NCBI RefSeq assembly: GCF_002813455.1
Contig: NZ_PHHE01000001.1
Coordinates: forward strand, 6,665,001-6,729,000
From: Pseudomonas baetica
Lineage (GTDB): Bacteria; Pseudomonadota; Gammaproteobacteria; Pseudomonadales; Pseudomonadaceae
DNA: 64,000 nt
Direction of reading: 5' to 3'
The translations under genes and the position numbers were made by a program. Positions 1 through 64,000 of this stretch are shown here, piece after piece; the first letter of the stretch is position 1; each line of letters starts with the position of its first letter. Below the pieces are notes generated by a model, which saw only the letters and a program-made list of their open reading frames with translations, made no database searches and was not told where the DNA came from.

Positions 1-223
1 AAAAAGTGACTGGCGCGTCAGGATATTCAGTGGCTTCTCACTTCATAAGCGGATGACACCATGCACACCTACCACATCGAGTACCGATTCAACGGCGAGC
101 CGCGCAGTCATGCATTCGAGCTCAAACAGCCGCAACTGGCCGAACACGAGGCGGCGATGCATCTTCTGGAACTGCATCTGGGTGATGCCGAAGTAAGCGT
201 ATGGGGAATACGCCTTGCGTAGA

Positions 224-1750
224 TCAGCCAGGCATCCATTGATGCGGCAGTAGATGCTCGATCTCACTGGCTTTCTGCGTCGGCAATCGCGTCAGTACAT
301 CCTTGAGATACGCGTACGGATCATGCCCGTTCATGCGTGCCGACTGGATCAAACTCATGATCGCTGCCGCTCGTTTGCCACTGCGCAGAGACCCTGCGAA
401 CAACCAATTGGAGCGCCCAAGCGCCCATGGCCTGATCGTGTTCTCCACCGGGTTGTTGTCGATGGGCACGGCACCATCATCCAGGTAGCGCGTCAGCGCT
501 ACCCAGCGTTTCAAGCTGTAATCCAGAGCCTTGGTCGTGGCCGAGCCCTCGGGCACGAGGTCGCGCTGAGCCAGCATCCACTCATGTAATTTCTGTGCAA
601 TGGGCACCGCTATTTCTTGGCGTAATCGCCATCGTTCTTCATCACTTATGTCTTTGGCCTGCCGTTCAACTTCGTACAGCCCGCCGATTGAGTGCAGCGC
701 TTGCTCGGCCAACTGGCTTTTGTTCGTCACATGCAGGTCGAAGAACTTACGGCGGGCATGCGCCATGCAGCCGATTTCGGTGATGCCCAGCTCGAAGCTG
801 GCCTTGTAACCCGCGAAGTCATCACAGACCAGCTTGCCGTTCCACGTGCCAAGGAAGTTCCGTGCATGTTCGCCAGCACGGCTGGGGCTGAAGTCGTAGA
901 CAACGGCCTTCAGTGCCGAGAACGGCGTGGTGCAATAAGCCCAGACATAAGCTCGGTGCGTTTTCTTCTCGCCGGGCGCCAGCATCTGCACCGGCGTTTC
1001 ATCGGCATGCACGACTCGCTGAGCCAGCACCGCTTCGCGCAGTGCATCCACCAGCGGTTGTAGCTGTACGCCAGTTTGGCCCACCCACTGAGCCAGCGTT
1101 GAACGCGGGATCGCCAGGCCTGCACGGCCAAAGATCTTTTCTTGCCGGTACAGCGGCAGATGATCAGCGAATTTGGCCACCATCACATGCGCCAGCAGGC
1201 CTGCGGTCGGGATGCCCTTGTCGATCACCTGGGCCGGCACCGGTGCTTGGATCAGTGTTTCGCACTGGCGGCAGGCCCACTTTCCACGTACATGCTGCTC
1301 AACGGTAAACACGCCCGGCGTGTAATCCAGCTTCTCGCTGACGTCTTCGCCGATGCGCTGAAGCTGACACCCGCAGACACACTGGGTGTTCTCTGGCTCG
1401 TGACGAATGACGGTACGTGGGAACTGCGGCGGCAGCGGCGCGCGCTTGGGTTTTTGGCGGGTTTCGTCCGACGTTGGGGCGGGACGAAGCGCGTTCAGTT
1501 CTGCCTCGATAGCCTCAAGGTCAGTGGTGAGCAGGTCATCGAGCAAGTTGCCTTGCGCCAGGCTGATCTGTTCGCTGCGCTTGGCGAACTTGTGCCGCTT
1601 GAGGATGGCAATCTCGTGAGAGAGCTGCTCGATGATCGTCTCGTCACGATGGATTTTTCGGCCCATGGTGTCGACCTTCGACAGCAACTGCGCAGCGAGT
1701 GCGCGCAGTTGTTCGGGTGTCATTTGGTCGAGATTGGGAGAGGAAGTCAT
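224..1750 (-). CDS. tnpC: IS66-family transposase TnpC
   Basis: A 508-aa DDE transposase that catalyses movement of the surrounding IS66 element. The N-terminus holds a leucine-rich coiled segment (RALAAQLLSKVDTMGRKIHRD), then a Cys-rich zinc-finger-like region (CVCGCQL...KWACRQCETLI), then the catalytic region with HADETPVQ, DDFAGYKA and the IDNNPVENTIRPWALGRSNWLFAGS block that is characteristic of IS66 TnpC. The start is the ATG at 1750; a GTG nine codons upstream (1777) is an alternative. Length is normal for the family. It ends about 30 bp inside the left inverted repeat. Confidence 0.95.
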   Translation of the reverse strand: MTSSPNLDQMTPEQLRALAAQLLSKVDTMGRKIHRDETIIEQLSHEIAILKRHKFAKRSEQISLAQGNLLDDLLTTDLEAIEAELNALRPAPTSDETRQKPKRAPLPPQFPRTVIRHEPENTQCVCGCQLQRIGEDVSEKLDYTPGVFTVEQHVRGKWACRQCETLIQAPVPAQVIDKGIPTAGLLAHVMVAKFADHLPLYRQEKIFGRAGLAIPRSTLAQWVGQTGVQLQPLVDALREAVLAQRVVHADETPVQMLAPGEKKTHRAYVWAYCTTPFSALKAVVYDFSPSRAGEHARNFLGTWNGKLVCDDFAGYKASFELGITEIGCMAHARRKFFDLHVTNKSQLAEQALHSIGGLYEVERQAKDISDEERWRLRQEIAVPIAQKLHEWMLAQRDLVPEGSATTKALDYSLKRWVALTRYLDDGAVPIDNNPVENTIRPWALGRSNWLFAGSLRSGKRAAAIMSLIQSARMNGHDPYAYLKDVLTRLPTQKASEIEHLLPHQWMPG

Positions 1751-1799
1751 GCCGTGGATTTTACCAAAGCGATCCACCTGCCACAGCTGAAAAGCAAGG

Positions 1800-2135
1800 C
1801 TAAATCATTGTGATTGCGCCGTTAGCGCCAACTCGCTGCCATGGCAAACCGAGCACCAGCGCTTGAAGTTGTTCAGCGTCGAGCCCGACTTCCAAACCGC
1901 GATGAGTGCCAGGCCAGTGAAACTTGCCTTGGTTCAAACGCCGTGCGGCAAGCCAGATGCCCACGCCATCGTGCACCAGCACCTTCATCCGGTTGGCCCG
2001 GCGGTTGGCGAACAGATAAGCGCAGTGCGGCTTCGCCGCACCGAACACGGCGACCACGCGGGCCAACGCAGTTTCGGTGCCGGCGCGCATGTCCATGGGC
2101 TCAGTGGCGAGCCAGATGGCGTCGATGCGTATCAT
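1800..2135 (-). CDS. tnpB: IS66 accessory protein TnpB
   Basis: A 111-aa protein with the typical IS66 Orf2 sequence: MIRIDAIWLATEPMDMRAGT, then the AYLFANRRANRMKVLVHDGVG block. It is required together with TnpA and TnpC for transposition in this family, although its biochemical role is unclear. The start ATG at 2135 overlaps the tnpA stop by four bases (ATGA), indicating translational coupling, and is preferred over an in-frame start 18 codons upstream. The end of the frame is separated from tnpC by about 50 bp. Confidence 0.93.
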   Translation of the reverse strand: MIRIDAIWLATEPMDMRAGTETALARVVAVFGAAKPHCAYLFANRRANRMKVLVHDGVGIWLAARRLNQGKFHWPGTHRGLEVGLDAEQLQALVLGLPWQRVGANGAITMI

Positions 2136-2449
2136 TGCGAGAGGCTGCGGATAAAACGTGCGCAGCCGTCCGGGTCGGTGATGGGCCATTTGACCGTGAT
2201 GGCTTTGTCGCCCAGCGGCAGTGCGATCACCACCGCTTCATCAGCGTGCCGTTTAGGCATTGGTTGCAGCGGTACAAACGCGGGAAGTGGCGCGACAGGT
2301 TTATCACGGTAAATCGGCAGCCACTTGCGAATCACGTTGGCATTGATGCCGTGGCTGATGGCGACGCTGGAAACTGAGGCACCGGGTTTCAGGCATTCCT
2401 GCACAACCTGGGCCTTGAAGGGTTTGGGATAGGAGCTTCGTTGGCGCAT
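2132..2449 (-). CDS. tnpA: IS66 accessory protein TnpA
   Basis: A 105-aa protein with an N-terminal helix-turn-helix (KAQVVQECLKPGASVSSVAI, then HGINANVIRKWL) of the kind found in IS66 Orf1 proteins, which are thought to bind DNA. It is the first gene of the element; the roughly 100 bp between its start and the right inverted repeat should hold the promoter. Its stop overlaps the tnpB start. Confidence 0.93.
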   Translation of the reverse strand: MRQRSSYPKPFKAQVVQECLKPGASVSSVAISHGINANVIRKWLPIYRDKPVAPLPAFVPLQPMPKRHADEAVVIALPLGDKAITVKWPITDPDGCARFIRSLSQ

Positions 2450-2809
2450 GGAAATCCTGGCGATAAGGGTGATCGCGTCCGCTTAAAAATAGGCGGACAC
2501 CATCGCCCTTAATTCCGGATTTCTGAAGGTGTGTTCGCTGGCCGCTTACATGCCGAAAACGGCCTGGTCATGCCTACGGCGGATTCCACACCGCAGGAGA
2601 TTTTGGAGCAGGCTGCGCGGCTAGGGATTACGCGGATCGAAGTGGTGGTCCAAAACACCTGACATCAGGTGTAGGTCAGGGGTTGTGATGCACCTAATGG
2701 GAGACTTGCCAGAGTGCCAAGTGCACGGCGTCTCCTGGCGTCCGCGAAGCCGACAGCCCGTGAAGGCATGTCGTCTGCGGACGTCCGCCTGCTCAATGGA
2801 GCAATGCGC

Positions 2810-3379
2810 TCATGTTGCGCTATAACCTACCCAGCTCGCGAAGCGTTTCTGCATGAACTCTTCGCAACCACACTCCAGTTGTTCCTGACGGCTAACTGAC
2901 TTGGGAGTAAACACTCGCTCGATTAGCCCGCCGATCATCCCCGTCGCCGGTTTAAGTAATGTGGACAGATCAATGTTCGAGATTGATGCATGACCATTTC
3001 CGGAGCGGGTGTTGCCGGCACTGTCGCTATAGAAATTTGCGGCCCCGTCCGGGTTGACAGAGTTTTCTGAAACCTCGCCCGTCGGGAAAATCAGTGCTTT
3101 GGAACCCGCGATGGAGTAGAAACACTCGCAGACTTTTTCCTTGTTCGAAAACACTTTGGCGTAAGTCCCGGCTGCTGGGTTTTCATCGAAACCTCCAAGG
3201 AAAAGCACTAATTGGTCGCTATCAAGCGTGGCCTTGTTGGCCTCATAAAAGCTGACGTCCCAGAGTCGGCTGGTATAACCGGCGAATGCCTGAATGCGTG
3301 CCTCGATGATATTCGCGGCGCTGACGTAATCGTTGGAATAGACCACGGTTATCCGTTTTGACGGTACACCGAACCCCAT
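2810..3379 (-). CDS. Unrecognised 189-aa protein
   Basis: The protein starts MGFGVPSKRITVVYSNDYVS and has no signal peptide or membrane segment. Hydrophobic strands (ITVVYS near residue 10, LVLFLGGF near 58, KALIFPTG near 94) separated by helical stretches suggest a small alpha/beta fold of the flavodoxin or TIR-like kind, but no signature motif confirms either. Near the C-terminus lies a Cys-containing stretch (QLECGCEEF). A purine-rich ribosome site (GGGAGAG) precedes the ATG at 3379. It is divergent from the 282/477-aa gene pair across about 130 bp, so shared control is possible. Function unknown. Confidence 0.7.
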   Translation of the reverse strand: MGFGVPSKRITVVYSNDYVSAANIIEARIQAFAGYTSRLWDVSFYEANKATLDSDQLVLFLGGFDENPAAGTYAKVFSNKEKVCECFYSIAGSKALIFPTGEVSENSVNPDGAANFYSDSAGNTRSGNGHASISNIDLSTLLKPATGMIGGLIERVFTPKSVSRQEQLECGCEEFMQKRFASWVGYSAT

Positions 3380-3472
3380 ATTTTTCTCTCCCTGAAGGCC
3401 TCAAATTGCTTTTGGCATGGAATGTCTTAACGCGCTTGGGCTAATTGCCATTATCGTTGGTTTCGTTAAGAT

Positions 3473-3487
3473 GTGGCACTTTGCCAC
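3473..3487. promoter_or_regulatory. Inverted repeat in divergent promoter region
   Basis: GTGGCA-CTT-TGCCAC is a perfect 6-bp inverted repeat lying 21 bp upstream of the chosen start of the 282-aa gene, in the space between divergent genes. Such a site could be an operator for a dimeric regulator, but a 6-bp arm can arise by chance and no regulator gene is adjacent. Confidence 0.25.
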
Positions 3488-3508
3488 AAACGAGACGGAA
3501 TTCGCTTA

Positions 3509-4357
3509 ATGTTCAATGGTGATCTGAAAAAAAACGCGCTGGATCAACTGGAAAAGGCCCGCAGTCGGCAGGTGCTGGTCGCAGCCGACGTGGAGACTGC
3601 CTGTACCGAACTGCATGCTGTGCGGCATCACGTCAGTACCGAACTGATGAAAAACGTTGAGACATTTATCAGTCACCTCGCGCACTCACCCAAGGAATTC
3701 GCAAAGTCCTACAGCACATTTAAAGCCGAAGCCCAATCATTCTGTGGCCTGGTAAAAAAGCTGAATATCGAAGCCGCGAACGTTGAATTTACCGCCGGTT
3801 CTTCGGCTGCCGCCGGAGTGGCTGCGGGTGTCGGTACTGCGGCGTTCGCACCGACTGCGGCAATGGCTGTCGCGACCACGTTTGGCACTGCCTCAACAGG
3901 TGCCGCGATTTCCGGACTGACAGGGGCCGCGGCAACCAATGCCGCGCTGGCCTGGCTGGGCGGAGGTGCCTTGGCTGCGGGTGGTGGCGGCATGTCTGCG
4001 GGGTCCGCGCTGTTGGCCTTGGCCGGGCCTGTCGGCTGGGGCATCGGGGGCGTTGCCATTGTCGGTGGTGGTCTGTATGCACGGAGCAAGAACCGGAAAA
4101 TTGCCGAAGAGGCCAACGAGCATCGCGCACAGATCGAGGGTTCAACCCGCACATTGAACGTTGCCAAGACATGGGTCGGACGGATGATCGCCAGCACCGT
4201 GCAGCATGCCAATGGCATGGAGGAGTTCCTCGGCGTTCTGATGCGTACAGCTCCGGGTAACTATTCGCTGTTCAACGCAGGGCAGAAGGATATGCTCGCG
4301 GCGCTCATCAATCACATGAATGCGCTATCGCAACTGCTGAACAAGGCGCCCGAATGA
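3509..4357 (+). CDS. Unrecognised protein with Gly/Ala-rich membrane segment
   Basis: A 282-aa protein. Residues 1-95 are charged and helical (KKNALDQLEKARSRQ...), residues about 97-192 form a long Gly/Ala-rich hydrophobic stretch (AAAGVAAGVGTAAFAPTAAM, WLGGGALAAGGGGMSAGSAL, GPVGWGIGGVAIVGGGLYA), and residues 195-282 are again helical. Glycine-zipper stretches like this occur in membrane-inserting or pore-forming helices. I chose the ATG at 3509 (MFNGDLKK) because upstream residues from the GTG at 3473 are unlike the rest; ribosome site support is weak. The stop overlaps the next gene's start (ATGA), so the two are co-translated. No signal peptide. Function unknown. Confidence 0.75.
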   Translation: MFNGDLKKNALDQLEKARSRQVLVAADVETACTELHAVRHHVSTELMKNVETFISHLAHSPKEFAKSYSTFKAEAQSFCGLVKKLNIEAANVEFTAGSSAAAGVAAGVGTAAFAPTAAMAVATTFGTASTGAAISGLTGAAATNAALAWLGGGALAAGGGGMSAGSALLALAGPVGWGIGGVAIVGGGLYARSKNRKIAEEANEHRAQIEGSTRTLNVAKTWVGRMIASTVQHANGMEEFLGVLMRTAPGNYSLFNAGQKDMLAALINHMNALSQLLNKAPE

Positions 4358-5787
4358 TGACGGGTGATCAGACCGGGACTGTTCGCGACCAGATCAGTGC
4401 GCAATTAGTGGAGGGGATCAACAGTATCCGCGTCCACACCACGACACTGTTGCTCAATGGACAGGACGCCGCGTTCCACAAAGCCGTTGAGCAGATCGAC
4501 ATTGTCCGCACGTTTCTGGAGAGTCCCGAGAAAATCCTCGGCAACCCTTTGACCAAACATGGAGAGATTGCCGAGCAGGTTGAAGTGGGGATCCGCAATG
4601 CCCGCTCGCTGATCGAGCAGGGGGACTTTGTTGCAACGTTTGATGGCGTGGGCCGAACGGCAAAGGAAGACTTTTTGCTGGAGGGTATTGCGGTCCAGTC
4701 CAAGTTCATCAACGGCGCCAACAGTGGGCTCAGGGAAGTGCTGGAGCACATGGAACAGTACAAGGATTTCGGTCGAGACGGTTCGTACTACCAGATTCCC
4801 AAAGACCAGTTCGAAACCATTACCAAGGTCATGAATGGCGATCCCGGTCCTCTGGGCAAAGACTCCGTCAGAGCCATTATGGCGAAGGTCAAAGAAATCG
4901 AAGCGGAGTCCGGCAAACCGTTTCAAGAGGTCGTCAGACCGAGCGTGCAGAATTATGCAGACCCGCAACAGGGCAAGGTGTTCGACACGCTCAATAAGGA
5001 AGAGGACGCGTTGACCGAACGCAATGAGCAGCGCAAGGAACAGATCCGCAGCGAAAACGGGCCTTCACTGGCTGGCGCGGCCCAGGCCGCTGCGATAGCT
5101 GGCGCCGTGGGCGGTGCGGTCGGCCTGACGACGTCGTTGTACGCCAAGTACAAGGACGGCAAGAACGTATTCAATGGTGATTTCGACGCCAGCGACTGGG
5201 CGGATGTGGGTATCGACACGGGTACTGCGGCAATTGGCGGCGCCATCGCCGGTGGCTCGATCTATCTCATGACCAATTATGCGGGCATGGCCGCGCCTTT
5301 TGCGGGGGCTGTGGTCAGCGCCGCGAAGGGGATGAATGCACTGATCGCTGATTACAACGCCAACAGGATCGACCTGGACGAACTGGTCAGCCTTGGCACG
5401 GTCATTTGTGCCGAGTCCGCCATTGTCGGCATCGCCACGGCTGCCGGCCAAACGCTGATCCCTATCCCGATCGTTGGGGCTGTGGTGGGATCAGTGGCCG
5501 GCAAAATGGTTGCCGAATTCCTCAAGGGGCAGTCGGCTCATGTACAGGCAGCCATGGATGCGCGGATGAACGAGTACTTGGCGACGGTCGACCGTCAATG
5601 TCAGGCAGTCGTGCAGGACATCCTTGACGCATTCGACCGACTGGGCGAGTTGATGACCGCCGCGTTCGATATCGAGCGTAATACCGAGCTGCTGCAAAGC
5701 AGCGTGGTATTGGCGCTGTCCTTGGGGGTGGCGCCTGACGTTCTGATTACTCGTCATGAAGAACTTGATGCGTTCATGATGAGCTGA
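4354..5787 (+). CDS. Unrecognised 477-aa protein with two hydrophobic blocks
   Basis: It is translationally coupled to the upstream gene through ATGA. Residues 1-240 look helical and soluble, with a charged coil (KEEDALTERNEQRKEQIRSE) just before the first hydrophobic block (GAAQAAAIAGAVGGAVGLTT). A short acidic insert (DASDWADVGIDTG) follows, then further hydrophobic Gly/Ala helices (AAIGGAIAGGSIYLM, AGMAAPFAGAVVSA, ESAIVGIATAAGQTLIPIPI, GAVVGSVAGKMVAE). The C-terminal 90 residues are helical. The architecture resembles that of its partner, suggesting the two associate in a membrane. No catalytic motif, lipobox or signal peptide is visible. Function unknown; membrane-active effector or stress/defence module are guesses. 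Confidence 0.75.
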   Translation: MMTGDQTGTVRDQISAQLVEGINSIRVHTTTLLLNGQDAAFHKAVEQIDIVRTFLESPEKILGNPLTKHGEIAEQVEVGIRNARSLIEQGDFVATFDGVGRTAKEDFLLEGIAVQSKFINGANSGLREVLEHMEQYKDFGRDGSYYQIPKDQFETITKVMNGDPGPLGKDSVRAIMAKVKEIEAESGKPFQEVVRPSVQNYADPQQGKVFDTLNKEEDALTERNEQRKEQIRSENGPSLAGAAQAAAIAGAVGGAVGLTTSLYAKYKDGKNVFNGDFDASDWADVGIDTGTAAIGGAIAGGSIYLMTNYAGMAAPFAGAVVSAAKGMNALIADYNANRIDLDELVSLGTVICAESAIVGIATAAGQTLIPIPIVGAVVGSVAGKMVAEFLKGQSAHVQAAMDARMNEYLATVDRQCQAVVQDILDAFDRLGELMTAAFDIERNTELLQSSVVLALSLGVAPDVLITRHEELDAFMMS

Positions 5788-6115
5788 CTGACTAGCGCAA
5801 ACCGGACAGAGGCGGGCGTGCGGGAAATGCGCGCCAGCCTCGGAAGGTGATTCAATGAACGCGGTCGCGAGCGGGGCGGATCTTCATTACGTCCTGCAGC
5901 TATCGAGCAAAATCCTTATCAGAACTTGAAGATCATCTGTTGGCATCGCGAACAGACCGCTTCCATTGGGATCTCCAAAGCGCGCAAGGATGGACCGATC
6001 ACGCACCCCACGGCCCAATCGCGCAGGCATTTTCACTCGAACGCAATCTGTCATATTCCGTATCACTTCATTACACATAGTCACCAGCCCAACGCTTATT
6101 CAATGAGGCTGCACT
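5788..6115. other. Intergenic region with no gene seen
   Basis: This 328-bp stretch between the 477-aa gene and the phosphatase-autotransporter has short frames only. It becomes AT-richer near 6045-6105, as expected for the promoter of the downstream gene. A CTGTCAT heptamer occurs at 6048-6054, but a properly spaced second half of a Pho box is not present. Confidence 0.5.
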
Positions 6116-8035
6116 GTGTTCCAACGTCTTCTGTGTTCGCTGTCCGTCTTGAGCCTGTCCATCGCCGCTGCCCACGCCGCCGAGTCCGTCCCGCTGGATA
6201 CGCCACGCCTGCAAAGCATCGATAACTTGCGCGACATCGCGGGCATCACCACTGCGTACTCCACGGCCCACGACGGCACGATGCGCAGCGGCGTGTTCTA
6301 CCGCTCCAACGCGCTGACCCCGTCGGCAGCGGATCTGGCGACCCTCAACAGCCTCGGCATCAGAGCGATTTACGACTTACGCACGCCTAGCGAAATCGCC
6401 GCCACGCCGGATACGATGCTCACCGGCGCGACCTACGAAAACATCGACATCATCGGCAGCACCACTTCCGGCGCAAACATCACTACGGTCTCGTTCAAAA
6501 GCGCCGCCGACGCCATTGCCATGATGGAGCAGACCAACCGCGCTTTCGTCAGCGATGCCGGCATGCGCGGTCAATTCGGCAAGCTGTTCAACGAACTGGC
6601 CAGCGTTGATGCCGCCCAGTTATTCCACTGCACCGCTGGCAAGGACCGCACCGGCTGGACCGCCGCCGTGTTGCAAAGCATCGCCGGCCTCGATAACGCG
6701 ACCATCATGGCCAACTACCTGGCCACCAACGACTACACCGCCGCCCGCGTCGCCGCCACGTTGAAAGCCATGCCGGCCAGTATGGCGAGCATCTATGCGC
6801 CACTGCTCGGCGTGCAAGCCAGCTACTTGCAGGCCGGCCTCGATGAGGTCACCGCTCAATACGGCAGCATGGACAACTACCTCAAACAAGGTCTCGGCCT
6901 GTCGCAGGAAACCCTTTACGTCTTGCGCGGCAAACTGGTCGAGTACAACAGTTTACCGGGGCAAGCCGGTTTGATCGGTAACGCCGCCGCTGGCGCCGAA
7001 TTGCTGCGACAGCTACAGAACAGCAACCTGTCCGGGACCTACAGCGCCTACAACTACTACCTGCAATCGGCCATCGACGCCGGCACCCTCGGCGGCGTCG
7101 AATCCACCGTCGGCGGCCAGGTTCACGCCGACGCCGCCAGCTACCTGCTGCGCCAAAATGCAATGATCGAACAAGCCGCCGCACCGTTCGCCAGCGGTAC
7201 CGACCTCAAGCTCGGCCAATACCGTTTGTGGACCACCGCGCTCGCCGGCTACCTGGGCACTGACGGCTCAGCCCACGCCGACAGCAGCAACGAACACAGC
7301 CAGGGCCTGATGGTCGGCCTCACCCAGCGCTTCACCGAACAACTCAGCGCCCGTGGTGGTTTCGGCTACAGCAAAGGCTCAGTGGGCGGGGCAGGTGGCG
7401 AGGCGGATACCGACTTCACCTTCTTCAACATCGGCGCCCGCTACGGCTTCACCAGCCTGGAACGCGGCCTGTTCGTCGACGCCAGCGCCAGCGCCGGTTA
7501 TGTCGACTACGACAGCAAACGCGACCTCGGCGGTGGCCTCGGTACGGCGAAGGGCGACACCCACGGCAACCTCACCGGCGCGACGTTGGCGCTGGGTTAT
7601 CGAATGCCGGTCAGCGGCGTGATTCTAGAACCGAGCCTTGGTGTGCGCGTCAGCCATCTCGATCTCAAAGGCTTCCAGGAAAAGGGCAGCGAACTGTCGC
7701 TGGACGTTGACGACAGCAAGCAAACCCGCCGCAGCGCCGTGGCCAATCTCGACGTGTCCTTCGCCCCGATCGCCATGGGTAACTGGCAACTTTTGCCGGG
7801 TGCGCGGGTGGGTTATGAGCATGTGCTCGGCGATCATCGGGTCGAAAGCAAAGGTCACTTGCTTGGCTTGGATATCGAACAACGCGCCGCTTTCGACAAC
7901 CGCGATCAGTTCAGCGGCGGCGTCAACCTCATGGCCAACCTAGGCCCCGTCAGCCTCGGCGCTGAAGTGGGCGCTAGCGGAGGCGGGGACAGCCACGGTT
8001 TCGCCGGCAGTCTCAAGGCCAGCTATCAGTTCTGA
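6116..8035 (+). CDS. Tyrosine-phosphatase/autotransporter fusion protein
   Basis: A 639-aa exported protein. The start is a GTG at 6116 with TGAGG just upstream, giving a signal peptide (FQRLLCSLSVLSLSIAAAHA, cleavage after A-H-A). Residues about 30-275 form a protein-tyrosine/dual-specificity phosphatase domain of the Tyr_phosphatase3 kind, with the P-loop H171-C172-T-A-G-K-D-R178-T-G and an upstream FYRSNAL block. Residues about 360-639 form an autotransporter beta-barrel: alternating strands with the terminal aromatic residue (KASYQF). The catalytic Cys and Arg are present, so the passenger may be an active surface or secreted phosphatase. It stands alone, convergent with the EAL gene, 12 bp away. 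Confidence 0.9.
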   Translation: MFQRLLCSLSVLSLSIAAAHAAESVPLDTPRLQSIDNLRDIAGITTAYSTAHDGTMRSGVFYRSNALTPSAADLATLNSLGIRAIYDLRTPSEIAATPDTMLTGATYENIDIIGSTTSGANITTVSFKSAADAIAMMEQTNRAFVSDAGMRGQFGKLFNELASVDAAQLFHCTAGKDRTGWTAAVLQSIAGLDNATIMANYLATNDYTAARVAATLKAMPASMASIYAPLLGVQASYLQAGLDEVTAQYGSMDNYLKQGLGLSQETLYVLRGKLVEYNSLPGQAGLIGNAAAGAELLRQLQNSNLSGTYSAYNYYLQSAIDAGTLGGVESTVGGQVHADAASYLLRQNAMIEQAAAPFASGTDLKLGQYRLWTTALAGYLGTDGSAHADSSNEHSQGLMVGLTQRFTEQLSARGGFGYSKGSVGGAGGEADTDFTFFNIGARYGFTSLERGLFVDASASAGYVDYDSKRDLGGGLGTAKGDTHGNLTGATLALGYRMPVSGVILEPSLGVRVSHLDLKGFQEKGSELSLDVDDSKQTRRSAVANLDVSFAPIAMGNWQLLPGARVGYEHVLGDHRVESKGHLLGLDIEQRAAFDNRDQFSGGVNLMANLGPVSLGAEVGASGGGDSHGFAGSLKASYQF

Positions 8036-8047
8036 AACGCGCCGCTT

Positions 8048-9631
8048 TCACAGGCATTCAAGCACTTGTCCAATCGGCGCTGGCGCATTTGAATGCTTGT
8101 GCAAGAACCCCTGGAATTGCGCGACGGGCATCGGTCTGGCAAACAGCCAACCTTGCCCGAAGTGCACGCCACGGCTGCGCAGATACTCAAGCTGGGCCTG
8201 GGACTCGATGCCCTCGGCCACCAGTTTCAAGCGCAGACTCTTGGCCATTTCGATAATGTGCGCCGTCACCGAGGAGGCCGTCGGATCGACGTCGATGCTG
8301 TCGACAAACGACTTGTCGATCTTCAGCACATCCAGTGGCAACTGTTGCAGATGTTGCAGGCTGGAAAACCCTGTGCCGAAATCGTCGATGGCCGCCATAA
8401 AACCCAACTCGCGCGCCCGATTAACCGTCTGCCGCGCCGCATCAATCTGCAGAAAACCCCGCTCGGTCGCCTCCAGCCAGATCTGGCTCGGCCACACATC
8501 GGCCTTGCTTATCGCCGCTTGCAGCCGGGGCAGAAAACGCCCGCTGCTGACGTCTGCCGCCGCCAGGTTAATCGCCACATGCAGATCGCGCTGCTGCACT
8601 AGCAACGGCCCCAGATCCTCCAGCACCTGATCGATGAGCTGATCGGTGATCGGCTGAATCAAACCACTTTGTTCCGCCAACGGAATAAACCTGTCCGGTG
8701 GCACCAGGCTGCCGTCCGGATGCTGCCAGCGCACCAGAGCCTCTGCGCCGACGCAGGCGCCATCGTGCAAATCAATGATCGGTTGATAGTGCACGATGAA
8801 CTCGCGATTGCGCACCGCCAGCTCAAGCTCGGCCAATGGTGACAGGCGTTGCCGTGTCCGCCTGACGAGCATCAACACCAGCATGCCCGCGATCAGCCCG
8901 CCAATCGGCAATAACAGCATCTCCCTGCGCAGCAGTCCTTGCAGCAACTCGTGACGCGACACGGCGGCAATCGCCACCCAGTCACCGCTGTGCACCAGCG
9001 TATAGAGATAGCCATCCTCCAGCGCCGTGGCCGGGCCCAAATGCACACGACTCATGAAGCGCTCTGCCCCCGGCCGCGACACCCCGACCAGTTGCCCGGC
9101 CGCCGTGCCGACCATCAGATGTACATCATCCTCGACCATCACTTGCAAAAACTGTTCAGGGTCGACCAGCACGTTGAACGCTGCGTATTGCAGCGCCATC
9201 ATCGGCTTGGTCGGCCCAATCCGCGCCTGCACACCGAGCGACACGCGCACGCCATCAGCGGTGGTGAAATCTTCCTTCCACGGCGTCACCCGATGGCCCA
9301 CTGCCCCCCACGAACCGCAGGCATAAACCTCTTCCTCGACGTAGCCGATCGACTTCACCGAGAACGTGTTGATGGTCAGCAGACGCATCTCGTCGATGCT
9401 CTGCGGGGTGCAAGGGGCGAGTTCGGACGCGGCGATGCTCTTCAGCACGCCGGCCGCTTCATGGAATGTATTGTTGGCGCGATTCGAGGCCACGACGGCC
9501 AGCGATTCCAGACGTTGCTGCGCTGCCGCCAGATTCAACACCCAGGCGACGTAGCCCATCAAAAGTATGGGAAGCAAGACACACGGAAGGCCCAGGAGAA
9601 TGCTCCCCCAGACAATGCGTTTTTTGTTCAT
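8048..9631 (-). CDS. CSS-motif EAL-domain c-di-GMP phosphodiesterase
   Basis: A 527-aa inner-membrane protein expected to hydrolyse c-di-GMP. A transmembrane helix (SILLGLPCVLLPILLMGYVA) near residue 20 is followed by a periplasmic domain with paired cysteines (ELAPCTPQS and VYACGSWG), as in CSS-motif sensors, then a second helix (LPIGGLIAGMLVLMLV) near 240. The EAL domain occupies about residues 265-515 and keeps the active-site motifs: EALVRW, DDFGTGFSSLQHL, KIDKSFV and VAEGIE. The ATG at 9631 is preceded by AAGGTGG; longer starts lack this. The sensor probably reads periplasmic redox state through the disulfide, by analogy with the family. Confidence 0.92.
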   Translation of the reverse strand: MNKKRIVWGSILLGLPCVLLPILLMGYVAWVLNLAAAQQRLESLAVVASNRANNTFHEAAGVLKSIAASELAPCTPQSIDEMRLLTINTFSVKSIGYVEEEVYACGSWGAVGHRVTPWKEDFTTADGVRVSLGVQARIGPTKPMMALQYAAFNVLVDPEQFLQVMVEDDVHLMVGTAAGQLVGVSRPGAERFMSRVHLGPATALEDGYLYTLVHSGDWVAIAAVSRHELLQGLLRREMLLLPIGGLIAGMLVLMLVRRTRQRLSPLAELELAVRNREFIVHYQPIIDLHDGACVGAEALVRWQHPDGSLVPPDRFIPLAEQSGLIQPITDQLIDQVLEDLGPLLVQQRDLHVAINLAAADVSSGRFLPRLQAAISKADVWPSQIWLEATERGFLQIDAARQTVNRARELGFMAAIDDFGTGFSSLQHLQQLPLDVLKIDKSFVDSIDVDPTASSVTAHIIEMAKSLRLKLVAEGIESQAQLEYLRSRGVHFGQGWLFARPMPVAQFQGFLHKHSNAPAPIGQVLECL

Positions 9632-9738
9632 TTGACGCCACCTTGGCCCACGGCCCGTGACGTGCGGCTGCACGGCTGTTTTTCAGCGAATACAGATTAC
9701 CCCCGCCGCCCATCAATAAAGTTGTCGCAGATCAACAC

Positions 9739-10710
9739 TCAACACCGCGAGCGCAACTGCGCAGGACGCACTCCAAAGGCACTCTGAAAATACTGACAGA
9801 ACCGCCCGACATTACTAAAGCCAAACCGCAACGCCACCTCCGTCACCGTCACCGAATGCCGCTGCGCCAAGGCCTCATACGCCCGCTCCAAGCGCACCTG
9901 ACGCTGATACGCCACAACCGACGTCCCGACAAACCGCCGAAACCCCTCCTGCAACGCCCGCTGACTGACATTACTCAACCGCGCCAGCTCCACACCACTC
10001 ACCAGCTGCTCCGGATGCGCCTGAATAAACTCCACCGCCAACTTCACATGCCGCGGCGCAACCCTCGGCGCCGGCCCCCGCAACACCTCAGTGAAATTGT
10101 GCGGCCAGGCCTCCAGCACCGCATCAACCAACATCTCCCGCAAACGCGACGGCATAAGCGTGCCGCTGTTGATCAACACATCAAACTCCGTCCCCGTCGC
10201 CAGATCGATCAACGCCTTGATCCCCTGAAACGCCGCCGAGTTCAGATCCACCACGGGCTCAAACACAATCTTCTGCACAATCGGCCTACCCAACAGCGCC
10301 GACAACCGCTCGGTGAGCTGCCCCCGACCAATCGACATCCCGTGCTGCGCGTGGTTGTCGAGAAAGTGCATCGAGCGGATGTCAGCCTTGTCGATGGCCA
10401 AACCGATGTGCGACATGCCGACGGATTCGCAGGTGTGGCTGAAGACGATCTTGCCGGCAGTGGGAATGACGAAAGTGATTTCGTCCAGCGGATCGGGGAA
10501 GGTCACGCTGAAATCACCGTGGTAATGCATGCGACGAAAACTGACGCCTTCGTGCCGACCGTAGACGCCGCCGATGATGATGTTGGGCGGTGGGGGCGGG
10601 GTGTCGGAATAGCGGTTGCCGAAGAGTTTGGAGAAGAGCGCGCCGAAGTCTTCGCAGTGGAGGTTTTCGGAGCGGAGGATGATTTTTTGGCGGGGTGGGG
10701 TTGGGAACAC
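9739..10710 (-). CDS. AraC-family transcriptional regulator
   Basis: A 323-aa regulator. The N-terminal 200 residues form a ligand-binding-like domain (FGALFSKLFGNRYSD..., RMHYHGDFSVTF), and the C-terminus has the two helix-turn-helix motifs of the AraC family (GVELARLSNVSQRALQEGFR and VTVTEVALRFGFSNVGRFCQ, ending in FGVRPAQLR). I chose the GTG at 10710 because AAGGA precedes it; a longer frame reaches a GTG at 10809 but that lies inside the adjacent IS3 end. The IS3 end sits only 73 bp upstream of the chosen start, so the native promoter is probably lost. The regulated genes cannot be told. Confidence 0.8.
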   Translation of the reverse strand: MFPTPPRQKIILRSENLHCEDFGALFSKLFGNRYSDTPPPPPNIIIGGVYGRHEGVSFRRMHYHGDFSVTFPDPLDEITFVIPTAGKIVFSHTCESVGMSHIGLAIDKADIRSMHFLDNHAQHGMSIGRGQLTERLSALLGRPIVQKIVFEPVVDLNSAAFQGIKALIDLATGTEFDVLINSGTLMPSRLREMLVDAVLEAWPHNFTEVLRGPAPRVAPRHVKLAVEFIQAHPEQLVSGVELARLSNVSQRALQEGFRRFVGTSVVAYQRQVRLERAYEALAQRHSVTVTEVALRFGFSNVGRFCQYFQSAFGVRPAQLRSRC

Positions 10711-10847
10711 TTTCGGTGGTTCCTTGGGTTTTGGGGGCTTTGGGGATGGGGCATGCGTTTGGGCGGTGTGAGGGTAGCCGTTGTGTAGTGGTCTAATGAA
10801 ACCGGACACCCATTTAGGCGAGAATGCTCGCCAGATAGAGGTGTCTG

Positions 10848-11156
10848 ATGACCAAACAACGTCGTTCTTTTTCCGCTGAATTCAAACGCGAGGCCGCAGG
10901 CCTCGTGCTCGATCAAGGCTATAGCCATATCGAAGCCAGCCGCTCGCTTGGTGTGGTTGAGTCCGCGTTGCGCCGCTGGGTTAATCAGCTTCAGCAGGAG
11001 CGCACTGGCGTTACTCCGCAGAGTAAAGCGCTGACGCCAGAGCAACAGAAAATCCAGGAATTGGAAGCTCGAATCGCTCGACTTGAGCGGGAGAAATCCA
11101 TTTTAAAAAAGGCTACCGCGCTCTTGATGTCGGAAGAGCACGAGCGCACGCGCTGA
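10848..11156 (+). CDS. IS3-family transposase OrfA
   Basis: A 102-aa protein with the N-terminal helix-turn-helix of IS3 OrfA (RRSFSAEFKREAAGLVLDQG, then HIEASRSLGVVESALRRWVN) and a C-terminal leucine-zipper coil (IQELEARIARLEREKSILKK). Near the end it contains the in-frame slippery heptamer A AAA AAG (11105-11111), used in this family to make the OrfAB fusion transposase. The gene is intact. Confidence 0.93.
   Translation: MTKQRRSFSAEFKREAAGLVLDQGYSHIEASRSLGVVESALRRWVNQLQQERTGVTPQSKALTPEQQKIQELEARIARLEREKSILKKATALLMSEEHERTR
11105..11111 (+). promoter_or_regulatory. IS3 -1 frameshift slippery site
   Basis: A AAA AAG read as TTA AAA AAG in the orfA frame. Slipping back one base enters the orfB frame, which is open (GYRALDVGRARAHALIDQL) until the IS256 insertion and continues correctly once that element is removed. 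This is the established way IS3 elements make OrfAB. Confidence 0.85.
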
Positions 11157-11167
11157 TTGATCAACTG

Positions 11168-13375
<2,208 letters not shown>

Positions 13376-13387
13376 TGACCACTACAG

Positions 13388-13822
13388 TTCCAGCGACTGG
13401 AAGCGATCCTGGAAAGTGAAATCGAAACTCTTGGCAGCCCAAAGGCTACCTTACTCGGGTTCGCCACGGCGGTGTTGGCCTACAACGTCCTGGCCGTCCT
13501 CAAACGAAGCGTCGAGCAAGCTCACCGGGATACCCAGCCTGACGGCTGGGAAGCCTCGACCTATCACTTGGCGGTTCAGGTCAGGAGTGGTTATGAGGGA
13601 ATGCAGATTGCGCTGCCTTCGGAATATCTTCCCGTCATTCCTCTGGAAAAACTGGCCCAGCGCTTACTAGAGCTGGCCAGCAACATCCAACCCAAACAAG
13701 TTGCGAAAAGCCCCCGTGGCCCCAAGGTGCCTAAGCCCAAGACATGGGTCCAAGGCACGGCGGTGCATGCGCATGTTTCAACGGACAGAGTAATCAAGGC
13801 TGCCAAAACTAAAAGACCTTGA
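13388..13822 (+). pseudogene. 5'-truncated IS4-type transposase remnant
   Basis: An open frame begins immediately at the right end of the IS3 element (FQRLEAILESEIETLG...) and ends at 13822 (AKTKRP). The sequence GFATAVLAYNVLAVLKRSVEQ and QIALPSEYLPVIPLEKLAQR is the C-terminal portion of an IS4-family transposase; the N-terminal and catalytic parts are gone. Only about 145 residues remain of an expected 400 or more. It differs from the intact IS4 transposase at the end of the window. Confidence 0.75.
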
Positions 13823-13929
13823 AAGGGATGGCTGTAAGAGCGAAACCGCCAGCGGCCCCAGCCGCAGCAACGGATATGCCCCCAATCCAAACATTGACCC
13901 ATAAGCAAGCCATGCGTAGCCTTGCGCTT

Positions 13930-14130
13930 TCGAGGTTCTTCGGCCCATGCCGAAGCTAAGAAGGGAACGCGGTCAATGCCGCGGCTGCCCCCGCAACTGT
14001 GAACGGTGAAGTTCGTTGCCAAGCCACTGCCAGCTCAATCCACAGAGCCCGCGGGAAGGCGCAACGAACGCCAGGCCCAGCGCCTGAACACCGTCAGCCA
14101 GGAGACCTGCCTCGTCACAGATTCTCACTA
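13930..14130 (+). ncRNA. Cobalamin riboswitch
   Basis: Conserved adenosylcobalamin riboswitch blocks occur in order: GAAGCTAAGAAGGGAA near 13952, GCCCCCGCAACTGTGAACGG near 13984, GCCACTGCC near 14023, and the B12 box AGCCAGGAGACCTGCC at 14096-14111. The region sits about 100 bp upstream of cobW, the first gene of a cobalt-chelation operon, and should repress it when cobalamin is plentiful. The exact ends and the expression platform (perhaps the CCGGGCGGGG/ATCCGG region after 14130) were not folded. Confidence 0.93.
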
Positions 14131-14228
14131 CAACCGGGCGGGGTGATCCGGTGGCGAACTCTCCAGGCACGCACGCGCGGTGCCGGTTCTCGTCCCGTAT
14201 GCCCGCCACTTTGCCAAAGGGCATACCG

Positions 14229-15299
14229 ATGAAAACACTGGCCAAACTCCCCGTCACCATCGTCACCGGCTTCCTCGGCTCGGGCAAAACCACGCTGCTA
14301 CGGCACATGCTCGATAACGCTCAGGGCCGCCGCATCGCAGTGATCGTCAACGAGTTCGGCGAGTTGGGCATTGACGGTGAAATCCTCAAACAGTGCACCA
14401 TCGGCTGCACCGAAGAAGAAGCCTCCGGTCGCGTTTATGAACTGGCCAACGGCTGCCTGTGCTGCACCGTTCAAGAAGAATTCTTCCCGGTGATGCGCGA
14501 GCTGGTGGCACGTCGTGGTGACCTCGACCACATCCTCATCGAAACCTCCGGTCTGGCCCTGCCGAAACCATTGGTGCAAGCCTTTCAGTGGCCGGAAATC
14601 CGCAGTGCCTGCACTGTTGATGCGGTGATCACCGTGGTCGACAGCCCGGCCGTGGCCGCCGGCACTTTCGCCGCGTTCCCGGATCAGGTCGACGCCCAGC
14701 GCAAACTCGACCCGAACCTGGACCACGAATCGCCACTGCACGAACTGTTCGCTGACCAACTGGCCAGCGCCGATCTGGTCATCCTCAACAAGGCCGACCA
14801 GACCAGCCCGGAAGACCTCGCGCGCGTGCGCCTTGAAGTCGCCGAAGAGCTGCCGCCCGCAGTAAAAATCATCGAAGCCAGCAACGGCCGCCTGCCGCTG
14901 GACGTGCTGATCGGCCTCGGCGCCGGTTCCGAAGAACACATCGATAGCCGCCACAGCCATCACGATCACCACCACGACGGTGATGACGATCACGACGACC
15001 ACGATCACGACGCCTTTGATTCGATCTCCATCGAACTGCCGCAAGCTGACGAAAGCCTGCTGCTCGATGCGCTGACGCAACTGGTGGTCCAGCACGGCAT
15101 CCTGCGTGTGAAGGGCTTCGCGGCGATCCCGAACAAGCCGATGCGCTTGCTGATTCAAGGTGTGGGTACGCGTTTCGACAAGCACTTCGACCGTCAGTGG
15201 GGTGCCGATGAGGCACGCGTCACGCGTCTGGTGTTGATCGGTCAGGAGCTCGACGCGGCGCAACTCGAGGCGCAACTGCGCGCCGCGCTCAGCGTTTAA
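14229..15299 (+). CDS. cobW: CobW-type GTP-dependent metal chaperone
   Basis: A 356-aa G3E-family P-loop GTPase associated with cobalt delivery in cobalamin synthesis. The Walker A motif (G14-F-L-G-S-G-K-T21) is followed by the metal-binding GCLCC motif at 75-79, EFGELGIDGE, the ETSGLALPKP switch region and NKAD for guanine specificity. A His/Asp-rich loop (HSHHDHHHDGDDDHDDHDHD) near residue 240 probably binds metal, and the C-terminal CobW_C domain follows. The ATG at 14229 gives the usual N-terminus; an upstream in-frame start at 14151 would extend into the leader. First gene after the cobalamin riboswitch; cobN begins 3 bp after its stop. Confidence 0.95.
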   Translation: MKTLAKLPVTIVTGFLGSGKTTLLRHMLDNAQGRRIAVIVNEFGELGIDGEILKQCTIGCTEEEASGRVYELANGCLCCTVQEEFFPVMRELVARRGDLDHILIETSGLALPKPLVQAFQWPEIRSACTVDAVITVVDSPAVAAGTFAAFPDQVDAQRKLDPNLDHESPLHELFADQLASADLVILNKADQTSPEDLARVRLEVAEELPPAVKIIEASNGRLPLDVLIGLGAGSEEHIDSRHSHHDHHHDGDDDHDDHDHDAFDSISIELPQADESLLLDALTQLVVQHGILRVKGFAAIPNKPMRLLIQGVGTRFDKHFDRQWGADEARVTRLVLIGQELDAAQLEAQLRAALSV

Positions 15300-15302
15300 G
15301 CC

Positions 15303-18300
15303 ATGCACCTGCTCAGGACCCAGCCCGGCGGTTTCGTCTCGGATGACAACATTGCCGACCTTGGCCAAACCCCCGCCGAGCTGGTGATCCTGTGCAGCGG
15401 TGATTCCAGTCTGGCGCTGCTCGCCGAAGCCGCGCAGCAGTTGCCCGAGGATTATCCGAGCCTGCGTCTGGCCAATCCGATGCAGGTGCAGAATCACGCC
15501 TCGGTCGATTTGTACGTCGACGAAGTGTTGCGCCACGCCAAGGTGATCCTGATCTCGCTCCATGGTGGCATTGCTTATTGGCGTTATGGCGTCGAGCGTC
15601 TGATCGAGCTGACTGAGCGCGGTGTGCAGGTGATTCTGGTGCCGGGTGACGATCGCCCTGATCCGGAACTCAGCGATCTGAGCACCGTCGCAGCCGAGGA
15701 TCGCGATCGACTCTGGCAGTTCTTGCGCCAAGGCGGCATGGGCAACGCGCTGGACTTCTTTCGTTGTCTGGCCAACCGTTGGCTGGCCCGCGATTACGTT
15801 TGGGGTGAGCCGCAAACGCTGCCGCGCACGGCGATTTACCATCCGCACAAAACTTCTGCCGCACTGAGTGACTGGCAAGCCGAATGGCTGCCCGAGCAAC
15901 CGGTGGCGGCGGTGCTGTTTTACCGTTCGCACTTGCAAGCGGCGAACACCGCGTTCATCGATATTTTTTGCCAGCGCCTGCAGGCTGCTGGATTGAATCC
16001 GTTGCCGATCGCGGTGGCCAGTCTGAAAGAGCCCGGCTGTCTGTCGGTGGTCGAGGACTGGCTGGATGAAGTCGAAGCGGGGGTGATTCTCAACACCACC
16101 GGTTTCGCCCAGTCCAGCCCTGAAGCGCCGCATCTGCGGCCGTTTCGTCGCAATATCCCGGTGATCCAGGCGATCTGTGCCCAGGACAACGAGCCCGGCT
16201 GGCGCGACAGCGAGCAGGGCCTTGGGCCAAGGGATCTGGCGATGCACATTGCCCTGCCGGAACTCGACGGGCGCATCATCAGCCGGCCGATCAGCTTCAA
16301 GGATCTGGCCTGGCGTAGCGAGCGCAGTCAGTCCGATGTGGTCTGCTACCGCGCGCAACCGGAGCGCATGGATTTTGTCGCCGAACTGGCGCGGCGCTGG
16401 ATCGATCTGGCGCGGGTGCCGAACGCCGAGAAACGCATCGCGTTGATCCTTGCCAATTACCCGACCCGCGACGGACGCATCGGCAACGGCGTCGGCCTCG
16501 ATACGCCGGCGGCGGCGCTGAATATCCTGCGTGCGTTGCAGGCCGAGGGCTATCCGGTCACGGCAGAGTTGCCCAAAACCGGCACCGAGCTGATCCAGCA
16601 ATTGCTCGGCGGCGTCAGCAACGATCTCGACACGATTGATCTGCGCCCGTGCCAGCAAAGTCTGGCGATGGACGATTATCTGGCGATGTTCAATGCACTG
16701 CCTGACGCCAACCGTGCGGCGGTGGTCGAGCGTTGGGGCCCGCCGCAAAACGATCCGATGTGCCGCGACGGGCGCATGATGATCGCCGGTCTGCGTTTGG
16801 GCCTGACCTTTGTCGGTATTCAACCGGCGCGGGGTTATCAGGTCGATCCGAGCGCGGTCTATCACGATCCGGATCTGGTGCCGCCCCACGGTTATCTCGC
16901 GTTCTATTTCTGGCTGCGCAACACCTATGGCGCCCACGGCGTGATCCACGTCGGCAAGCACGGCAACCTCGAATGGCTGCCGGGCAAAGGTGTCGGACTG
17001 TCCGAGAACTGCTGGCCGGATGCGTTGCTCGGGCCGCTGCCGAACATTTATCCGTTTATTGTCAACGACCCGGGCGAGGGCGCCCAGGCCAAACGACGCA
17101 CACAAGCGGTGATCATCGACCACTTGATGCCGCCGCTGACCCGCGCCGAAACCTATGGCCCGCTGCGTAATCTGGAGCTGTTGGCCGACGAATACTACGA
17201 AGCGCAGCTGCTCGATCCGCGCCGTGCCCGCGAGTTGCAACGCGACATTCTGCAACTGGTGCGCGATACGCAAATCGATCGTGAACTGCAGCTCGACGCA
17301 GCACTGGACAGCGACGCCGATGCGGCGATCTGGCTGCCGCGGCTCGACACCTACTTGTGTGATCTGAAGGAATCGCAAATCCGCGATGGCCTGCACATCT
17401 TTGGCGAGTCGCCGACCGGGCGTTTGCGCATTGATACGTTGCTGGCGTTGCTGCACATTCCGCGTGGTGACGGCAAGGGCGCGCAGTCGAGTTTGCTGCG
17501 CGCATTGGCCAAGGCGTTCGAGTTGGGTTTTGATCCACTCGATTGCGCACTGGCTGATCCGTGGCTTGGCCCGCGTCCGGTTGAGCTGGTATCGGTCAGC
17601 GACGAAATCTGGCGCACTGCCGGCGATACCCGCGAACGCCTTGAACTATTCGCTACTGCGTTGATCTGCGAATCCCTGCAAATTCCCTGTGGGAGCGAGC
17701 CTGCTCGCGAAGGCGTCGTGTCAGTCGCTAAAGATTTAACTGAACCACCGCTTTCGCGAGCAAGTCCGCTCCCGCAGGGGCCGGGCTGGATGGAAGTGAG
17801 TGCAATCACCGACCACCTGCGCGAAGTGGTCGCCCCACGCCTCGACGCCTGCGGTCCCGCTGAAATGCGCGGCCTGCTCGACGCCTTGAGCGGCCGTTTC
17901 GTCCCGGCAGGCCCGAGTGGCGCACCCAGCCGCGGTCGCCTCGACGTATTGCCCACCGGGCGCAACTTCTATTCGGTCGACGTGCGTAACCTGCCGACCA
18001 CCACCGCATGGCGCATCGGCTTCCAGTCGGCCACGCTGATTCTTGAGCGGCACTTGCAGGATCACGGCGATCACTTGCGCCAGCTGGGCTTGTCGGTGTG
18101 GGGCACCGCGACCATGCGCACTGGCGGCGACGACATCGCCCAAGCCATGGCGCTGATGGGCGTGCGTCCGGTGTGGGCCACCGGCAGTCAGCGTGTCGAT
18201 GATTTCGAGATTCTGCCGCTGAGCCTGCTGGATCGCCCGCGTGTCGATGTGACGTTGCGGGTATCCGGATTCTTCCGCGATGCCTTCGCCAACTTGATCC

Positions 18301-19151
18301 GGCTGTTCGACGCGGCCGTGCAAGCGGTTGCCGCGCTGGACGAGCCGGATGATCTCAACCCCTTGGCCGCCAAAGTGCGCGCAGAACGCGAGGCGCTGCT
18401 GCAGTCGGGTCTGGATGAAGAGGCCGCGCGGCGTCAGGCCGGGTGGCGAATCTTCGGCGCCAAACCCGGTGCCTATGGCGCCGGCGTGCAGGGTGCGATT
18501 GACGGCCGTTTGTGGCAGAGCCGCGAGGATCTGGCCGAGGTTTACCTGAACTGGGGCGCCTATGCTTATGGCGGCTCCGACGAAGGCACGGCGGCTCGCG
18601 AACAATTCGTCCAGCGCCTGAGTCAGGTGCAAGCCGTGTTGCAGAATCAGGATAATCGCGAGCACGACTTGCTCGATTCCAACGATTACTACCAGTTCCA
18701 GGGCGGCATGCTCGCGGCCGTGGAAACCCTGCGCGGCGAAGCAGCGGCCAGTTACCACGGCGATCACAGTCAGCCGGATCTGCCGAAGATTCGCACCTTG
18801 AAAGAGGAGCTGAACCGGGTGATCCGCTCGCGGGCGGCGAATCCGAAATGGATCGACGGGGTCAAGCGTCACGGCTATAAAGGCGCGTTTGAAATGGCGG
18901 CGACGGTTGATAACCTGTTTGCCTTCGACGCCACGACGCAGTTGATCGACGATCATCAATACGCGTTGCTGGCCGATGCGTATCTGCTTGATCCGGCGAC
19001 GCGTGATTTTGTTCGTGAGCATAATCCGCATGCGCTGCGGGACATGACCGAGCGGATGCTCGAAGCCCAGCAACGCGGGATGTGGCAGGAGCCGGGGGCC
19101 TATAAAGAGGCTCTCGAAAATCTGCTGCTGGACATAGAAGAAGATACCTGA
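15303..19151 (+). CDS. cobN: Cobaltochelatase large subunit CobN
   Basis: A 1282-aa subunit that inserts cobalt into hydrogenobyrinate a,c-diamide with ATP supplied by the ChlI/ChlD-type subunits. Family landmarks include LILANYPTRDGRIGNGVGLD, IHVGKHGNLEWLPGKGVGLS, YPFIVNDPGEGAQAKRR and LPTGRNFYSVDVRNLPT, and the C-terminal KWIDGVKRHGYKGAFEMA region. Three bases separate it from cobW, so they are one operon. Around residues 796-827 the protein carries about 32 residues (CGSEPAREGVV...RASPLPQGPG) that are the in-frame translation of a REPIN palindrome; CobN proteins do not normally carry this, so it is probably an insertion in a linker that is tolerated. Confidence 0.95.
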   Translation: MHLLRTQPGGFVSDDNIADLGQTPAELVILCSGDSSLALLAEAAQQLPEDYPSLRLANPMQVQNHASVDLYVDEVLRHAKVILISLHGGIAYWRYGVERLIELTERGVQVILVPGDDRPDPELSDLSTVAAEDRDRLWQFLRQGGMGNALDFFRCLANRWLARDYVWGEPQTLPRTAIYHPHKTSAALSDWQAEWLPEQPVAAVLFYRSHLQAANTAFIDIFCQRLQAAGLNPLPIAVASLKEPGCLSVVEDWLDEVEAGVILNTTGFAQSSPEAPHLRPFRRNIPVIQAICAQDNEPGWRDSEQGLGPRDLAMHIALPELDGRIISRPISFKDLAWRSERSQSDVVCYRAQPERMDFVAELARRWIDLARVPNAEKRIALILANYPTRDGRIGNGVGLDTPAAALNILRALQAEGYPVTAELPKTGTELIQQLLGGVSNDLDTIDLRPCQQSLAMDDYLAMFNALPDANRAAVVERWGPPQNDPMCRDGRMMIAGLRLGLTFVGIQPARGYQVDPSAVYHDPDLVPPHGYLAFYFWLRNTYGAHGVIHVGKHGNLEWLPGKGVGLSENCWPDALLGPLPNIYPFIVNDPGEGAQAKRRTQAVIIDHLMPPLTRAETYGPLRNLELLADEYYEAQLLDPRRARELQRDILQLVRDTQIDRELQLDAALDSDADAAIWLPRLDTYLCDLKESQIRDGLHIFGESPTGRLRIDTLLALLHIPRGDGKGAQSSLLRALAKAFELGFDPLDCALADPWLGPRPVELVSVSDEIWRTAGDTRERLELFATALICESLQIPCGSEPAREGVVSVAKDLTEPPLSRASPLPQGPGWMEVSAITDHLREVVAPRLDACGPAEMRGLLDALSGRFVPAGPSGAPSRGRLDVLPTGRNFYSVDVRNLPTTTAWRIGFQSATLILERHLQDHGDHLRQLGLSVWGTATMRTGGDDIAQAMALMGVRPVWATGSQRVDDFEILPLSLLDRPRVDVTLRVSGFFRDAFANLIRLFDAAVQAVAALDEPDDLNPLAAKVRAEREALLQSGLDEEAARRQAGWRIFGAKPGAYGAGVQGAIDGRLWQSREDLAEVYLNWGAYAYGGSDEGTAAREQFVQRLSQVQAVLQNQDNREHDLLDSNDYYQFQGGMLAAVETLRGEAAASYHGDHSQPDLPKIRTLKEELNRVIRSRAANPKWIDGVKRHGYKGAFEMAATVDNLFAFDATTQLIDDHQYALLADAYLLDPATRDFVREHNPHALRDMTERMLEAQQRGMWQEPGAYKEALENLLLDIEEDT
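17688..17783. repeat. REPIN inserted in frame within cobN
   Basis: Two oppositely oriented REP sequences, GTGGGAGCGAGCCTGCTCGC (from 17689) and CGCGAGCAAGTCCGCTCCCG (from 17755), flank a short spacer. The pair matches the intergenic REPINs of this window, but lies inside the cobN frame without a stop or frameshift. Confidence 0.9.
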
Positions 19152-19169
19152 CGCAGCTCATTTCAAATG

Positions 19170-19257
19170 AGGGAGCGGGCTTGCTCGCGAAAGCGTCGTA
19201 TCAGACACCCAATGCGTTGAATGACACACCGCCTTCGCGAGCAAGCCCGCTCCCACC
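19170..19257. repeat. REPIN between cobN and chlI
   Basis: GGGAGCGGGCTTGCTCGCGA at 19171 pairs with CGCGAGCAAGCCCGCTCCCA at 19237, in inverted orientation around a spacer of about 47 bp. It lies within the likely cobalamin operon and could affect mRNA stability between cobN and chlI. Confidence 0.9.
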
Positions 19258-19290
19258 GTTTGAAAGCATTTCACCGACCATGACCGAGTA

Positions 19291-20301
19291 ATGACGATGA
19301 CCGACACCCCACATTTCCCGCTCTCCGCCGTGGTCGGCGCCGACGATCTGAAACTCGCCCTGTGCCTCACCGCCATCGATCCGAAAATCGGCGGCGTACT
19401 CATCGAAGGCCCACGCGGTATGGCCAAATCTACCTTGGCCCGTGGCCTTGCGGATCTGCTCGCCAGCGGCCAGTTCGTCACGCTTCCGCTGGGCGCCACC
19501 GAAGAACGCCTGGTCGGCACCCTCGACCTCGATGCCGCCCTGAGCGATGGTCGCGCGCAGTTTTCCCCCGGCGTTTTGGCTAAGGCTGATGGCGGCGTGC
19601 TCTACGTCGATGAAGTCAACTTGCTGCCTGATCATCTGGTCGATCTGCTGCTCGACGTCGCTGCCAGCGGCACCAACCTGATCGAGCGCGACGGCATTTC
19701 CCATCGGCATTCGGCGAAGTTCGTGCTGATTGGCACGATGAACCCGGAAGAGGGCGAGTTGCGCCCGCAACTGCTCGACCGCTTCGGCTTGAACGTCGCC
19801 CTCAGCGGTCAAACGGCACCGACCGAGCGCGGGCAGATCATCCGCCGCCGTCTCGATTTCGACAGCGATCCACAAGCGTTCTGCATGCAGTGGGAAACCG
19901 CGCAGCAAACCCTGCGCGAACGCTGCGAAAACGCCCGCCGCGCCTTGGCCGGCATTCCTCTGGATGATGCGGCGCTGGCGCAAATCACCGAGCGTTGCTT
20001 TGCTGCTGGCGTCGATGGGTTGCGTGCCGACCTCGTCTGGTTGCGCGCGGCCCGGGCCCATGCCGCCTGGCGCGGCGCCACCGCCATCGCTGAAGAGGAC
20101 ATCGACGCGGTGGCGGAATTTGCCTTGCGCCATCGTCGTCGCGAACAAACCCCGTCGAGCCCTCAGCAACAACCGGCGCCATCCCCGGCAAACGCGCAGG
20201 CCAGCCCCAATGAAGGGCAGGGCCAGTGGGGCGACATGCCGGCCCCGGCACTCGCCACCGGCAGCCGCCGTGAAGTGCCGAGCTGGCCAAAAAAGCCTTA
20301 G
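19291..20301 (+). CDS. chlI: ChlI-like AAA+ chelatase ATPase subunit
   Basis: A 336-aa AAA+ ATPase that powers the CobN cobalt chelatase. Walker A is G40-P-R-G-M-A-K-S-T, Walker B is VLYVDEVNLL, and LIGTMNPEEGELRPQLLDRF is the sensor/arginine-finger block typical of magnesium-chelatase ChlI. A Pro/Gln-rich linker (SSPQQQPAPSPANAQASPN) precedes the stop. The last codons CCA AAA AAG contain a -1 slippery heptamer, then TAG follows two codons later and a strong hairpin begins directly after the stop, so a share of ribosomes probably continues into the VWA frame downstream. An ATG at 19297 is an alternative start. Confidence 0.94.
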   Translation: MTMTDTPHFPLSAVVGADDLKLALCLTAIDPKIGGVLIEGPRGMAKSTLARGLADLLASGQFVTLPLGATEERLVGTLDLDAALSDGRAQFSPGVLAKADGGVLYVDEVNLLPDHLVDLLLDVAASGTNLIERDGISHRHSAKFVLIGTMNPEEGELRPQLLDRFGLNVALSGQTAPTERGQIIRRRLDFDSDPQAFCMQWETAQQTLRERCENARRALAGIPLDDAALAQITERCFAAGVDGLRADLVWLRAARAHAAWRGATAIAEEDIDAVAEFALRHRRREQTPSSPQQQPAPSPANAQASPNEGQGQWGDMPAPALATGSRREVPSWPKKP

Positions 20302-20335
20302 GCATTCGCCCCCGGTCCGACGCGGGGGCGAATGC
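20289..20335 (+). promoter_or_regulatory. Probable programmed -1 frameshift signal
   Basis: The heptamer A AAA AAG (20289-20295) is in the correct chlI phase (CCA AAA AAG). Six bases later a perfect 12-bp stem begins: GCATTCGCCCCC (20302-20313) pairs with GGGGGCGAATGC (20324-20335) around a 10-nt loop. Slippage enters the VWA frame, which is open from 20274 to 20957 and has no ATG, GTG or TTG start before 20403. Frameshifting in bacterial chlD genes has been described, to my recollection. Confidence 0.82.
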
Positions 20336-20957
20336 CAGACCCCGCGCCGGGCAACTCGATAACGGACGCCTGGGTAAACGTCATGCCGCTCGCAGTGGTT
20401 CGGTGAACTGGCCGGGCACGCTGCTCAATGGTCGTCCGCAACGCCGTGAAGATCTGCTGTTTCAACTGCGCACCCGCTCGCCCCATGAGTTGTGGCTGGT
20501 GATCGTCGATGCCTCGGCCTCGACGCGCCGGCATAACGCACTGAGCGATGCCAAGGGCTTGCTCGCGCAACTGTTCGATGACGCTTATCGCCAGCGCGCG
20601 CGTTTGGCGTTGTTGACCGCCAGTGGAGCGGCGCCGAAGTGGCAGGTGCAAGGGCTGAAGGCCTCAAGCGGTTTGCGCGCCTGGCTGGAGGGGTTGGGCG
20701 CCGGCGGCGGCACGCCGTTGCTGGCGGCGCTGGCGCAGGCGCAGCAATGGCTGGCAGTGCGGCGCAAGCGCTTTCCTGCCGAGCAGCAGCGTTTGCTGGT
20801 GGTGACGGATGGGCGTTTGAAAATGTGGGCAGGGTTACCGGTGCTGGAATGTCCGGGGCTGCTGATCGATATCGAGCGTGGGCCGATACGCTTGGGCCGG
20901 GCAAAGGATCTGGCGGGGGCGCTAGACGCGGAGTATCGGCACATCGACGACCTTTGA
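20295..20957 (+). CDS. chlD: ChlD-like VWA domain, made by -1 frameshift from chlI
   Basis: This frame gives 220 residues when entered by slippage at 20295: a basic linker (ALGIRPRSDAGANARPRAGQ...RLGKRHAARSGSVNWPGTL) followed by a von Willebrand A domain with the MIDAS motif DASAS, GGGTPL and LLVVTDGR. Joined to ChlI it would make a 555-aa AAA-VWA protein with the layout of the chelatase D subunit. A GTG at 20403 could start a separate 184-aa VWA protein, but that removes the conserved-looking linker and has no clear ribosome site. Both forms may exist. The domain is expected to dock CobN onto the ATPase ring. Confidence 0.82.
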   Translation, partial: ALGIRPRSDAGANARPRAGQLDNGRLGKRHAARSGSVNWPGTLLNGRPQRREDLLFQLRTRSPHELWLVIVDASASTRRHNALSDAKGLLAQLFDDAYRQRARLALLTASGAAPKWQVQGLKASSGLRAWLEGLGAGGGTPLLAALAQAQQWLAVRRKRFPAEQQRLLVVTDGRLKMWAGLPVLECPGLLIDIERGPIRLGRAKDLAGALDAEYRHIDDL

Positions 20958-20979
20958 TTCTGGTGTCGTCTGACCGGGC

Positions 20980-21076
20980 CTCATCGCGGGCAAGCCCGCT
21001 CTCACAGGTTTTTCTGCTGAACCCAGGCATTGTGCCCGCCTCGGGAACGGTGGGAGCCGGGCTTGCCCGCGATGGC
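20980..21076. repeat. REPIN downstream of chlD
   Basis: CATCGCGGGCAAGCCCGCTC near 20981 and the inverted GGGAGCCGGGCTTGCCCGCG near 21051 surround a spacer of about 50 bp. Its core is CGGGCAAGCCCG, a sub-variant different from the GCAGGCTCGC type. Confidence 0.88.
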
Positions 21077-21159
21077 AGCCACTCGGACTCGGATCTGTTG
21101 ACCACAATTCGCATCGCTGCTCTATGCTGCACTCCAGCCCCAATCACAAGGAGTGAGCG

Positions 21160-22806
21160 ATGCGAATTCTGGTCAAGAATGCTCAGGACGATTTCCGCGT
21201 CAAAGCCTACGCCGGTACTAACGGTGTGCTGTTGGCGATGGACCTCGCCGAGCCGCGTCGCCGCGGCCTGCTTGGGTTTGCGATCGAAAAGCAGCAGGGC
21301 GCCAAACCGTGGTTGTTCCTGTTCAACAGCCTGACCTTCCCCGGCAAAGCCCACACATTCCCCCAGTTCCACGCCACCCCCAGCGATAAGGCCCCGCTGC
21401 AAAAATTCCGCTGGGCCGATTACGCGGTCAATCCGGGGATGATGATTCATTACCGGGTCCACCTGGCTTATGGCACGCCGGATGCGCCGCAACTGGGCGA
21501 ATCGCTGGAGTTGACCATCACTTCAGACGACGGCCAACCCGCCAATCAACGTCTGATTTTCAACCGCGCCGTGGCCGCCAGTCAGGCGTTCCAGCGCAAA
21601 TTTCCCGACCTCGATGCGCAGATCAGCGCCAACAGGAACCTGCCCATCGAAGCCTGGCCCGATGCCGCACGGCAATGGTTGGAGAACGGCTTGCTCGGGC
21701 GTCTGCTGGGGTTTATCGAGCGCGCGGTCGATGGTCAGTGGGCGCTGGACATCGCCATTTATGAGTATCAGTTGCAAGCCATTGTCGACGTGGTGAACGC
21801 GGCATTTGAGCGGGGTGTGCAGGTGCGGGTGCTGTATCACGCCCGCGACGATGACGAAGACACCACGATCAACGAAGCGAGCCTAGCGAAGCTGCCAGCG
21901 GCGAGCAAGCGTGGACGGGTGACACACAACATCTTCCACAACAAATTCATTGTTCTTAGCCGGATCGGCAATACGGGCGAGCGCCAGCCGCAAGCCGTTT
22001 TGTGCGGCAGCACCAATTTCACCGCCAATGGCGTTTATCGTCAGGCCAACGTGGTGCATGTGCTGGACGACGCGAGGGTTAGTGCAAGTTATCTGCAAAC
22101 CTTTGAGCAGATCTGGGCGCAGCCTGATGCTGTGGGTGTCACTCGCGAGTGGATCACTGAACACAACCCGATGGACGCCGCGCAATCGCTGTTCGCCGGC
22201 TTTTCACCGCGCACGGGTGGCGCTGATTTGCGTGAGTTTGTCGAGATCATCACTGCGGCGAAAAAGGACGTGTTGTTCGTCACCGCGTTCGCCTTGCCTG
22301 ACGCAATCCTCAACGCGCTGCTCGGCCAGCCACACGACGACATTCTGCGTTACGGTCTGCAAAACACTGCCAGCCGCATCACCGGGTTTCACGCCGATCG
22401 CAGCGCCGAATTCGCCGCCACCGCGTTACTCAACACCGGTCTGGAAGGCTGGCTGCGCGAAAACATGAAGGGCCAGAAGGGCAATCTGTTGGTGCACACT
22501 AAAGCGGTGGTCACTGATTTCACCACGGACAATCCGACCATCATCAGCGGCAGCCACAACCTCAGCGCCTCGGCCAGCAATGGCAATGACGAGAACTACC
22601 TGATCATTCGTGGCGATACGGATCTGGCCGATCGTTATGGTCTGGAGTTGCTGCGGTTTTATGAGCATTACCGCTTTCGTTACTTCGCGAAGAAACTGGC
22701 GTTGAAGCAGGTGAGTCCGTTGGCGGTGGATGACCATTGGACCAATGATTATTACGTCGAAGGGGGGTTGCGCGAGCTGTCCCGAATGCGCTTTGCCGGA
22801 CGGTAG
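21160..22806 (+). CDS. Phospholipase-D-like domain protein
   Basis: A 548-aa protein with two PLD-like repeats. The second has a canonical HxKx4D motif (VHTKAVVTDF, then GSHNLSASASNGNDENYLII). The first is FHNKFIVLSR followed by GSTNFTANGVYRQANVVHV; it keeps His and Lys but has Ser where Asp is usual. There is no signal peptide or membrane segment, so it is probably cytoplasmic or exported another way; the N-terminal 170 residues are a beta-rich domain. Members act as phosphodiesterases on phospholipids or nucleic acids; the substrate here cannot be told. AAGGAG precedes the ATG at 21160. Stands alone between REPINs. Confidence 0.82.
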   Translation: MRILVKNAQDDFRVKAYAGTNGVLLAMDLAEPRRRGLLGFAIEKQQGAKPWLFLFNSLTFPGKAHTFPQFHATPSDKAPLQKFRWADYAVNPGMMIHYRVHLAYGTPDAPQLGESLELTITSDDGQPANQRLIFNRAVAASQAFQRKFPDLDAQISANRNLPIEAWPDAARQWLENGLLGRLLGFIERAVDGQWALDIAIYEYQLQAIVDVVNAAFERGVQVRVLYHARDDDEDTTINEASLAKLPAASKRGRVTHNIFHNKFIVLSRIGNTGERQPQAVLCGSTNFTANGVYRQANVVHVLDDARVSASYLQTFEQIWAQPDAVGVTREWITEHNPMDAAQSLFAGFSPRTGGADLREFVEIITAAKKDVLFVTAFALPDAILNALLGQPHDDILRYGLQNTASRITGFHADRSAEFAATALLNTGLEGWLRENMKGQKGNLLVHTKAVVTDFTTDNPTIISGSHNLSASASNGNDENYLIIRGDTDLADRYGLELLRFYEHYRFRYFAKKLALKQVSPLAVDDHWTNDYYVEGGLRELSRMRFAGR

Positions 22807-23188
22807 CCGTTTTCTCTCTGGCCCCTTCGCGAGCAGGCTCGCTCCCACAGGTGATCGCGTTCCCATGTGGGAGCGGGCTTGCTCGCGAAGAGGTCATCAG
22901 TAACCACCCACCTTTACCGCTTACAGATTTTGAAATGATTTCGCACTGTAGGAAAAGTCACTCCAGGCTGTACGCTTCAAGGCCATTTTTCATTCAGGAT
23001 TTACATGAACACCCTCTCGGAGCCTCCCGGTTATCCATTCCCCTCGCGCCACGGCGCGGTCTTGACGCACTCGCAGCATCCGGTTTTCCGACCCCCGTCT
23101 ATTGTTGATAACGCGGCCCCAGAGCCTTCGCGTTGCGCTTTGCCGTGTCCGGCAGCCTGAATTTACTGAAGAGAGATCGAGACGTTTT
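22807..23188. other. Intergenic region with one REPIN
   Basis: This 382-bp space contains the REPIN at 22823-22892; the remaining 296 bp before the TerC-type gene contain a short palindrome (CTCGCGCCACGGCGCGGTC near 23042) but no gene, tRNA or recognised riboswitch. Confidence 0.5.
22823..22892. repeat. REPIN
   Basis: CTTCGCGAGCAGGCTCGCTC at 22825 and the inverted GTGGGAGCGGGCTTGCTCGC at 22867 lie head to head with a short spacer, between the PLD-like and TerC genes. Confidence 0.9.
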
Positions 23189-24748
23189 ATGGAATGGTTA
23201 GCGGATCCCACGGCCTGGTTAGGCTTGTTGACTTTGATCGTGCTGGAACTGGTGCTGGGTATCGACAACCTGGTGTTCATCGCAATCCTGGCGGACAAAC
23301 TGCCCCCGCATCAGCGTGACCGCGCACGAATCATCGGCCTGTCGTTGGCGTTGATCATGCGTTTGGGCCTGTTGGCGAGTATTTCCTGGCTGGTCACCCT
23401 CACGCAGCCGTTGTTCGAGGTGTTCGACAAGAGCTTCTCCGGCCGTGACCTGATCATGCTGTTTGGCGGTGTGTTCCTGTTGTTCAAGGCCACCATGGAG
23501 TTGCATGAACGACTCGAAGGCCATGTCGGCGAGCGTACGAGCAACACGGCCTACGCACTGTTCTGGCCGATCGTTGCGCAGATCGTTGTGCTGGATGCCG
23601 TGTTCTCCCTCGACGCGGTGATTACTGCCGTGGGCATGGTCGATGAGCTGGCGGTGATGATGATCGCAGTGATCATCTCCATTGGCCTGATGATCGTTGC
23701 GAGCAAGCCGCTGACGCGCTTCGTCAACGCGCACCCGACGGTAATCATGCTGTGCCTGGGTTTCTTGATGATGATCGGTTTTGCCCTGACCGCTGAAGGC
23801 CTGGGCTTCCACATCCCGAAAGGCTACTTGTACGCGGCTATCGGTTTTTCGATCCTGATCGAGGTGTTCAACCAGATCGCTCGCGCTCGACGCAAACGCT
23901 CGATGCAGGGCCTGCGTCCGATACGCGAGCGCACCGCTCACGCGGTCATGCGTCTGCTGGGAGGTCGCACGCTGGCGGCGGAAGAAGTCGGCGAGGAGAT
24001 TTCCGATTTGCTGGATAACGGTGATGCGCCGAGCGCCGAGCTGTTCGACCGTCGCGAGCGAGTGATGATCAGCGGTGTGCTGCAACTGGCCGAGCGGCCG
24101 ATCCGCCAATTGATGACCGTGCGGGCCGACGTCGACAGTATTGACCTGGCAGACGATGCCGAGGCGATTCGTACCAAGTTGATGCACTCGTCCTACTCGC
24201 GCCTGCCGCTCATCCGTGATGGCGCCGTGGATGAACCGCTGGGCTTCGTGCACAAGAAGGAACTGCTCAAGGAGTACCTGGCCGGCACCGAGCCTAACCT
24301 GGAGCATCTGGCGCGCAAGACCATCAACCTGCTCGACAGCTATTCGATCCTTAACGCGCTGGAACAGATGCGCGCGGCGTCGACCCACATTGCCTTTGTG
24401 GTCAACGAGTTCGGCGACTTTGTCGGCGTGCTGACGATGACCGACATTCTCGAGTCGATTGCCGGCGAACTGCCCGATGCCAGCGAGATCGAAGGCCCGG
24501 ACGTGGTCGAGGAGCAGGGCGGCTTCATGGTCAGTGGCGCATTGAACCTGACGCGTGTTCGCCAGCGCACCGGTTTCGCTGCCGAGCCGACCGAGGATTA
24601 TCAGACTGTGGCCGGTTTGGTCATGAGCTTGCTGGACCGGCTGCCGATGATGGGTGATCGCCTGGAATATGAAGGCTGGCAGATGACCGTCAAGGCTGTG
24701 GAGGAGCGGCGAGTGACGCGGGTGTTGCTGGTGCGCGATTCTGCGTAA
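23189..24748 (+). CDS. TerC-family membrane protein with CBS and CorC domains
   Basis: A 519-aa protein. Residues 1-230 form a TerC-like membrane domain of seven to eight helices with the conserved acidic motifs [20 protein letters not shown] and [18 protein letters not shown]. Residues about 300-420 hold two CBS repeats ([40 protein letters not shown]) and the C-terminus is a CorC/HlyC transporter-associated domain. This layout matches YoaE/YegH-type proteins linked to metal (probably manganese) efflux. The ATG at 23189 follows GAGAGATCGAGACG; the frame extends upstream but without membrane-protein character. Confidence 0.92.
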
Positions 24749-24777
24749 GACAGCATTCTTGCGCTGACGGTGCTGGC

Positions 24778-24861
24778 CTCTTCGCGGGCAAGCCCGCTCC
24801 CACAGTGTCCGTCGGACACGAGACGTTGACCCCTGTGGGAGCGGGCTTGCCCGCGAAAGCG
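24778..24861. repeat. REPIN
   Basis: CTTCGCGGGCAAGCCCGCTC (from 24780) and the inverted GGGAGCGGGCTTGCCCGCGA (from 24837) between convergent genes. Both halves are of the CGGGCAAGCCCG sub-type. Confidence 0.9.
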
Positions 24862-24901
24862 ATGTCTGAGACGCCGCGACGATGACGGGAAATGCACGGC
24901 C

Positions 24902-25330
24902 TCAAATCACCCGGCGATGCGCACGCGTGATTGTGCAGAGCCCGCTCAACGTGCGGCGCAACCAAGGCAGGTCATGTCGTGGCTTGTGCTGCAACAACGG
25001 CGCCTTGGTACTGCCAATATGCCAGGCGAAATCCGCCGCCAATGTTTCCTCCGTGCCAATCCCCTTGAGTTTTTTCACCAGCCTGCCGTTCTGGTAGAAC
25101 AGCACCGTTGGCGTGCCCGTGACCAGCGGATGGCGCGGCGATTGGCTGGTATTGAGCATGTAGATATTGGCGCGATGCCGGTACTGCTCGGCGATCTGTC
25201 TGAAGATCGGCCCGGCCCATTCGCAGGCAGGGCAGTGTTCGTTGGCGAAATACAGGATTACCGGCCGCCAGGTTTTCAAGGCTTTGCGGTACGTAGCGGG
25301 CAGCGCTGAGTAAGGGGCTGGAGAACCCAT
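24902..25330 (-). CDS. Thioredoxin-like protein with CPAC motif
   Basis: A 142-aa protein with a thioredoxin fold: YFANEHCPACEWAGPIFRQI carries the redox pair Cys-Pro-Ala-Cys, and GTPTVLFYQNGRLVKKLKGI contains the cis-proline loop. The active-site dipeptide PA is unusual (thioredoxins use CGPC). A basic C-terminal tail of about 40 residues follows the domain. The ATG at 25330 is preceded by AGGAG. No signal peptide, so it acts in the cytoplasm. Its partner is unknown. Confidence 0.85.
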   Translation of the reverse strand: MGSPAPYSALPATYRKALKTWRPVILYFANEHCPACEWAGPIFRQIAEQYRHRANIYMLNTSQSPRHPLVTGTPTVLFYQNGRLVKKLKGIGTEETLAADFAWHIGSTKAPLLQHKPRHDLPWLRRTLSGLCTITRAHRRVI

Positions 25331-25426
25331 TGAACACTCCTGTTCTCGATAATCGCAATGCATTCACGGGGCAGAAAAGCAAGTCACCATTGGATGACGA
25401 CTCGCTTGTCTGACCTCTGTGGAGGG

Positions 25427-25831
25427 TTAGAGCAACTTCGACAGCACCACATCGCCAAAATAAGTTCCTGGGACACCATGCTCACCATCATTGGCTTCCA
25501 GCGTCACGTTGAATTTGAGTGTCGAGATCTGTACGTCAAATTTCTTCGACAGCACTATCCACTCCTGACCGCCATGAAGGTAAAGATGAACGGGCTCGCC
25601 TGTGGGAAGCGGTTGAACAGTGATACGTGCAGCATGGCCAGGTAGTGTTTTCACATTTGCGGAGAACATGAACTGCCCACCGCCGCCGCTGCCGGTAAGG
25701 ACTTCCTGGCTGATGGAGTCTGGGGCAGCGACAATGCAGTGACCGGTTTCATAGCGCACACTCTCTGGATTGGTCGCCGTCCAATGCGCGCCTTGTTGAG
25801 AGAAGTCGCCGTTCTTAATGAGATTGTCCAT
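25427..25831 (-). CDS. Small carbohydrate-binding-like beta protein
   Basis: A 134-aa protein beginning MDNLIKNGDFSQQGAHWTAT, the opening motif of galactose-binding-like jelly-roll domains ('NGDFE...W'), followed by alternating strands (GGQFMFSANVKTL, ARITVQPLPTGEPVHLYLHG, KKFDVQISTLKFNVTLEAN) and a typical closing YFGDVVLS. It has no signal peptide or other domain. The frame is open upstream, but the ATG at 25831 gives the natural domain start. Its function is unknown; ligand binding is inferred from fold only. Confidence 0.72.
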   Translation of the reverse strand: MDNLIKNGDFSQQGAHWTATNPESVRYETGHCIVAAPDSISQEVLTGSGGGGQFMFSANVKTLPGHAARITVQPLPTGEPVHLYLHGGQEWIVLSKKFDVQISTLKFNVTLEANDGEHGVPGTYFGDVVLSKLL

Positions 25832-26247
25832 GACGAAAATCCTTATCGTGAGTACTTTCAAGCCTCGATTGGCCAAGCCAGTAGGCTCGTAAATCCGTTT
25901 CCCGACAACTGTCAACTTTGACAGGTCCAGGCGAAAACCCGACGAATGGTCAGGGCTTGCCAAGTGACTTTTAACCCCTGCTTTGGCGCCTGGCGGTGTA
26001 TTCGATAAGGCGTCGGGATGCACACAAATGTGACGTTACTTCCCACAGAGTTGCATTTGGGTAGCGCAACCCAGGCAGACGTTTTGCCTCCTTTAGCGTG
26101 CGCCTTCAACCAAGCCTCTGAATCACTTCGATTTTTTATGTATGCATGTTTTTCATCCATTCCTGTGGCACACTTTCTGCCGTCTATTCCGTAGTAACAA
26201 ACCGAGTTCCGGTATAGCGGAATAAACGCCATCCTGGAGTGCTTGCC
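25832..26247. other. Intergenic region upstream of ABC transporter
   Basis: 416 bp separate the jelly-roll-like gene from the amino-acid ABC operon. No gene is visible. It contains a sigma-54 type promoter at 26166-26181 and AT-rich sequence near 26130-26160. Confidence 0.5.
26166..26181 (+). promoter_or_regulatory. Sigma-54 type promoter of amino-acid ABC operon
   Basis: TGGCACACTTTCTGCC has GG and GC dinucleotides at the required 10-bp gap and matches the RpoN consensus TGGCACG-N4-TTGCW at most fixed positions. It lies 66 bp upstream of the substrate-binding protein start and would give a 5' leader of about 56 nt. Amino-acid uptake operons in Pseudomonas are often RpoN dependent; the activator is not evident here. 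Confidence 0.7.
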
Positions 26248-27096
26248 ATGCATCGCCGACCTTCCTTGTTCAAAGCGTGTGTTTTTGTTCTCGCGGCTTC
26301 TTCTGCTGTCATGGGTATGGCCCAGGCAGCCGACAGCAAGCTCGATGCAGTTTTGGCCCGTGGGAAATTGATTGTGGGCACTGGCAGCACCAATGCACCG
26401 TGGCATTTCCAGGGCGCGGACGGCAAGTTGCAGGGCTTTGATATCGACATCGCCAGGATGGTGGCCAAAGGGCTGTTCAACGACCCGAGCAAAGTCGAGT
26501 TTGTGGTGCAGTCGTCCGATGCGCGGATTCCCAATCTGCTGACCGACAAGGTCGACATGAGCTGCCAGTTCATCACCGTCACTGCCAGCCGCGCCCAGCA
26601 GGTGGCGTTTACCCTGCCGTACTACCGCGAAGGCGTTGGCCTGCTGCTGCCGACCAACAGCAAGTACAAGGAAATCGAAGACCTCCAGGCCGGTGGCGAC
26701 AGCGTCACCGTGGCGGTGTTGCAAAACGTCTATGCCGAAGAATTGGTGCACCAGGCCTTGCCTAAAGCCAAGGTCGATCAGTACGACAGTGTCGACCTCA
26801 TGTATCAGGCCGTGAACTCCGGCCGCGCCGATGCCGCCGCCACCGACCAGTCTTCGGTCAAATACCTGATGGTGCAGAACCCGGGCCGCTACCGCAGCCC
26901 GGCCTATGCCTGGAGCCCGCAGACCTACGCCTGCGCGGTTAAACGCGGCGATCAAGACTGGCTGAACTTCGTCAACACAGCCCTGCACGAAGCCATGACC
27001 GGCGTTGAGTTCCCGACTTACGCCGCCTCGTTTAAACAATGGTTTGGCGTGGATCTGCCATCGCCCGCCATCGGTTTCCCTGTCGAATTCAAATGA
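26248..27096 (+). CDS. Amino-acid ABC transporter substrate-binding protein
   Basis: A 282-aa periplasmic binding protein of the SBP_bac_3 family. A signal peptide (RRPSLFKACVFVLAASSAVM, ending AQAA) is followed by KLDAVLARGKLIVGTGSTNA, PWHFQGADGKLQGFDIDIAR and TVTASRAQQVAFTLPYYREG, which are typical of polar amino-acid binding proteins. CTGGAG lies 8 bp before the ATG at 26248, which is therefore preferred to the GTG at 26239. First gene of an operon with two permeases and an ATPase; the linked D-amino-acid deaminase suggests that the ligand may be a D- or hydroxy-amino acid. Confidence 0.93.
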   Translation: MHRRPSLFKACVFVLAASSAVMGMAQAADSKLDAVLARGKLIVGTGSTNAPWHFQGADGKLQGFDIDIARMVAKGLFNDPSKVEFVVQSSDARIPNLLTDKVDMSCQFITVTASRAQQVAFTLPYYREGVGLLLPTNSKYKEIEDLQAGGDSVTVAVLQNVYAEELVHQALPKAKVDQYDSVDLMYQAVNSGRADAAATDQSSVKYLMVQNPGRYRSPAYAWSPQTYACAVKRGDQDWLNFVNTALHEAMTGVEFPTYAASFKQWFGVDLPSPAIGFPVEFK

Positions 27097-27148
27097 TCCC
27101 GTGAGAGCGGGGCGCCGATAACGCGCCCCGCTCAAGGTGCTGCTGACC

Positions 27149-27811
27149 ATGAACTATCAGTTGAACTTTGCTGCCGTGTGGCGCGATTTCGACACCTTGC
27201 TGGCGGGGCTCGGTCTGGGCCTTCAACTGGCGCTGGTGTCGATCGCCATCGGCTGCGTGATCGGCCTGCTGATGGCGTTTGCCTTGCTGTCGAAGCATCG
27301 CGCCTTGCGGGTGCTGGCTTCGGTGTACGTCACGGTGGTCCGTAACACGCCGATTCTGGTGTTGATTCTGTTGATCTACTTTGCCTTGCCAAGCCTGGGC
27401 ATCCGCCTGGACAAGATCCCCTCGTTCATCATCACGCTGTCGTTGTATGCCGGCGCCTATCTGACCGAAGTGTTCCGCGGCGGTTTGCTGAGCATCCCCA
27501 AAGGGCAGCGCGAAGCCGGGCTGGCGATCGGCCTCGGCGAATGGCAGGTCAAGGCCTACGTCACCGTGCCGGTGATGCTGCGCAACGTGTTGCCGGCGCT
27601 GTCGAACAACTTCATTTCGCTGTTCAAGGACACCTCGCTGGCCGCCGCGATTGCGGTGCCGGAGCTGACCTATTACGCGCGCAAGATCAACGTCGAGAGC
27701 TACCGGGTGATCGAAACCTGGCTGGTGACCACGGCGCTGTATGTCGCGGCCTGTTACCTCATTGCCATGCTGCTGCGTTACTTCGAGCAGCGTCTGGCGA
27801 TCCGCCGATAG
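27149..27811 (+). CDS. Amino-acid ABC transporter permease 1
   Basis: A 220-aa inner-membrane permease of the HisM/GlnP type with about five transmembrane helices. The VYVTVVRNTPILVLILLIYF segment and the GAYLTEVFRGGLLSIPKGQREAGLAIGL stretch (the ATPase-contacting EAA loop) are diagnostic. It follows the binding-protein gene by 52 bp and precedes the second permease by 9 bp. Forms a heterodimeric pore with that protein. Confidence 0.94.
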   Translation: MNYQLNFAAVWRDFDTLLAGLGLGLQLALVSIAIGCVIGLLMAFALLSKHRALRVLASVYVTVVRNTPILVLILLIYFALPSLGIRLDKIPSFIITLSLYAGAYLTEVFRGGLLSIPKGQREAGLAIGLGEWQVKAYVTVPVMLRNVLPALSNNFISLFKDTSLAAAIAVPELTYYARKINVESYRVIETWLVTTALYVAACYLIAMLLRYFEQRLAIRR

Positions 27812-27820
27812 GAGGCAGCA

Positions 27821-28483
27821 ATGTACCAATCTCCCAGTTGGTTGCATGAGTTGTGGGTCGCGCGCGAGCCGCTCTGGCAAGGTTTTCTGACCAGTGTGCA
27901 AGTGTCGGCGCTGGCAATCTTGTTCGGCACGTTGCTCGGTGTCGTCACCGGTCTGGTGCTGACTTACGGCCGCTTCTGGATGCGCGCGCCGTTTCGCTTT
28001 TACGTCGACATCATTCGCGGCACCCCGGTGTTTGTGCTGGTTTTGGCTTGCTTCTACATGGCCCCGGCACTGGGCTGGCAGATCAGCGCGTTTCAGGCCG
28101 GTGCCTTGGGTCTGACGCTGTTTTGCGGCTCACACGTTGCCGAGATTGTGCGCGGCGCGTTGCAAGCGTTGCCTCGTGGGCAGATGGAAGCCAGCAAGGC
28201 CATCGGCCTGACGTTTTATCAATCGCTCGGTTACGTGCTGTTGCCTCAAGCGTTGCGGCAGATCCTGCCGACCTGGGTCAATTCGTCTACCGAAATCGTC
28301 AAGGCCTCGACCTTGCTCTCGGTGATCGGCGTGGCCGAATTGCTCCTCAGCACCCAACAGATCATCGCCCGGACCTTCATGACACTGGAGTTCTATCTGT
28401 TCGCCGGTTTTCTGTTCTTCGTCATCAACTACGGCATCGAATTACTCGGCCGGCACATTGAAAAGCGGGTGGCCTTGCCATGA
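27821..28483 (+). CDS. Amino-acid ABC transporter permease 2
   Basis: A 220-aa permease of the same family, with [20 protein letters not shown] and the EAA loop [27 protein letters not shown] precedes the ATG at 27821. The stop overlaps the ATPase start (ATGA), showing coupling. Confidence 0.94.
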
Positions 28484-29277
28484 CTGAAGCTCAAGTTTCC
28501 AACGCTGCAAACAGCCAGCCGCTGCTGGATATTCGCGGTCTGCACAAGCAATACGGCGCGGTCGAAGTGCTCAAGGGTGTCGACCTCAGCATGCAACGCG
28601 GCAACGTCGTGACGCTGATCGGTTCCAGCGGCTCGGGTAAAACCACGTTGCTGCGCTGCGTGAACATGCTCGAAGAGTTTCAGGGCGGGCAGATCCTGCT
28701 TGAGGGCGAGTCGATCGGCTATGACGAGGTCGACGGCAAACGCGTGCGCCATGGCGAAAAAGTCATCGCACGGCATCGCGCCATGACCGGCATGGCGTTC
28801 CAGCAATTCAACCTGTTTCCGCACCTGAGCGCGTTGCAGAACGTCACCCTGGGTCTGCTCAAGGTGAAGAAGATGCACAAGGACGAAGCCGTGGTGCCGG
28901 CCGAGAAATGGCTGGAGCGGGTCGGCCTGCTGGAGCGGCGCAATCACTTTCCCGGCCAGTTGTCCGGCGGCCAGCAACAGCGCGTGGCGATTGCCCGGGC
29001 GATTGCGATGAACCCGAGCCTGATGCTGTTTGACGAGGTCACTTCAGCGCTTGACCCGGAACTGGTCGGCGAAGTGCTCAATGTGATCAAGGGCCTCGCC
29101 GAAGACGGCATGACCATGTTGCTGGTGACCCACGAAATGCGTTTCGCCTTCGAGGTCTCAGACAAAATCGTTTTCATGAATCAGGGGCGGATCGAAGAGC
29201 AGGGGCCTCCCAAGGCGCTGTTCGAGCGCCCGCAATCGCCGCGTCTGGCTGAGTTTTTGAAAAGCACGCGGTTCTGA
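28480..29277 (+). CDS. Amino-acid ABC transporter ATP-binding protein
   Basis: A 265-aa ATPase with Walker [11 protein letters not shown]-loop ([12 protein letters not shown]), signature [19 protein letters not shown], Walker [15 protein letters not shown] and H-loop VTHEMRF. It couples ATP hydrolysis to transport through the two upstream permeases. Full length, in the GlnQ/HisP class. Confidence 0.96.
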
Positions 29278-29308
29278 ATTTTCACTTTTGTAATCAGGAG
29301 AAACACCC

Positions 29309-29698
29309 ATGAGCATTACGCGTTACGGTACCGGCAGCACCGCCGCTGGCGGTCAGCCTCGTCCATTCGCCCGCGCCGTGGAAGCGGATGGCTGGCTACA
29401 CGTATCCGGCCAGGTGCCGGCGGTGGATGGCGAGATCATTGTTGGCGGCATTGTCGAGCAGACCCACCAGACCATGAAGAACCTGATCGCGATTCTTGAA
29501 GAGGCCGGTTATGGCCTGGAAGATGTCGTGCGCGCCGGCGTGTGGCTGGATGATCCGCGTGACTTCAGCAGTTTCAACAAGGTCTTCGGCGAGTACTTCA
29601 AGCCGGAACACGCGCCGGCCCGGGCGTGTGTACAGGCGAGCATGATGGTGGATTGCAAGGTCGAGATTGATTGCATCGCCTACAAGAAGAAACCCTGA
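29309..29698 (+). CDS. RidA-family reactive-enamine deaminase
   Basis: A 129-aa YjgF/YER057c/UK114-family protein with HVSGQVPAVDGEIIVGGIVE, EQTHQTMKNLIAILEEAG and the catalytic C-terminal PARACVQASMMVDCKVEID, where the arginine of ARA is the substrate-binding residue. RidA removes reactive enamine/imine intermediates released by PLP-dependent dehydratases. It fits well with the PLP deaminase encoded downstream. AGGAG precedes the ATG, and it is 31 bp after the transporter ATPase gene. Confidence 0.94.
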   Translation: MSITRYGTGSTAAGGQPRPFARAVEADGWLHVSGQVPAVDGEIIVGGIVEQTHQTMKNLIAILEEAGYGLEDVVRAGVWLDDPRDFSSFNKVFGEYFKPEHAPARACVQASMMVDCKVEIDCIAYKKKP

Positions 29699-29711
29699 AA
29701 TCTGTGCTGAC

Positions 29712-29783
29712 TTCTTCGCGAGCAGGCTCGCTCCCACATTTGAAATGCATTCCCCTGTGGGAGCGAGCCTGCTCGCGAAAGCG
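29712..29783. repeat. REPIN
   Basis: CTTCGCGAGCAGGCTCGCTC near 29713 and the inverted GTGGGAGCGAGCCTGCTCGC near 29758, between RidA and the IclR-type regulator. The two halves are of the GCAGGCTCGC sub-type. Confidence 0.9.
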
Positions 29784-29845
29784 GTCTACCAAGCGACACA
29801 ATACTCTCGGTAAACTCCCGGCGACTTTGAATGGGAACCACTGAC

Positions 29846-30610
29846 ATGACCGAAGACACCATCAAACGCCGGGCACGCGGTCTGGACCGGGCGTTCGATA
29901 TCCTCGACTTCCTCAAGGAGATCGGCCAGCCGCTGCGCCCGAACGACATCGCCAACGGCATCGGCAGCCCGAAATCGACGGTCTACGAACTGGTCGCCTC
30001 ATTGCTGGAACGGCGGATTCTGGAGCCGGTGGGCAAGGACGGTCACGTCTATCTCGGCCGCCAGTTGTACTTCCTCGGCCAGGCGCATCTGCGTCATTTC
30101 GACCTTAGCCGCGAGGCCGATCACGCCTTGCAGGAGATCGTCAGCCAGACCCATGAAACGGCGCAGATGTGCCTGCTCAACGGGCGCAAATACACCGTGG
30201 CGCTGATGAAGGAGGGCGAGCGGCATTTCCGTATTTCGTCCGACATCGGCGAGAACGCACCGATCCCGTGGACCGCATCCGGGCGCCTGCTACTGGCGCA
30301 TCTGAGCGATCAGCAGATCATCGACCTGATCGACGAAGACGACTACATCCTGCCCGACGGCGAACGCCTGCCGCTGGAACGCTTTCTGGCGGAAATCCGT
30401 CAGGCCGGCCTCGACGGATTCTTCTCCTTCGACAGCGTCGCCGACACCTTCACCCATTGCTTCGCCGCGCCGGTCAAAGACCCTCACGGCGTAGCCATCT
30501 GCACTCTGTGCATCGTCGCCCCACGGGCCGATGCGAAGAACAATTACAACGACTATCGCCGGGTGCTGATCGAGAGCGCCAACAGCCTCGCCCGGCGCAT
30601 CAACGAATAA
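29846..30610 (+). CDS. IclR-family transcriptional regulator
   Basis: A 254-aa regulator with the winged helix-turn-helix near residues 15-65 (RAFDILDFLKEIGQPLRPND, then IGSPKSTVYELVASLLERRI) and an IclR ligand-binding domain with EIVSQTHETAQMCLLNGRKY, PIPWTASGRLLLAHLSD and the C-terminal APVKDPHGVAICTLCIVAP. It sits between the transport genes and the deaminase gene, so it probably senses the amino acid or its keto-acid product. Starts at 29831 and 29846 are both possible. Confidence 0.92.
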   Translation: MTEDTIKRRARGLDRAFDILDFLKEIGQPLRPNDIANGIGSPKSTVYELVASLLERRILEPVGKDGHVYLGRQLYFLGQAHLRHFDLSREADHALQEIVSQTHETAQMCLLNGRKYTVALMKEGERHFRISSDIGENAPIPWTASGRLLLAHLSDQQIIDLIDEDDYILPDGERLPLERFLAEIRQAGLDGFFSFDSVADTFTHCFAAPVKDPHGVAICTLCIVAPRADAKNNYNDYRRVLIESANSLARRINE

Positions 30611-30653
30611 CCGCGACTGCCTGCAGCCGCGAATGAATGCGAGGAGTTTGACC

Positions 30654-31868
30654 ATGACGACTGCCATCAATACTGCTGTGGAAAAGGGCGATGCCGCCAT
30701 CGGCGCGCACCTGGTACGAGACGTCAGCCTGCCGGCGCTGGTGCTGCACCGCGAGGCGCTGGAGCACAACATTCGCTGGATGCAGAAGTTCGTCAGCGAC
30801 AGCGGCGCCGAACTGGCGCCCCACGGCAAGACCAGCATGACCCCGGCGCTGTTCAAGCGTCAGCTCGACGCCGGCGCGTGGGGCATCACCCTTGCCAGCG
30901 CGACCCAGACCCGTGCGGCTTATGCCCACGGCGTGCGTCGGGTGCTGATGGCCAATCAATTGGTCGGCACGCCGAACATGGCGCTGATTGCCGATCTGCT
31001 GGCGGATCCGTCATTTGATTTCTATTGCATGGTCGATCACCCGGACAACGTTGCCGACCTCGGCGCCTACTTTGCTTCGCGCGGCGTGAAACTCAACGTG
31101 ATGATTGAGTACGGTGTGGTCGGCGGTCGTTGCGGGTGTCGCAGCGAGCAGGAAGTCATCGAACTGGCCAAGGCGATCAACGCGCAGCCAGCGCTGGCGC
31201 TGACCGGTATCGAAGGTTACGAAGGCGTGATTCACGGTGATCACGCGGTCAGCGGCATTCGCGAATTTGCCGCGTCACTGGTGCGTCTGGCGGTGCAATT
31301 GCAGGACAGCGGCGCGTTTGCCATTCCCAAGCCGATCATCACCGCGTCGGGGTCGGCGTGGTATGACTTGATCGCTGAGTCGTTCGAAGTGCAGAACGCG
31401 GGCGGGCGTTTCCTCAGCGTGTTGCGTCCGGGCAGTTACGTGGCGCACGACCATGGCATCTACAAAGAGGCGCAGTGCTGCGTGCTCGATCGTCGTAGCG
31501 ATTTGCATGAAGGGCTGCGCCCGGCGCTGGAAGTCTGGGCGCATGTACAGTCGCTGCCGGAGCCGGGGTTTGCGGTGATCGCGCTGGGCAAACGTGATGT
31601 GGCATACGATGCCGGGTTGCCGGCGCCGTTGTTGCGTTACAAGGCTGGCGTGGTGCCGGCGGTGGGCGATGACGTCGGCGCGTGCAAGGTCACGGCGGTG
31701 ATGGACCAGCACGCGTTCATGACGGTGGCGCCGGGCGTTGAATTGCGCGTCGGGGACATTATTTCCTTTGGTACGTCGCACCCGTGCCTGACTTTTGATA
31801 AATGGCGTGTGGGCTTGCTGGTGGATGAGCAGTTGTCGGTGATTGAAACCATGGAGACTTGTTTCTAA
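30654..31868 (+). CDS. PLP-dependent D-amino-acid (D-serine/D-threonine type) deaminase
   Basis: A 404-aa fold-type III PLP enzyme related to eukaryotic-type D-serine dehydratase/D-threonine aldolase proteins. The PLP lysine lies in ELAPHGKTSMTPALFKRQLD, with an alanine-racemase-like N-terminal barrel (SLPALVLHREALEHNIRWMQ). The C-terminal domain has FLSVLRPGSYVAHDHGIY and SFGTSHPCLTFDKWR, where His and Cys (SHPC) match the metal-binding site of DSD1-type enzymes. Expected reaction: deamination of a D-hydroxy-amino acid to a 2-keto acid and ammonia. GAGGAG precedes the ATG at 30654. Paired with RidA, an ABC transporter and a kinase. Confidence 0.88.
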   Translation: MTTAINTAVEKGDAAIGAHLVRDVSLPALVLHREALEHNIRWMQKFVSDSGAELAPHGKTSMTPALFKRQLDAGAWGITLASATQTRAAYAHGVRRVLMANQLVGTPNMALIADLLADPSFDFYCMVDHPDNVADLGAYFASRGVKLNVMIEYGVVGGRCGCRSEQEVIELAKAINAQPALALTGIEGYEGVIHGDHAVSGIREFAASLVRLAVQLQDSGAFAIPKPIITASGSAWYDLIAESFEVQNAGGRFLSVLRPGSYVAHDHGIYKEAQCCVLDRRSDLHEGLRPALEVWAHVQSLPEPGFAVIALGKRDVAYDAGLPAPLLRYKAGVVPAVGDDVGACKVTAVMDQHAFMTVAPGVELRVGDIISFGTSHPCLTFDKWRVGLLVDEQLSVIETMETCF

Positions 31869-31885
31869 GGCTCTAGACCGAGGCG

Positions 31886-31962
31886 CCGCCATTCGCGAGC
31901 AGGCTCGCTCCCACAGGGATCGAACTCTAACTGTGGGAGCGAGCCTGCTCGCGAAAGCGCTT
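31886..31962. repeat. REPIN
   Basis: CATTCGCGAGCAGGCTCGCT (from 31890) and the inverted TGTGGGAGCGAGCCTGCTCG (from 31932), separating the deaminase and kinase genes. Confidence 0.9.
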
Positions 31963-31998
31963 GTCCAGACACCATTGATCAACCAGAGACACCACAAA

Positions 31999-32931
31999 AT
32001 GACCACCCTCAGCCCCTTGGGCCCCAACACCCCACGCATTGCCCTGATCGGCGAATGCATGATCGAACTGCAGCAGCGCGCCGATGGCAGCCTGCAGCAA
32101 AGCTTCGGCGGTGACACCCTCAACACCGCTGTCTACCTCTCCCGCGCTTTGGGCGACAAGGCTCAGGTCGATTACGTCACCGCGCTGGGCGATGACAGCT
32201 TCAGCGATGCCATGTGCCAGATCTGGACCAGCGAAGGCATTGGCCTCGATCTCGTACAACGCCTGCCGGGCCGTTTGCCGGGCCTGTATTGCATCCAGAC
32301 CGACGCCAACGGCGAGCGGCGCTTTCTCTACTGGCGCAACGAAGCGGCGGTGCGTGATTGCTTCACCACCCCGGCCGCCGAACCGATTCTGGCGGCGTTG
32401 CCGGATTACGACGTGCTGTATTTCAGCGGCATCACCCTGGCCGTACTCGGTGCGCAGGGCCGCGAAAGGTTGATCCAGACCTTGCTCGAAGCGCGCCAGC
32501 GCGATGCTCGAATCGTCTTCGACAACAACTACCGGCCCCGTCTGTGGGCGTCACCCGAAGACGCACGAGCGGCCTATCGCAGCGTGTTGCCGCACATTGA
32601 TCTGGCATTGCTGACGCTGGATGACGAGCAGGCGCTGTTCGGTTTTGCTGACTCCGAGACCGTGTTTGAGGCTTATGCGCAGATCGGCACGCCGGAAGTG
32701 GTGCTCAAGCGTGGCGCTGAAGCCTGTTTGATTCGTTGTGATGGCGAGTCATTCGAGGTGCCGGCGCAGAAGGTTGAAACGGTGGTGGACACCACGGCGG
32801 CAGGAGATTCGTTCAGTGCGGCGTATCTGGCCAGTCGACTATCGGGTGGCAGTCCGGCGGAGGCTGCCGAGGCCGGCCACCGATTGGCAAGCCAAGTGAT
32901 TCAAGTGCCGGGTGCGTTGATTGCGAAGTAA
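31999..32931 (+). CDS. kdgK: PfkB-family sugar kinase, probably 2-keto-3-deoxygluconate kinase
   Basis: A 310-aa ribokinase-like kinase. Features: RIALIGECMIELQQRADGSL, QQSFGGDTLNTAVYLSRALG, LPGLYCIQTDANGERRFLYW, FDNNYRPRLWASPEDARAAY and the catalytic VDTTAAGDSFSAAYLASRLS near the C-terminus. The GGDTLN and YWRNEAAVRD blocks are typical of KdgK, which phosphorylates KDG for the Entner-Doudoroff route. The ATG at 31999 is well placed; upstream residues read through the REPIN and are not part of the protein. Its link to the deaminase may be coincidental or show use of amino-sugar acids. Confidence 0.85.
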   Translation: MTTLSPLGPNTPRIALIGECMIELQQRADGSLQQSFGGDTLNTAVYLSRALGDKAQVDYVTALGDDSFSDAMCQIWTSEGIGLDLVQRLPGRLPGLYCIQTDANGERRFLYWRNEAAVRDCFTTPAAEPILAALPDYDVLYFSGITLAVLGAQGRERLIQTLLEARQRDARIVFDNNYRPRLWASPEDARAAYRSVLPHIDLALLTLDDEQALFGFADSETVFEAYAQIGTPEVVLKRGAEACLIRCDGESFEVPAQKVETVVDTTAAGDSFSAAYLASRLSGGSPAEAAEAGHRLASQVIQVPGALIAK

Positions 32932-32957
32932 ACGCTCAATGGCCGCTTGCTGCGCAA

Positions 32958-33030
32958 TCGGTTCGCGGGCAAGCCCGCTCCCACATTGGAGTACGTTCTC
33001 CTGTGGGAGCGAGCCTGCTCGCGAAGGGGG
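32958..33030. repeat. REPIN with mismatched halves
   Basis: The left half is CGCGGGCAAGCCCGCTCCCA and the right half is TGTGGGAGCGAGCCTGCTCG, i.e. one copy of each core sub-type in one inverted pair. It lies between convergent kdgK and parvulin genes. Confidence 0.88.
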
Positions 33031-33044
33031 CCGAAAGCCATCCC

Positions 33045-33320
33045 CTAATCCCGGTAAAACACCTGCACCAGGTGATAACCGAATTTGCTCTTGATCGGCC
33101 CATGCACGGTGCGCAAAGGCTTCTTGAAAATCACCGCATCAATCGCGCCGACCATTTGCCCCGGCCGCACTTCACCCAGATCACCGCCGCGCTTGCCGGA
33201 CGGGCAGGTGGAAAATTTCTTCGCCAGCACATCAAACGCTTCGCCCTTGGCAATGCGTTGTTTGAGCTGTTCGGCTTCTTCGGCGGTTTTCACCAGAATA
33301 TGGCGGGCTTGGGCTTTCAT
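33045..33320 (-). CDS. Parvulin-type peptidyl-prolyl isomerase (PpiC-like)
   Basis: A 91-aa single-domain rotamase: QARHILVKTAEEAEQLKQRI, then FSTCPSGKRGGDLGEVRPGQ and HGPIKSKFGYHLVQVFYRD, matching cytoplasmic PpiC (about 93 residues). It catalyses proline cis/trans isomerisation. The start is the ATG at 33320; a longer frame adds basic residues not seen in PpiC. A paralogue lies at 52894-53175. Confidence 0.93.
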   Translation of the reverse strand: MKAQARHILVKTAEEAEQLKQRIAKGEAFDVLAKKFSTCPSGKRGGDLGEVRPGQMVGAIDAVIFKKPLRTVHGPIKSKFGYHLVQVFYRD

Positions 33321-33372
33321 CTTGCAGTACCTGATAACGGGGTGACGGCGGGGCGCGCGATTATGCCTCAAG

Positions 33373-35910
33373 TCACGCGGTTTGGTTGATCATCATGCGA
33401 ATCTTGCTGGCCAGCAGTTCAATCGAAAACGGTTTGGCGACCATGTCCATGCCGTCCTCGAGAAAACCCTGTCGCTCGGCGGCTTTTTGCGCGTAACCGG
33501 TCATGAACAACACCTTCAGGCCCGGGCGATGCTGGCGGGCGATTTCCGCCAATTGCCGGCCGTTCATGCCCGGCAGGCCGACGTCGGTCACCAGCAGGTC
33601 CACGCGTAACGCCGATTCCAGCAGCGGCAGGGCGGTCTTGGCATCTTCGGCTTCGTGAGCCTGGTAACCCAGCTCCTTGAGCAGGTCGAGCACCAGCATG
33701 CGCACGGCCGGATCGTCCTCGACCACCACCACCGTTTCGCCGGTTTCGGCGGCTGCCGATTGCAGCGCCGGCGCGCTGGCCGGACGCTCGGGCTCCAGGC
33801 CGAACATTCGTGGCAAGAACAGCCGCACAGATGTGCCTTGGCCCGGCAGGCTGTCGAGGCTGATGTGGCCGCCTGACTGCTGGGCAAAACCATAAATCAT
33901 CGACAGACCGAGGCCGGTGCCCTGACCGATCGGTTTAGTGGTGAAGAACGGATCAAATGCCTTGGCTTTGACCGACGGCGTCATGCCAGTCCCGTTATCG
34001 CTCACCGCGAGCATCAGGTAGTCGCCGGCCTTGACCGGTTCCAGCGTGGTGATGTCGCTGCCGTCGAGGTAGACGTTGGCCGTTTCGATCAGCAGTTCAC
34101 CGCCCTCTGGCATGGCGTCGCGGGCGTTGATCACCAGGTTGAGCAGGGCGTTTTCCAGTTGACTGACGTCGGTGCTGACCGGCCACAGGTCATCGGCCAG
34201 CCGCAGTTTGAGGTCGATCGGGTCGCCTTTGGTGCGGCGGATCAGATCTTCCAGTGAGTGAATCAGCTCGTTGACGTTCAGTTGCTTGCGATCCAGCGAC
34301 TGCCGCCGCGAGAACGCCAGCAACCGGTGGGTCAATGCGGCGGCGCGGTTGGCCGAGGCCACGGCGGCCTCAGTGAAGCGGCCAATCTCATTGGCGCGAC
34401 CGTTGGCGATGTAACGCTGCATCAGGTCGAGGCTGCCAATGATCCCGGTGAGCATGTTGTTGAAATCATGGGCGATACCGCCGGTGAGTTGACCGACCGC
34501 TTCCATTTTCTGCGCATGACGCAGGGCGTCCTCGGCGCGTTCGCGTTCGAACATCTCGTTCTGCAGACGCTGGTTGGCCTGGGCCAGTTGCTCGGTGCGG
34601 GCAGTGACCCGCTCCTCCAGGGTTTCGTTAAGGTTGCGCAGCGCTTCTTCGGTTTTCTTGCGTTCGCTTTCGTCGATCACAAAGATGTAAAAGCCGTTGA
34701 CCGCACCGTCGGCACCGTAGCGTGGCAGGTAATTCATCAGGGCATGGCGGCTGCTGCCATCGCGGTGCGGGGTGTACAGGCTGAATGAGCAGGAGCGCCC
34801 GGCCAGCGCCTCGGCAATGTACGGTGCGCGCAGAAAATAGGCTTCTTCACCGATCACTTCGCGAATCGTCCGGCCGTAGAGCTCCTGTGGCGTCAAACCA
34901 TACCAGTCGAGGTAGGCCGCGTTGTTCAGGCGAAACCGCTCCTCGCAGTCGACGTAGCTGATCAGGATCGGCATGGCGTTGATGATCAACTGCAATTCGG
35001 TCTGGCTCTGACGCAGCGCCTGCTCGGTGTTTTTGCGTTCGGTCAGGTCCAGTGCGGCGCCGAGGAAACGCACCGGTCGGCCATGGTGATCCTTGTAGCA
35101 GCGCCCGCGCGCGAATACCCAGCGCAACTCGCCATTGGCTTGCAGCAAGCGATATTCCTCGGCGTATTCGGAGCCATGGGTGATGCAATGCTTGATGCTG
35201 CGCGCGATCATGGCGCGGTCTTCGGGGTGCACGCCTTGCAGGTAATCGCTGATCGGCAACTGCCCGGCCTGCGCCGGATCGATGCCGTGCAGCTGGGCGA
35301 AGTGCGCGTCAGCGATGAAGCGGTCTTCGCCGATGTCCCAGTCCCAGGTGCCGACGGCGTCGGTGGCGGCCAGCGCCAGTTGCAGGCGCTCTTCGGTTTC
35401 CCGTTGCACGCGCAGGCTTTCATCGGAGCGTTGTTGCAGTTCCAGAGCGATGCGCCGGCGTTCATTGGTTTCGATGGCGGTCACGAGAATACCGGCGACC
35501 TCGGCGGTTTCATCGCGAATCGGGCTGTAGGTCAGGTCGAGCCAGAAGTCGGCCTCCTTGCCATCGCGTTGCAGAGTGAAACGTCGCTCGCTGTAAGTGC
35601 GCACCTGGCCTTGCAGGACGGCGCGGTAAATCGGGTCAGTGAAGTCGTGCAGTTCCGGCCATGTCTGGTGCGCTGGCTGGCCGAACGCATAGGGATGCTT
35701 GCTGCCGGCGAGCAGGGCAAAGCCGTTGTTATAAATCTGCGTGAGTTGCGGCCCCCACAGCAACAGCATCGGCATCGGCGAGTGCAGCACGATGTCGACC
35801 GCCGTGCGCAGGCTTTGCGGCCAGGTGCTGGAGGCGCCCAGCGGGCTGTTGCTCCAGTCTGTGCGGGCAATCAGCGCCTGAGCGTCGTCGTTGGCGGGTG
35901 TAGCATTCAT
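33373..35910 (-). CDS. Hybrid PAS sensor histidine kinase with C-terminal receiver
   Basis: An 845-aa cytosolic hybrid kinase without membrane helices. A PAS-like domain (about 15-150) is followed by a PAS/PAC (180-300; GTWDWDIGEDRFIADAHFAQ) and another PAS/PAC (305-425; FRLNNAAYLDWYGLTPQELY), a coiled linker, and a HisKA-like H-box (GGIAHDFNNMLTGI), then an HATPase with NARDAMPEGG, DNGTGM and GTGLGLSMIYGF. The receiver (about 730-845) has the phospho-acceptor in LLVTDVGLPGMNG. The ATG at 35910 follows an in-frame GTG. It has no adjacent response-regulator gene, so its own receiver probably passes the signal. The input is unknown. Confidence 0.92.
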   Translation of the reverse strand: MNATPANDDAQALIARTDWSNSPLGASSTWPQSLRTAVDIVLHSPMPMLLLWGPQLTQIYNNGFALLAGSKHPYAFGQPAHQTWPELHDFTDPIYRAVLQGQVRTYSERRFTLQRDGKEADFWLDLTYSPIRDETAEVAGILVTAIETNERRRIALELQQRSDESLRVQRETEERLQLALAATDAVGTWDWDIGEDRFIADAHFAQLHGIDPAQAGQLPISDYLQGVHPEDRAMIARSIKHCITHGSEYAEEYRLLQANGELRWVFARGRCYKDHHGRPVRFLGAALDLTERKNTEQALRQSQTELQLIINAMPILISYVDCEERFRLNNAAYLDWYGLTPQELYGRTIREVIGEEAYFLRAPYIAEALAGRSCSFSLYTPHRDGSSRHALMNYLPRYGADGAVNGFYIFVIDESERKKTEEALRNLNETLEERVTARTEQLAQANQRLQNEMFERERAEDALRHAQKMEAVGQLTGGIAHDFNNMLTGIIGSLDLMQRYIANGRANEIGRFTEAAVASANRAAALTHRLLAFSRRQSLDRKQLNVNELIHSLEDLIRRTKGDPIDLKLRLADDLWPVSTDVSQLENALLNLVINARDAMPEGGELLIETANVYLDGSDITTLEPVKAGDYLMLAVSDNGTGMTPSVKAKAFDPFFTTKPIGQGTGLGLSMIYGFAQQSGGHISLDSLPGQGTSVRLFLPRMFGLEPERPASAPALQSAAAETGETVVVVEDDPAVRMLVLDLLKELGYQAHEAEDAKTALPLLESALRVDLLVTDVGLPGMNGRQLAEIARQHRPGLKVLFMTGYAQKAAERQGFLEDGMDMVAKPFSIELLASKIRMMINQTA

Positions 35911-36042
35911 CACGTGAGTCCTGAGCGTCAGTCGGTAAGGCAGCGTCTACTATTGTTGCAAAGCGGTAGACGCAGTATGGCCCGTCGCGTCACGCGTCTG
36001 GCCATCTTCTGATCATTGAATGCTTCGCAGGTCATTTTTGCC

Positions 36043-37152
36043 ATGGAAATCGATGCACTGTTGCAACAACTGGCCAGCCGGCATGGCTCCGATCTGTACC
36101 TGTCGACCGGCGCGCCGCCCAGTGCGCGTTTCCAGGGCGTGCTGAGCGCGCTGGGTGAGCAGCCTTTGAAACCCGGTGAAGTCGCCGCCATCGCCAACAC
36201 CCTGATGGACGCCGAGCAGCGCAAGGAGTTCGACCGCGATCTGGAAATGAACCTGGCGATTTCACGACCGGGCGTCGGCCGCTTCCGGGTTAACCTGTTC
36301 AAACAGCGTAACGATGTGTCGATCGTGATCCGCAATGTCAAACTCGAAATTCCCCGCTTCGAAGACCTCAAACTGCCGCCGGTGCTGCTCGAAACGGTGA
36401 TGATCAAGCAAGGCCTGATCCTGTTCGTCGGCGCCACCGACTCCGGCAAATCGACATCGCTGGCAGCGCTGATCGACTATCGAAACCGGCACAGTGCCGG
36501 GCACATCATCACCATCGAAGACCCGATCGAGTACATCCACCGGCACCAGTTGTCGATCATCAATCAGCGCGAAGTCGGCGTCGACACGCGCAGTTTTCAT
36601 GCGGCGCTGAAGAACACCTTGCGCCAGGCCCCGGACGTCGTGCTGATCGGCGAGATCCGAGATCGCGAGACCATGGAACACGCGTTGGCGTTTGCCGAAA
36701 CCGGACATTTGGTGCTCTCGACCTTGCACGCCAACAACGCCAATCAGGCGCTGGAGCGCATCATCAATATGTTCGCCGAAGAACGTCGTGCGCAGTTGCT
36801 GCATGCCTTGGGCAACAATCTGAAAGCATTTGTCTCGCAGCGCTTGGTGCGCACTGTTGACGGGCAACGCAGGGCCGCGGTTGAGGTGATGCTGGGTACG
36901 CCGACGATTGCTGATCTGGTGCGCCGTGGTGAGTTCGAGGAGCTTAAGCCAATGATGGAAAAATCCACGGAGTTGGGCATGCAAACATTTGATGAGGCGT
37001 TGTTTGCATTGGTCTGCGAAGGTGTGATCAATGAAGAAGAGGCTCTGAAGAATGCCGATTCAATCAATAACCTGAAATTGCGCTTTAAGTTAGCAGGCGG
37101 CGCGAAAAGTGTCCGTGAAGTACCGTCAGGCAACTGGGGTTTGATGGACTAA
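36043..37152 (+). CDS. pilU: PilT/PilU-type twitching motility ATPase
   Basis: A 369-aa hexameric ATPase of the type IV pilus retraction class. Walker A is GATDSGKST, the Asp box/Walker B region contains IITIEDPIEYIHRHQLSI and RQAPDVVLIGEIRDRETMEH, and the His box HLVLSTLHANNANQALERII follows. The short C-terminal tail and RHQLSIINQREVGVDT suggest PilU rather than PilT. Residue Asp replaces the usual Gly in the Walker A (GPTGSGKS in PilT). It is not next to a pilT gene in this window, which is unusual. The ATG at 36043 gives MEIDALLQQLASRHGSDLYL. Confidence 0.88.
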   Translation: MEIDALLQQLASRHGSDLYLSTGAPPSARFQGVLSALGEQPLKPGEVAAIANTLMDAEQRKEFDRDLEMNLAISRPGVGRFRVNLFKQRNDVSIVIRNVKLEIPRFEDLKLPPVLLETVMIKQGLILFVGATDSGKSTSLAALIDYRNRHSAGHIITIEDPIEYIHRHQLSIINQREVGVDTRSFHAALKNTLRQAPDVVLIGEIRDRETMEHALAFAETGHLVLSTLHANNANQALERIINMFAEERRAQLLHALGNNLKAFVSQRLVRTVDGQRRAAVEVMLGTPTIADLVRRGEFEELKPMMEKSTELGMQTFDEALFALVCEGVINEEEALKNADSINNLKLRFKLAGGAKSVREVPSGNWGLMD

Positions 37153-37285
37153 TCGAATGCATTAGTTGTTTAATTGGCGGTGTTTGCAACAAGGTTAAAT
37201 GTTTTTCAGGTGGCGTATTTTCAGTGCGGCCATTACAACTTCATCGAGCTGAATTGTTCAGCGTTTAACTTGATGAGGTGAATGT
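37153..37285 (+). promoter_or_regulatory. AT-rich leader of the giant HExxH protein gene
   Basis: This 133-bp segment is markedly AT-richer than its surroundings (TTAATTGG, AAGGTTAAATGTTTTT). It probably carries the promoter of the 1249-aa gene; GATGAGGTGA just before 37286 is a good ribosome site. No certain -35/-10 pair is defined. Confidence 0.4.
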
Positions 37286-40200
37286 ATGGGTGCAGTTAAA
37301 AGAAATAAAGTCTTCCAGTGGTCAACGATGGCCCTCGCCGAGTGGCAGAAAAAATCCGAGGCCGATTCCGCTGAGCGGCGCTTGGTTCTCGCCAGGCTGG
37401 AGGAGGCGTTAGATAATTATTCCGAAGATCAAGTCATCAGTTGGTTTGAACACCAAGTGGTGTTGCAGGAGGGGTCTTCGCTTTACGAAATGTATAACCC
37501 TGGCAGGCTCCTGCTGCTGCAGTTGCTCAGTACCAGCCCGGTATCCAGCGCCATCTCACAGTTGCGGGCGAGCTACGATGTTATCTGTGTAAAACCTGAT
37601 GGAAAATTGCATTCGCTGTCGGACTCGGATTGGGTGAATGTGCTTTCGGACGATTACTTTCAATTCAATGAGTCAACGCATACCGAGGTGAAACTGATTT
37701 CGGAGATAGCCCGGGTAGCCGGTGGTTATATATGGCCTGATCTCGATATAACGCTTGATCAATGGTTTGCGTTTCATGGGATCACCGCTCCCATGAACAC
37801 AGCAAAGCTGAGGCAGTTTATCGAGTTGTTCAAGTTCGATCCTCAGGTCAACGAGCCGGGCAACTACTGGGAGCACTTCGAAGCGGATGATCAGACGTCA
37901 GTCACGTTGGCCGATGAACAGTTTTCGGCCGTTCGCAACGCGACGACCAAACTCATTGGTGGCAAAAGTCTGCTGACAGTCCTGCATAACTTCACCTCGG
38001 GTTCTGCGATATCCCATGTACATGCAGCGCAGCGGATCACCGATTTTGTCAACTCAGAGAAGGCCCGGGCCCTCGCCATGAGTTATCTGAATGAACTGGG
38101 CTGGTTTGGCGCAGGTAAAGGTGAGGCGGTCTCGGATAACATCCTTCGGCAATTGCTGGTGACGGCGATCCTTCTTGATTTACATCCGTCGATTGAGCGC
38201 TTATCGCGGCGCAAGAACGTGTTCGGTCTTGAGTTGTATGCGCCGGGTAGCGTCGATTGTCATGCATCGGTTGTACGTGAGGAAGTGACGGCGTTTCTGC
38301 GGGCCAAGCTAAAAGTGGATGCCGATCTCGCGCCCCTGGCAACCCACTTGGTACTGGCGCGCGTTGCGCCGGAGTTCTTGGTCAAAGAAGTCCCGGCGTC
38401 GATCAACGTGGGGTCGATTGCCTGGATCAATTTTTGCCGCGCCGTCGCGTTGGTGGAGGCGACAAAAGCCGGTGCATCGCGCGTCCTGACCTACTCGCAG
38501 ATCATGGATTATGCTGATCTGGAACCCATCAGTGATGCGCAGAAACATTTGCGCGATCTGGCGATGATTGACCCGATCATCGACTGGGCGCTGATTAATC
38601 GGGTGATCACTCGTGGCGAGCTTGAGCAGAAGGAGGAAGCCAGCACCCGACGTGCGATCGAAGCGTTCGAGCAGCACTCGGAGGCATTTGTCCAGATAGC
38701 CCGGGCTTTTTCGACAGCGTTACCCAGCAGGGCGAACATTGCCCGTGCCGCATTGAAAGTCGCCGCGCCGGGCTGCGACTCGCTGGATGAAAGAGCCCTC
38801 TCAGAGCAAGGTGGGCAGCGGGTCATGTCGATGGTCGATCTGCATCAGACGGGCGATATGGTCACTGGCAAATGGGACAGACGCACCTTACGCCTGCCTT
38901 CTAAGCAACCGATCAATTACAACCCTTCGGGTATCAGTCTCTACAAACGCTATCCCCAATTACTCAAGCTCACATCCTGTGAAGAGGAGATGGATCGGCA
39001 GATGGCTGTCTATCTGAAAGACCTCAACGGGGCCATGTTGTCGAGCGTAAAACTGGCGCTGGCGATGATGCCCGAGGAGGATTTGCGCGTATTCATGAGT
39101 GAGCGGATAAACTTTTTCACGGTGCGTGAATCAGCGATTTATAAGGCCGAACTGCCTCTCAGCGGTCCTCTTGGTTTAACGGTTGATAAAGAAACACAAC
39201 AATCCAGAGATGCTGCCTCGGGGCGGTTTGGCCTTGTGATGTATGCGTCCTACAACAATACCTTCATCTGTTACGAGCTATTCACGTCTCGTGGGGAGTT
39301 CAGGAAAAACAAAGCGTTGGGTGACTGGATACTTCGCGAGCGGAAACTGGAACAACGTTCGAGGATGAACTGGCCGGCAGATCTGACAACCCAACTGACG
39401 GTAACTCACCCGCAAAACCTGCCGCTCAATGTGAAGTGTTATACCCATGCTGTTGCACCAGACCTGAAGGTCACCAACAGCATGGCCTTCATCGATAGGT
39501 TTGGTGCGCTGGAGGCCCCTGAAACACCTGCAAATCCCAAGCAAGGTTTTTATCAGCGGTTCAATGACCCGAGTATCGCGCGTATCGCCGAGTTCCTCGT
39601 CAACAACCGACCGTTCTTAAACGCTCAGGAACTCAGAACGCTGGTTCGCATACCTACGCCCCTTGAGGAATCCCTGGTGGAGGGCGAGCGATTGCTCACC
39701 TATTTCATCGACTTGGTGGTGCCGTTCAAGAAATGCATCGAGGACATTGCGTCCGGCGAGCGTGACAAAGTGATCGATGGGATCTATGGCTGTTTGATGG
39801 ACGGTATCGGTCTGGTAGGAACGGTGGCAGGAGCAGGCTCGAAGGCGTTGAGCATTTCAGCCAAGGCCATTTCCACAACTTCAAAAGCAGCGCGTTTAAC
39901 AAAACTGGCTTTCACTTCAGCGATTTCTCTTTTCAATCCGTTAGACGGCGTGCCGTCGGGCATTCAGTCGGGTTCAAAACTCGTCTACAAGGGCATGCTG
40001 CGCTTCAACGCCCATACGCACGAACTTCTCGCCCAGGCAAACAAACAGTTGCACAAGCTCAGTGGTCGCCGGCAATCCTGGGACTTGATCGAAAACGCCG
40101 GCAGCACGCATTTGGGGCTCGGCAGCTGGCGACCGCGCGGCGCCGCGAGCGACGCCGTTGCGGTTTTGGCCGCGCGCAGTGATAACAAATGGTACGCCTT

Positions 40201-41035
40201 GAATCGGCGCGGTAACCTGTGGGGCAAGCCACTGGATGGCTTTTCCTATAGCGCCCCCCTGCAAGTGCCTTACTCGCCGAAAACCCTGCCGGAAAGCTAC
40301 ACGCGAAGATTCATCGAGAAGAGTCTGCCCCGGGCTCGAGCGAAAATTGACAACGCCATTGACGCTTTTGCTCGACATGACTTCAAACGCGATTGCAGTC
40401 AGGTGATGACGACGTTATTCGGCGATACCTCCTCGGTTGCCACTGACCGTCTGGTGAATTATCTGCGCTTGATCCGTTTCGATTTTGCAGGATTTTCCCT
40501 GAGTAACATCGCGCTTGATGCCATCAAGGAACACAACACGCTCGCGGCGTTTGATGTGGACAGTTACAACCGCTGGAAAAACACGGGTGCCCGCAACGGG
40601 GCCGAGATTGCGTTTGTTGAAATCTATACAAAAAACCTCAACAAACACTTTGTCAGTCTGGGTTTCAACCACGATGTGGTGGCCGACGATCTGATCCACG
40701 AACTGTTCCACGCCAGCGCGCAAACCGACGATGTCGGCTATGCCACCGACGCAGAGATCGGCGGTGCAAACGGGCAACGACTGGATGTCACGCCATTGTT
40801 GAATATTGCATTGGGTTGCCTGCCGCTGTCAGAGGACGGGCCTGCCTGTCATGCACCGTCCAAAGCCTTTGCAAACGCTGATTCCCTGGCGGTGGCGACT
40901 TCGCTGCTGAGTCAGCTTTGCACCGATAAAGCCACCTATGACCGCAACATGGCGACCATCAGCGCAGCACTCCAGGCCAGGGGTGGCAAGGCCATTGCCC
41001 AGCCGGTAGTCATTACATTGAACAAACCGCAATGA
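37286..41035 (+). CDS. Large toxin-like protein with C-terminal HExxH site
   Basis: A 1249-aa protein with no signal peptide. Residues 1-820 are mainly helical; a hydrophobic Gly/Ala-rich stretch (CLMDGIGLVGTVAGAGSKAL) lies near 833-860, the LARSDNKWYALNRRGNLWGKP-like beta region near 960-985, and a C-terminal domain contains H1138-E-L-F-H1142 (VVADDLIHELFHASAQTDDV), the zinc-binding signature of metallopeptidases, followed by TDAEIGGANGQRLDVTPLLN. The overall layout recalls the large dermonecrotic-toxin-like proteins of Pseudomonas, but I cannot confirm that family. Codon use and AT content at the 5' end differ from neighbours. No secretion genes are adjacent. Probable secreted or injected toxin with protease activity; inferred. 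Confidence 0.6.
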   Translation: MGAVKRNKVFQWSTMALAEWQKKSEADSAERRLVLARLEEALDNYSEDQVISWFEHQVVLQEGSSLYEMYNPGRLLLLQLLSTSPVSSAISQLRASYDVICVKPDGKLHSLSDSDWVNVLSDDYFQFNESTHTEVKLISEIARVAGGYIWPDLDITLDQWFAFHGITAPMNTAKLRQFIELFKFDPQVNEPGNYWEHFEADDQTSVTLADEQFSAVRNATTKLIGGKSLLTVLHNFTSGSAISHVHAAQRITDFVNSEKARALAMSYLNELGWFGAGKGEAVSDNILRQLLVTAILLDLHPSIERLSRRKNVFGLELYAPGSVDCHASVVREEVTAFLRAKLKVDADLAPLATHLVLARVAPEFLVKEVPASINVGSIAWINFCRAVALVEATKAGASRVLTYSQIMDYADLEPISDAQKHLRDLAMIDPIIDWALINRVITRGELEQKEEASTRRAIEAFEQHSEAFVQIARAFSTALPSRANIARAALKVAAPGCDSLDERALSEQGGQRVMSMVDLHQTGDMVTGKWDRRTLRLPSKQPINYNPSGISLYKRYPQLLKLTSCEEEMDRQMAVYLKDLNGAMLSSVKLALAMMPEEDLRVFMSERINFFTVRESAIYKAELPLSGPLGLTVDKETQQSRDAASGRFGLVMYASYNNTFICYELFTSRGEFRKNKALGDWILRERKLEQRSRMNWPADLTTQLTVTHPQNLPLNVKCYTHAVAPDLKVTNSMAFIDRFGALEAPETPANPKQGFYQRFNDPSIARIAEFLVNNRPFLNAQELRTLVRIPTPLEESLVEGERLLTYFIDLVVPFKKCIEDIASGERDKVIDGIYGCLMDGIGLVGTVAGAGSKALSISAKAISTTSKAARLTKLAFTSAISLFNPLDGVPSGIQSGSKLVYKGMLRFNAHTHELLAQANKQLHKLSGRRQSWDLIENAGSTHLGLGSWRPRGAASDAVAVLAARSDNKWYALNRRGNLWGKPLDGFSYSAPLQVPYSPKTLPESYTRRFIEKSLPRARAKIDNAIDAFARHDFKRDCSQVMTTLFGDTSSVATDRLVNYLRLIRFDFAGFSLSNIALDAIKEHNTLAAFDVDSYNRWKNTGARNGAEIAFVEIYTKNLNKHFVSLGFNHDVVADDLIHELFHASAQTDDVGYATDAEIGGANGQRLDVTPLLNIALGCLPLSEDGPACHAPSKAFANADSLAVATSLLSQLCTDKATYDRNMATISAALQARGGKAIAQPVVITLNKPQ

Positions 41036-41073
41036 TTGTGCCGGCCTGCGGCTGACTCAATACCACTGCTGGC

Positions 41074-43029
41074 TCAAACCCTCAGCTCCGGCCGATCCCG
41101 AAACTGCTCCAGCGCTTCGGGATTGGCCAGCGCATCGGTATTCTTCACGGCTTGCCCGTGCACCACGTTTCTCACCGCAAGCTCCACCACCTTGCCACTG
41201 ATGGTGCGCGGGATGTCGGTCACCGCGAGGATTTTCGCCGGCACATGCCGTGGCGTGGTGTTGGCGCGAACGACCTGACGGATCAGCTGTTGCAACGCTT
41301 CGTCCAGCTCGGTGCCATCCTTCAGACGTACGAACAACACCACGCGCACGTCATCCTGCCAGTGCTGCCCGATCGCCACGCTGTCGAGCACTTGCGGGAC
41401 CTTCTCGACCTGACGATATATTTCTGCCGTGCCAATGCGCACACCGCCGGGGTTGAGGACGGCATCCGAGCGGCCGTGAATCAGCATCGCGCCGTGAGGC
41501 AGTTGTTCGGCGTAATCGCCTTGCGCCCATACGCCAGGAAACAGGCTGAAATAGGACTGGCGCAGGCGGCTGCCGTCGGGGTCGTTCCATAAGCCAATCG
41601 GTATGGCCGGGAAATGCCGGGTACACACCAGTTCACCTTTTTCACCGACCACTGGCTGGCCGGCGTCATTCCACACCTCAACCGCCATGCCCAGGCTTTT
41701 ACCCATGATTTCGCCGCGCCGTACCGGCAGCAGCGGATTGCCATTGACGAAACACGAGACGATATCGGTGCCACCGGACATCGAGGCCAGGCACACATCC
41801 GTTTTGACGTCGCGATAGACGAAGTCGTAGCTTTGCGGCGACAACGCCGAGCCGGTACACAGCAGGGTTTTCAGGCTGCGCAGATCATGGCTGTCGCGAG
41901 GTTTGACGCCACTGCTTTCCAGTGTCGCGAGGAATTTGGGGCTGGTGCCGAACACACTGATGCGTTCATCGTCGATCAAATCGAGCAAACGTTCGTTGCC
42001 GGGGTGAAACGGCGAGCCGTCGTACAGCACCACGGCACTGCCGACGGCGAGCGCCGAGACCAGCCAGTTCCACATCATCCAGCCGCACGTCGTGTAATAG
42101 AACAGGCGGTCGCCGGGGCCGAGATCGACGTGCAAGCCGTGTTCCTTGACGTGCTGCAGCAGCACGCCGCCGGTGCTGTGCACGATGCACTTCGGCACCC
42201 CCGTGGTACCGCTGGAATACAGCACGTACAACGGATGATTGAACGGCACCGGGACGAAGCGCGGCTCATCGCCGGGCTGATAAAAATCACTCCACAGCGT
42301 CACATCGGCTGGCGTCCGGTAATCCTCGGCACGCGCCTCTTCGCGTGCGTAGGGCACGATGATCAACTGTTGCAGCGACGGCAGTTGCGCAAGGATTTCG
42401 TTGAGTTTGGCGGTCTGGTCGAGCGCCTTGCCTGCATAGCGATAGCCGGCGCAGGTGATCAACACTTTCGGTTCGATCTGACCGAAGCGATCGATCACCC
42501 CATGGGTACCGAAATCGGGTGAAGAGCACGACCAGATTGCACCCAGGCTGGTGGTCGCAAGCATCGCCACCAGGGTTTGCCAGGTGTTGGGCATGCACGC
42601 CGCCACCCGGTCGCCGAGTCCGATGCCGGCGGCTTGCAGACTGGTCTGAAAGCCGGCGACCTGATGCGCCAGTTCGGCCCACGTCAGTTGCTCGCGCTGA
42701 CCGTTTTCCGCGACCGCGATGACAGCAACGGCATCGTCGCGGCGGCGCAGCAGATGTTCAGCGAAATTCAGGGTCGCGCCGGGAAACCATTCGGCACTGG
42801 GCATCTGTTGGCCTTCGCGCAGTACCGCGTCGGGCGGGCTATGAAAGCGGATATCGAAGAAATCGACGATAGCCTGCCAGAACGCTTCACGCTGCTCGAC
42901 GCTCCACTGGTGCAGGGCAGGGTAGCCGTCAAGGTTCAGCGAATGACGCTGATTGATGAAGTGCCGGAACACGTCCATGCGCGAGTGGGCGATACGGTGG
43001 GCGTCGGGTTGCCAGAGGGCGTCGGACAT
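41074..43029 (-). CDS. Acetoacetyl-CoA synthetase
   Basis: A 651-aa ANL-superfamily ligase that activates acetoacetate with ATP and CoA. The AMP-binding motif is LYVLYSSGTTGVPKCIVHST, followed by TTCGWMMWNWLVSALAVGSA, SGGTDIVSCFVNGNP and HGRSDAVLNPGGVRIGTAEI; the C-terminal RTISGKVVELAVRNVV has the catalytic lysine. The N-terminal ACAS block (YPALHQWSVEQREAFWQAIV) fits acetoacetyl-CoA synthetase. The ATG at 43029 is preceded by AGAGG. It completes the path 3-hydroxybutyrate to acetoacetate to acetoacetyl-CoA with the next gene. Confidence 0.93.
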   Translation of the reverse strand: MSDALWQPDAHRIAHSRMDVFRHFINQRHSLNLDGYPALHQWSVEQREAFWQAIVDFFDIRFHSPPDAVLREGQQMPSAEWFPGATLNFAEHLLRRRDDAVAVIAVAENGQREQLTWAELAHQVAGFQTSLQAAGIGLGDRVAACMPNTWQTLVAMLATTSLGAIWSCSSPDFGTHGVIDRFGQIEPKVLITCAGYRYAGKALDQTAKLNEILAQLPSLQQLIIVPYAREEARAEDYRTPADVTLWSDFYQPGDEPRFVPVPFNHPLYVLYSSGTTGVPKCIVHSTGGVLLQHVKEHGLHVDLGPGDRLFYYTTCGWMMWNWLVSALAVGSAVVLYDGSPFHPGNERLLDLIDDERISVFGTSPKFLATLESSGVKPRDSHDLRSLKTLLCTGSALSPQSYDFVYRDVKTDVCLASMSGGTDIVSCFVNGNPLLPVRRGEIMGKSLGMAVEVWNDAGQPVVGEKGELVCTRHFPAIPIGLWNDPDGSRLRQSYFSLFPGVWAQGDYAEQLPHGAMLIHGRSDAVLNPGGVRIGTAEIYRQVEKVPQVLDSVAIGQHWQDDVRVVLFVRLKDGTELDEALQQLIRQVVRANTTPRHVPAKILAVTDIPRTISGKVVELAVRNVVHGQAVKNTDALANPEALEQFRDRPELRV

Positions 43030-43081
43030 TGCTTGCCTCTTGTTATCTGATTCGTACACACAAGCCAGGGTAGTCATCCCT

Positions 43082-43173
43082 TGTAGGAGTGAGCCTGCTC
43101 GCGATAGCGCTGTACCAGCCAACATCAAGATTGAATGTCAGTCCGCCATCGCGAGCAGGTTCACGCCTACAGG
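43082..43173. repeat. REPIN, divergent variant
   Basis: TGTAGGAGTGAGCCTGCTCG (from 43083) and the inverted CATCGCGAGCAGGTTCACGC (from 43147) between the synthetase and dehydrogenase genes. It starts TAGGAG rather than GGGAGC, so it is a degenerate copy. Confidence 0.8.
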
Positions 43174-43182
43174 GATCGCAGG

Positions 43183-43956
43183 TTATTGCGCCAACCATCC
43201 GCCATCAATATTCCACGCCGCGCCACGTACCTGGCTGCCGGCTTCGCTGCACAGAAACAGCACCAGTTCGCCCAGATGCTGCGGCGTGACGAATTCCAGC
43301 GAAGGCTGTTTCTCCGCCAGCAGATCATGCTGCGCCTGCTGCGGATCAACCCCCGTGGCGGCGCGGTCATCGATCTGCTTTTGCACCAGCGGCGTCAACA
43401 CCCAACCGGGGCAAATGGCGTTGCAGGTGACATTGCTGGTGGCGGTTTCCAGGCCGACGACTTTGGTCAGGCCGATCACCCCGTGTTTGGCGGCAACGTA
43501 AGCCGCTTTACCGGTTGATCCGACCTGGCCATGCACGGACGCAATGTTGACGATGCGCCCCCAACCTTTGCTGCGCATGCCCGGCAGGCTCAGGCGCGTG
43601 CTGTGAAACACCGAAGACAGGTTGATGGCGATGATCGAATCCCAGCGCTCGACGGGGAATTCTTCCACGGCGGCGACATGTTGAATTCCGGCGTTGTTGA
43701 CCAGAATGTCGACGCCGCCGAACTCACGCTCGGCGTAGGCGATCATCTCGGCGATCTGCGCCGGGTCGCTGACATCGGCCGGGTGATGACCGACCTTGCC
43801 GCCAAACTGGCTGACCTCGGCAATCACTTTGGAGGCATCGCCGAAACCGTTGAGAATCAGGTTGGCGCCAGCCTTGGCCAGGCTCAGGGCGATACCCAGG
43901 CCGATGCCGCTGGTGGAGCCGGTAACCAGTGCGGTCTTGCCGGAAAGAGTGGTCAT
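43183..43956 (-). CDS. 3-Hydroxybutyrate dehydrogenase
   Basis: A 257-aa short-chain dehydrogenase that oxidises D-3-hydroxybutyrate to acetoacetate with NAD. The cofactor motif is TGSTSGIGLGIALSLA, the NNAG motif is VDILVNNAGIQHVAAVEEFP, and the catalytic Ser-Tyr-Lys lies in IASVHGQVGSTGKAAYVAAKHG. The region QKQIDDRAATGVDPQQAQHD and final WNIDGGWLAQ are typical of bacterial HBDH. ATG at 43956 is chosen over an upstream start. It lies 8 bp from the permease stop, in an operon. Confidence 0.95.
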   Translation of the reverse strand: MTTLSGKTALVTGSTSGIGLGIALSLAKAGANLILNGFGDASKVIAEVSQFGGKVGHHPADVSDPAQIAEMIAYAEREFGGVDILVNNAGIQHVAAVEEFPVERWDSIIAINLSSVFHSTRLSLPGMRSKGWGRIVNIASVHGQVGSTGKAAYVAAKHGVIGLTKVVGLETATSNVTCNAICPGWVLTPLVQKQIDDRAATGVDPQQAQHDLLAEKQPSLEFVTPQHLGELVLFLCSEAGSQVRGAAWNIDGGWLAQ

Positions 43957-43963
43957 CAATACC

Positions 43964-45355
43964 TCACACAATGCCAGTGGCGTAGAAAGTGCCGATCACG
44001 ACGAAAACCGCCAGGGTCTTGATCAGCGTAATACAGAAAATGTCTTTGTAGGCTTCACGGTGGGTCAGCCCGGTCACCGCCAGCAGGGTGATCACCGCGC
44101 CGTTGTGCGGCAGGGTGTCCATGCCGCCACTGGCCATCGCCGCCACCCGGTGCAGCACTTCCAGCGGAATGTTCGCTGCGTGCGCCGCACTGATGAATTG
44201 CTCGGACATCGCCGCCAGCGCAATGCTTATGCCGCCCGAAGCCGAGCCGGTGATACCGGCCAGCAACGTCACGGTGATCGCTTCATTGACCAATGGATTG
44301 GGGATTTGCTTGAGCCAGTCGGCCAGCACCAGAAAACCCGGCAACGAGGCGATCACCGCGCCGAAACCGTATTCGGACGCGGTGTTCATCGCCGCCAGCA
44401 ACGCACCGCTGACCGCGCTTTTGCTGCCCTCGGCGAGCTTGCTGCGGATCGCCTGAAAGCCGAACGCCAGCACCATCACAATCCCGACCAGCAATGCGGC
44501 CTGCACGGCCCAGATCGCCGTCAGTTTGGCGATTTCGGTGGTTACCGGTGTGGTCATGCCTGGCAGTGCGAGGCTGTGGGTCTTGCCGTACCACTGCGGA
44601 ATCCACTGAGTGAACAGCAGGTTCATGATGCCCACCGCCAGCAGTGGCGACAGGGCAATCCACGGGTTTGGCAGCTTGAGGTCTTCGGCGGTTTCCGGCT
44701 CGTTACGCAGTTCGGTGCCATAACCTTCACCGGCGCGCTGAGCCTTGTTGCGCTGACGCTGGAGGAACAGCATGCCGGCGCAGAACACGAAAATCGTGCC
44801 GATCACACCGAGCCATGGCGCGGCCCATGCGGTGGTATTGAAGAATGTACTGGGGATGATGTTCTGGATCTGCGGCGTGCCCGGCAGGGCGTCCATGGTG
44901 AACGAAAATGCGCCGAGGGCGATGGTCGCCGGAATCAGGCGCTTGGGAATGTTGCTCTGGCGAAACATCTCCGCCGCGAACGGATAAACCGCAAACACCA
45001 CGACAAACAGCGAGACGCCACCGTAGGTGAGCAGGGCGCAGACCAGCACGATCACCAGCATGGCCTGCTTTGTGCCTAACAGGCGAATGGCCGCTGCAAC
45101 GATTGAGCGCGAGAACCCAGAGAGTTCGATCAACTTGCCGAACACGGCACCGAGCAGGAACACCGGAAAATACAGTTTGATGAAACCGACCATTTTTTCC
45201 ATGAACACCCCGGTAAACGCGGGAGCGACAGCGGACGGGTCGGTCAACAGGACAGCGCCGAGGGCAGCGATCGGTGCAAACAGGATGACGCTGTAGCCAC
45301 GGTAGGCTGCCAGCATCAGCAGCGCGAGGGCTGCCAAGGCAATGATCACACTCAT
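43964..45355 (-). CDS. GntP-family permease, probably for 3-hydroxybutyrate
   Basis: A 463-aa transporter with about 12 hydrophobic helices, from AALALLMLAAYRGYSVILFA to LIKTLAVFVVIGTFYATGIV. GntP-type signatures include LPGTPQIQNIIPSTFF and MASGGMDTLPHNGAVITLLA. The pairing with hydroxybutyrate dehydrogenase and acetoacetyl-CoA synthetase indicates an uptake system for 3-hydroxybutyrate rather than gluconate. GGAGAG precedes the ATG at 45355, and a sigma-54 promoter lies about 60 bp upstream. First gene of the operon. Confidence 0.92.
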   Translation of the reverse strand: MSVIIALAALALLMLAAYRGYSVILFAPIAALGAVLLTDPSAVAPAFTGVFMEKMVGFIKLYFPVFLLGAVFGKLIELSGFSRSIVAAAIRLLGTKQAMLVIVLVCALLTYGGVSLFVVVFAVYPFAAEMFRQSNIPKRLIPATIALGAFSFTMDALPGTPQIQNIIPSTFFNTTAWAAPWLGVIGTIFVFCAGMLFLQRQRNKAQRAGEGYGTELRNEPETAEDLKLPNPWIALSPLLAVGIMNLLFTQWIPQWYGKTHSLALPGMTTPVTTEIAKLTAIWAVQAALLVGIVMVLAFGFQAIRSKLAEGSKSAVSGALLAAMNTASEYGFGAVIASLPGFLVLADWLKQIPNPLVNEAITVTLLAGITGSASGGISIALAAMSEQFISAAHAANIPLEVLHRVAAMASGGMDTLPHNGAVITLLAVTGLTHREAYKDIFCITLIKTLAVFVVIGTFYATGIV

Positions 45356-45413
45356 GGTGTGTCTCTCCAGGATTGTTATTTTTGTGGGTGAAACGGTTGT
45401 AGGCAAATCCGAT

Positions 45414-45429
45414 AGCGAGATGCGTGCCA
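45414..45429 (-). promoter_or_regulatory. Sigma-54 promoter of the hydroxybutyrate operon
   Basis: On the minus strand TGGCACGCATCTCGCT matches TGGCACG-N4-TTGCW with one mismatch and the exact GG/GC spacing. The expected start is near 45403, about 48 nt before the permease start. The neighbouring gene encodes a sigma-54 activator, making RpoN control very likely. Confidence 0.88.
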
Positions 45430-45520
45430 ACTCATTAACTATCTGAAATATATGAATATTTTGTTATTTTTAAGAAAAAGATCGAGGTGTCTGTCTCAAA
45501 TTGTGGATTTCTGTAGGCAA

Positions 45521-45602
45521 AAAAAGATCGCAGCCTGCGGCAGCTCCTACAGAGGGGATGCGAATTCCCATGTAGGAGCTGCCGCAGGCTGCGATCTTTT
45601 GA
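45521..45602. repeat. Second-type REPIN (GATCGCAGCCTGCGGCAGC)
   Basis: AAAAGATCGCAGCCTGCGGC (from 45525) and its inverted copy GCCGCAGGCTGCGATCTTTT (45581-45600) form a long near-perfect palindrome with a 24-bp spacer. The core differs from the other REPINs. The stem plus T-run could also end transcription of the activator gene upstream. Confidence 0.88.
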
Positions 45603-45641
45603 TCTTCAATGGGGCATCTACAAGGAGAGATTGATATCTCC

Positions 45642-47057
45642 TTATTGAGACTCAGCAATCCCCAGCGCCACCATTTTTTTGTACAGCGTCGACCGCCCGA
45701 GCCCCAACCGAGCCGCCGCCTCCGGCACCTTACCCGCGCATTGCGCAAGCGCAGCCTGAATCAACTGCCGGTCAAAACGTTCCCGCGCCTGAGCGAATGT
45801 TTCCTCGGCCAGCGCTTCAACCAGCGGCTGCGAAGTACGCTCCACCGGGGTAAATGTGCCAATAGCCGCGCGGATGTCATGCTCGGTCAGCATCAAGTCA
45901 TCACTGAGCAGCGCCGCCCGTTCCAGCACATTGCGCAACTCGCGAATATTGCCCGGCCAGGCATGCTGTCCCAGCAATGCCAACGCTTCACGGTGCAGTT
46001 CATGCTGACTGCGTAGCTCTTCAAGGATCGCTTCGCTGAGCGCGGGCAAATCGTCCAGGCGCTCACGCAGCGGCGGCACGTTGATCGGCAAGACATTGAG
46101 GCGGTAATACAGATCTGCGCGAAATTCGCCGCGTTTGATTGCCGCTTGCAGATCCGTCGACGTGGCGGCGATCACCCGCACATCGCTGTGAATCACTTCA
46201 TTGGAGCCCACGGGCTCGAACTCCTTTTCCTGCAAGACGCGCAGCAATTTGCTTTGCAGTGGCAGCGGCATGTCGCCAATTTCGTCGAGGAACAACGTGC
46301 CACCCTGAGCGATCTGCAGTTTGCCGGTGCGCCCCTTGCGATCAGCCCCGGTGAAGGCCCCCGGCGCCGTGCCGAAGAACTCGGCCTCCAGCAACGCCTC
46401 GGGAATCGCCGCGCTGTTGATGCTGACAAACGCCTTGTGCGCCCGCGGCGAGGCGCTGTGAATCGCTTGAGCGAGCAGCTCCTTGCCGGTACCGGTTTCA
46501 CCGAGCAGCAACACTGGCGAGTCAGCACTGGCGCTGCGCCGGGCGCGACGTTTGACTTCGAGGCTGGCGGCGCTGGTACCAATGAAGTGGGCAAAGTTGT
46601 ATTTGGTCTGGCGCGCCCGCAGCAGGGAGCGGGTCGAGGCCAACTCTTCCTGCATGCTCAGGTAGCGTTTGAGCATCGGCGACAAGGTTCGCAACTCGTC
46701 GAACAGGGCAAAGCCGATGGCACCGATCACGCTGCCGGCGTCGTCGTGGATCGGCAGGCGCATGACCACCAGCGGTTCTTTCGGTGTGTCCTGCATGTCG
46801 AGCAAAATCGGTCGCCCGGTGCGCACCACTTCACGCAACAGGCTGCCGGGGATCACGCTTTCACAGGGCTTGCCGATGGCCCCTTCGGCCGACGCCAGAC
46901 CAAAACGCCGGGCGTAACGCTCGTTCATCCAGACGATATTGGCGTCGCGATCAACAATCACCGTGCCTTCGCTGGACTGCTCGATGATCTCGAACAGCGA
47001 GCGGATCGCCAGGGTGCGGACTCGCTGGTAGTCCTTGAGGCTTTCGGTGGTGTTCAT
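45642..47057 (-). CDS. PAS-domain sigma-54 transcriptional activator
   Basis: A 471-aa enhancer-binding protein. An N-terminal PAS (residues 20-110; IIEQSSEGTVIVDRDANIVW) is followed by the AAA+ sigma-54 activation domain with Walker A LLGETGTGKELLAQ, the sigma-54-contact GAFTGA loop, Walker B GGTLFLDEIGD, and ENVLPINVPPLRER-type region, then a Fis-like helix-turn-helix (KVPEAAARLGLGRSTLYKKM). Its position next to the RpoN-type promoter of the ketone-body operon suggests that it activates that operon in response to hydroxybutyrate or a metabolite sensed by the PAS. All motifs are intact. Confidence 0.94.
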   Translation of the reverse strand: MNTTESLKDYQRVRTLAIRSLFEIIEQSSEGTVIVDRDANIVWMNERYARRFGLASAEGAIGKPCESVIPGSLLREVVRTGRPILLDMQDTPKEPLVVMRLPIHDDAGSVIGAIGFALFDELRTLSPMLKRYLSMQEELASTRSLLRARQTKYNFAHFIGTSAASLEVKRRARRSASADSPVLLLGETGTGKELLAQAIHSASPRAHKAFVSINSAAIPEALLEAEFFGTAPGAFTGADRKGRTGKLQIAQGGTLFLDEIGDMPLPLQSKLLRVLQEKEFEPVGSNEVIHSDVRVIAATSTDLQAAIKRGEFRADLYYRLNVLPINVPPLRERLDDLPALSEAILEELRSQHELHREALALLGQHAWPGNIRELRNVLERAALLSDDLMLTEHDIRAAIGTFTPVERTSQPLVEALAEETFAQARERFDRQLIQAALAQCAGKVPEAAARLGLGRSTLYKKMVALGIAESQ

Positions 47058-47091
47058 GGAGGCTGATCCTGATTATATGTTGCCAGTGCCG

Positions 47092-47190
47092 GCCTCTTCG
47101 CGAGCAAGCCCGCTCCCACAGGTTTCTCGGTTGCTCACAAAAATCGTGTACACGCGAAAATTCTGTGGGAGCGGGCTTGCTCGCGAAGGC
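47092..47190. repeat. REPIN
   Basis: CCTCTTCGCGAGCAAGCCCG near 47093 and the inverted GGGAGCGGGCTTGCTCGCGA near 47168 between the sigma-54 activator and the yej operon. Confidence 0.9.
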
Positions 47191-47224
47191 CGCGCCGCGG
47201 TCCCAAGTCATGCGCAGATTATGC

Positions 47225-48799
47225 CTACCCCGGATGCGCCGCCGCCAACAGCTCTTTGGTATACGGATGCTGCGGCGAGTCAAACACCTCATGACTGGCG
47301 CCACGTTCGACCACTTTGCCGTCCTTGATCACGATCATGTCGTGAGCCAGTGCACGTACCACCGCCAGATCGTGACTGATAAACAAATAGGTCAGGCCAT
47401 GTTTTTCCTGAAGCTGGCGGAGCAGGGCGACCACTTGTTTCTGTACCGTGCGATCGAGTGCCGAGGTCGGTTCATCGAGCAGGATCAGCGCCGGTTTCAG
47501 CACCAGCGCGCGGGCGATGGCGATGCGCTGGCGTTGCCCGCCGGAAAACTCGTGGGGATAGCGATGTCGGCTCTGCGGGTCGAGACCGACCTCTTTGAGC
47601 ACACCGATCACTTGCTCGTCGCATTCGTCGGCAGTGGATTGGCAATGCACCTCCAGGCCTTCGCTGATGATCTGTGCCACCGACATTCGCGGGCTGAGGC
47701 TGCCGAACGGATCCTGAAACACTACCTGCATCTGCCGGCGCCAGGGTCGTAGTTGCTTCTGGTTGAGACCGTCGAGCGCTTCACCCTGAAAACGGATGCT
47801 GCCTTCGGAGTCGAGCAGGCGCAGGATCGCCTGACCCAGCGTCGACTTACCCGAGCCAGACTCACCGACGATGCCCAAAGTCTTGCCGCGCTGGATGTTC
47901 AGGCTGATGCCGTCGACCGCGCGCAGGTATTGCTTGCGCTGAAACAATCCTGCGCCGACGACAAACTCAACCTTCAGGTTTTCGACTTCGAGCACATTTT
48001 CGCGCTCATCCCGGGGCAGCGCTTCGCCTTCGGGTTCAGCGTTAAGCAGCACGCAGCTGTAAGGATGCTTCGGCTCGGTAAACAGGGTTTCGCAGGGTGC
48101 TTGCTCGACGATCTCACCCGCCTTCATCACACAGACGCGCTGGGCAATGCTGCGCACCAGATTAAGGTCGTGGCTGATCAGCAGCAGCGACATGCCCAAA
48201 CGTTGTTGCAGGGATTTGAGCAACAGCAAAATCTTGCGTTGCACGGTGACGTCGAGTGCCGTGGTCGGCTCGTCGGCGATCAACAACTCTGGCTCGCAAG
48301 CCAGGGCCATGGCGATCATTACCCGTTGCCGCTGTCCCCCGGACAGTTGATGCGGATAAGCCTTGAGACGCTCCTTGGGTTTCTGGATACCCACCAGTTC
48401 GAGCAGTTCGACAATGCGCTTTTGCGCGGCTTTGCCGCCGAGGCCGCGGTGCAGCAGCAGGGTTTCGCCAATCTGCTTTTCGATTGTGTGCAGCGGATTG
48501 AGCGAGGTCATCGGCTCCTGAAAGATCATCGCGATGCGGTTGCCCCGCAGTTCACGCAAGACCTTGGGGTCGGCGCCGAGCAGTTCCTGCCCGCGATAGC
48601 GAATGCTGCCGGTGGTTTGCGCTTCGCTGTCGGGGAGCAGTTGCAGAATCGAATGGGCCGTCACCGATTTGCCCGAGCCCGATTCGCCGACCAGCGCCAG
48701 GCACTCGCCGGGGCGAATGTCCAGGCACAGGTCGCGCACCACGTTCTGGCCATGGAAGGCAACGTTGAGATTACGGATTTCAATCAGGTTGTCAGTCAT
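47225..48799 (-). CDS. yejF: Peptide ABC transporter dual ATP-binding protein YejF
   Basis: A 524-aa protein with two nucleotide-binding domains in one chain. Both have Walker A ([13 protein letters not shown] and [13 protein letters not shown]), signatures ([15 protein letters not shown] and [15 protein letters not shown]) and Walker B ([12 protein letters not shown] and [12 protein letters not shown]). This fits YejF of the microcin C/oligopeptide transporter. Last gene of yejABEF; it is 9 bp after yejE. ATG at 48799 is preferred to the GTG two codons upstream. Confidence 0.95.
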
Positions 48800-48808
48800 G
48801 GCCACGCT

Positions 48809-49831
48809 TCAGGATCGAGGGTCGAAGGCGTCACGCAACGCTTCGCCGATGAACACCAGTAAAGAAAGAATCAGCGCCAAAGTGAAAAACGCTGTCAGCC
48901 CAAGCCACGGTGCTTGCAGATTCTGCTTGCCCTGGCCGATCAGTTCGCCCAGCGAGGCACTGCCGGCCGGCATGCCGAAACCGAGGAAGTCCAATGCGGT
49001 GAGGGTGGAAATCGCCCCGGTCAGAATGAACGGCAGGTAGCTCAGCGTGGCGTTCATGGCGTTGGGCAGAATGTGCCGCACGATCACTTTGCGGTCAGTC
49101 AAACCCAATGCTCGCGCGGCTTTGACGTATTCCAGATTGCGCCCGCGCAGGAACTCGGCACGCACCACGTCGACCAGTGCCAGCCAGGAAAACAACGCCA
49201 TGATTCCCAGCAACCACCAGAAATTCGGCTCGACGAAACCGGAGAGGATGATCAGCAGGTACAGCACCGGCAACCCCGACCACACCTCAAGCAGGCGTTG
49301 CCCGATCAAATCGACCCAGCCGCCGTAGTATCCCTGTAACGCACCGGCGGCGATACCGATCAGGGCGCTGACAGCCGTCAGCATCAGGGCAAACAGAATT
49401 GACACCCGCGCGCCGAAAATCACCCGTGCCAGCACATCCCGCGACTGGTCGTCGGTGCCTAGCCAGTTGACTGCCGTGGGCGGACTCGGTGCCGGTTTGG
49501 TGAGGTCGTAATTCGGCGTGTCGTCGCTGAACGGAATCGGTGGAAACAGCAGCCAGCCGCCGTCCTTGCGGATCAGGTTCTGCACGTAGTCGCTGCGGTA
49601 GTCGGCCTGGAACGGTAGTTGTCCGCCGAATTCCTGCTCGGTGTAGCGCTTGAACACCGGGAAGTACCACTGGCCCTGATAGCTGACCAACAGCGGCTTG
49701 TCATTGGCGATCAACTCGCCACCCAACGTGAGGATAAACAGACCGATAAACAGCCACAGCGACCACCAGCCACGGCGGTTTTTCTTGAATCGCTCGAAGC
49801 GGCGACGGCCCAACGGCGAGAGCTTGAACAT
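48809..49831 (-). CDS. yejE: Peptide ABC transporter permease YejE
   Basis: A 340-aa permease with a cytoplasmic-to-periplasmic N-terminal region (RFKKNRRGWWSLWLFIGLFI) and the conserved TPPTAVNWLGTDDQSRDVLARVIFGAR-like segment of DppC/YejE. The EAA loop is EYVKAARALGLTDRKVIVRH. Its start overlaps yejB's stop by one base pair (A of ATG at 49831). It forms a permease heterodimer with YejB. Confidence 0.94.
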   Translation of the reverse strand: MFKLSPLGRRRFERFKKNRRGWWSLWLFIGLFILTLGGELIANDKPLLVSYQGQWYFPVFKRYTEQEFGGQLPFQADYRSDYVQNLIRKDGGWLLFPPIPFSDDTPNYDLTKPAPSPPTAVNWLGTDDQSRDVLARVIFGARVSILFALMLTAVSALIGIAAGALQGYYGGWVDLIGQRLLEVWSGLPVLYLLIILSGFVEPNFWWLLGIMALFSWLALVDVVRAEFLRGRNLEYVKAARALGLTDRKVIVRHILPNAMNATLSYLPFILTGAISTLTALDFLGFGMPAGSASLGELIGQGKQNLQAPWLGLTAFFTLALILSLLVFIGEALRDAFDPRS

Positions 49832-50892
49832 CAGGCGTTCCTCGCGGCGAAGTCGATGCGCGGATCGACCAGGGTGTAACAGAGGTCGCCGATCAGTTTT
49901 ATCAGCAGGCCGAACAGGGTGAAGATGAACAACGAGCCGAATACCACCGGGTAGTCCCGGGAGACGGCGGCTTCGTAGCTCATGCGGCCGAGGCCGTCGA
50001 GGGAGAAGATCACTTCGATCAGCAAGGAGCCGGCGAAGAACACGCTGATGAAGGCCTGGGGAATGCCCGAGACCACCAGCAGCATCGCATTGCGAAACAC
50101 ATGCCCGTAGAGCACGCGGCGTTCGCTCAGGCCTTTGGCCCGGGCAGTGACCACGTACTGGCGAGTGATTTCATTAAGGAACGAGTTCTTGGTCAGGATC
50201 GTCAGAGTCGCAAAACCACCGATGACCAGCGCCGTCACCGGCAACACCAGGTGCCAGAAATAGTCGGCGATCTTGCCGAGGGTCGACAGCGAGTCGAAGT
50301 TGTCCGACACCAGCCCACGCACCGGGAACCAGTTCAGCGACGTGCCGCCGGCGAACACCACGATCAGAAACATCGCAAACAGGAACGCCGGCATTGCGTA
50401 GCCGATGATGATCGCCGTGCTGCTCCAGATATCGAAATGACTGCCGTGGTGCACGGCTTTGCGGATGCCCAGCGGGATCGACACCAGGTAGGTGATCAGC
50501 GTCGCCCACAGTCCGAGTGAAATGGTCACCGGCATTTTTTCCAGGATCAGGTCAGTGACCGTGGCACCGCGAAAGAAGCTTTTGCCGAAGTCCAGTTGCG
50601 CATAGTTCTTGAGCATCAGCCACAGGCGCTCATGGGCGGGCTTGTCGAAGCCGTACTGTTTTTCGATGTCCTTGATCAATTGCGGATCGAGGCCCCGGCT
50701 GGCGCGAGAGGTGCCGCTCATGGTTTCGCTCGCGCCGCCGCCGACACTGGCGCCGCCGATGCCTTGCAAGTGCGCGATGGCCTGTTCGACCGGACCACCA
50801 GGCGCGGCTTGAATAATCACGAAATTGACCAGCAGGATGATCACCAGCGTCGGAATGATCAGCAGCAGACGCCGCAGTATGTAACCCCACAT
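49831..50892 (-). CDS. yejB: Peptide ABC transporter permease YejB
   Basis: A 353-aa permease starting [20 protein letters not shown] with the Gly/Ala-rich periplasmic insert typical of YejB ([20 protein letters not shown]), [20 protein letters not shown] near the C-terminus and EAA loop [20 protein letters not shown]. It overlaps both neighbours by a base or more, which shows an operon. Confidence 0.94.
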
Positions 50893-52760
50893 CAGTGCGG
50901 CCCTCCGGGTCTGCCGCGCGAGATCTTTTCAGCGGTCATCTGTTGATTGGTCAGCGGTGTGCGGCTGATTTCCCACCAGCTCTCGATTGCCTCGTCATTG
51001 CTCGCCTGCACCGACGGAATGCCGAAACGGTTCCACCAGACGGTTGAAGTGCCCGGCGGATAGTAGTTGGGGATCCAGTAGTAGTTCCATTGCAGTACGC
51101 GGTCCAGCGCATGGGCGTAGTGCAGCATGTCGGACTGCGTCGAGGCGCGGATCAGGCCGTTGATCAAGGTGTCGACCGCCGGATTTTTCAACACCATGTA
51201 GTTGTTGGCCCCCGGATCGTTGGCCGACGCTGAACCGAAGTAGTTGAGCAACTCGCCACCCGGAGAAGTGGTGACGGGGTAGCCGGTGACGATCATGTCG
51301 TAATCGCGGCTCATCAGGCGATTGACGTATTGCGAGGAGTCGATGCGGCGGATATTCAACTCGATGCCGATCTGTTTCAGCGTGCGCTTGTATGGCAGCA
51401 GCAGGCGATCCAGGCCGTTCTGGCTGACCAGAAAGGTAAATCTCAGTGGCTCGGCTTCGGCGTTTACCAGTTGATCACCCTTGGGTTTCCAGCCGGCCTG
51501 CTCAAGCAGCTCAAGGGCTTGCAACTGCTTGTCGCGGATCAGGCCGCTGCCATCGGTTTTTGGCGCTTCGAAAACTTTTGTGAAAACTTCGTCGGGAACC
51601 TGTCCGCGCAGCGGCTCAAGGATTTTCAACTCTTGCGCATCGGGCAGTTCCCGAGCCTCGAGTTCGGTATTGGAAAAGTAGCTTTGCTGGCGGATGTACA
51701 GGTTGCGCATCATCTGCCGGTTGCTCCACTCGAAATCCCACAGCATGGCCAGCGCCTGGCGCACACGCCGATCCTGGAACATCGGCTTTTGCAGGTTGAA
51801 CACAAAACCCTGGGCGGACTGCGGGGCCTCAGTCGCCAGGTGGGCCTTTTGCAGGCGTCCGTCGCTAAGGGCAGGGCTGTCGTAGCCGATGGAATAACCG
51901 GTGGCGGAGAACTCACGGTTGTAATCGTAGGCGCCCCCGCGCAGCACTTGGCGCGCAACGTCGGTGTCGCCGAAATACTCGATGCTGAAGTGGTCGAAAT
52001 TGTACAGGCCGCGACTGACCGGCAGATCTTTGCCCCACCAGTCGGGATTGCGTTCGAACGTGATGCTGCGCCCCGAATCGACTTTGCCGACGCGATAGGG
52101 GCCGCTGCCCAAGGGCGGCTCGTAACCACCGCCGCCGGCGAAGTCGCGACTCTTCCACCAATGTTCGGGGAACACCGGCAGGGTCGCGATATCCAGTGGC
52201 AGGGTGCGGTTTTCGTTGCTCTTGAAGTCGAAGCGCACGGTCAATGGCGCTTCCACTTCGACGCCTTTGACGTCGGCGAACTGAGTGCGATAACGCAGGC
52301 TGCCCTGGGTCATCAACAGATCGTAGGTGTAGCGCACATCTTCAGCGGTGATCGGTTTGCCGTCAGCGAAACGCGCCTTGGGATTGATGAAGAAGCGCAG
52401 CGACAGGCCGTCGTCCGAGCGTTCCATCTTTTGCGCGACCAGACCGTAAACGGTATAGGGCTCATCCATCGAACGCTGGGCCAGCGGCGAATACAGCAAG
52501 CCGTCAACCTGGGTGACGCCGATGCCTTTATCTATATAAGGAAGGATGTGGTCGAAGTGACCGATTTCGATCGCCGAGCGGCGCATCGTTCCGCCCTTGG
52601 GGGCCTGCGGGTTGGCGTAGTCGAAGTGACTGAAGCCTGCGGGGTACTTGGCGGGTTCGCCATACACGGTCAACGCATGTTGCGCTGCAGCGTTCACACC
52701 GGCGGCGCCCGACAGCAGGGCGAGGGCGGTGAGCATCAATGTGGGGAAAACCAGTCGCAT
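50892..52760 (-). CDS. yejA: Peptide ABC transporter substrate-binding protein YejA
   Basis: A 622-aa SBP_bac_5 protein with signal peptide [20 protein letters not shown] (mature start [10 protein letters not shown]). [20 protein letters not shown] and [20 protein letters not shown] are YejA motifs. It captures short peptides for the YejBEF transporter; the family also takes up microcin C. It is the first gene of the operon and shares its last base with yejB's start. Confidence 0.93.
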
Positions 52761-52846
52761 TGTCAGCCTTGGAACCGGGTAATCGATAAGCGCAAGTTGT
52801 ACGCGAGAGGCGCGTCAGTCGCCAGCCGTATGTGTAACTGAAACAC

Positions 52847-52872
52847 AACGGCCCACCATAAGGCGGGCCGTT
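52847..52872 (-). terminator. Terminator-like hairpin after parvulin gene
   Basis: AACGGCCC (52847-52854) pairs with GGGCCGTT (52865-52872). It lies 22 bp past the parvulin stop, before yejA. The following run GTGTTTCA is only weakly U-rich, so it may be inefficient. Confidence 0.45.
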
Positions 52873-52893
52873 GGACAGCAATCAGGCGACGGA

Positions 52894-53175
52894 TCAGTCC
52901 TGACGGCTGGTGACTTCCAGCAGGTGATAACCGAACTGGGTCTTCACCGGGCCTTGCACGACGTTGATCGGCGCGCTGAAAACCACGGTGTCGAATTCCT
53001 TGACCATCTGGCCAGGACCGAACGAGCCCAGATCACCGCCCTGACGGCTGGACGGGCAGGTGGAGTTGGCCTTGGCGACTTCGGCGAAATCAGCGCCGCC
53101 TTCGATCTGGGCCTTGAGTTCGTTGCACTTGTCTTCGCTGGAAACCAGGATGTGGCGGGCAGTGGCTTTAGCCAT
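52894..53175 (-). CDS. ppiC: Parvulin-type peptidyl-prolyl isomerase (PpiC)
   Basis: A 93-aa single-domain rotamase starting MAKATARHILVSSEDKCNEL, with NSTCPSSRQGGDLGSFGPGQ and GPVKTQFGYHLLEVTSRQD. Length and sequence match the E. coli PpiC class more closely than the first parvulin. ATG at 53175 is preceded by GAGAG. It probably forms a single-gene unit. Confidence 0.94.
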   Translation of the reverse strand: MAKATARHILVSSEDKCNELKAQIEGGADFAEVAKANSTCPSSRQGGDLGSFGPGQMVKEFDTVVFSAPINVVQGPVKTQFGYHLLEVTSRQD

Positions 53176-53273
53176 GATGAAACTCTCCAATCTATTTCAG
53201 TAAAGTGCGGAGCCTACCGGATTCAGTGGGCGAATTCTCGGCAAAGTTCCGTTCGGTCGCTTCGAAGGTTTGT

Positions 53274-54137
53274 TCATAGATAAGCTGCCTGCAAGCGGGC
53301 GGCGTGCTCGACATAGAGCTCGATCGGGTCGAGATGGGCGGAACTCTTGCCGGCAGTACGACGCAGGCTGCCCAGATGGTCGAACGGATAGTCGGAGCGA
53401 ATCACTGTGCCCAGGTGCGAGCTGAAACGGCCGACGAAGCCGTCATTGTGTTGCGCTTCGGTGGTGAAAAAAGCCGCCAGCCCCTGACACGCCTTCTGGA
53501 TCGGATCGAGTGTTTGAGTGGTCTGCAGCGTGCCGCTCCAAGAGTAATAATAGACACCGTTGACTTCCCCGGCCCCGTTCCCGCCCCATGTGTCGGGCAA
53601 TCCCTGCGGATATTTGTCGTTGAATTCGCCCACACCCTCGGTCGTCAATGCATTGAGTGCTGCCAGCGCATTTTGCGGCAAGGTCAGGTTGCCGCTGAGC
53701 AATGACAGAAAGTCGGAGAAGCGTGTTGCGACATTCTGCGCAACTACCTCTGGCAGGCGCCCGGGAATCAGCGCCTTGCGCAGGAAGTCCGCCAGCTCCG
53801 AGCCGTGGTTCGGACCGCTGACCGAAGTCACCGAGGCCACTGCGTGTGGTGCAAGCGCCGCCGCAAATCGAGCGGCCAATGCGCCTTGGCTGTGACCAAT
53901 GAGATTGACTTTACTGGCGCCTGTGCCCTGCAGTACGCGATCAATCTGGGCGAGCAACTGTTCGCCCCGTACTTCATTGCTGTGGGTGGCCGAGAGGTGC
54001 GGTACAAACACTCGGTTGCCAGCGGTTTTCAACGCGTCCTTGACGTCTTGAAAAAGTTCGAAGCTGCCGATGCGTTCGAAGCCGAACAGGCCATGTACCA
54101 ACAGGATGGGATAACGAGTTGTAGCATTCCGTTGCAT
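53274..54137 (-). CDS. Lipase-like alpha/beta hydrolase
   Basis: A 287-aa hydrolase with the nucleophile elbow GHSQG (KVNLIGHSQGALAARFAAAL), oxyanion-hole HGLFGF and acidic/His residues likely in the C-terminal region (SHLGTVIRSDYPFDHLGSLR). The sequence resembles the true lipases of Pseudomonas (PILLVHGLFGFERIG), but the N-terminus MQRNATTRYPILLVHG lacks a signal peptide. Secretion of the LipA class needs a foldase (lipH/lif), which is absent here. Probably an intracellular or type-I secreted triacylglycerol lipase. ATG at 54137 follows AAAGGTAA. Confidence 0.85.
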   Translation of the reverse strand: MQRNATTRYPILLVHGLFGFERIGSFELFQDVKDALKTAGNRVFVPHLSATHSNEVRGEQLLAQIDRVLQGTGASKVNLIGHSQGALAARFAAALAPHAVASVTSVSGPNHGSELADFLRKALIPGRLPEVVAQNVATRFSDFLSLLSGNLTLPQNALAALNALTTEGVGEFNDKYPQGLPDTWGGNGAGEVNGVYYYSWSGTLQTTQTLDPIQKACQGLAAFFTTEAQHNDGFVGRFSSHLGTVIRSDYPFDHLGSLRRTAGKSSAHLDPIELYVEHAARLQAAYL

Positions 54138-54473
54138 GTTCTTACCTTTTTCGCAGAAGTTCGTCGGAGAAATCTGTTGGGCACTCTAAAACACTCATCT
54201 CGTTGAAGATGTACGAAGAGGCTTCACAGGGCAGTGGAATCCGCATTAGGGCTTGTAGGGGATTTCCGATATTTGCGAAATACGAATCGGAACTTCTGGA
54301 CGTCCGCAGCTTGAATGCATGGTTTTTCGTGCCACTTGCCTACTTGAACAGATGCTTTTGCCGCGTGCCTGCGGTGCATCGAACTGACATCGATATCGCG
54401 AAGAGTGGCGTTCAATGGGCATTGCCGACGTCGTCAATGAAGACGGCGCCTTATCCAAGGAATGGAACCACTC
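54138..54473. other. Intergenic region, no gene seen
   Basis: Between the divergent lipase gene and the three-repeat gene, 336 bp contain only short frames without ribosome sites. A direct biological role is not visible; promoters for both sides should lie here. Confidence 0.45.
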
Positions 54474-55553
54474 ATGACCTCTCATGAAATCGAATCCCGC
54501 TACCGCACCTGCCATCCCGTCAACCTGTGTGTGTCAGCCGATCTGCTGCCCGCCGCCACCCTCGACGCCCTTGAAGGAAGTGTCCTTGATCCTTCCCTGA
54601 GCAAAGTCGTGGTTCGCGTGGCGCCTTACACAGACATGGCGTGTGGCGATCAGTTGATACTCCGATGGGACGGCCTGGATATCGAAGGCTTTTCGTATCA
54701 GTACGAGAGTGTCCGATACGTCAGCGAGGCTCAGGTTGGCAAAGACGTCATATTCGTGATCAAAGGCCTGCACGTTGCTGCTCTGGATGGTGGTTCGCTC
54801 CAGCTCTACTGGATGCTTGTCAGTACTCGATGGCCGGAGCCGATACCGTCTGTTCGCCAGCAACTGACTGTCGGGGATGCCCGGATCCAGCTTCGCGCGC
54901 CACAGGTTGAAAGCGTGATGAGTGGCGCACTGAATCCGGACACGGTGGTCGAGGGCGCGCTGGTCACGCTTCAGCCATACGCCCGCATGGCGCCAGGAGA
55001 CAAGGTGTCGCTGTTTTGGCGAGGAGAAACATCGCCCGTGTCTTTCAATGACACGTTGAGGGTTGAAGCCTTTGCCGTTGGCGAAGTGCTGTCATTCTGG
55101 ATCGATCCGCTGTGTATCGTTGCCCATCTAGGCGGCGAGGTGAGCGTAAGTTATCGAGTCGAAAAAACATCCGGAACGCTTGAGGAATCCGAGGTGTCGA
55201 GGATTCTCGTTGGTCCGGTCCTGCGCGAGGAACCAGGCGCACCCGAGGTACTTGAAGCGGCGGATGGCGTGCTGTCGGTGGCGGACGCGATCGATGGGGT
55301 GACCATCGTGATCGGCAATGTACAGGCGCAAGAAGGGGAGCTGATTTATCTCAAGTGTGACGGTGAGCTTTTCAATCACCGGGACGACCGGGAAATCACC
55401 CGTGACACGGCTGGCCAGCCGCTGGTATTCATCGTGCCTCACCGATTCTGGCGTGAACATCTGAGCTCAACGATACGCGTGAGTTATACGGTGGAGCGTT
55501 TGGACGATGTCAGTCAGACGTCTGCGGTAACGCTGGTACGCGTAGACGGCTGA
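54474..55553 (+). CDS. Unrecognised protein of three beta-rich repeats
   Basis: A 359-aa protein made of three similar segments of about 115 residues, each with a DxLxLxW-type hydrophobic pattern and a final beta pair: VRVAPYTDMACGDQLILRWD, LQPYARMAPGDKVSLFWRGE and NVQAQEGELIYLKCDG followed by SYQYESVRYVSE, FNDTLRVEAFAV and NHRDDREITRDT. The pattern 'Y..M.PGD.V.L.W' suggests Ig-like folds, as in surface or adhesin-associated proteins. There is no signal peptide. ATG at 54474 has AAGGA about 12 bp upstream. Function unknown. Confidence 0.68.
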   Translation: MTSHEIESRYRTCHPVNLCVSADLLPAATLDALEGSVLDPSLSKVVVRVAPYTDMACGDQLILRWDGLDIEGFSYQYESVRYVSEAQVGKDVIFVIKGLHVAALDGGSLQLYWMLVSTRWPEPIPSVRQQLTVGDARIQLRAPQVESVMSGALNPDTVVEGALVTLQPYARMAPGDKVSLFWRGETSPVSFNDTLRVEAFAVGEVLSFWIDPLCIVAHLGGEVSVSYRVEKTSGTLEESEVSRILVGPVLREEPGAPEVLEAADGVLSVADAIDGVTIVIGNVQAQEGELIYLKCDGELFNHRDDREITRDTAGQPLVFIVPHRFWREHLSSTIRVSYTVERLDDVSQTSAVTLVRVDG

Positions 55554-55564
55554 TAACCCCATGT

Positions 55565-55598
55565 CCGTCCTCCGGTTTTGAATGATGCCGGAGGACGG
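55565..55598. terminator. Bidirectional hairpin between convergent genes
   Basis: CCGTCCTCCGG (55565-55575) pairs perfectly with CCGGAGGACGG (55588-55598). It separates the stops of the three-repeat gene and the DAHP synthase gene. The U-run is weak, but position supports a terminator. Confidence 0.6.
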
Positions 55599-55607
55599 CT
55601 GGTGGCG

Positions 55608-56684
55608 TCAGCCCTGTACGTTTGCGGCGAGGCGCTGCGCCGCATCCAGAAGCAAGCGCTCCGTTGCGTTGAAGCCAAGGCAGCCATCGGTCACCGAAAC
55701 TCCGTAGCGCAGTGAAGCGCTCAAAGGCTGGCAGCCCTCGAACAGGTGGGACTCCAGCATCATGCCGATCAGCGAGCGATCGCCGCGCAAGCGTTGTTCG
55801 AGTACATCGTTGAAGACTGCAGGCTGGCGCAGGGGATCCTTGCCACTGTTGGCGTGGCTGCAATCGACCATGATTCGGCCCGGTATTTTCAAACGGATGA
55901 GATCGGCGTGAATCCGTTGGACGCTGACGCGATCGTAATTGGGCCCCTGATGACCGCCGCGCAATACCAGATGGGTGTCCGGATTGCCGGGAGTTTGAAT
56001 GATCGCCGGATGGCCCTGGCTGTCGACGCCAAAGTGACGGTGCGGGTGGGCTGCCGAGCGCATGGCATCAGCAGCAATGGCGACACCGCCGTCGGTACCG
56101 TTTTTGAAACCGACCGGCATGCTCAGGCCGCTGGCCATTTCACGATGGATCTGCGATTCGGTTGTCCTTGCACCGATGGCCACCCAGGTCAACAGGTCGT
56201 CGAAGTAGCCGGCCGCCATGGGTTGCAACAATTCGGTAGCTACCGGCAAGCCAAGGCTGATCATTTCCAGCATCAGTTCGCGCGACAGCGTCAGGCCTGC
56301 GCCCATGTCATCACTGCCATCCAGATGCGGGTCATACGCCAGGCCTTTCCAGCCGACGGTGGTTCGTGGTTTTTCGACATAGGCGCGCATCACCAGGAGC
56401 ATTTCGTTGCTGACCTGCTCGGCGAGGCGGGCGAGTTTTTCAGCGTATTCGCGGGCGGATTGCGCATCGTGGATCGAACAGGGGCCGACGATCACCAGCA
56501 GACGCTGGTCTTCGCCATTGAGAATCGCGCGGACCGCCTGGCGGTGGGCGGCGATCTGATGACTCAAGGCATTGGTCAAAGGCAATTGCTGCTTGAGTTG
56601 CAACGAGCTGGGTAGACGCAATGTCAGTGCTTCGTTGGCGCAGTCACGGGTGGTCAGTGGCAGAGCAGAAACGGACGAGTTCAT
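55608..56684 (-). CDS. Phospho-2-dehydro-3-deoxyheptonate (DAHP) synthase
   Basis: A 358-aa class I DAHP synthase, the first enzyme of aromatic amino-acid synthesis: phosphoenolpyruvate plus erythrose-4-phosphate gives DAHP. Motifs: LLVIVGPCSIHDAQSAREYA, MRAYVEKPRTTVGWKGLAYD, GARTTESQIHREMASGLSMP, GFKNGTDGGVAIAADAM and IMVDCSHANSGKD. Metal ligands Cys, His, Glu and Asp are present. It sits at the end of a minus-strand transcript that first carries two aromatic-rich leader peptides and a terminator. Feedback specificity cannot be read from sequence. Confidence 0.95.
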   Translation of the reverse strand: MNSSVSALPLTTRDCANEALTLRLPSSLQLKQQLPLTNALSHQIAAHRQAVRAILNGEDQRLLVIVGPCSIHDAQSAREYAEKLARLAEQVSNEMLLVMRAYVEKPRTTVGWKGLAYDPHLDGSDDMGAGLTLSRELMLEMISLGLPVATELLQPMAAGYFDDLLTWVAIGARTTESQIHREMASGLSMPVGFKNGTDGGVAIAADAMRSAAHPHRHFGVDSQGHPAIIQTPGNPDTHLVLRGGHQGPNYDRVSVQRIHADLIRLKIPGRIMVDCSHANSGKDPLRQPAVFNDVLEQRLRGDRSLIGMMLESHLFEGCQPLSASLRYGVSVTDGCLGFNATERLLLDAAQRLAANVQG

Positions 56685-56732
56685 ATTCGGTCTTCCTGGG
56701 CTGGCGGCGGGTACTTCCCGCTCATTCGGCCG

Positions 56733-56885
56733 CTATTGGGATGTTCGACAATTTGCCGTATTGGCTGCGTGTGTGCGTTTGCCACCTGTGGGTGACCGAT
56801 CGGAGGCGGCAGGCTGTCCCGAGCGGAGGCTGGTAAATCGCCAGGCGGTAAAAGTGTCGTAACGGTAATAAGTGGCGTAGTTCAT
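56733..56885 (-). CDS. Second aromatic-rich leader peptide
   Basis: A 50-aa frame starting MNYATYYRYDTFTAWRFTSL with a GAGG ribosome site 9 bp upstream. The first sixteen residues hold four Tyr, two Phe and one Trp, far above average. It lies between the attenuator hairpin and the DAHP synthase gene (start 56684), 48 bp upstream of it. It may be a translated leader whose progress changes mRNA structure near the synthase start. It could also be an ordinary small protein. Confidence 0.62.
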   Translation of the reverse strand: MNYATYYRYDTFTAWRFTSLRSGQPAASDRSPTGGKRTHAANTANCRTSQ

Positions 56886-56935
56886 TTCGTGATTCCTCAA
56901 AGTGTCTGGTGTCTTGCTGAAAAGTCTGGAGCCTG

Positions 56936-56972
56936 AAAAAACAAAACCCCCGGTCGGGAGGCCGACCGGGGG
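56936..56972 (-). terminator. Attenuator-type intrinsic terminator
   Basis: On the minus strand CCCCCGGTCGG and CCGACCGGGGG form an 11-bp stem with a 4-nt loop, followed by TTTTGTTTTTT. It lies 50 bp after the first leader peptide and before the second leader and DAHP synthase, so it can stop transcription before the gene. Confidence 0.9.
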
Positions 56973-57021
56973 TTGAGAATTCTCTGGTAGGCGACCCGTT
57001 ATCATGGCCGCCGTTTGGGTA

Positions 57022-57150
57022 TCAGGCGCGCCAGTGGCTAAACCAATACCCAAAATAAAAGCTGACTGGAGCGCAGACGTCATTTGCCCGGGCAGCCGCA
57101 ACCGAGCGCAGGGCGCTGGCGGTACGAAGCTGTGAGAGGGCGTTGAACAT
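57022..57150 (-). CDS. Aromatic amino-acid leader peptide
   Basis: A 42-aa frame with a strong ribosome site (GGAGATCATC-ATG at 57150). Near its end it has SFYFGYWFSHWRA: three Phe, two Tyr and two Trp within eleven residues, i.e. codons for all three aromatic amino acids. A TGA at 57022-57024 is followed after 50 bp by a strong terminator. This is the classical layout of ribosome-mediated attenuation: stalling at Phe/Tyr/Trp codons should prevent the terminator and let DAHP synthase be made. The first 28 residues look unconstrained. Confidence 0.9.
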   Translation of the reverse strand: MFNALSQLRTASALRSVAAARANDVCAPVSFYFGYWFSHWRA

Positions 57151-57302
57151 GATGATCTCCAATGAATGCGCCGAGCTTACTAGAGGCCGGTGCGCATCAG
57201 CAATCAGAAATTGCTATCGCGTATTCAACACAAAGCCTATTGCTTGAGTGCCTTCAGCGTTGTGACACACTCTGTGCTTTGCCTGAGCACCCAGGATCGA
57301 TC

Positions 57303-57788
57303 ATGTCGACACTGACTTATCGCAGCTGCCCGAACGCCGTGGATACAACCTTTGAGTTGCGTCGAGCCACTGCCGCTGATCTGGCATTTGCGCGCGAACT
57401 GACCTGCCAGAACATGCTGCGCTATTACATCGATCACGACTTGTTGTGGCAGGATGAGGCGTTCGACGTGGCGTGGGCCGGGCGTGAGAGCTGGCTGATT
57501 ATGCGTGGCGACGCAGCAATAGGCTTTTTCAGTCTGAGTCAGGATCTTCGGGCACTGTACATTCGAGAATTGCAAGTGGCACAAACCTTTCAGGGGCAGG
57601 GCGGCGGATCCTGGGCGATCGATCAGGTTATCGCCATGAGCCACCGCTACCGCCGACCGGCGTTGCGCCTGACGGTGTTCAAAAACAATCCGGCGAAAAA
57701 TTTGTATCTGAGAAAAGGAATGCGGGTACAGGGTGAGGACGAGTGTTTCCTGAGGATGCAGCTCGATTTCAGTACACCTGTGCTCTGA
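57303..57788 (+). CDS. GNAT-family N-acetyltransferase
   Basis: A 161-aa protein with an acetyl-CoA-binding fold: beta strand YIRELQVAQTFQGQGGGSWA (motif A, QxxGxG/A), FSLSQDLRAL and LRLTVFKNNPAKNLYLRKGM (motif B with NPAKxLYxxxGF-like). The substrate is unknown. The ATG at 57303 follows AGGATCGATC. It is divergent from the leader transcript and precedes gacA by 127 bp. Confidence 0.88.
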   Translation: MSTLTYRSCPNAVDTTFELRRATAADLAFARELTCQNMLRYYIDHDLLWQDEAFDVAWAGRESWLIMRGDAAIGFFSLSQDLRALYIRELQVAQTFQGQGGGSWAIDQVIAMSHRYRRPALRLTVFKNNPAKNLYLRKGMRVQGEDECFLRMQLDFSTPVL

Positions 57789-57915
57789 AAGCCACGGCCA
57801 ACAAGCCCTCAATGATGAATTGAAACTTTTTAAATGCTGCTTGCCGCTAGGTCTGTCTGGCTCTTTTTGCTAAGGTGTCCGGCATCCCAATAAGACCATA
57901 TCGCGAGGTGTCTGC

Positions 57916-58557
57916 TTGATTAGGGTGCTAGTGGTCGATGACCATGATCTCGTTCGTACAGGCATTACACGTATGCTGGCCGATATCGATGGCCTGCAAG
58001 TGGTGGGGCAGGCCGAGTCCGGGGAAGAATCCCTGATCAAGGCTCGTGAGTTGAAGCCCGACGTGGTCCTGATGGACGTCAAGATGCCCGGCATCGGCGG
58101 CTTGGAAGCCACGCGTAAATTGCTGCGCAGTCATCCTGATATCAAGGTGGTGGCGGTGACTGTGTGTGAGGACGATCCCTTTCCGACTCGCCTGTTGCAG
58201 GCTGGCGCCGCGGGGTATCTGACCAAGGGCGCAGGGTTGCCGGAAATGGTGCAGGCGATTCGCCTGGTGTTTGCCGGTCAGCGCTACATCAGCCCGCAGA
58301 TCGCCCAGCAGTTGGCAATCAAGTCTTTCCAGCCCACCAACGATTCGCCCTTCGACGCCTTGTCCGAGCGAGAGATTCAGATCGCATTGATGATTGTCGG
58401 ATGTCAGAAAGTACAGATCATTTCCGATAAGTTGTGTCTGTCGCCGAAAACCGTCAACACCTACCGTTATCGCATTTTCGAGAAGCTCTCTATCAGCAGC
58501 GATGTCGAACTGACGCTCTTGGCGGTTCGTCACGGTATGGTTGATGCCAGCGCCTGA
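57916..58557 (+). CDS. gacA: Response regulator GacA
   Basis: A 213-aa LuxR/FixJ-type response regulator, partner of the GacS kinase and activator of rsmX/Y/Z small RNAs. The receiver has the acidic pocket DD (9-10) and phospho-acceptor D54 ([13 protein letters not shown]), and the DNA-binding domain has [20 protein letters not shown] and [17 protein letters not shown]. The start is a TTG at 57916 with GCGAGG upstream, as known for gacA in fluorescent Pseudomonas. It precedes uvrC by 2 bp, the conserved arrangement. Confidence 0.97.
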
Positions 58558-58559
58558 TC

Positions 58560-60383
58560 ATGACTGAAACATTTGATTCCGGCGCCTTTCTATCGACCGT
58601 GAGCGGGCGCCCCGGCGTGTATCGGATGTTCGACAGCGATGCGCGTCTGCTGTACGTCGGCAAGGCCAAGAACCTCAGGAAACGCCTGGCCAGCTACTTC
58701 CGCAAAACCGGACTCGCGCCGAAAACCGCGGCGCTGGTGGGGCGTATCGCCCAGGTCGAAACCACCATTACGGCCAACGAAACTGAAGCGCTGCTGCTGG
58801 AGCAGACGCTGATCAAGGAGTGGCGGCCGCCGTACAACATTCTGTTGCGCGACGACAAATCCTATCCCTACGTGTTTCTGTCAGACGGACAGTTCCCGCG
58901 CCTGAGCATTCATCGCGGCGCAAAAAAAGCCAAGGGCAAGTATTTCGGTCCGTATCCAAGTGCGGGTGCGATTCGTGAAAGTCTCAGCCTGCTGCAAAAA
59001 ACCTTTTTCGTCCGACAGTGTGAAGACAGCTATTACAAGAACCGTACTCGTCCTTGTCTGCAATACCAGATCAAGCGTTGCAAGGCGCCTTGTGTCGGTC
59101 TGGTCGAGCCGGATGTATACGCAGCCGATGTTCGTCACTCGGTGATGTTCCTTGAGGGGCGCAGTCATGCCCTGACCAACGAACTGTCAACGGCGATGGA
59201 GGAGGCGGCCATTAACCTGGAGTTCGAGCGGGCTGCCGAGTTGCGTGACCAGATTGCCCTGCTGCGCCGGGTTCAGGACCAGCAAAGCATGGAGGGCGGC
59301 ACGGGTGATATCGATGTCATCGCAGCCTTCGTCAACCCGGGTGGCGCTTGCGTTCATCTGATCAGCGTGCGGGGCGGACGGGTCCTTGGCAGCAAGAATT
59401 TCTTCCCGCAAGTGGGGATTGAAGAGGACGTGTCTGAAGTCATGGCCGCGTTTCTCGGTCAGTATTTCATCAGCAGCCCGGAACGCGACTTGCCGAGCGA
59501 GTTGATCGTCAATGTGATGCATGAAGACTTTCCGACACTGATCGAGGCCATTCACGAGTTGCGTGGCCGTGAATTGACCATCAGCCATCGGGTGCGAGGC
59601 ACCCGGGCACGCTGGCAACAACTGGCCGTGACCAATGCCGAGCAGGCGCTGGGCGCGCGTCTGGCCAACCGTCAGCACACCGCTGCGCGATTCGACGCGC
59701 TGGCTGAAGTACTGAACCTGGACGAGCCCCCGCAGCGCCTTGAGTGTTACGACATCAGCCATTCCAGCGGCGAGGCGACGGTCGCCTCTTGTGTCGTGTT
59801 CGGGCCGGAGGGCGCGATCAAATCCGATTACCGTCGCTATAACATTGAAGGCGTAACCGCGGGCGACGACTATGCCGCCATGCACCAGGCGCTCACACGA
59901 CGCTTCAGCAAGCTGAAGGACGGCGAGGGCAAATTGCCGGACATATTACTGGTAGACGGTGGCAAGGGTCAGTTGTCGATGGCGCGTGATGTGCTCAACG
60001 AATTGGCGGTGCCGGATCTGATCCTTCTTGGTGTAGCGAAGGGGGCGACGCGCAAGGCTGGCTTCGAAACGTTGTATCTGAATGATGCCGCGCATGAGTT
60101 CACCTTGCGTGGCGACTCGCCGGCGCTGCACCTGATTCAGCAGATTCGTGACGAAGCCCACCGTTTTGCAATTACCGGACATCGCGCCCGCCGTGGCAAA
60201 ACCCGCCGAACGTCAACGCTGGAAGGCGTTGCGGGAGTAGGGCCAACGCGACGTCGGGATTTGTTGAAACATTTTGGTGGATTGCAGGAGCTGTCTCGTG
60301 CAAGCATCGAAGAGATCGCCAAAGCCCCGGGGATCAGTAAAAAGCTCGCAGAGTCGATTTATGCGAACCTGCATAGCGAGTAG
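58560..60383 (+). CDS. uvrC: Excinuclease ABC subunit C
   Basis: A 607-aa nuclease that makes the 3' and 5' incisions in nucleotide excision repair with UvrA and UvrB. It has an N-terminal GIY-YIG domain ([20 protein letters not shown]), a UvrB-interacting helix ([20 protein letters not shown]), the RNase H-like UvrC domain ([20 protein letters not shown]; catalytic Asp) and a C-terminal helix-hairpin-helix ([20 protein letters not shown]). Full length, 2 bp downstream of gacA. Confidence 0.97.
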
Positions 60384-60415
60384 AATGCCCCTTCACCTCG
60401 TAGCCAGTTGTGCCG

Positions 60416-60976
60416 ATGAATATCCCTAATCTGATTACCGTTCTACGCGTCCTGCTCATTCCGATCTTCATTTTGCTGTTCTATCTCCCTTACCAGTGGA
60501 GTTATATGGCCTCCGCCTCGGTATTTGCCTTTGCGGCGGCTACCGACTGGCTGGATGGTTATCTGGCCCGTCGTCTGGAACAAAGCACGCCATTCGGTGC
60601 GTTCCTCGATCCGGTCGCCGACAAGTTGATGGTGGCCGTTGCATTGGTGCTGCTGGTGCAGGAGCATGGCAACTTGTGGCTGACACTGCCTGCCGCCGTC
60701 ATCATCGGTCGCGAGATTGTTGTATCAGCCTTGCGTGAATGGATGGCCGAACTCGGTGCCCGCGCGCATGTCGCCGTGTCCAACCTCGGCAAATGGAAAA
60801 CCGCCGCGCAGATGCTCGCGCTGGTGATCCTGCTGGCCAATCCGCGAGACTTCAGCTTCTGGGTTGTGCTCGGTTATGCCTTGCTGTTGATCTCCGCAGG
60901 CCTGACGTTGTGGTCGATGGTTCAATACCTGCGCGCTGCCTGGCCACATCTGAAGACTGACGTTGAAAAGAAATAA
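60416..60976 (+). CDS. pgsA: CDP-diacylglycerol-glycerol-3-phosphate 3-phosphatidyltransferase
   Basis: A 186-aa membrane enzyme that makes phosphatidylglycerolphosphate. The CDP-alcohol phosphotransferase motif is [20 protein letters not shown], then LDPVADKL (D-G-x2-A-R-x8-G-x3-D-x3-D), between transmembrane segments ([39 protein letters not shown]). It follows uvrC by 32 bp. ATG at 60416 is preferred over the codon at 60410. Confidence 0.95.
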
Positions 60977-60996
60977 AACTTTTTTGAATCAAGGGG

Positions 60997-61024
60997 TTGA
61001 CCAGCGTTCTTAATTCTATAGAAT
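60997..61024 (+). promoter_or_regulatory. Sigma-70 promoter of the tRNA operon
   Basis: TTGACC (60997-61002) and TAGAAT (61019-61024) are 16 bp apart. The likely start near 61031 lies 6 bp before the tRNA-Gly. A G/C-rich stretch after the -10 box (GCGCACC) fits a stringently controlled promoter. Confidence 0.75.
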
Positions 61025-61036
61025 GCGCACCACCAA

Positions 61037-61112
<76 letters not shown>

Positions 61113-61156
61113 ATTTGTACGCGGTTGTTGTTGTGCTACTGACAGCGATCGTTTGA

Positions 61157-61230
61157 GGCCGAGTAGCAAAATGGTTATGCAGCGGATTGCAAATCCGCCT
61201 ACGCCGGTTCGATTCCGACCTCGGCCTCCA
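61157..61230 (+). tRNA. tRNA-Cys (anticodon GCA)
   Basis: 74 nt including CCA. The acceptor stem GGCCGAG pairs with CTCGGCC, the anticodon GCA is at 61189-61191 between GGATT and AATCC, and the T arm contains GGTTCGATTCC. Confidence 0.97.
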
Positions 61231-61238
61231 CTATAAAC

Positions 61239-61275
61239 AAGCTCCGTAGATCCATGATTTACGGAGCTTTTTTAT
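61239..61275 (+). terminator. Intrinsic terminator after tRNA-Cys
   Basis: AAGCTCCGTA (61239-61248) pairs with TACGGAGCTT (61260-61269), followed by TTTTTATTT. It lies 8 bp after tRNA-Cys. Confidence 0.88.
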
Positions 61276-61425
61276 TTCCAGTGTCCTGCAAGATTTTGTC
61301 TTGAAAATGGCCACTGTGAACTTGCTTCACCGGGAACGGATGTATATATTTCCCGCTCGACTGTTAAAGCCTGGATCCTGTCAGGATCGCGACTCAGCGG
61401 TTGAACAGAGCAATACCGCGCTACC

Positions 61426-61512
61426 GCCCGAATGGCGAAACTGGTAGACGCATGGGACTTAAAATCCCCCGCTCGTAAGGGCGTGCCGGTTCGATTCCGG
61501 CTTCGGGCACCA
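61426..61512 (+). tRNA. tRNA-Leu (anticodon TAA)
   Basis: 87 nt including CCA with a variable arm of class II length. The acceptor stem GCCCGAA pairs with TTCGGGC, the anticodon TAA is at 61460-61462 and the T arm has GGTTCGATTCC. Confidence 0.96.
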
Positions 61513-61520
61513 TGAATATC

Positions 61521-61562
61521 AAGGGCTCGCATGAGATTTCTCATGCGAGCCCTTATTTTTTG
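61521..61562 (+). terminator. Intrinsic terminator after tRNA-Leu
   Basis: AAGGGCTCGCATGA pairs with TCATGCGAGCCCTT (14 bp) around a 6-nt loop, followed by ATTTTTT. Confidence 0.92.
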
Positions 61563-61650
61563 CTCAGTAAAAATCCTCTGATTCATCCAGTCGCTCGCCC
61601 CATCAGCAAGCAAATAGCCCGCACGGGGCTAGCCCTGTCAGGATAAGCAT

Positions 61651-61812
61651 TCAGCGCAAATCCACGTCTTCTGCGATCTCGGCAGCTAATCTTTCCCTCC
61701 GTCTGCGAAGCCAGCTATACAGCGCATGGACCGGGTGCAGAAAGGCCGCAAGCACGCCAAGCAGCATGATGATGAAGATGATAATCAGCGGGATGCTTTC
61801 GTGCGAGAACAT
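61651..61812 (-). CDS. Small single-pass membrane protein
   Basis: A 53-aa protein: MFSHESIPLIIIFIIMLLGV begins a membrane helix (residues 7-25), followed by a basic stretch (SWLRRRRERLAAEIAEDVDL) of positive-inside character. Its ATG at 61812 has CAGGAG upstream. Function unknown; the topology is N-out/C-in by the positive-inside rule. Confidence 0.75.
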   Translation of the reverse strand: MFSHESIPLIIIFIIMLLGVLAAFLHPVHALYSWLRRRRERLAAEIAEDVDLR

Positions 61813-62117
61813 GGTGGGTACTCCTGTAGTCACTATGTCGGAAACCGCAGGGTAGACGCGTTGAACCATGTTGTCGGTGAACGTATGTTCATCCTCGCAC
61901 GCTCGATATGTGCTACAGGTCGTAAAAAAATGGATAACTTGTCACGCTTGAACCAACTCTTCTTCCAGCACAACGGTGTCGTATCGATGAACATCGAAAT
62001 GCTGGATTTCAAATACCAACTGACACTGACGTCGTTTTATTTCTTTACTTTCAGCGAGCCAGTCCGCATAGCTTTGGAACGGCCCTGCGTATGACGAAAA
62101 AAGGGCCGATTCAATCG
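61813..62117. other. Ambiguous region, weak frames on both strands
   Basis: A + strand frame (61930-62094, 54 aa, MDNLSRLNQLFFQHNG) ends 2 bp before the terminator arm at 62097. A - strand frame (61942-62130, 62 aa) overlaps it but starts in the IS end and reads through the terminator, so its native 5' end is lost. Position before the terminator favours the + frame, but neither has strong support. Confidence 0.35.
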
Positions 62118-63539
62118 TAATGCTGTTCACTTAAGCATTTGAATCCTCGCCGGGCTTCTCCGAAAATCCGATGTCAGATCTCTGGCATCGGATTTTTTAT
62201 GTCTGTTCAACAGGACTTGCTCGACCTCGGCGACCTTTTCAACTTCTGTGACTTGAGCACATTCACTCAAAATATTCCCATCGAGTGGGTCGCGTCTGCG
62301 CTGGATCTGTCCAGCCAGGCCACTATCCGACGGCGTCGCTTGCCTGCCGACCAAGTGCTCTGGCTGGTGCTCGGCATGGCACTGTTTCGTGACGAGCCGG
62401 TTCATGAGGTTGCCCGACGTTTGAACATCTGCGCCCAAGGTCTGGCTTCTGACCATCTATTGGCCCGTAGCGGTGTAACCGAAGCCCGCAAGCGGCTGGG
62501 GGCCGACCCGGTTGAGTGGTTGTTTCGCAAAACGGGTACTCAATGGGGCGCGCAGCGCTATCCCGATGATGCCTGGCAGGATCTGCAAGTATTTGCAGTC
62601 GATGGTGCGCTTCTGCGCACGCCGGATACGCCGGAGTTGCGAGACCATTTCGGTTCTGGAAACACCTCGACCGACCGCCAGACTCCCTTTCCCATGCTGC
62701 GCCTGGTGGCGCTGATGAATGTGCGTTCACACCTGATCCTGGATGCACAGCTTAGCCCTTACCGACGCAGCGAAATGCGTCTGGCCGATGAGTTTTTGCA
62801 GCAGATCCCCGACCACTCCGTGACGCTGTTCGATAAAGGGTTCTGGAGCGCCGATCTCATGCTCAGCCTGAGCGGCGACGGCAGTCACCGTCATTGGCTG
62901 ATTCCGGCAAAAAAGGGATTGGTTTGCGAGGAGGTAGCCCGTTACAACGAGCATGATCGTTTGGTGCGTATGAACGTGTCGCCGCAAGCCAGAAAGCGAA
63001 ATCCGACTCTTCCTACACACTGGGAGGCGCGTGAAGTCAGTTATGAAATTCAAGGCAAAGTAAAAACAGTCATGACGTCGTTGCCGGCCAAGATCTACAG
63101 CACCAAGTCTGTTGCCAAGCTTTATCAGGAGCGCTGGGAAATCGAATTGGGCTTCAGGGATATCAAAAGCTCAATGCAGCAAAACGCAATGACCTTGCGC
63201 AGCAAAAAGGTCGATCTGATCTACCAGGAAGTGTGGGGGTTGTTGCTGGCTTACAACGTGATTCGTCGGGAGGCAAGTCAGGCAGCAGTCGCGTTTGGTC
63301 GAGCGCCGTCGGACATCCGTTTCAAGCCGGCTTGCCAGTACATCGCCGTGCAGTTGATCGTGATGGCAGCGGCCAATCCTGTTTCAGCGACGGGTAGACG
63401 GTTGGCGGAACTTAGAAAAGGCGTTGGCGGGCTATTTCTGGATCACCGCCCAAGGCCTTCGAGGCCAAGGACGGTGAAGATTTCAAAAAACCGGTTTCCG
63501 GTGGACCGTAAGGCTGCTCCGCTTAAGTGAACAGCATTA
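62118..63539 (+). mobile_element. Complete IS4-family insertion sequence
   Basis: 1422 bp with perfect 19-bp ends TAATGCTGTTCACTTAAGC at 62118-62136 and the inverted copy at 63521-63539. It is flanked by an 11-bp duplication CGATTCAATCG (62107-62117 and 63540-63550). It carries one transposase gene. The duplication is the centre of a terminator hairpin. Confidence 0.92.
62199..63530 (+). CDS. IS4-family transposase
   Basis: A 443-aa DDE transposase: the N-terminal DUF4372-like region (LGDLFNFCDLSTFTQNIPIE), the catalytic DLQVFAVDGALLRTPDTPEL (first Asp), HSVTLFDKGFWSADLMLSLS (second Asp) and YQERWEIELGFRDIKSSMQQ (YREK-type Glu motif). ATG at 62199 gives MSVQQDLLDLGDL; a longer frame would start inside the IR. 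All catalytic motifs are intact. Confidence 0.93.
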   Translation: MSVQQDLLDLGDLFNFCDLSTFTQNIPIEWVASALDLSSQATIRRRRLPADQVLWLVLGMALFRDEPVHEVARRLNICAQGLASDHLLARSGVTEARKRLGADPVEWLFRKTGTQWGAQRYPDDAWQDLQVFAVDGALLRTPDTPELRDHFGSGNTSTDRQTPFPMLRLVALMNVRSHLILDAQLSPYRRSEMRLADEFLQQIPDHSVTLFDKGFWSADLMLSLSGDGSHRHWLIPAKKGLVCEEVARYNEHDRLVRMNVSPQARKRNPTLPTHWEAREVSYEIQGKVKTVMTSLPAKIYSTKSVAKLYQERWEIELGFRDIKSSMQQNAMTLRSKKVDLIYQEVWGLLLAYNVIRREASQAAVAFGRAPSDIRFKPACQYIAVQLIVMAAANPVSATGRRLAELRKGVGGLFLDHRPRPSRPRTVKISKNRFPVDRKAAPLK

Positions 63540-63567
63540 CGATTCAATCGGCCCTTTTTTATGAAGA

Positions 63568-64000
63568 TGTCCCGTCCTGAATAAGGTTTACACCTTCTGA
63601 CCCATTCTCAGGAGGGAGTAATGAATACGGGAGAAAGGCGCAGTCAGCGTGATTACACGCTGACCTTTAAATTGTCGGTCGTCGATCAAGTCGAAAAAGG
63701 TGAGCTGAGTTATAAAGAGGCTCAAGAGCGTTATGGCATTCAGGGTAAAACGACCGTACTGAACTGGTTACGCAGGCATGGTCGGCAGGACTGGAGTCAA
63801 GGCGCGTCCATTCGCTCCAAGAGACCCCGTTCCATGGATAAGCCCGATAAACCGCTGACACCCGAACAGCGAATCAAAGAGCTTGAAGAAAAGCTTGCCC
63901 AAGCCAACCAGAAAGCTCAGTTTTTCGAAGCCGTCGTTGATGTTTTGAAGAACGACTTCGGTGTTTCTGTCGTAAAAAAGCGATCCGGCAAGTCCTCTCC
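63568..64000 (+). mobile_element. IS3-family element, left part only
   Basis: It begins TGTCCCGTCCTGAATAAGGT at about 63568, only 7 bp after the terminator arm, and contains an OrfA gene with a slippery heptamer. The right end is beyond the window. The TG start fits IS3-family ends. Confidence 0.75.
63621..64000 (+). CDS. IS3-family transposase OrfA, incomplete at window end
   Basis: 126 residues are visible with no stop. The frame starts MNTGERRSQRDYTLTFKLSV with CAGGAGGGA before the ATG at 63621, carries a helix-turn-helix (LSYKEAQERYGIQGKTTVLN) and a coiled segment (RIKELEEKLAQANQKAQFFE). An in-frame A AAA AAG (63974-63980, read GTA AAA AAG) near the end suggests a -1 frameshift into orfB. 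Confidence 0.9.
   Translation, partial: MNTGERRSQRDYTLTFKLSVVDQVEKGELSYKEAQERYGIQGKTTVLNWLRRHGRQDWSQGASIRSKRPRSMDKPDKPLTPEQRIKELEEKLAQANQKAQFFEAVVDVLKNDFGVSVVKKRSGKSS

Follow-up and report, generated by a model that had tools for sequence, protein, structure and literature searches.

A predicted programmed -1 frameshift joining the ChlI-like and VWA parts of a chelatase gene in Pseudomonas baetica

Described frameshift systems and the junction in P. baetica

Frameshifting in bacterial chlD genes, mentioned in the initial annotation of this locus, is indeed in print (passages of PMC3711429, PMC5009743 and PMC9227772). The passages covered of PMC3711429 describe 23 magnesium-chelatase genes with a frameshift as one cluster, Pseudomonas included, with 63, 40 and 10% shifting in E. 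coli for three cassettes; the cassettes with stated efficiencies have runs of 11, 9 and 7 A, whereas Pseudomonas carries A_AAA_AAG. P. aeruginosa is listed in Table 1 of PMC9227772 in the frameshifted-chlD group, as a cobalt chelatase, and Antonov 2020 (Mol Biol Evol 37:2268) is cited there; the passages covered of PMC7242693 contain nothing on a chlD frameshift. According to the corresponding passages of PMC5009743, A_AAA_AAR is under strong purifying selection and the bacterial A_AAA_AAG mechanism (dnaX) consists of tRNA-Lys slippage with a downstream stem. The same paper prints a magnesium-chelatase hairpin of P. protegens, suggests a triplex and describes the sequence of the structure as not strongly conserved. 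This hairpin is homologous to the one described below, for which pairing was found to be retained across sequence changes.

E. coli dnaX likewise combines A_AAA_AAG with a downstream stem-loop and yields two proteins from one gene. There, the shift leads to the shorter product, whereas in chlI/chlD it would lead to the longer one. Moreover, dnaX has an upstream Shine-Dalgarno-like stimulator, whereas no strong one was found here in the 20 nt upstream (-3.7 kcal/mol, compared with -12.9 for an ideal site; the median over the 104 loci defined below is also -3.7, and the best locus reaches -10.2). The pairs ChlI/BchI and ChlD/BchD, as well as CobS/CobT, show the same architecture of an AAA+ small and an AAA+/VWA medium subunit; the present locus differs from them in that both subunits would come from one gene by the proposed frameshift.

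The window analysed here is a stretch of 64,000 nucleotides of P. baetica DNA and part of a single-contig genome of 6.9 Mb. Compared with fs-chlD (Antonov and co-workers; passages of PMC3711429 and PMC9227772), the locus is alike in gene family, -1 direction, AT-rich slippery site, downstream structure, the two products and the genus Pseudomonas, and only the strain differs. The frameshift observation is genuine, supported and already known for the gene family and the genus. Modest additions are a genus-wide count, its exceptions, the counting of hairpin pairs in Pseudomonas and a variant with a displaced stop; none of these was met in the literature passages covered, although they may well have been published elsewhere. 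The features of the locus are listed in Table 1.

Table 1. Coordinates of the chelatase gene row and its frame junction in the window
Feature	Position	Strand	Basis or remark
Cobalamin riboswitch aptamer	13916..14128	+	Rfam RF00174, 102.4 bits (gathering 31.5)
cobW (ORF as listed; true start possibly further in)	14151..15299	+	TIGR02475, 529.1 bits (cut-off 332.1)
cobN, aerobic cobalt chelatase large subunit	15303..19151	+	TIGR02257 cobalto_cobN, 1720.6 bits (cut-off 822)
0-frame ORF, small subunit, ChlI-like AAA+ ATPase, 336 aa	19291..20301	+	Pfam AAA_5, AAA_lid_2 and Mg_chelatase above cut-offs
Slippery heptamer A AAA AAG	20289..20295	+	In register for tandem -1 slippage
Linker and VWA (integrin I) domain in the -1 frame	20295..20957	+	Pfam VWA_2 above cut-off
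0-frame stop TAG	20299..20301	+	ORF reading
Stimulatory hairpin (proposed role)	20301..20336	+	Arms 20301-20314 and 20323-20336, loop 20315-20322

The ChlI-like and VWA parts are adjacent, in order and in frames differing by -1, as expected for fs-chlD. The last codons of chlI read CCA AAA AAG CCT TAG, and a single codon (CCT) separates the in-register heptamer from the stop. The 14 bp of the hairpin stem pair perfectly around an 8-nt loop, and 5 unpaired nt separate the stem from the heptamer; the initial annotation had correctly let the hairpin begin at the sixth base, and its stem length of 12 bp was corrected. The 336-aa ORF matched the NCBIfam models TIGR02442 and TIGR02030 below cut-off and gave sequence matches to the solved ChlI/BchI structures 6l8d, 8osf and 1g8p. 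The -1 frame leads, as had been proposed, to the VWA domain by way of a basic linker and matches positions 458-641 of TIGR02442, below the whole-protein cut-off. The joined AAA+/VWA product would comprise 335 + 220 = 555 residues and correspond to a medium (ChlD-like) subunit, and the sizes of 336 and 555 aa suggested earlier for two products of one gene are those predicted here as well.

The combination of heptamer and hairpin is more than chance. An AAAAAAG with a perfect stem of at least 10 bp (loop 3-10) within 10 nt is unique in the window when both strands are considered, and 40 first-order Markov simulations yielded neither a heptamer-stem combination nor a stem of at least 14 bp. Compared with dinucleotide shuffles, the hairpin fold had a z-score of -4.26 (1/200 shuffles equally stable), and when the -1 peptide was recoded synonymously 500 times, three of the recodings folded as well as the native sequence. 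Two tRNA-Lys(UUU) genes were found in the genome, with no tRNA-Lys(CUU) among 5 examined of 7 pattern matches.

The run of six A and the strong hairpin behind it could also cause transcriptional slippage at the junction, with mRNAs of altered A count joining the two frames. Hairpin-stimulated transcriptional slippage is known, and longer runs exist among related genes, namely A_AAA_AAA in four Burkholderiales loci and seven A before the G in the Pseudomonas loci L102, L108 and L130. Six A is, however, a short run for polymerase slippage, and this explanation is regarded as very unlikely. The hairpin might, in addition, serve mainly as an intrinsic terminator, a repeat element or a small RNA, since it is G+C-rich and a weak match to Rfam P17 (RF01670) ends at it. 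However, no U run follows it, the P17 match (15.3 bits, gathering 45; E 0.12) mostly covers a generic hairpin, and P17 has no match at E 1e-3 in the P. baetica genome. An Rfam family for the hairpin was rejected, the sub-threshold P17 match being the only candidate. The hairpin is moreover situated within a coding region, its distance from the heptamer being nearly fixed, and a main role of this other kind is considered extremely improbable. The preferred reading is a programmed -1 frameshift during translation, with the hairpin as its putative stimulator.

Heptamer and hairpin in relatives and across the genus

The sample of relatives comprised the P. baetica locus and its best 80 relatives (81 loci). 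AAAAAAG with the VWA part in the -1 frame was found in 64 of these and AAAAAAA with the VWA part in the -1 frame in four (Caballeronia, Cupriavidus; Burkholderiales). Both parts lie in one frame in eight loci, from the gammaproteobacterial groups Neptuniibacter, Motiliproteus, Marinomonas, Psychromonas, Granulosicoccus and SZUA-336; three contigs end ahead of the junction, and two loci were left unclassed (L084, and L072 with AAAAAAG and no VWA match). The closest relatives (L001, L008-L073) had not been picked for the heptamer, and it was present in 64/64 of their readable junctions; in all 63 with a VWA match, i.e. without L072, the frame transition occurs at this same heptamer.

For the genus survey, 199 genomes were searched, and the ChlI part was detected at E 1e-60 in 189. 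The junction pattern TGGNCAAAAAAGNNNTRRGC matched in 172/199 genomes, compared with 2 genomes for the reversed pattern; the 172 matches were taken as chlI junctions, with about five coordinates compared with the ChlI search, all agreeing. Among the 17 genomes with ChlI and without TGGNCAAAAAAGNNNTRRGC, 13 keep an in-register AAAAAAG with changed neighbours, one contig ends early and three have no heptamer. The heptamer is therefore present in 185/188 readable junctions, giving a conserved in-register A_AAA_AAR at the frame transition as known from fs-chlD. The P. baetica case, whose hairpin had been described as unusually clear, is not unusual in view of this count and of the Pseudomonas case already in print. 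Conversely, conservation of heptamer and hairpin across Pseudomonas, which had been proposed as a check, was borne out by the 185 junctions and by the stem pairing reported below.

The three genomes without heptamer have split genes, the VWA part of L127 extending over two frames and chlI of L136 and L137 over several, which fits decay or assembly error; heptamer loss thus accompanies a broken gene in these three. Such broken copies within the genus would lend some credit to the view that the P. baetica locus is itself a pseudogene, or a single gene split into two frames by a sequencing error. This view is refuted by the identical transition in 63/63 junctions and retains a practically negligible probability.

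Stop codons, start codons, folds, parsimony steps and the cobN gap were analysed in a set of 104 loci, which includes L052 (titled Paucimonas MAG) and L067 (titled Pantoea). Since these loci were selected for AAAAAAG, the presence of the AAA AAG codons in 104/104 is uninformative, and the unselected figure is the 64/64 given above. The 0-frame stop varies within the set (TAG 77, TGA 24, TAA 3). L128 and L129 have lost the usual chlI stop, and their next 0-frame stop is a TGA 6 codons on, within the loop of the hairpin; despite this displacement, both the heptamer and the hairpin are retained.

Two separate genes, with the VWA protein translated from its own internal start, were considered as another explanation. 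The first ATG, GTG or TTG of the -1 frame is GTG 20403, which opens a 184-aa frame. Its Shine-Dalgarno score (17 nt upstream against the anti-Shine-Dalgarno, in kcal/mol; ideal site -12.9) is poor at -2.1, consistent with the earlier statement that the VWA part has no good start of its own. This argument is not decisive, however, because a still worse value (+0.4) was obtained for the listed chlI start at 19291, and the score alone is thus compatible with initiation at GTG 20403. Furthermore, a potential -1-frame start codon (ATG, GTG or TTG) is located 23 codons before the heptamer end in 30/104 loci, where an overlapping start would be possible; the window has no -1-frame start codon at this position. 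On account of these start codons ahead of the heptamer, and because chlI itself starts with a poor score, the internal-start explanation was weighted up slightly and the frameshift reading slightly down. Against it, the first -1-frame start is not conserved over the 104 loci (codon -23 is the commonest position, with 30 loci, and the GTG position of the window is found in 10), most Pseudomonas rows align with the linker ahead of 20403 from its residue 1 onwards, homologues with both parts in one frame exist, and heptamer and hairpin would be left unexplained. Independent initiation is therefore judged quite improbable, and the programmed frameshift is retained as the preferred reading.

Conservation of the hairpin was assessed in an alignment (A1) of 82 of the 88 distinct junctions, from which the most divergent six (L065, L071, L072, L077, L134, L135) had been excluded before the pairs were counted; rows with shorter loops (L046, L052, L054) were aligned ungapped and are unpaired at some columns. 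Over the 14-bp stem, 92.2% of the cells in these 82 sequences are standard pairs, compared with 31-53% when partners were slid by 1 to 3 columns. Two-sided changes were counted in 34 cells (shuffled mean 11; 0/500 shuffles reach 34) and at 5 pairs (reached by 3/500), with 12 further pair types (19/500), in shuffles that ignore the relatedness of the sequences. Columns 18/43 form the clearest pair, in which U-A, U-G and C-G interchange. On the chlI tree, the two columns require 7 and 5 parsimony steps when taken one by one and 11 when taken together, indicating mostly single steps via U-G; in the -1 frame, the change is silent (Ile) on one side and exchanges Asn and Asp on the other. The pairing of the predicted hairpin is kept through sequence changes and, by pair counts, largely so within Pseudomonas.

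The downstream RNA structure typical of fs-chlD is present, albeit weaker in part of the genus. Over the 104 loci, the median recoding z is -1.9, with 45 loci below -2. The subgroup with a TGA stop has a shorter stem, whose stability was, where tested, no better than that of synonymous recodings (recodings folding as well: L055 197/500, L060 214/500). A hairpin no more stable than after recoding was also seen in L134 (234/500) and L135 (404/500).

Gene neighbourhood, subunit complement and the metal

On the + strand, the cobalamin riboswitch is followed by cobW, cobN, a gap of 139 nt and chlI/chlD. Pseudomonas sequences are the closest chlI relatives among the matches listed, and 102/104 heptamer loci have a same-strand cobN match within the fetched stretch (gap median 135 nt, maximum 2706). 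As a correction to the initial annotation, the gene context points to a cobalt chelatase of the CobN type and not to a magnesium chelatase; cobN, cobW and the riboswitch together suggest that cobalt is inserted into corrin.

The CobT and CobS families have no match anywhere in the P. baetica genome, and the search for a second ChlI-like gene gave only a weak next match (best E 3e-8). Three of the ChlI-like matches, other than the weak matches L003, L004 and L006, were opened, including the one at E 3e-8, and presumably represent MoxR-type ATPases. The other VWA match of the genome is taken to be a secreted VWA protein. By the ChlI, CobT and CobS searches, the genome is thus without a separate gene for a small or medium subunit, as expected for fs-chlD.

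None of the eight one-frame relatives has a second ChlI at E 1e-12. A CobS-like gene occurs in 3/8 (E 1e-159 or better, just below the family cut-off), and neither kind of separate small subunit was found in the other 5/8, in genomes of unstated completeness. L084, an open frame whose VWA part is masked, comes with a CobS-like gene (E 1e-127), and three Caballeronia genomes possess a frameshift-type gene plus a CobS-like gene; the CobS family cut-off was passed in 0/18 genomes searched (best 551.8 bits, cut-off 558.55). Given the one-frame relatives without a small subunit and the Caballeronia genomes with both kinds of gene, a strict need for two products is presumed rather than observed. One-frame relatives in which no small subunit was detected may use another route or none.

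Nine loci with an open frame were also scanned for slippery heptamers of one class, in which a triplet of equal bases precedes three A or T, and which could provide a mirror-image, dnaX-like signal for a small subunit. Heptamers in the linker were found only in L074 (CCCTTTT, codon 303) and L078 (CCCAAAC, codon 305), with L084 containing a masked stretch; a common signal of this class was rejected.

Several further observations were made along the gene row. By eye, the cobN-chlI gap (about 19171-19254) is filled by paired inverted G+C-rich repeats, which we take to be of the Pseudomonas REP type, with similar ones following the VWA frame around 20980-21080. The B12 gene row is closely preceded by two frames that resemble transposases (11220-13378), one IS256-like and one IS3-like as judged by eye. 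L126 (genome G176) carries cobN and chlI in one open frame of 1582 aa without an intervening stop, a natural CobN-ChlI fusion and the only open frame of such length among the matches listed; heptamer and -1 VWA part still follow downstream.

Elsewhere in the window, the Rfam 'small RNA' P15 was matched on the minus strand (56947-57064, 129.8 bits), about 36 kb from chlI. A strong terminator-like hairpin (56945-56974), with a T run behind it, marks the end of this match. A 50-codon frame starting at ATG 56885 (minus strand) begins MNYATYYRYDTFTAWRF, is rich in Tyr, Phe and Trp and precedes a DAHP synthase gene (55608-56684, minus strand). The MNYATYYRYDTFTAWRF frame looks like an aromatic-amino-acid leader peptide, and P15 may be part of a leader region rather than a free-standing sRNA. 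Of the 11 Pseudomonas loci scanned, six carry the P15 region a few hundred bases ahead of chlI, on the opposite strand (minus-strand positions 5651-5771 in L057, L059, L060 and L062, 5713-5832 in L055 and 5680-5800 in L066).

Proposed mechanism and subunit ratio

With high confidence, chlI/chlD is read as one gene with a programmed -1 frameshift that gives the small and the medium subunit of a cobalt chelatase. At this locus, the reading is based on the sequence anatomy with its conserved heptamer, spacing and hairpin, on the pair changes in the hairpin, the one-frame homologues, the gene context and the lack of CobT and CobS matches in the genome. Published frameshifting of family members in E. 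coli reporters supports it by analogy. For the strain itself, we infer frameshifting, its efficiency, co-transcription, subunit assembly and the metal.

Ribosomes that do not shift would read AAA AAG CCT and stop at TAG, releasing the 336-aa AAA+ small subunit. In a fraction of ribosomes, the 14-bp hairpin 5 nt ahead would cause a pause at the heptamer and a slip back by one base, with tRNA-Lys re-pairing from AAA AAG to AAA AAA. The shifted ribosomes would continue through the basic linker into the VWA domain, yielding the 555-aa medium subunit. Both products are expected to combine with CobN, whose gene lies immediately upstream, into the aerobic cobalt chelatase of B12 synthesis; the gene row begins with the cobalamin riboswitch.

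The strong 14-bp hairpin of the TAG type, the weaker hairpin of the TGA type and the ability of the stop to sit in the loop raise the speculative and rather doubtful idea that the frameshift is tuned and not merely present, in which case lineages may differ in how the small-to-medium ratio is set, or in its regulation by cobalt or magnesium. The locus represents a clean, genus-wide example of recoding, which would set the subunit stoichiometry of a metal chelatase.
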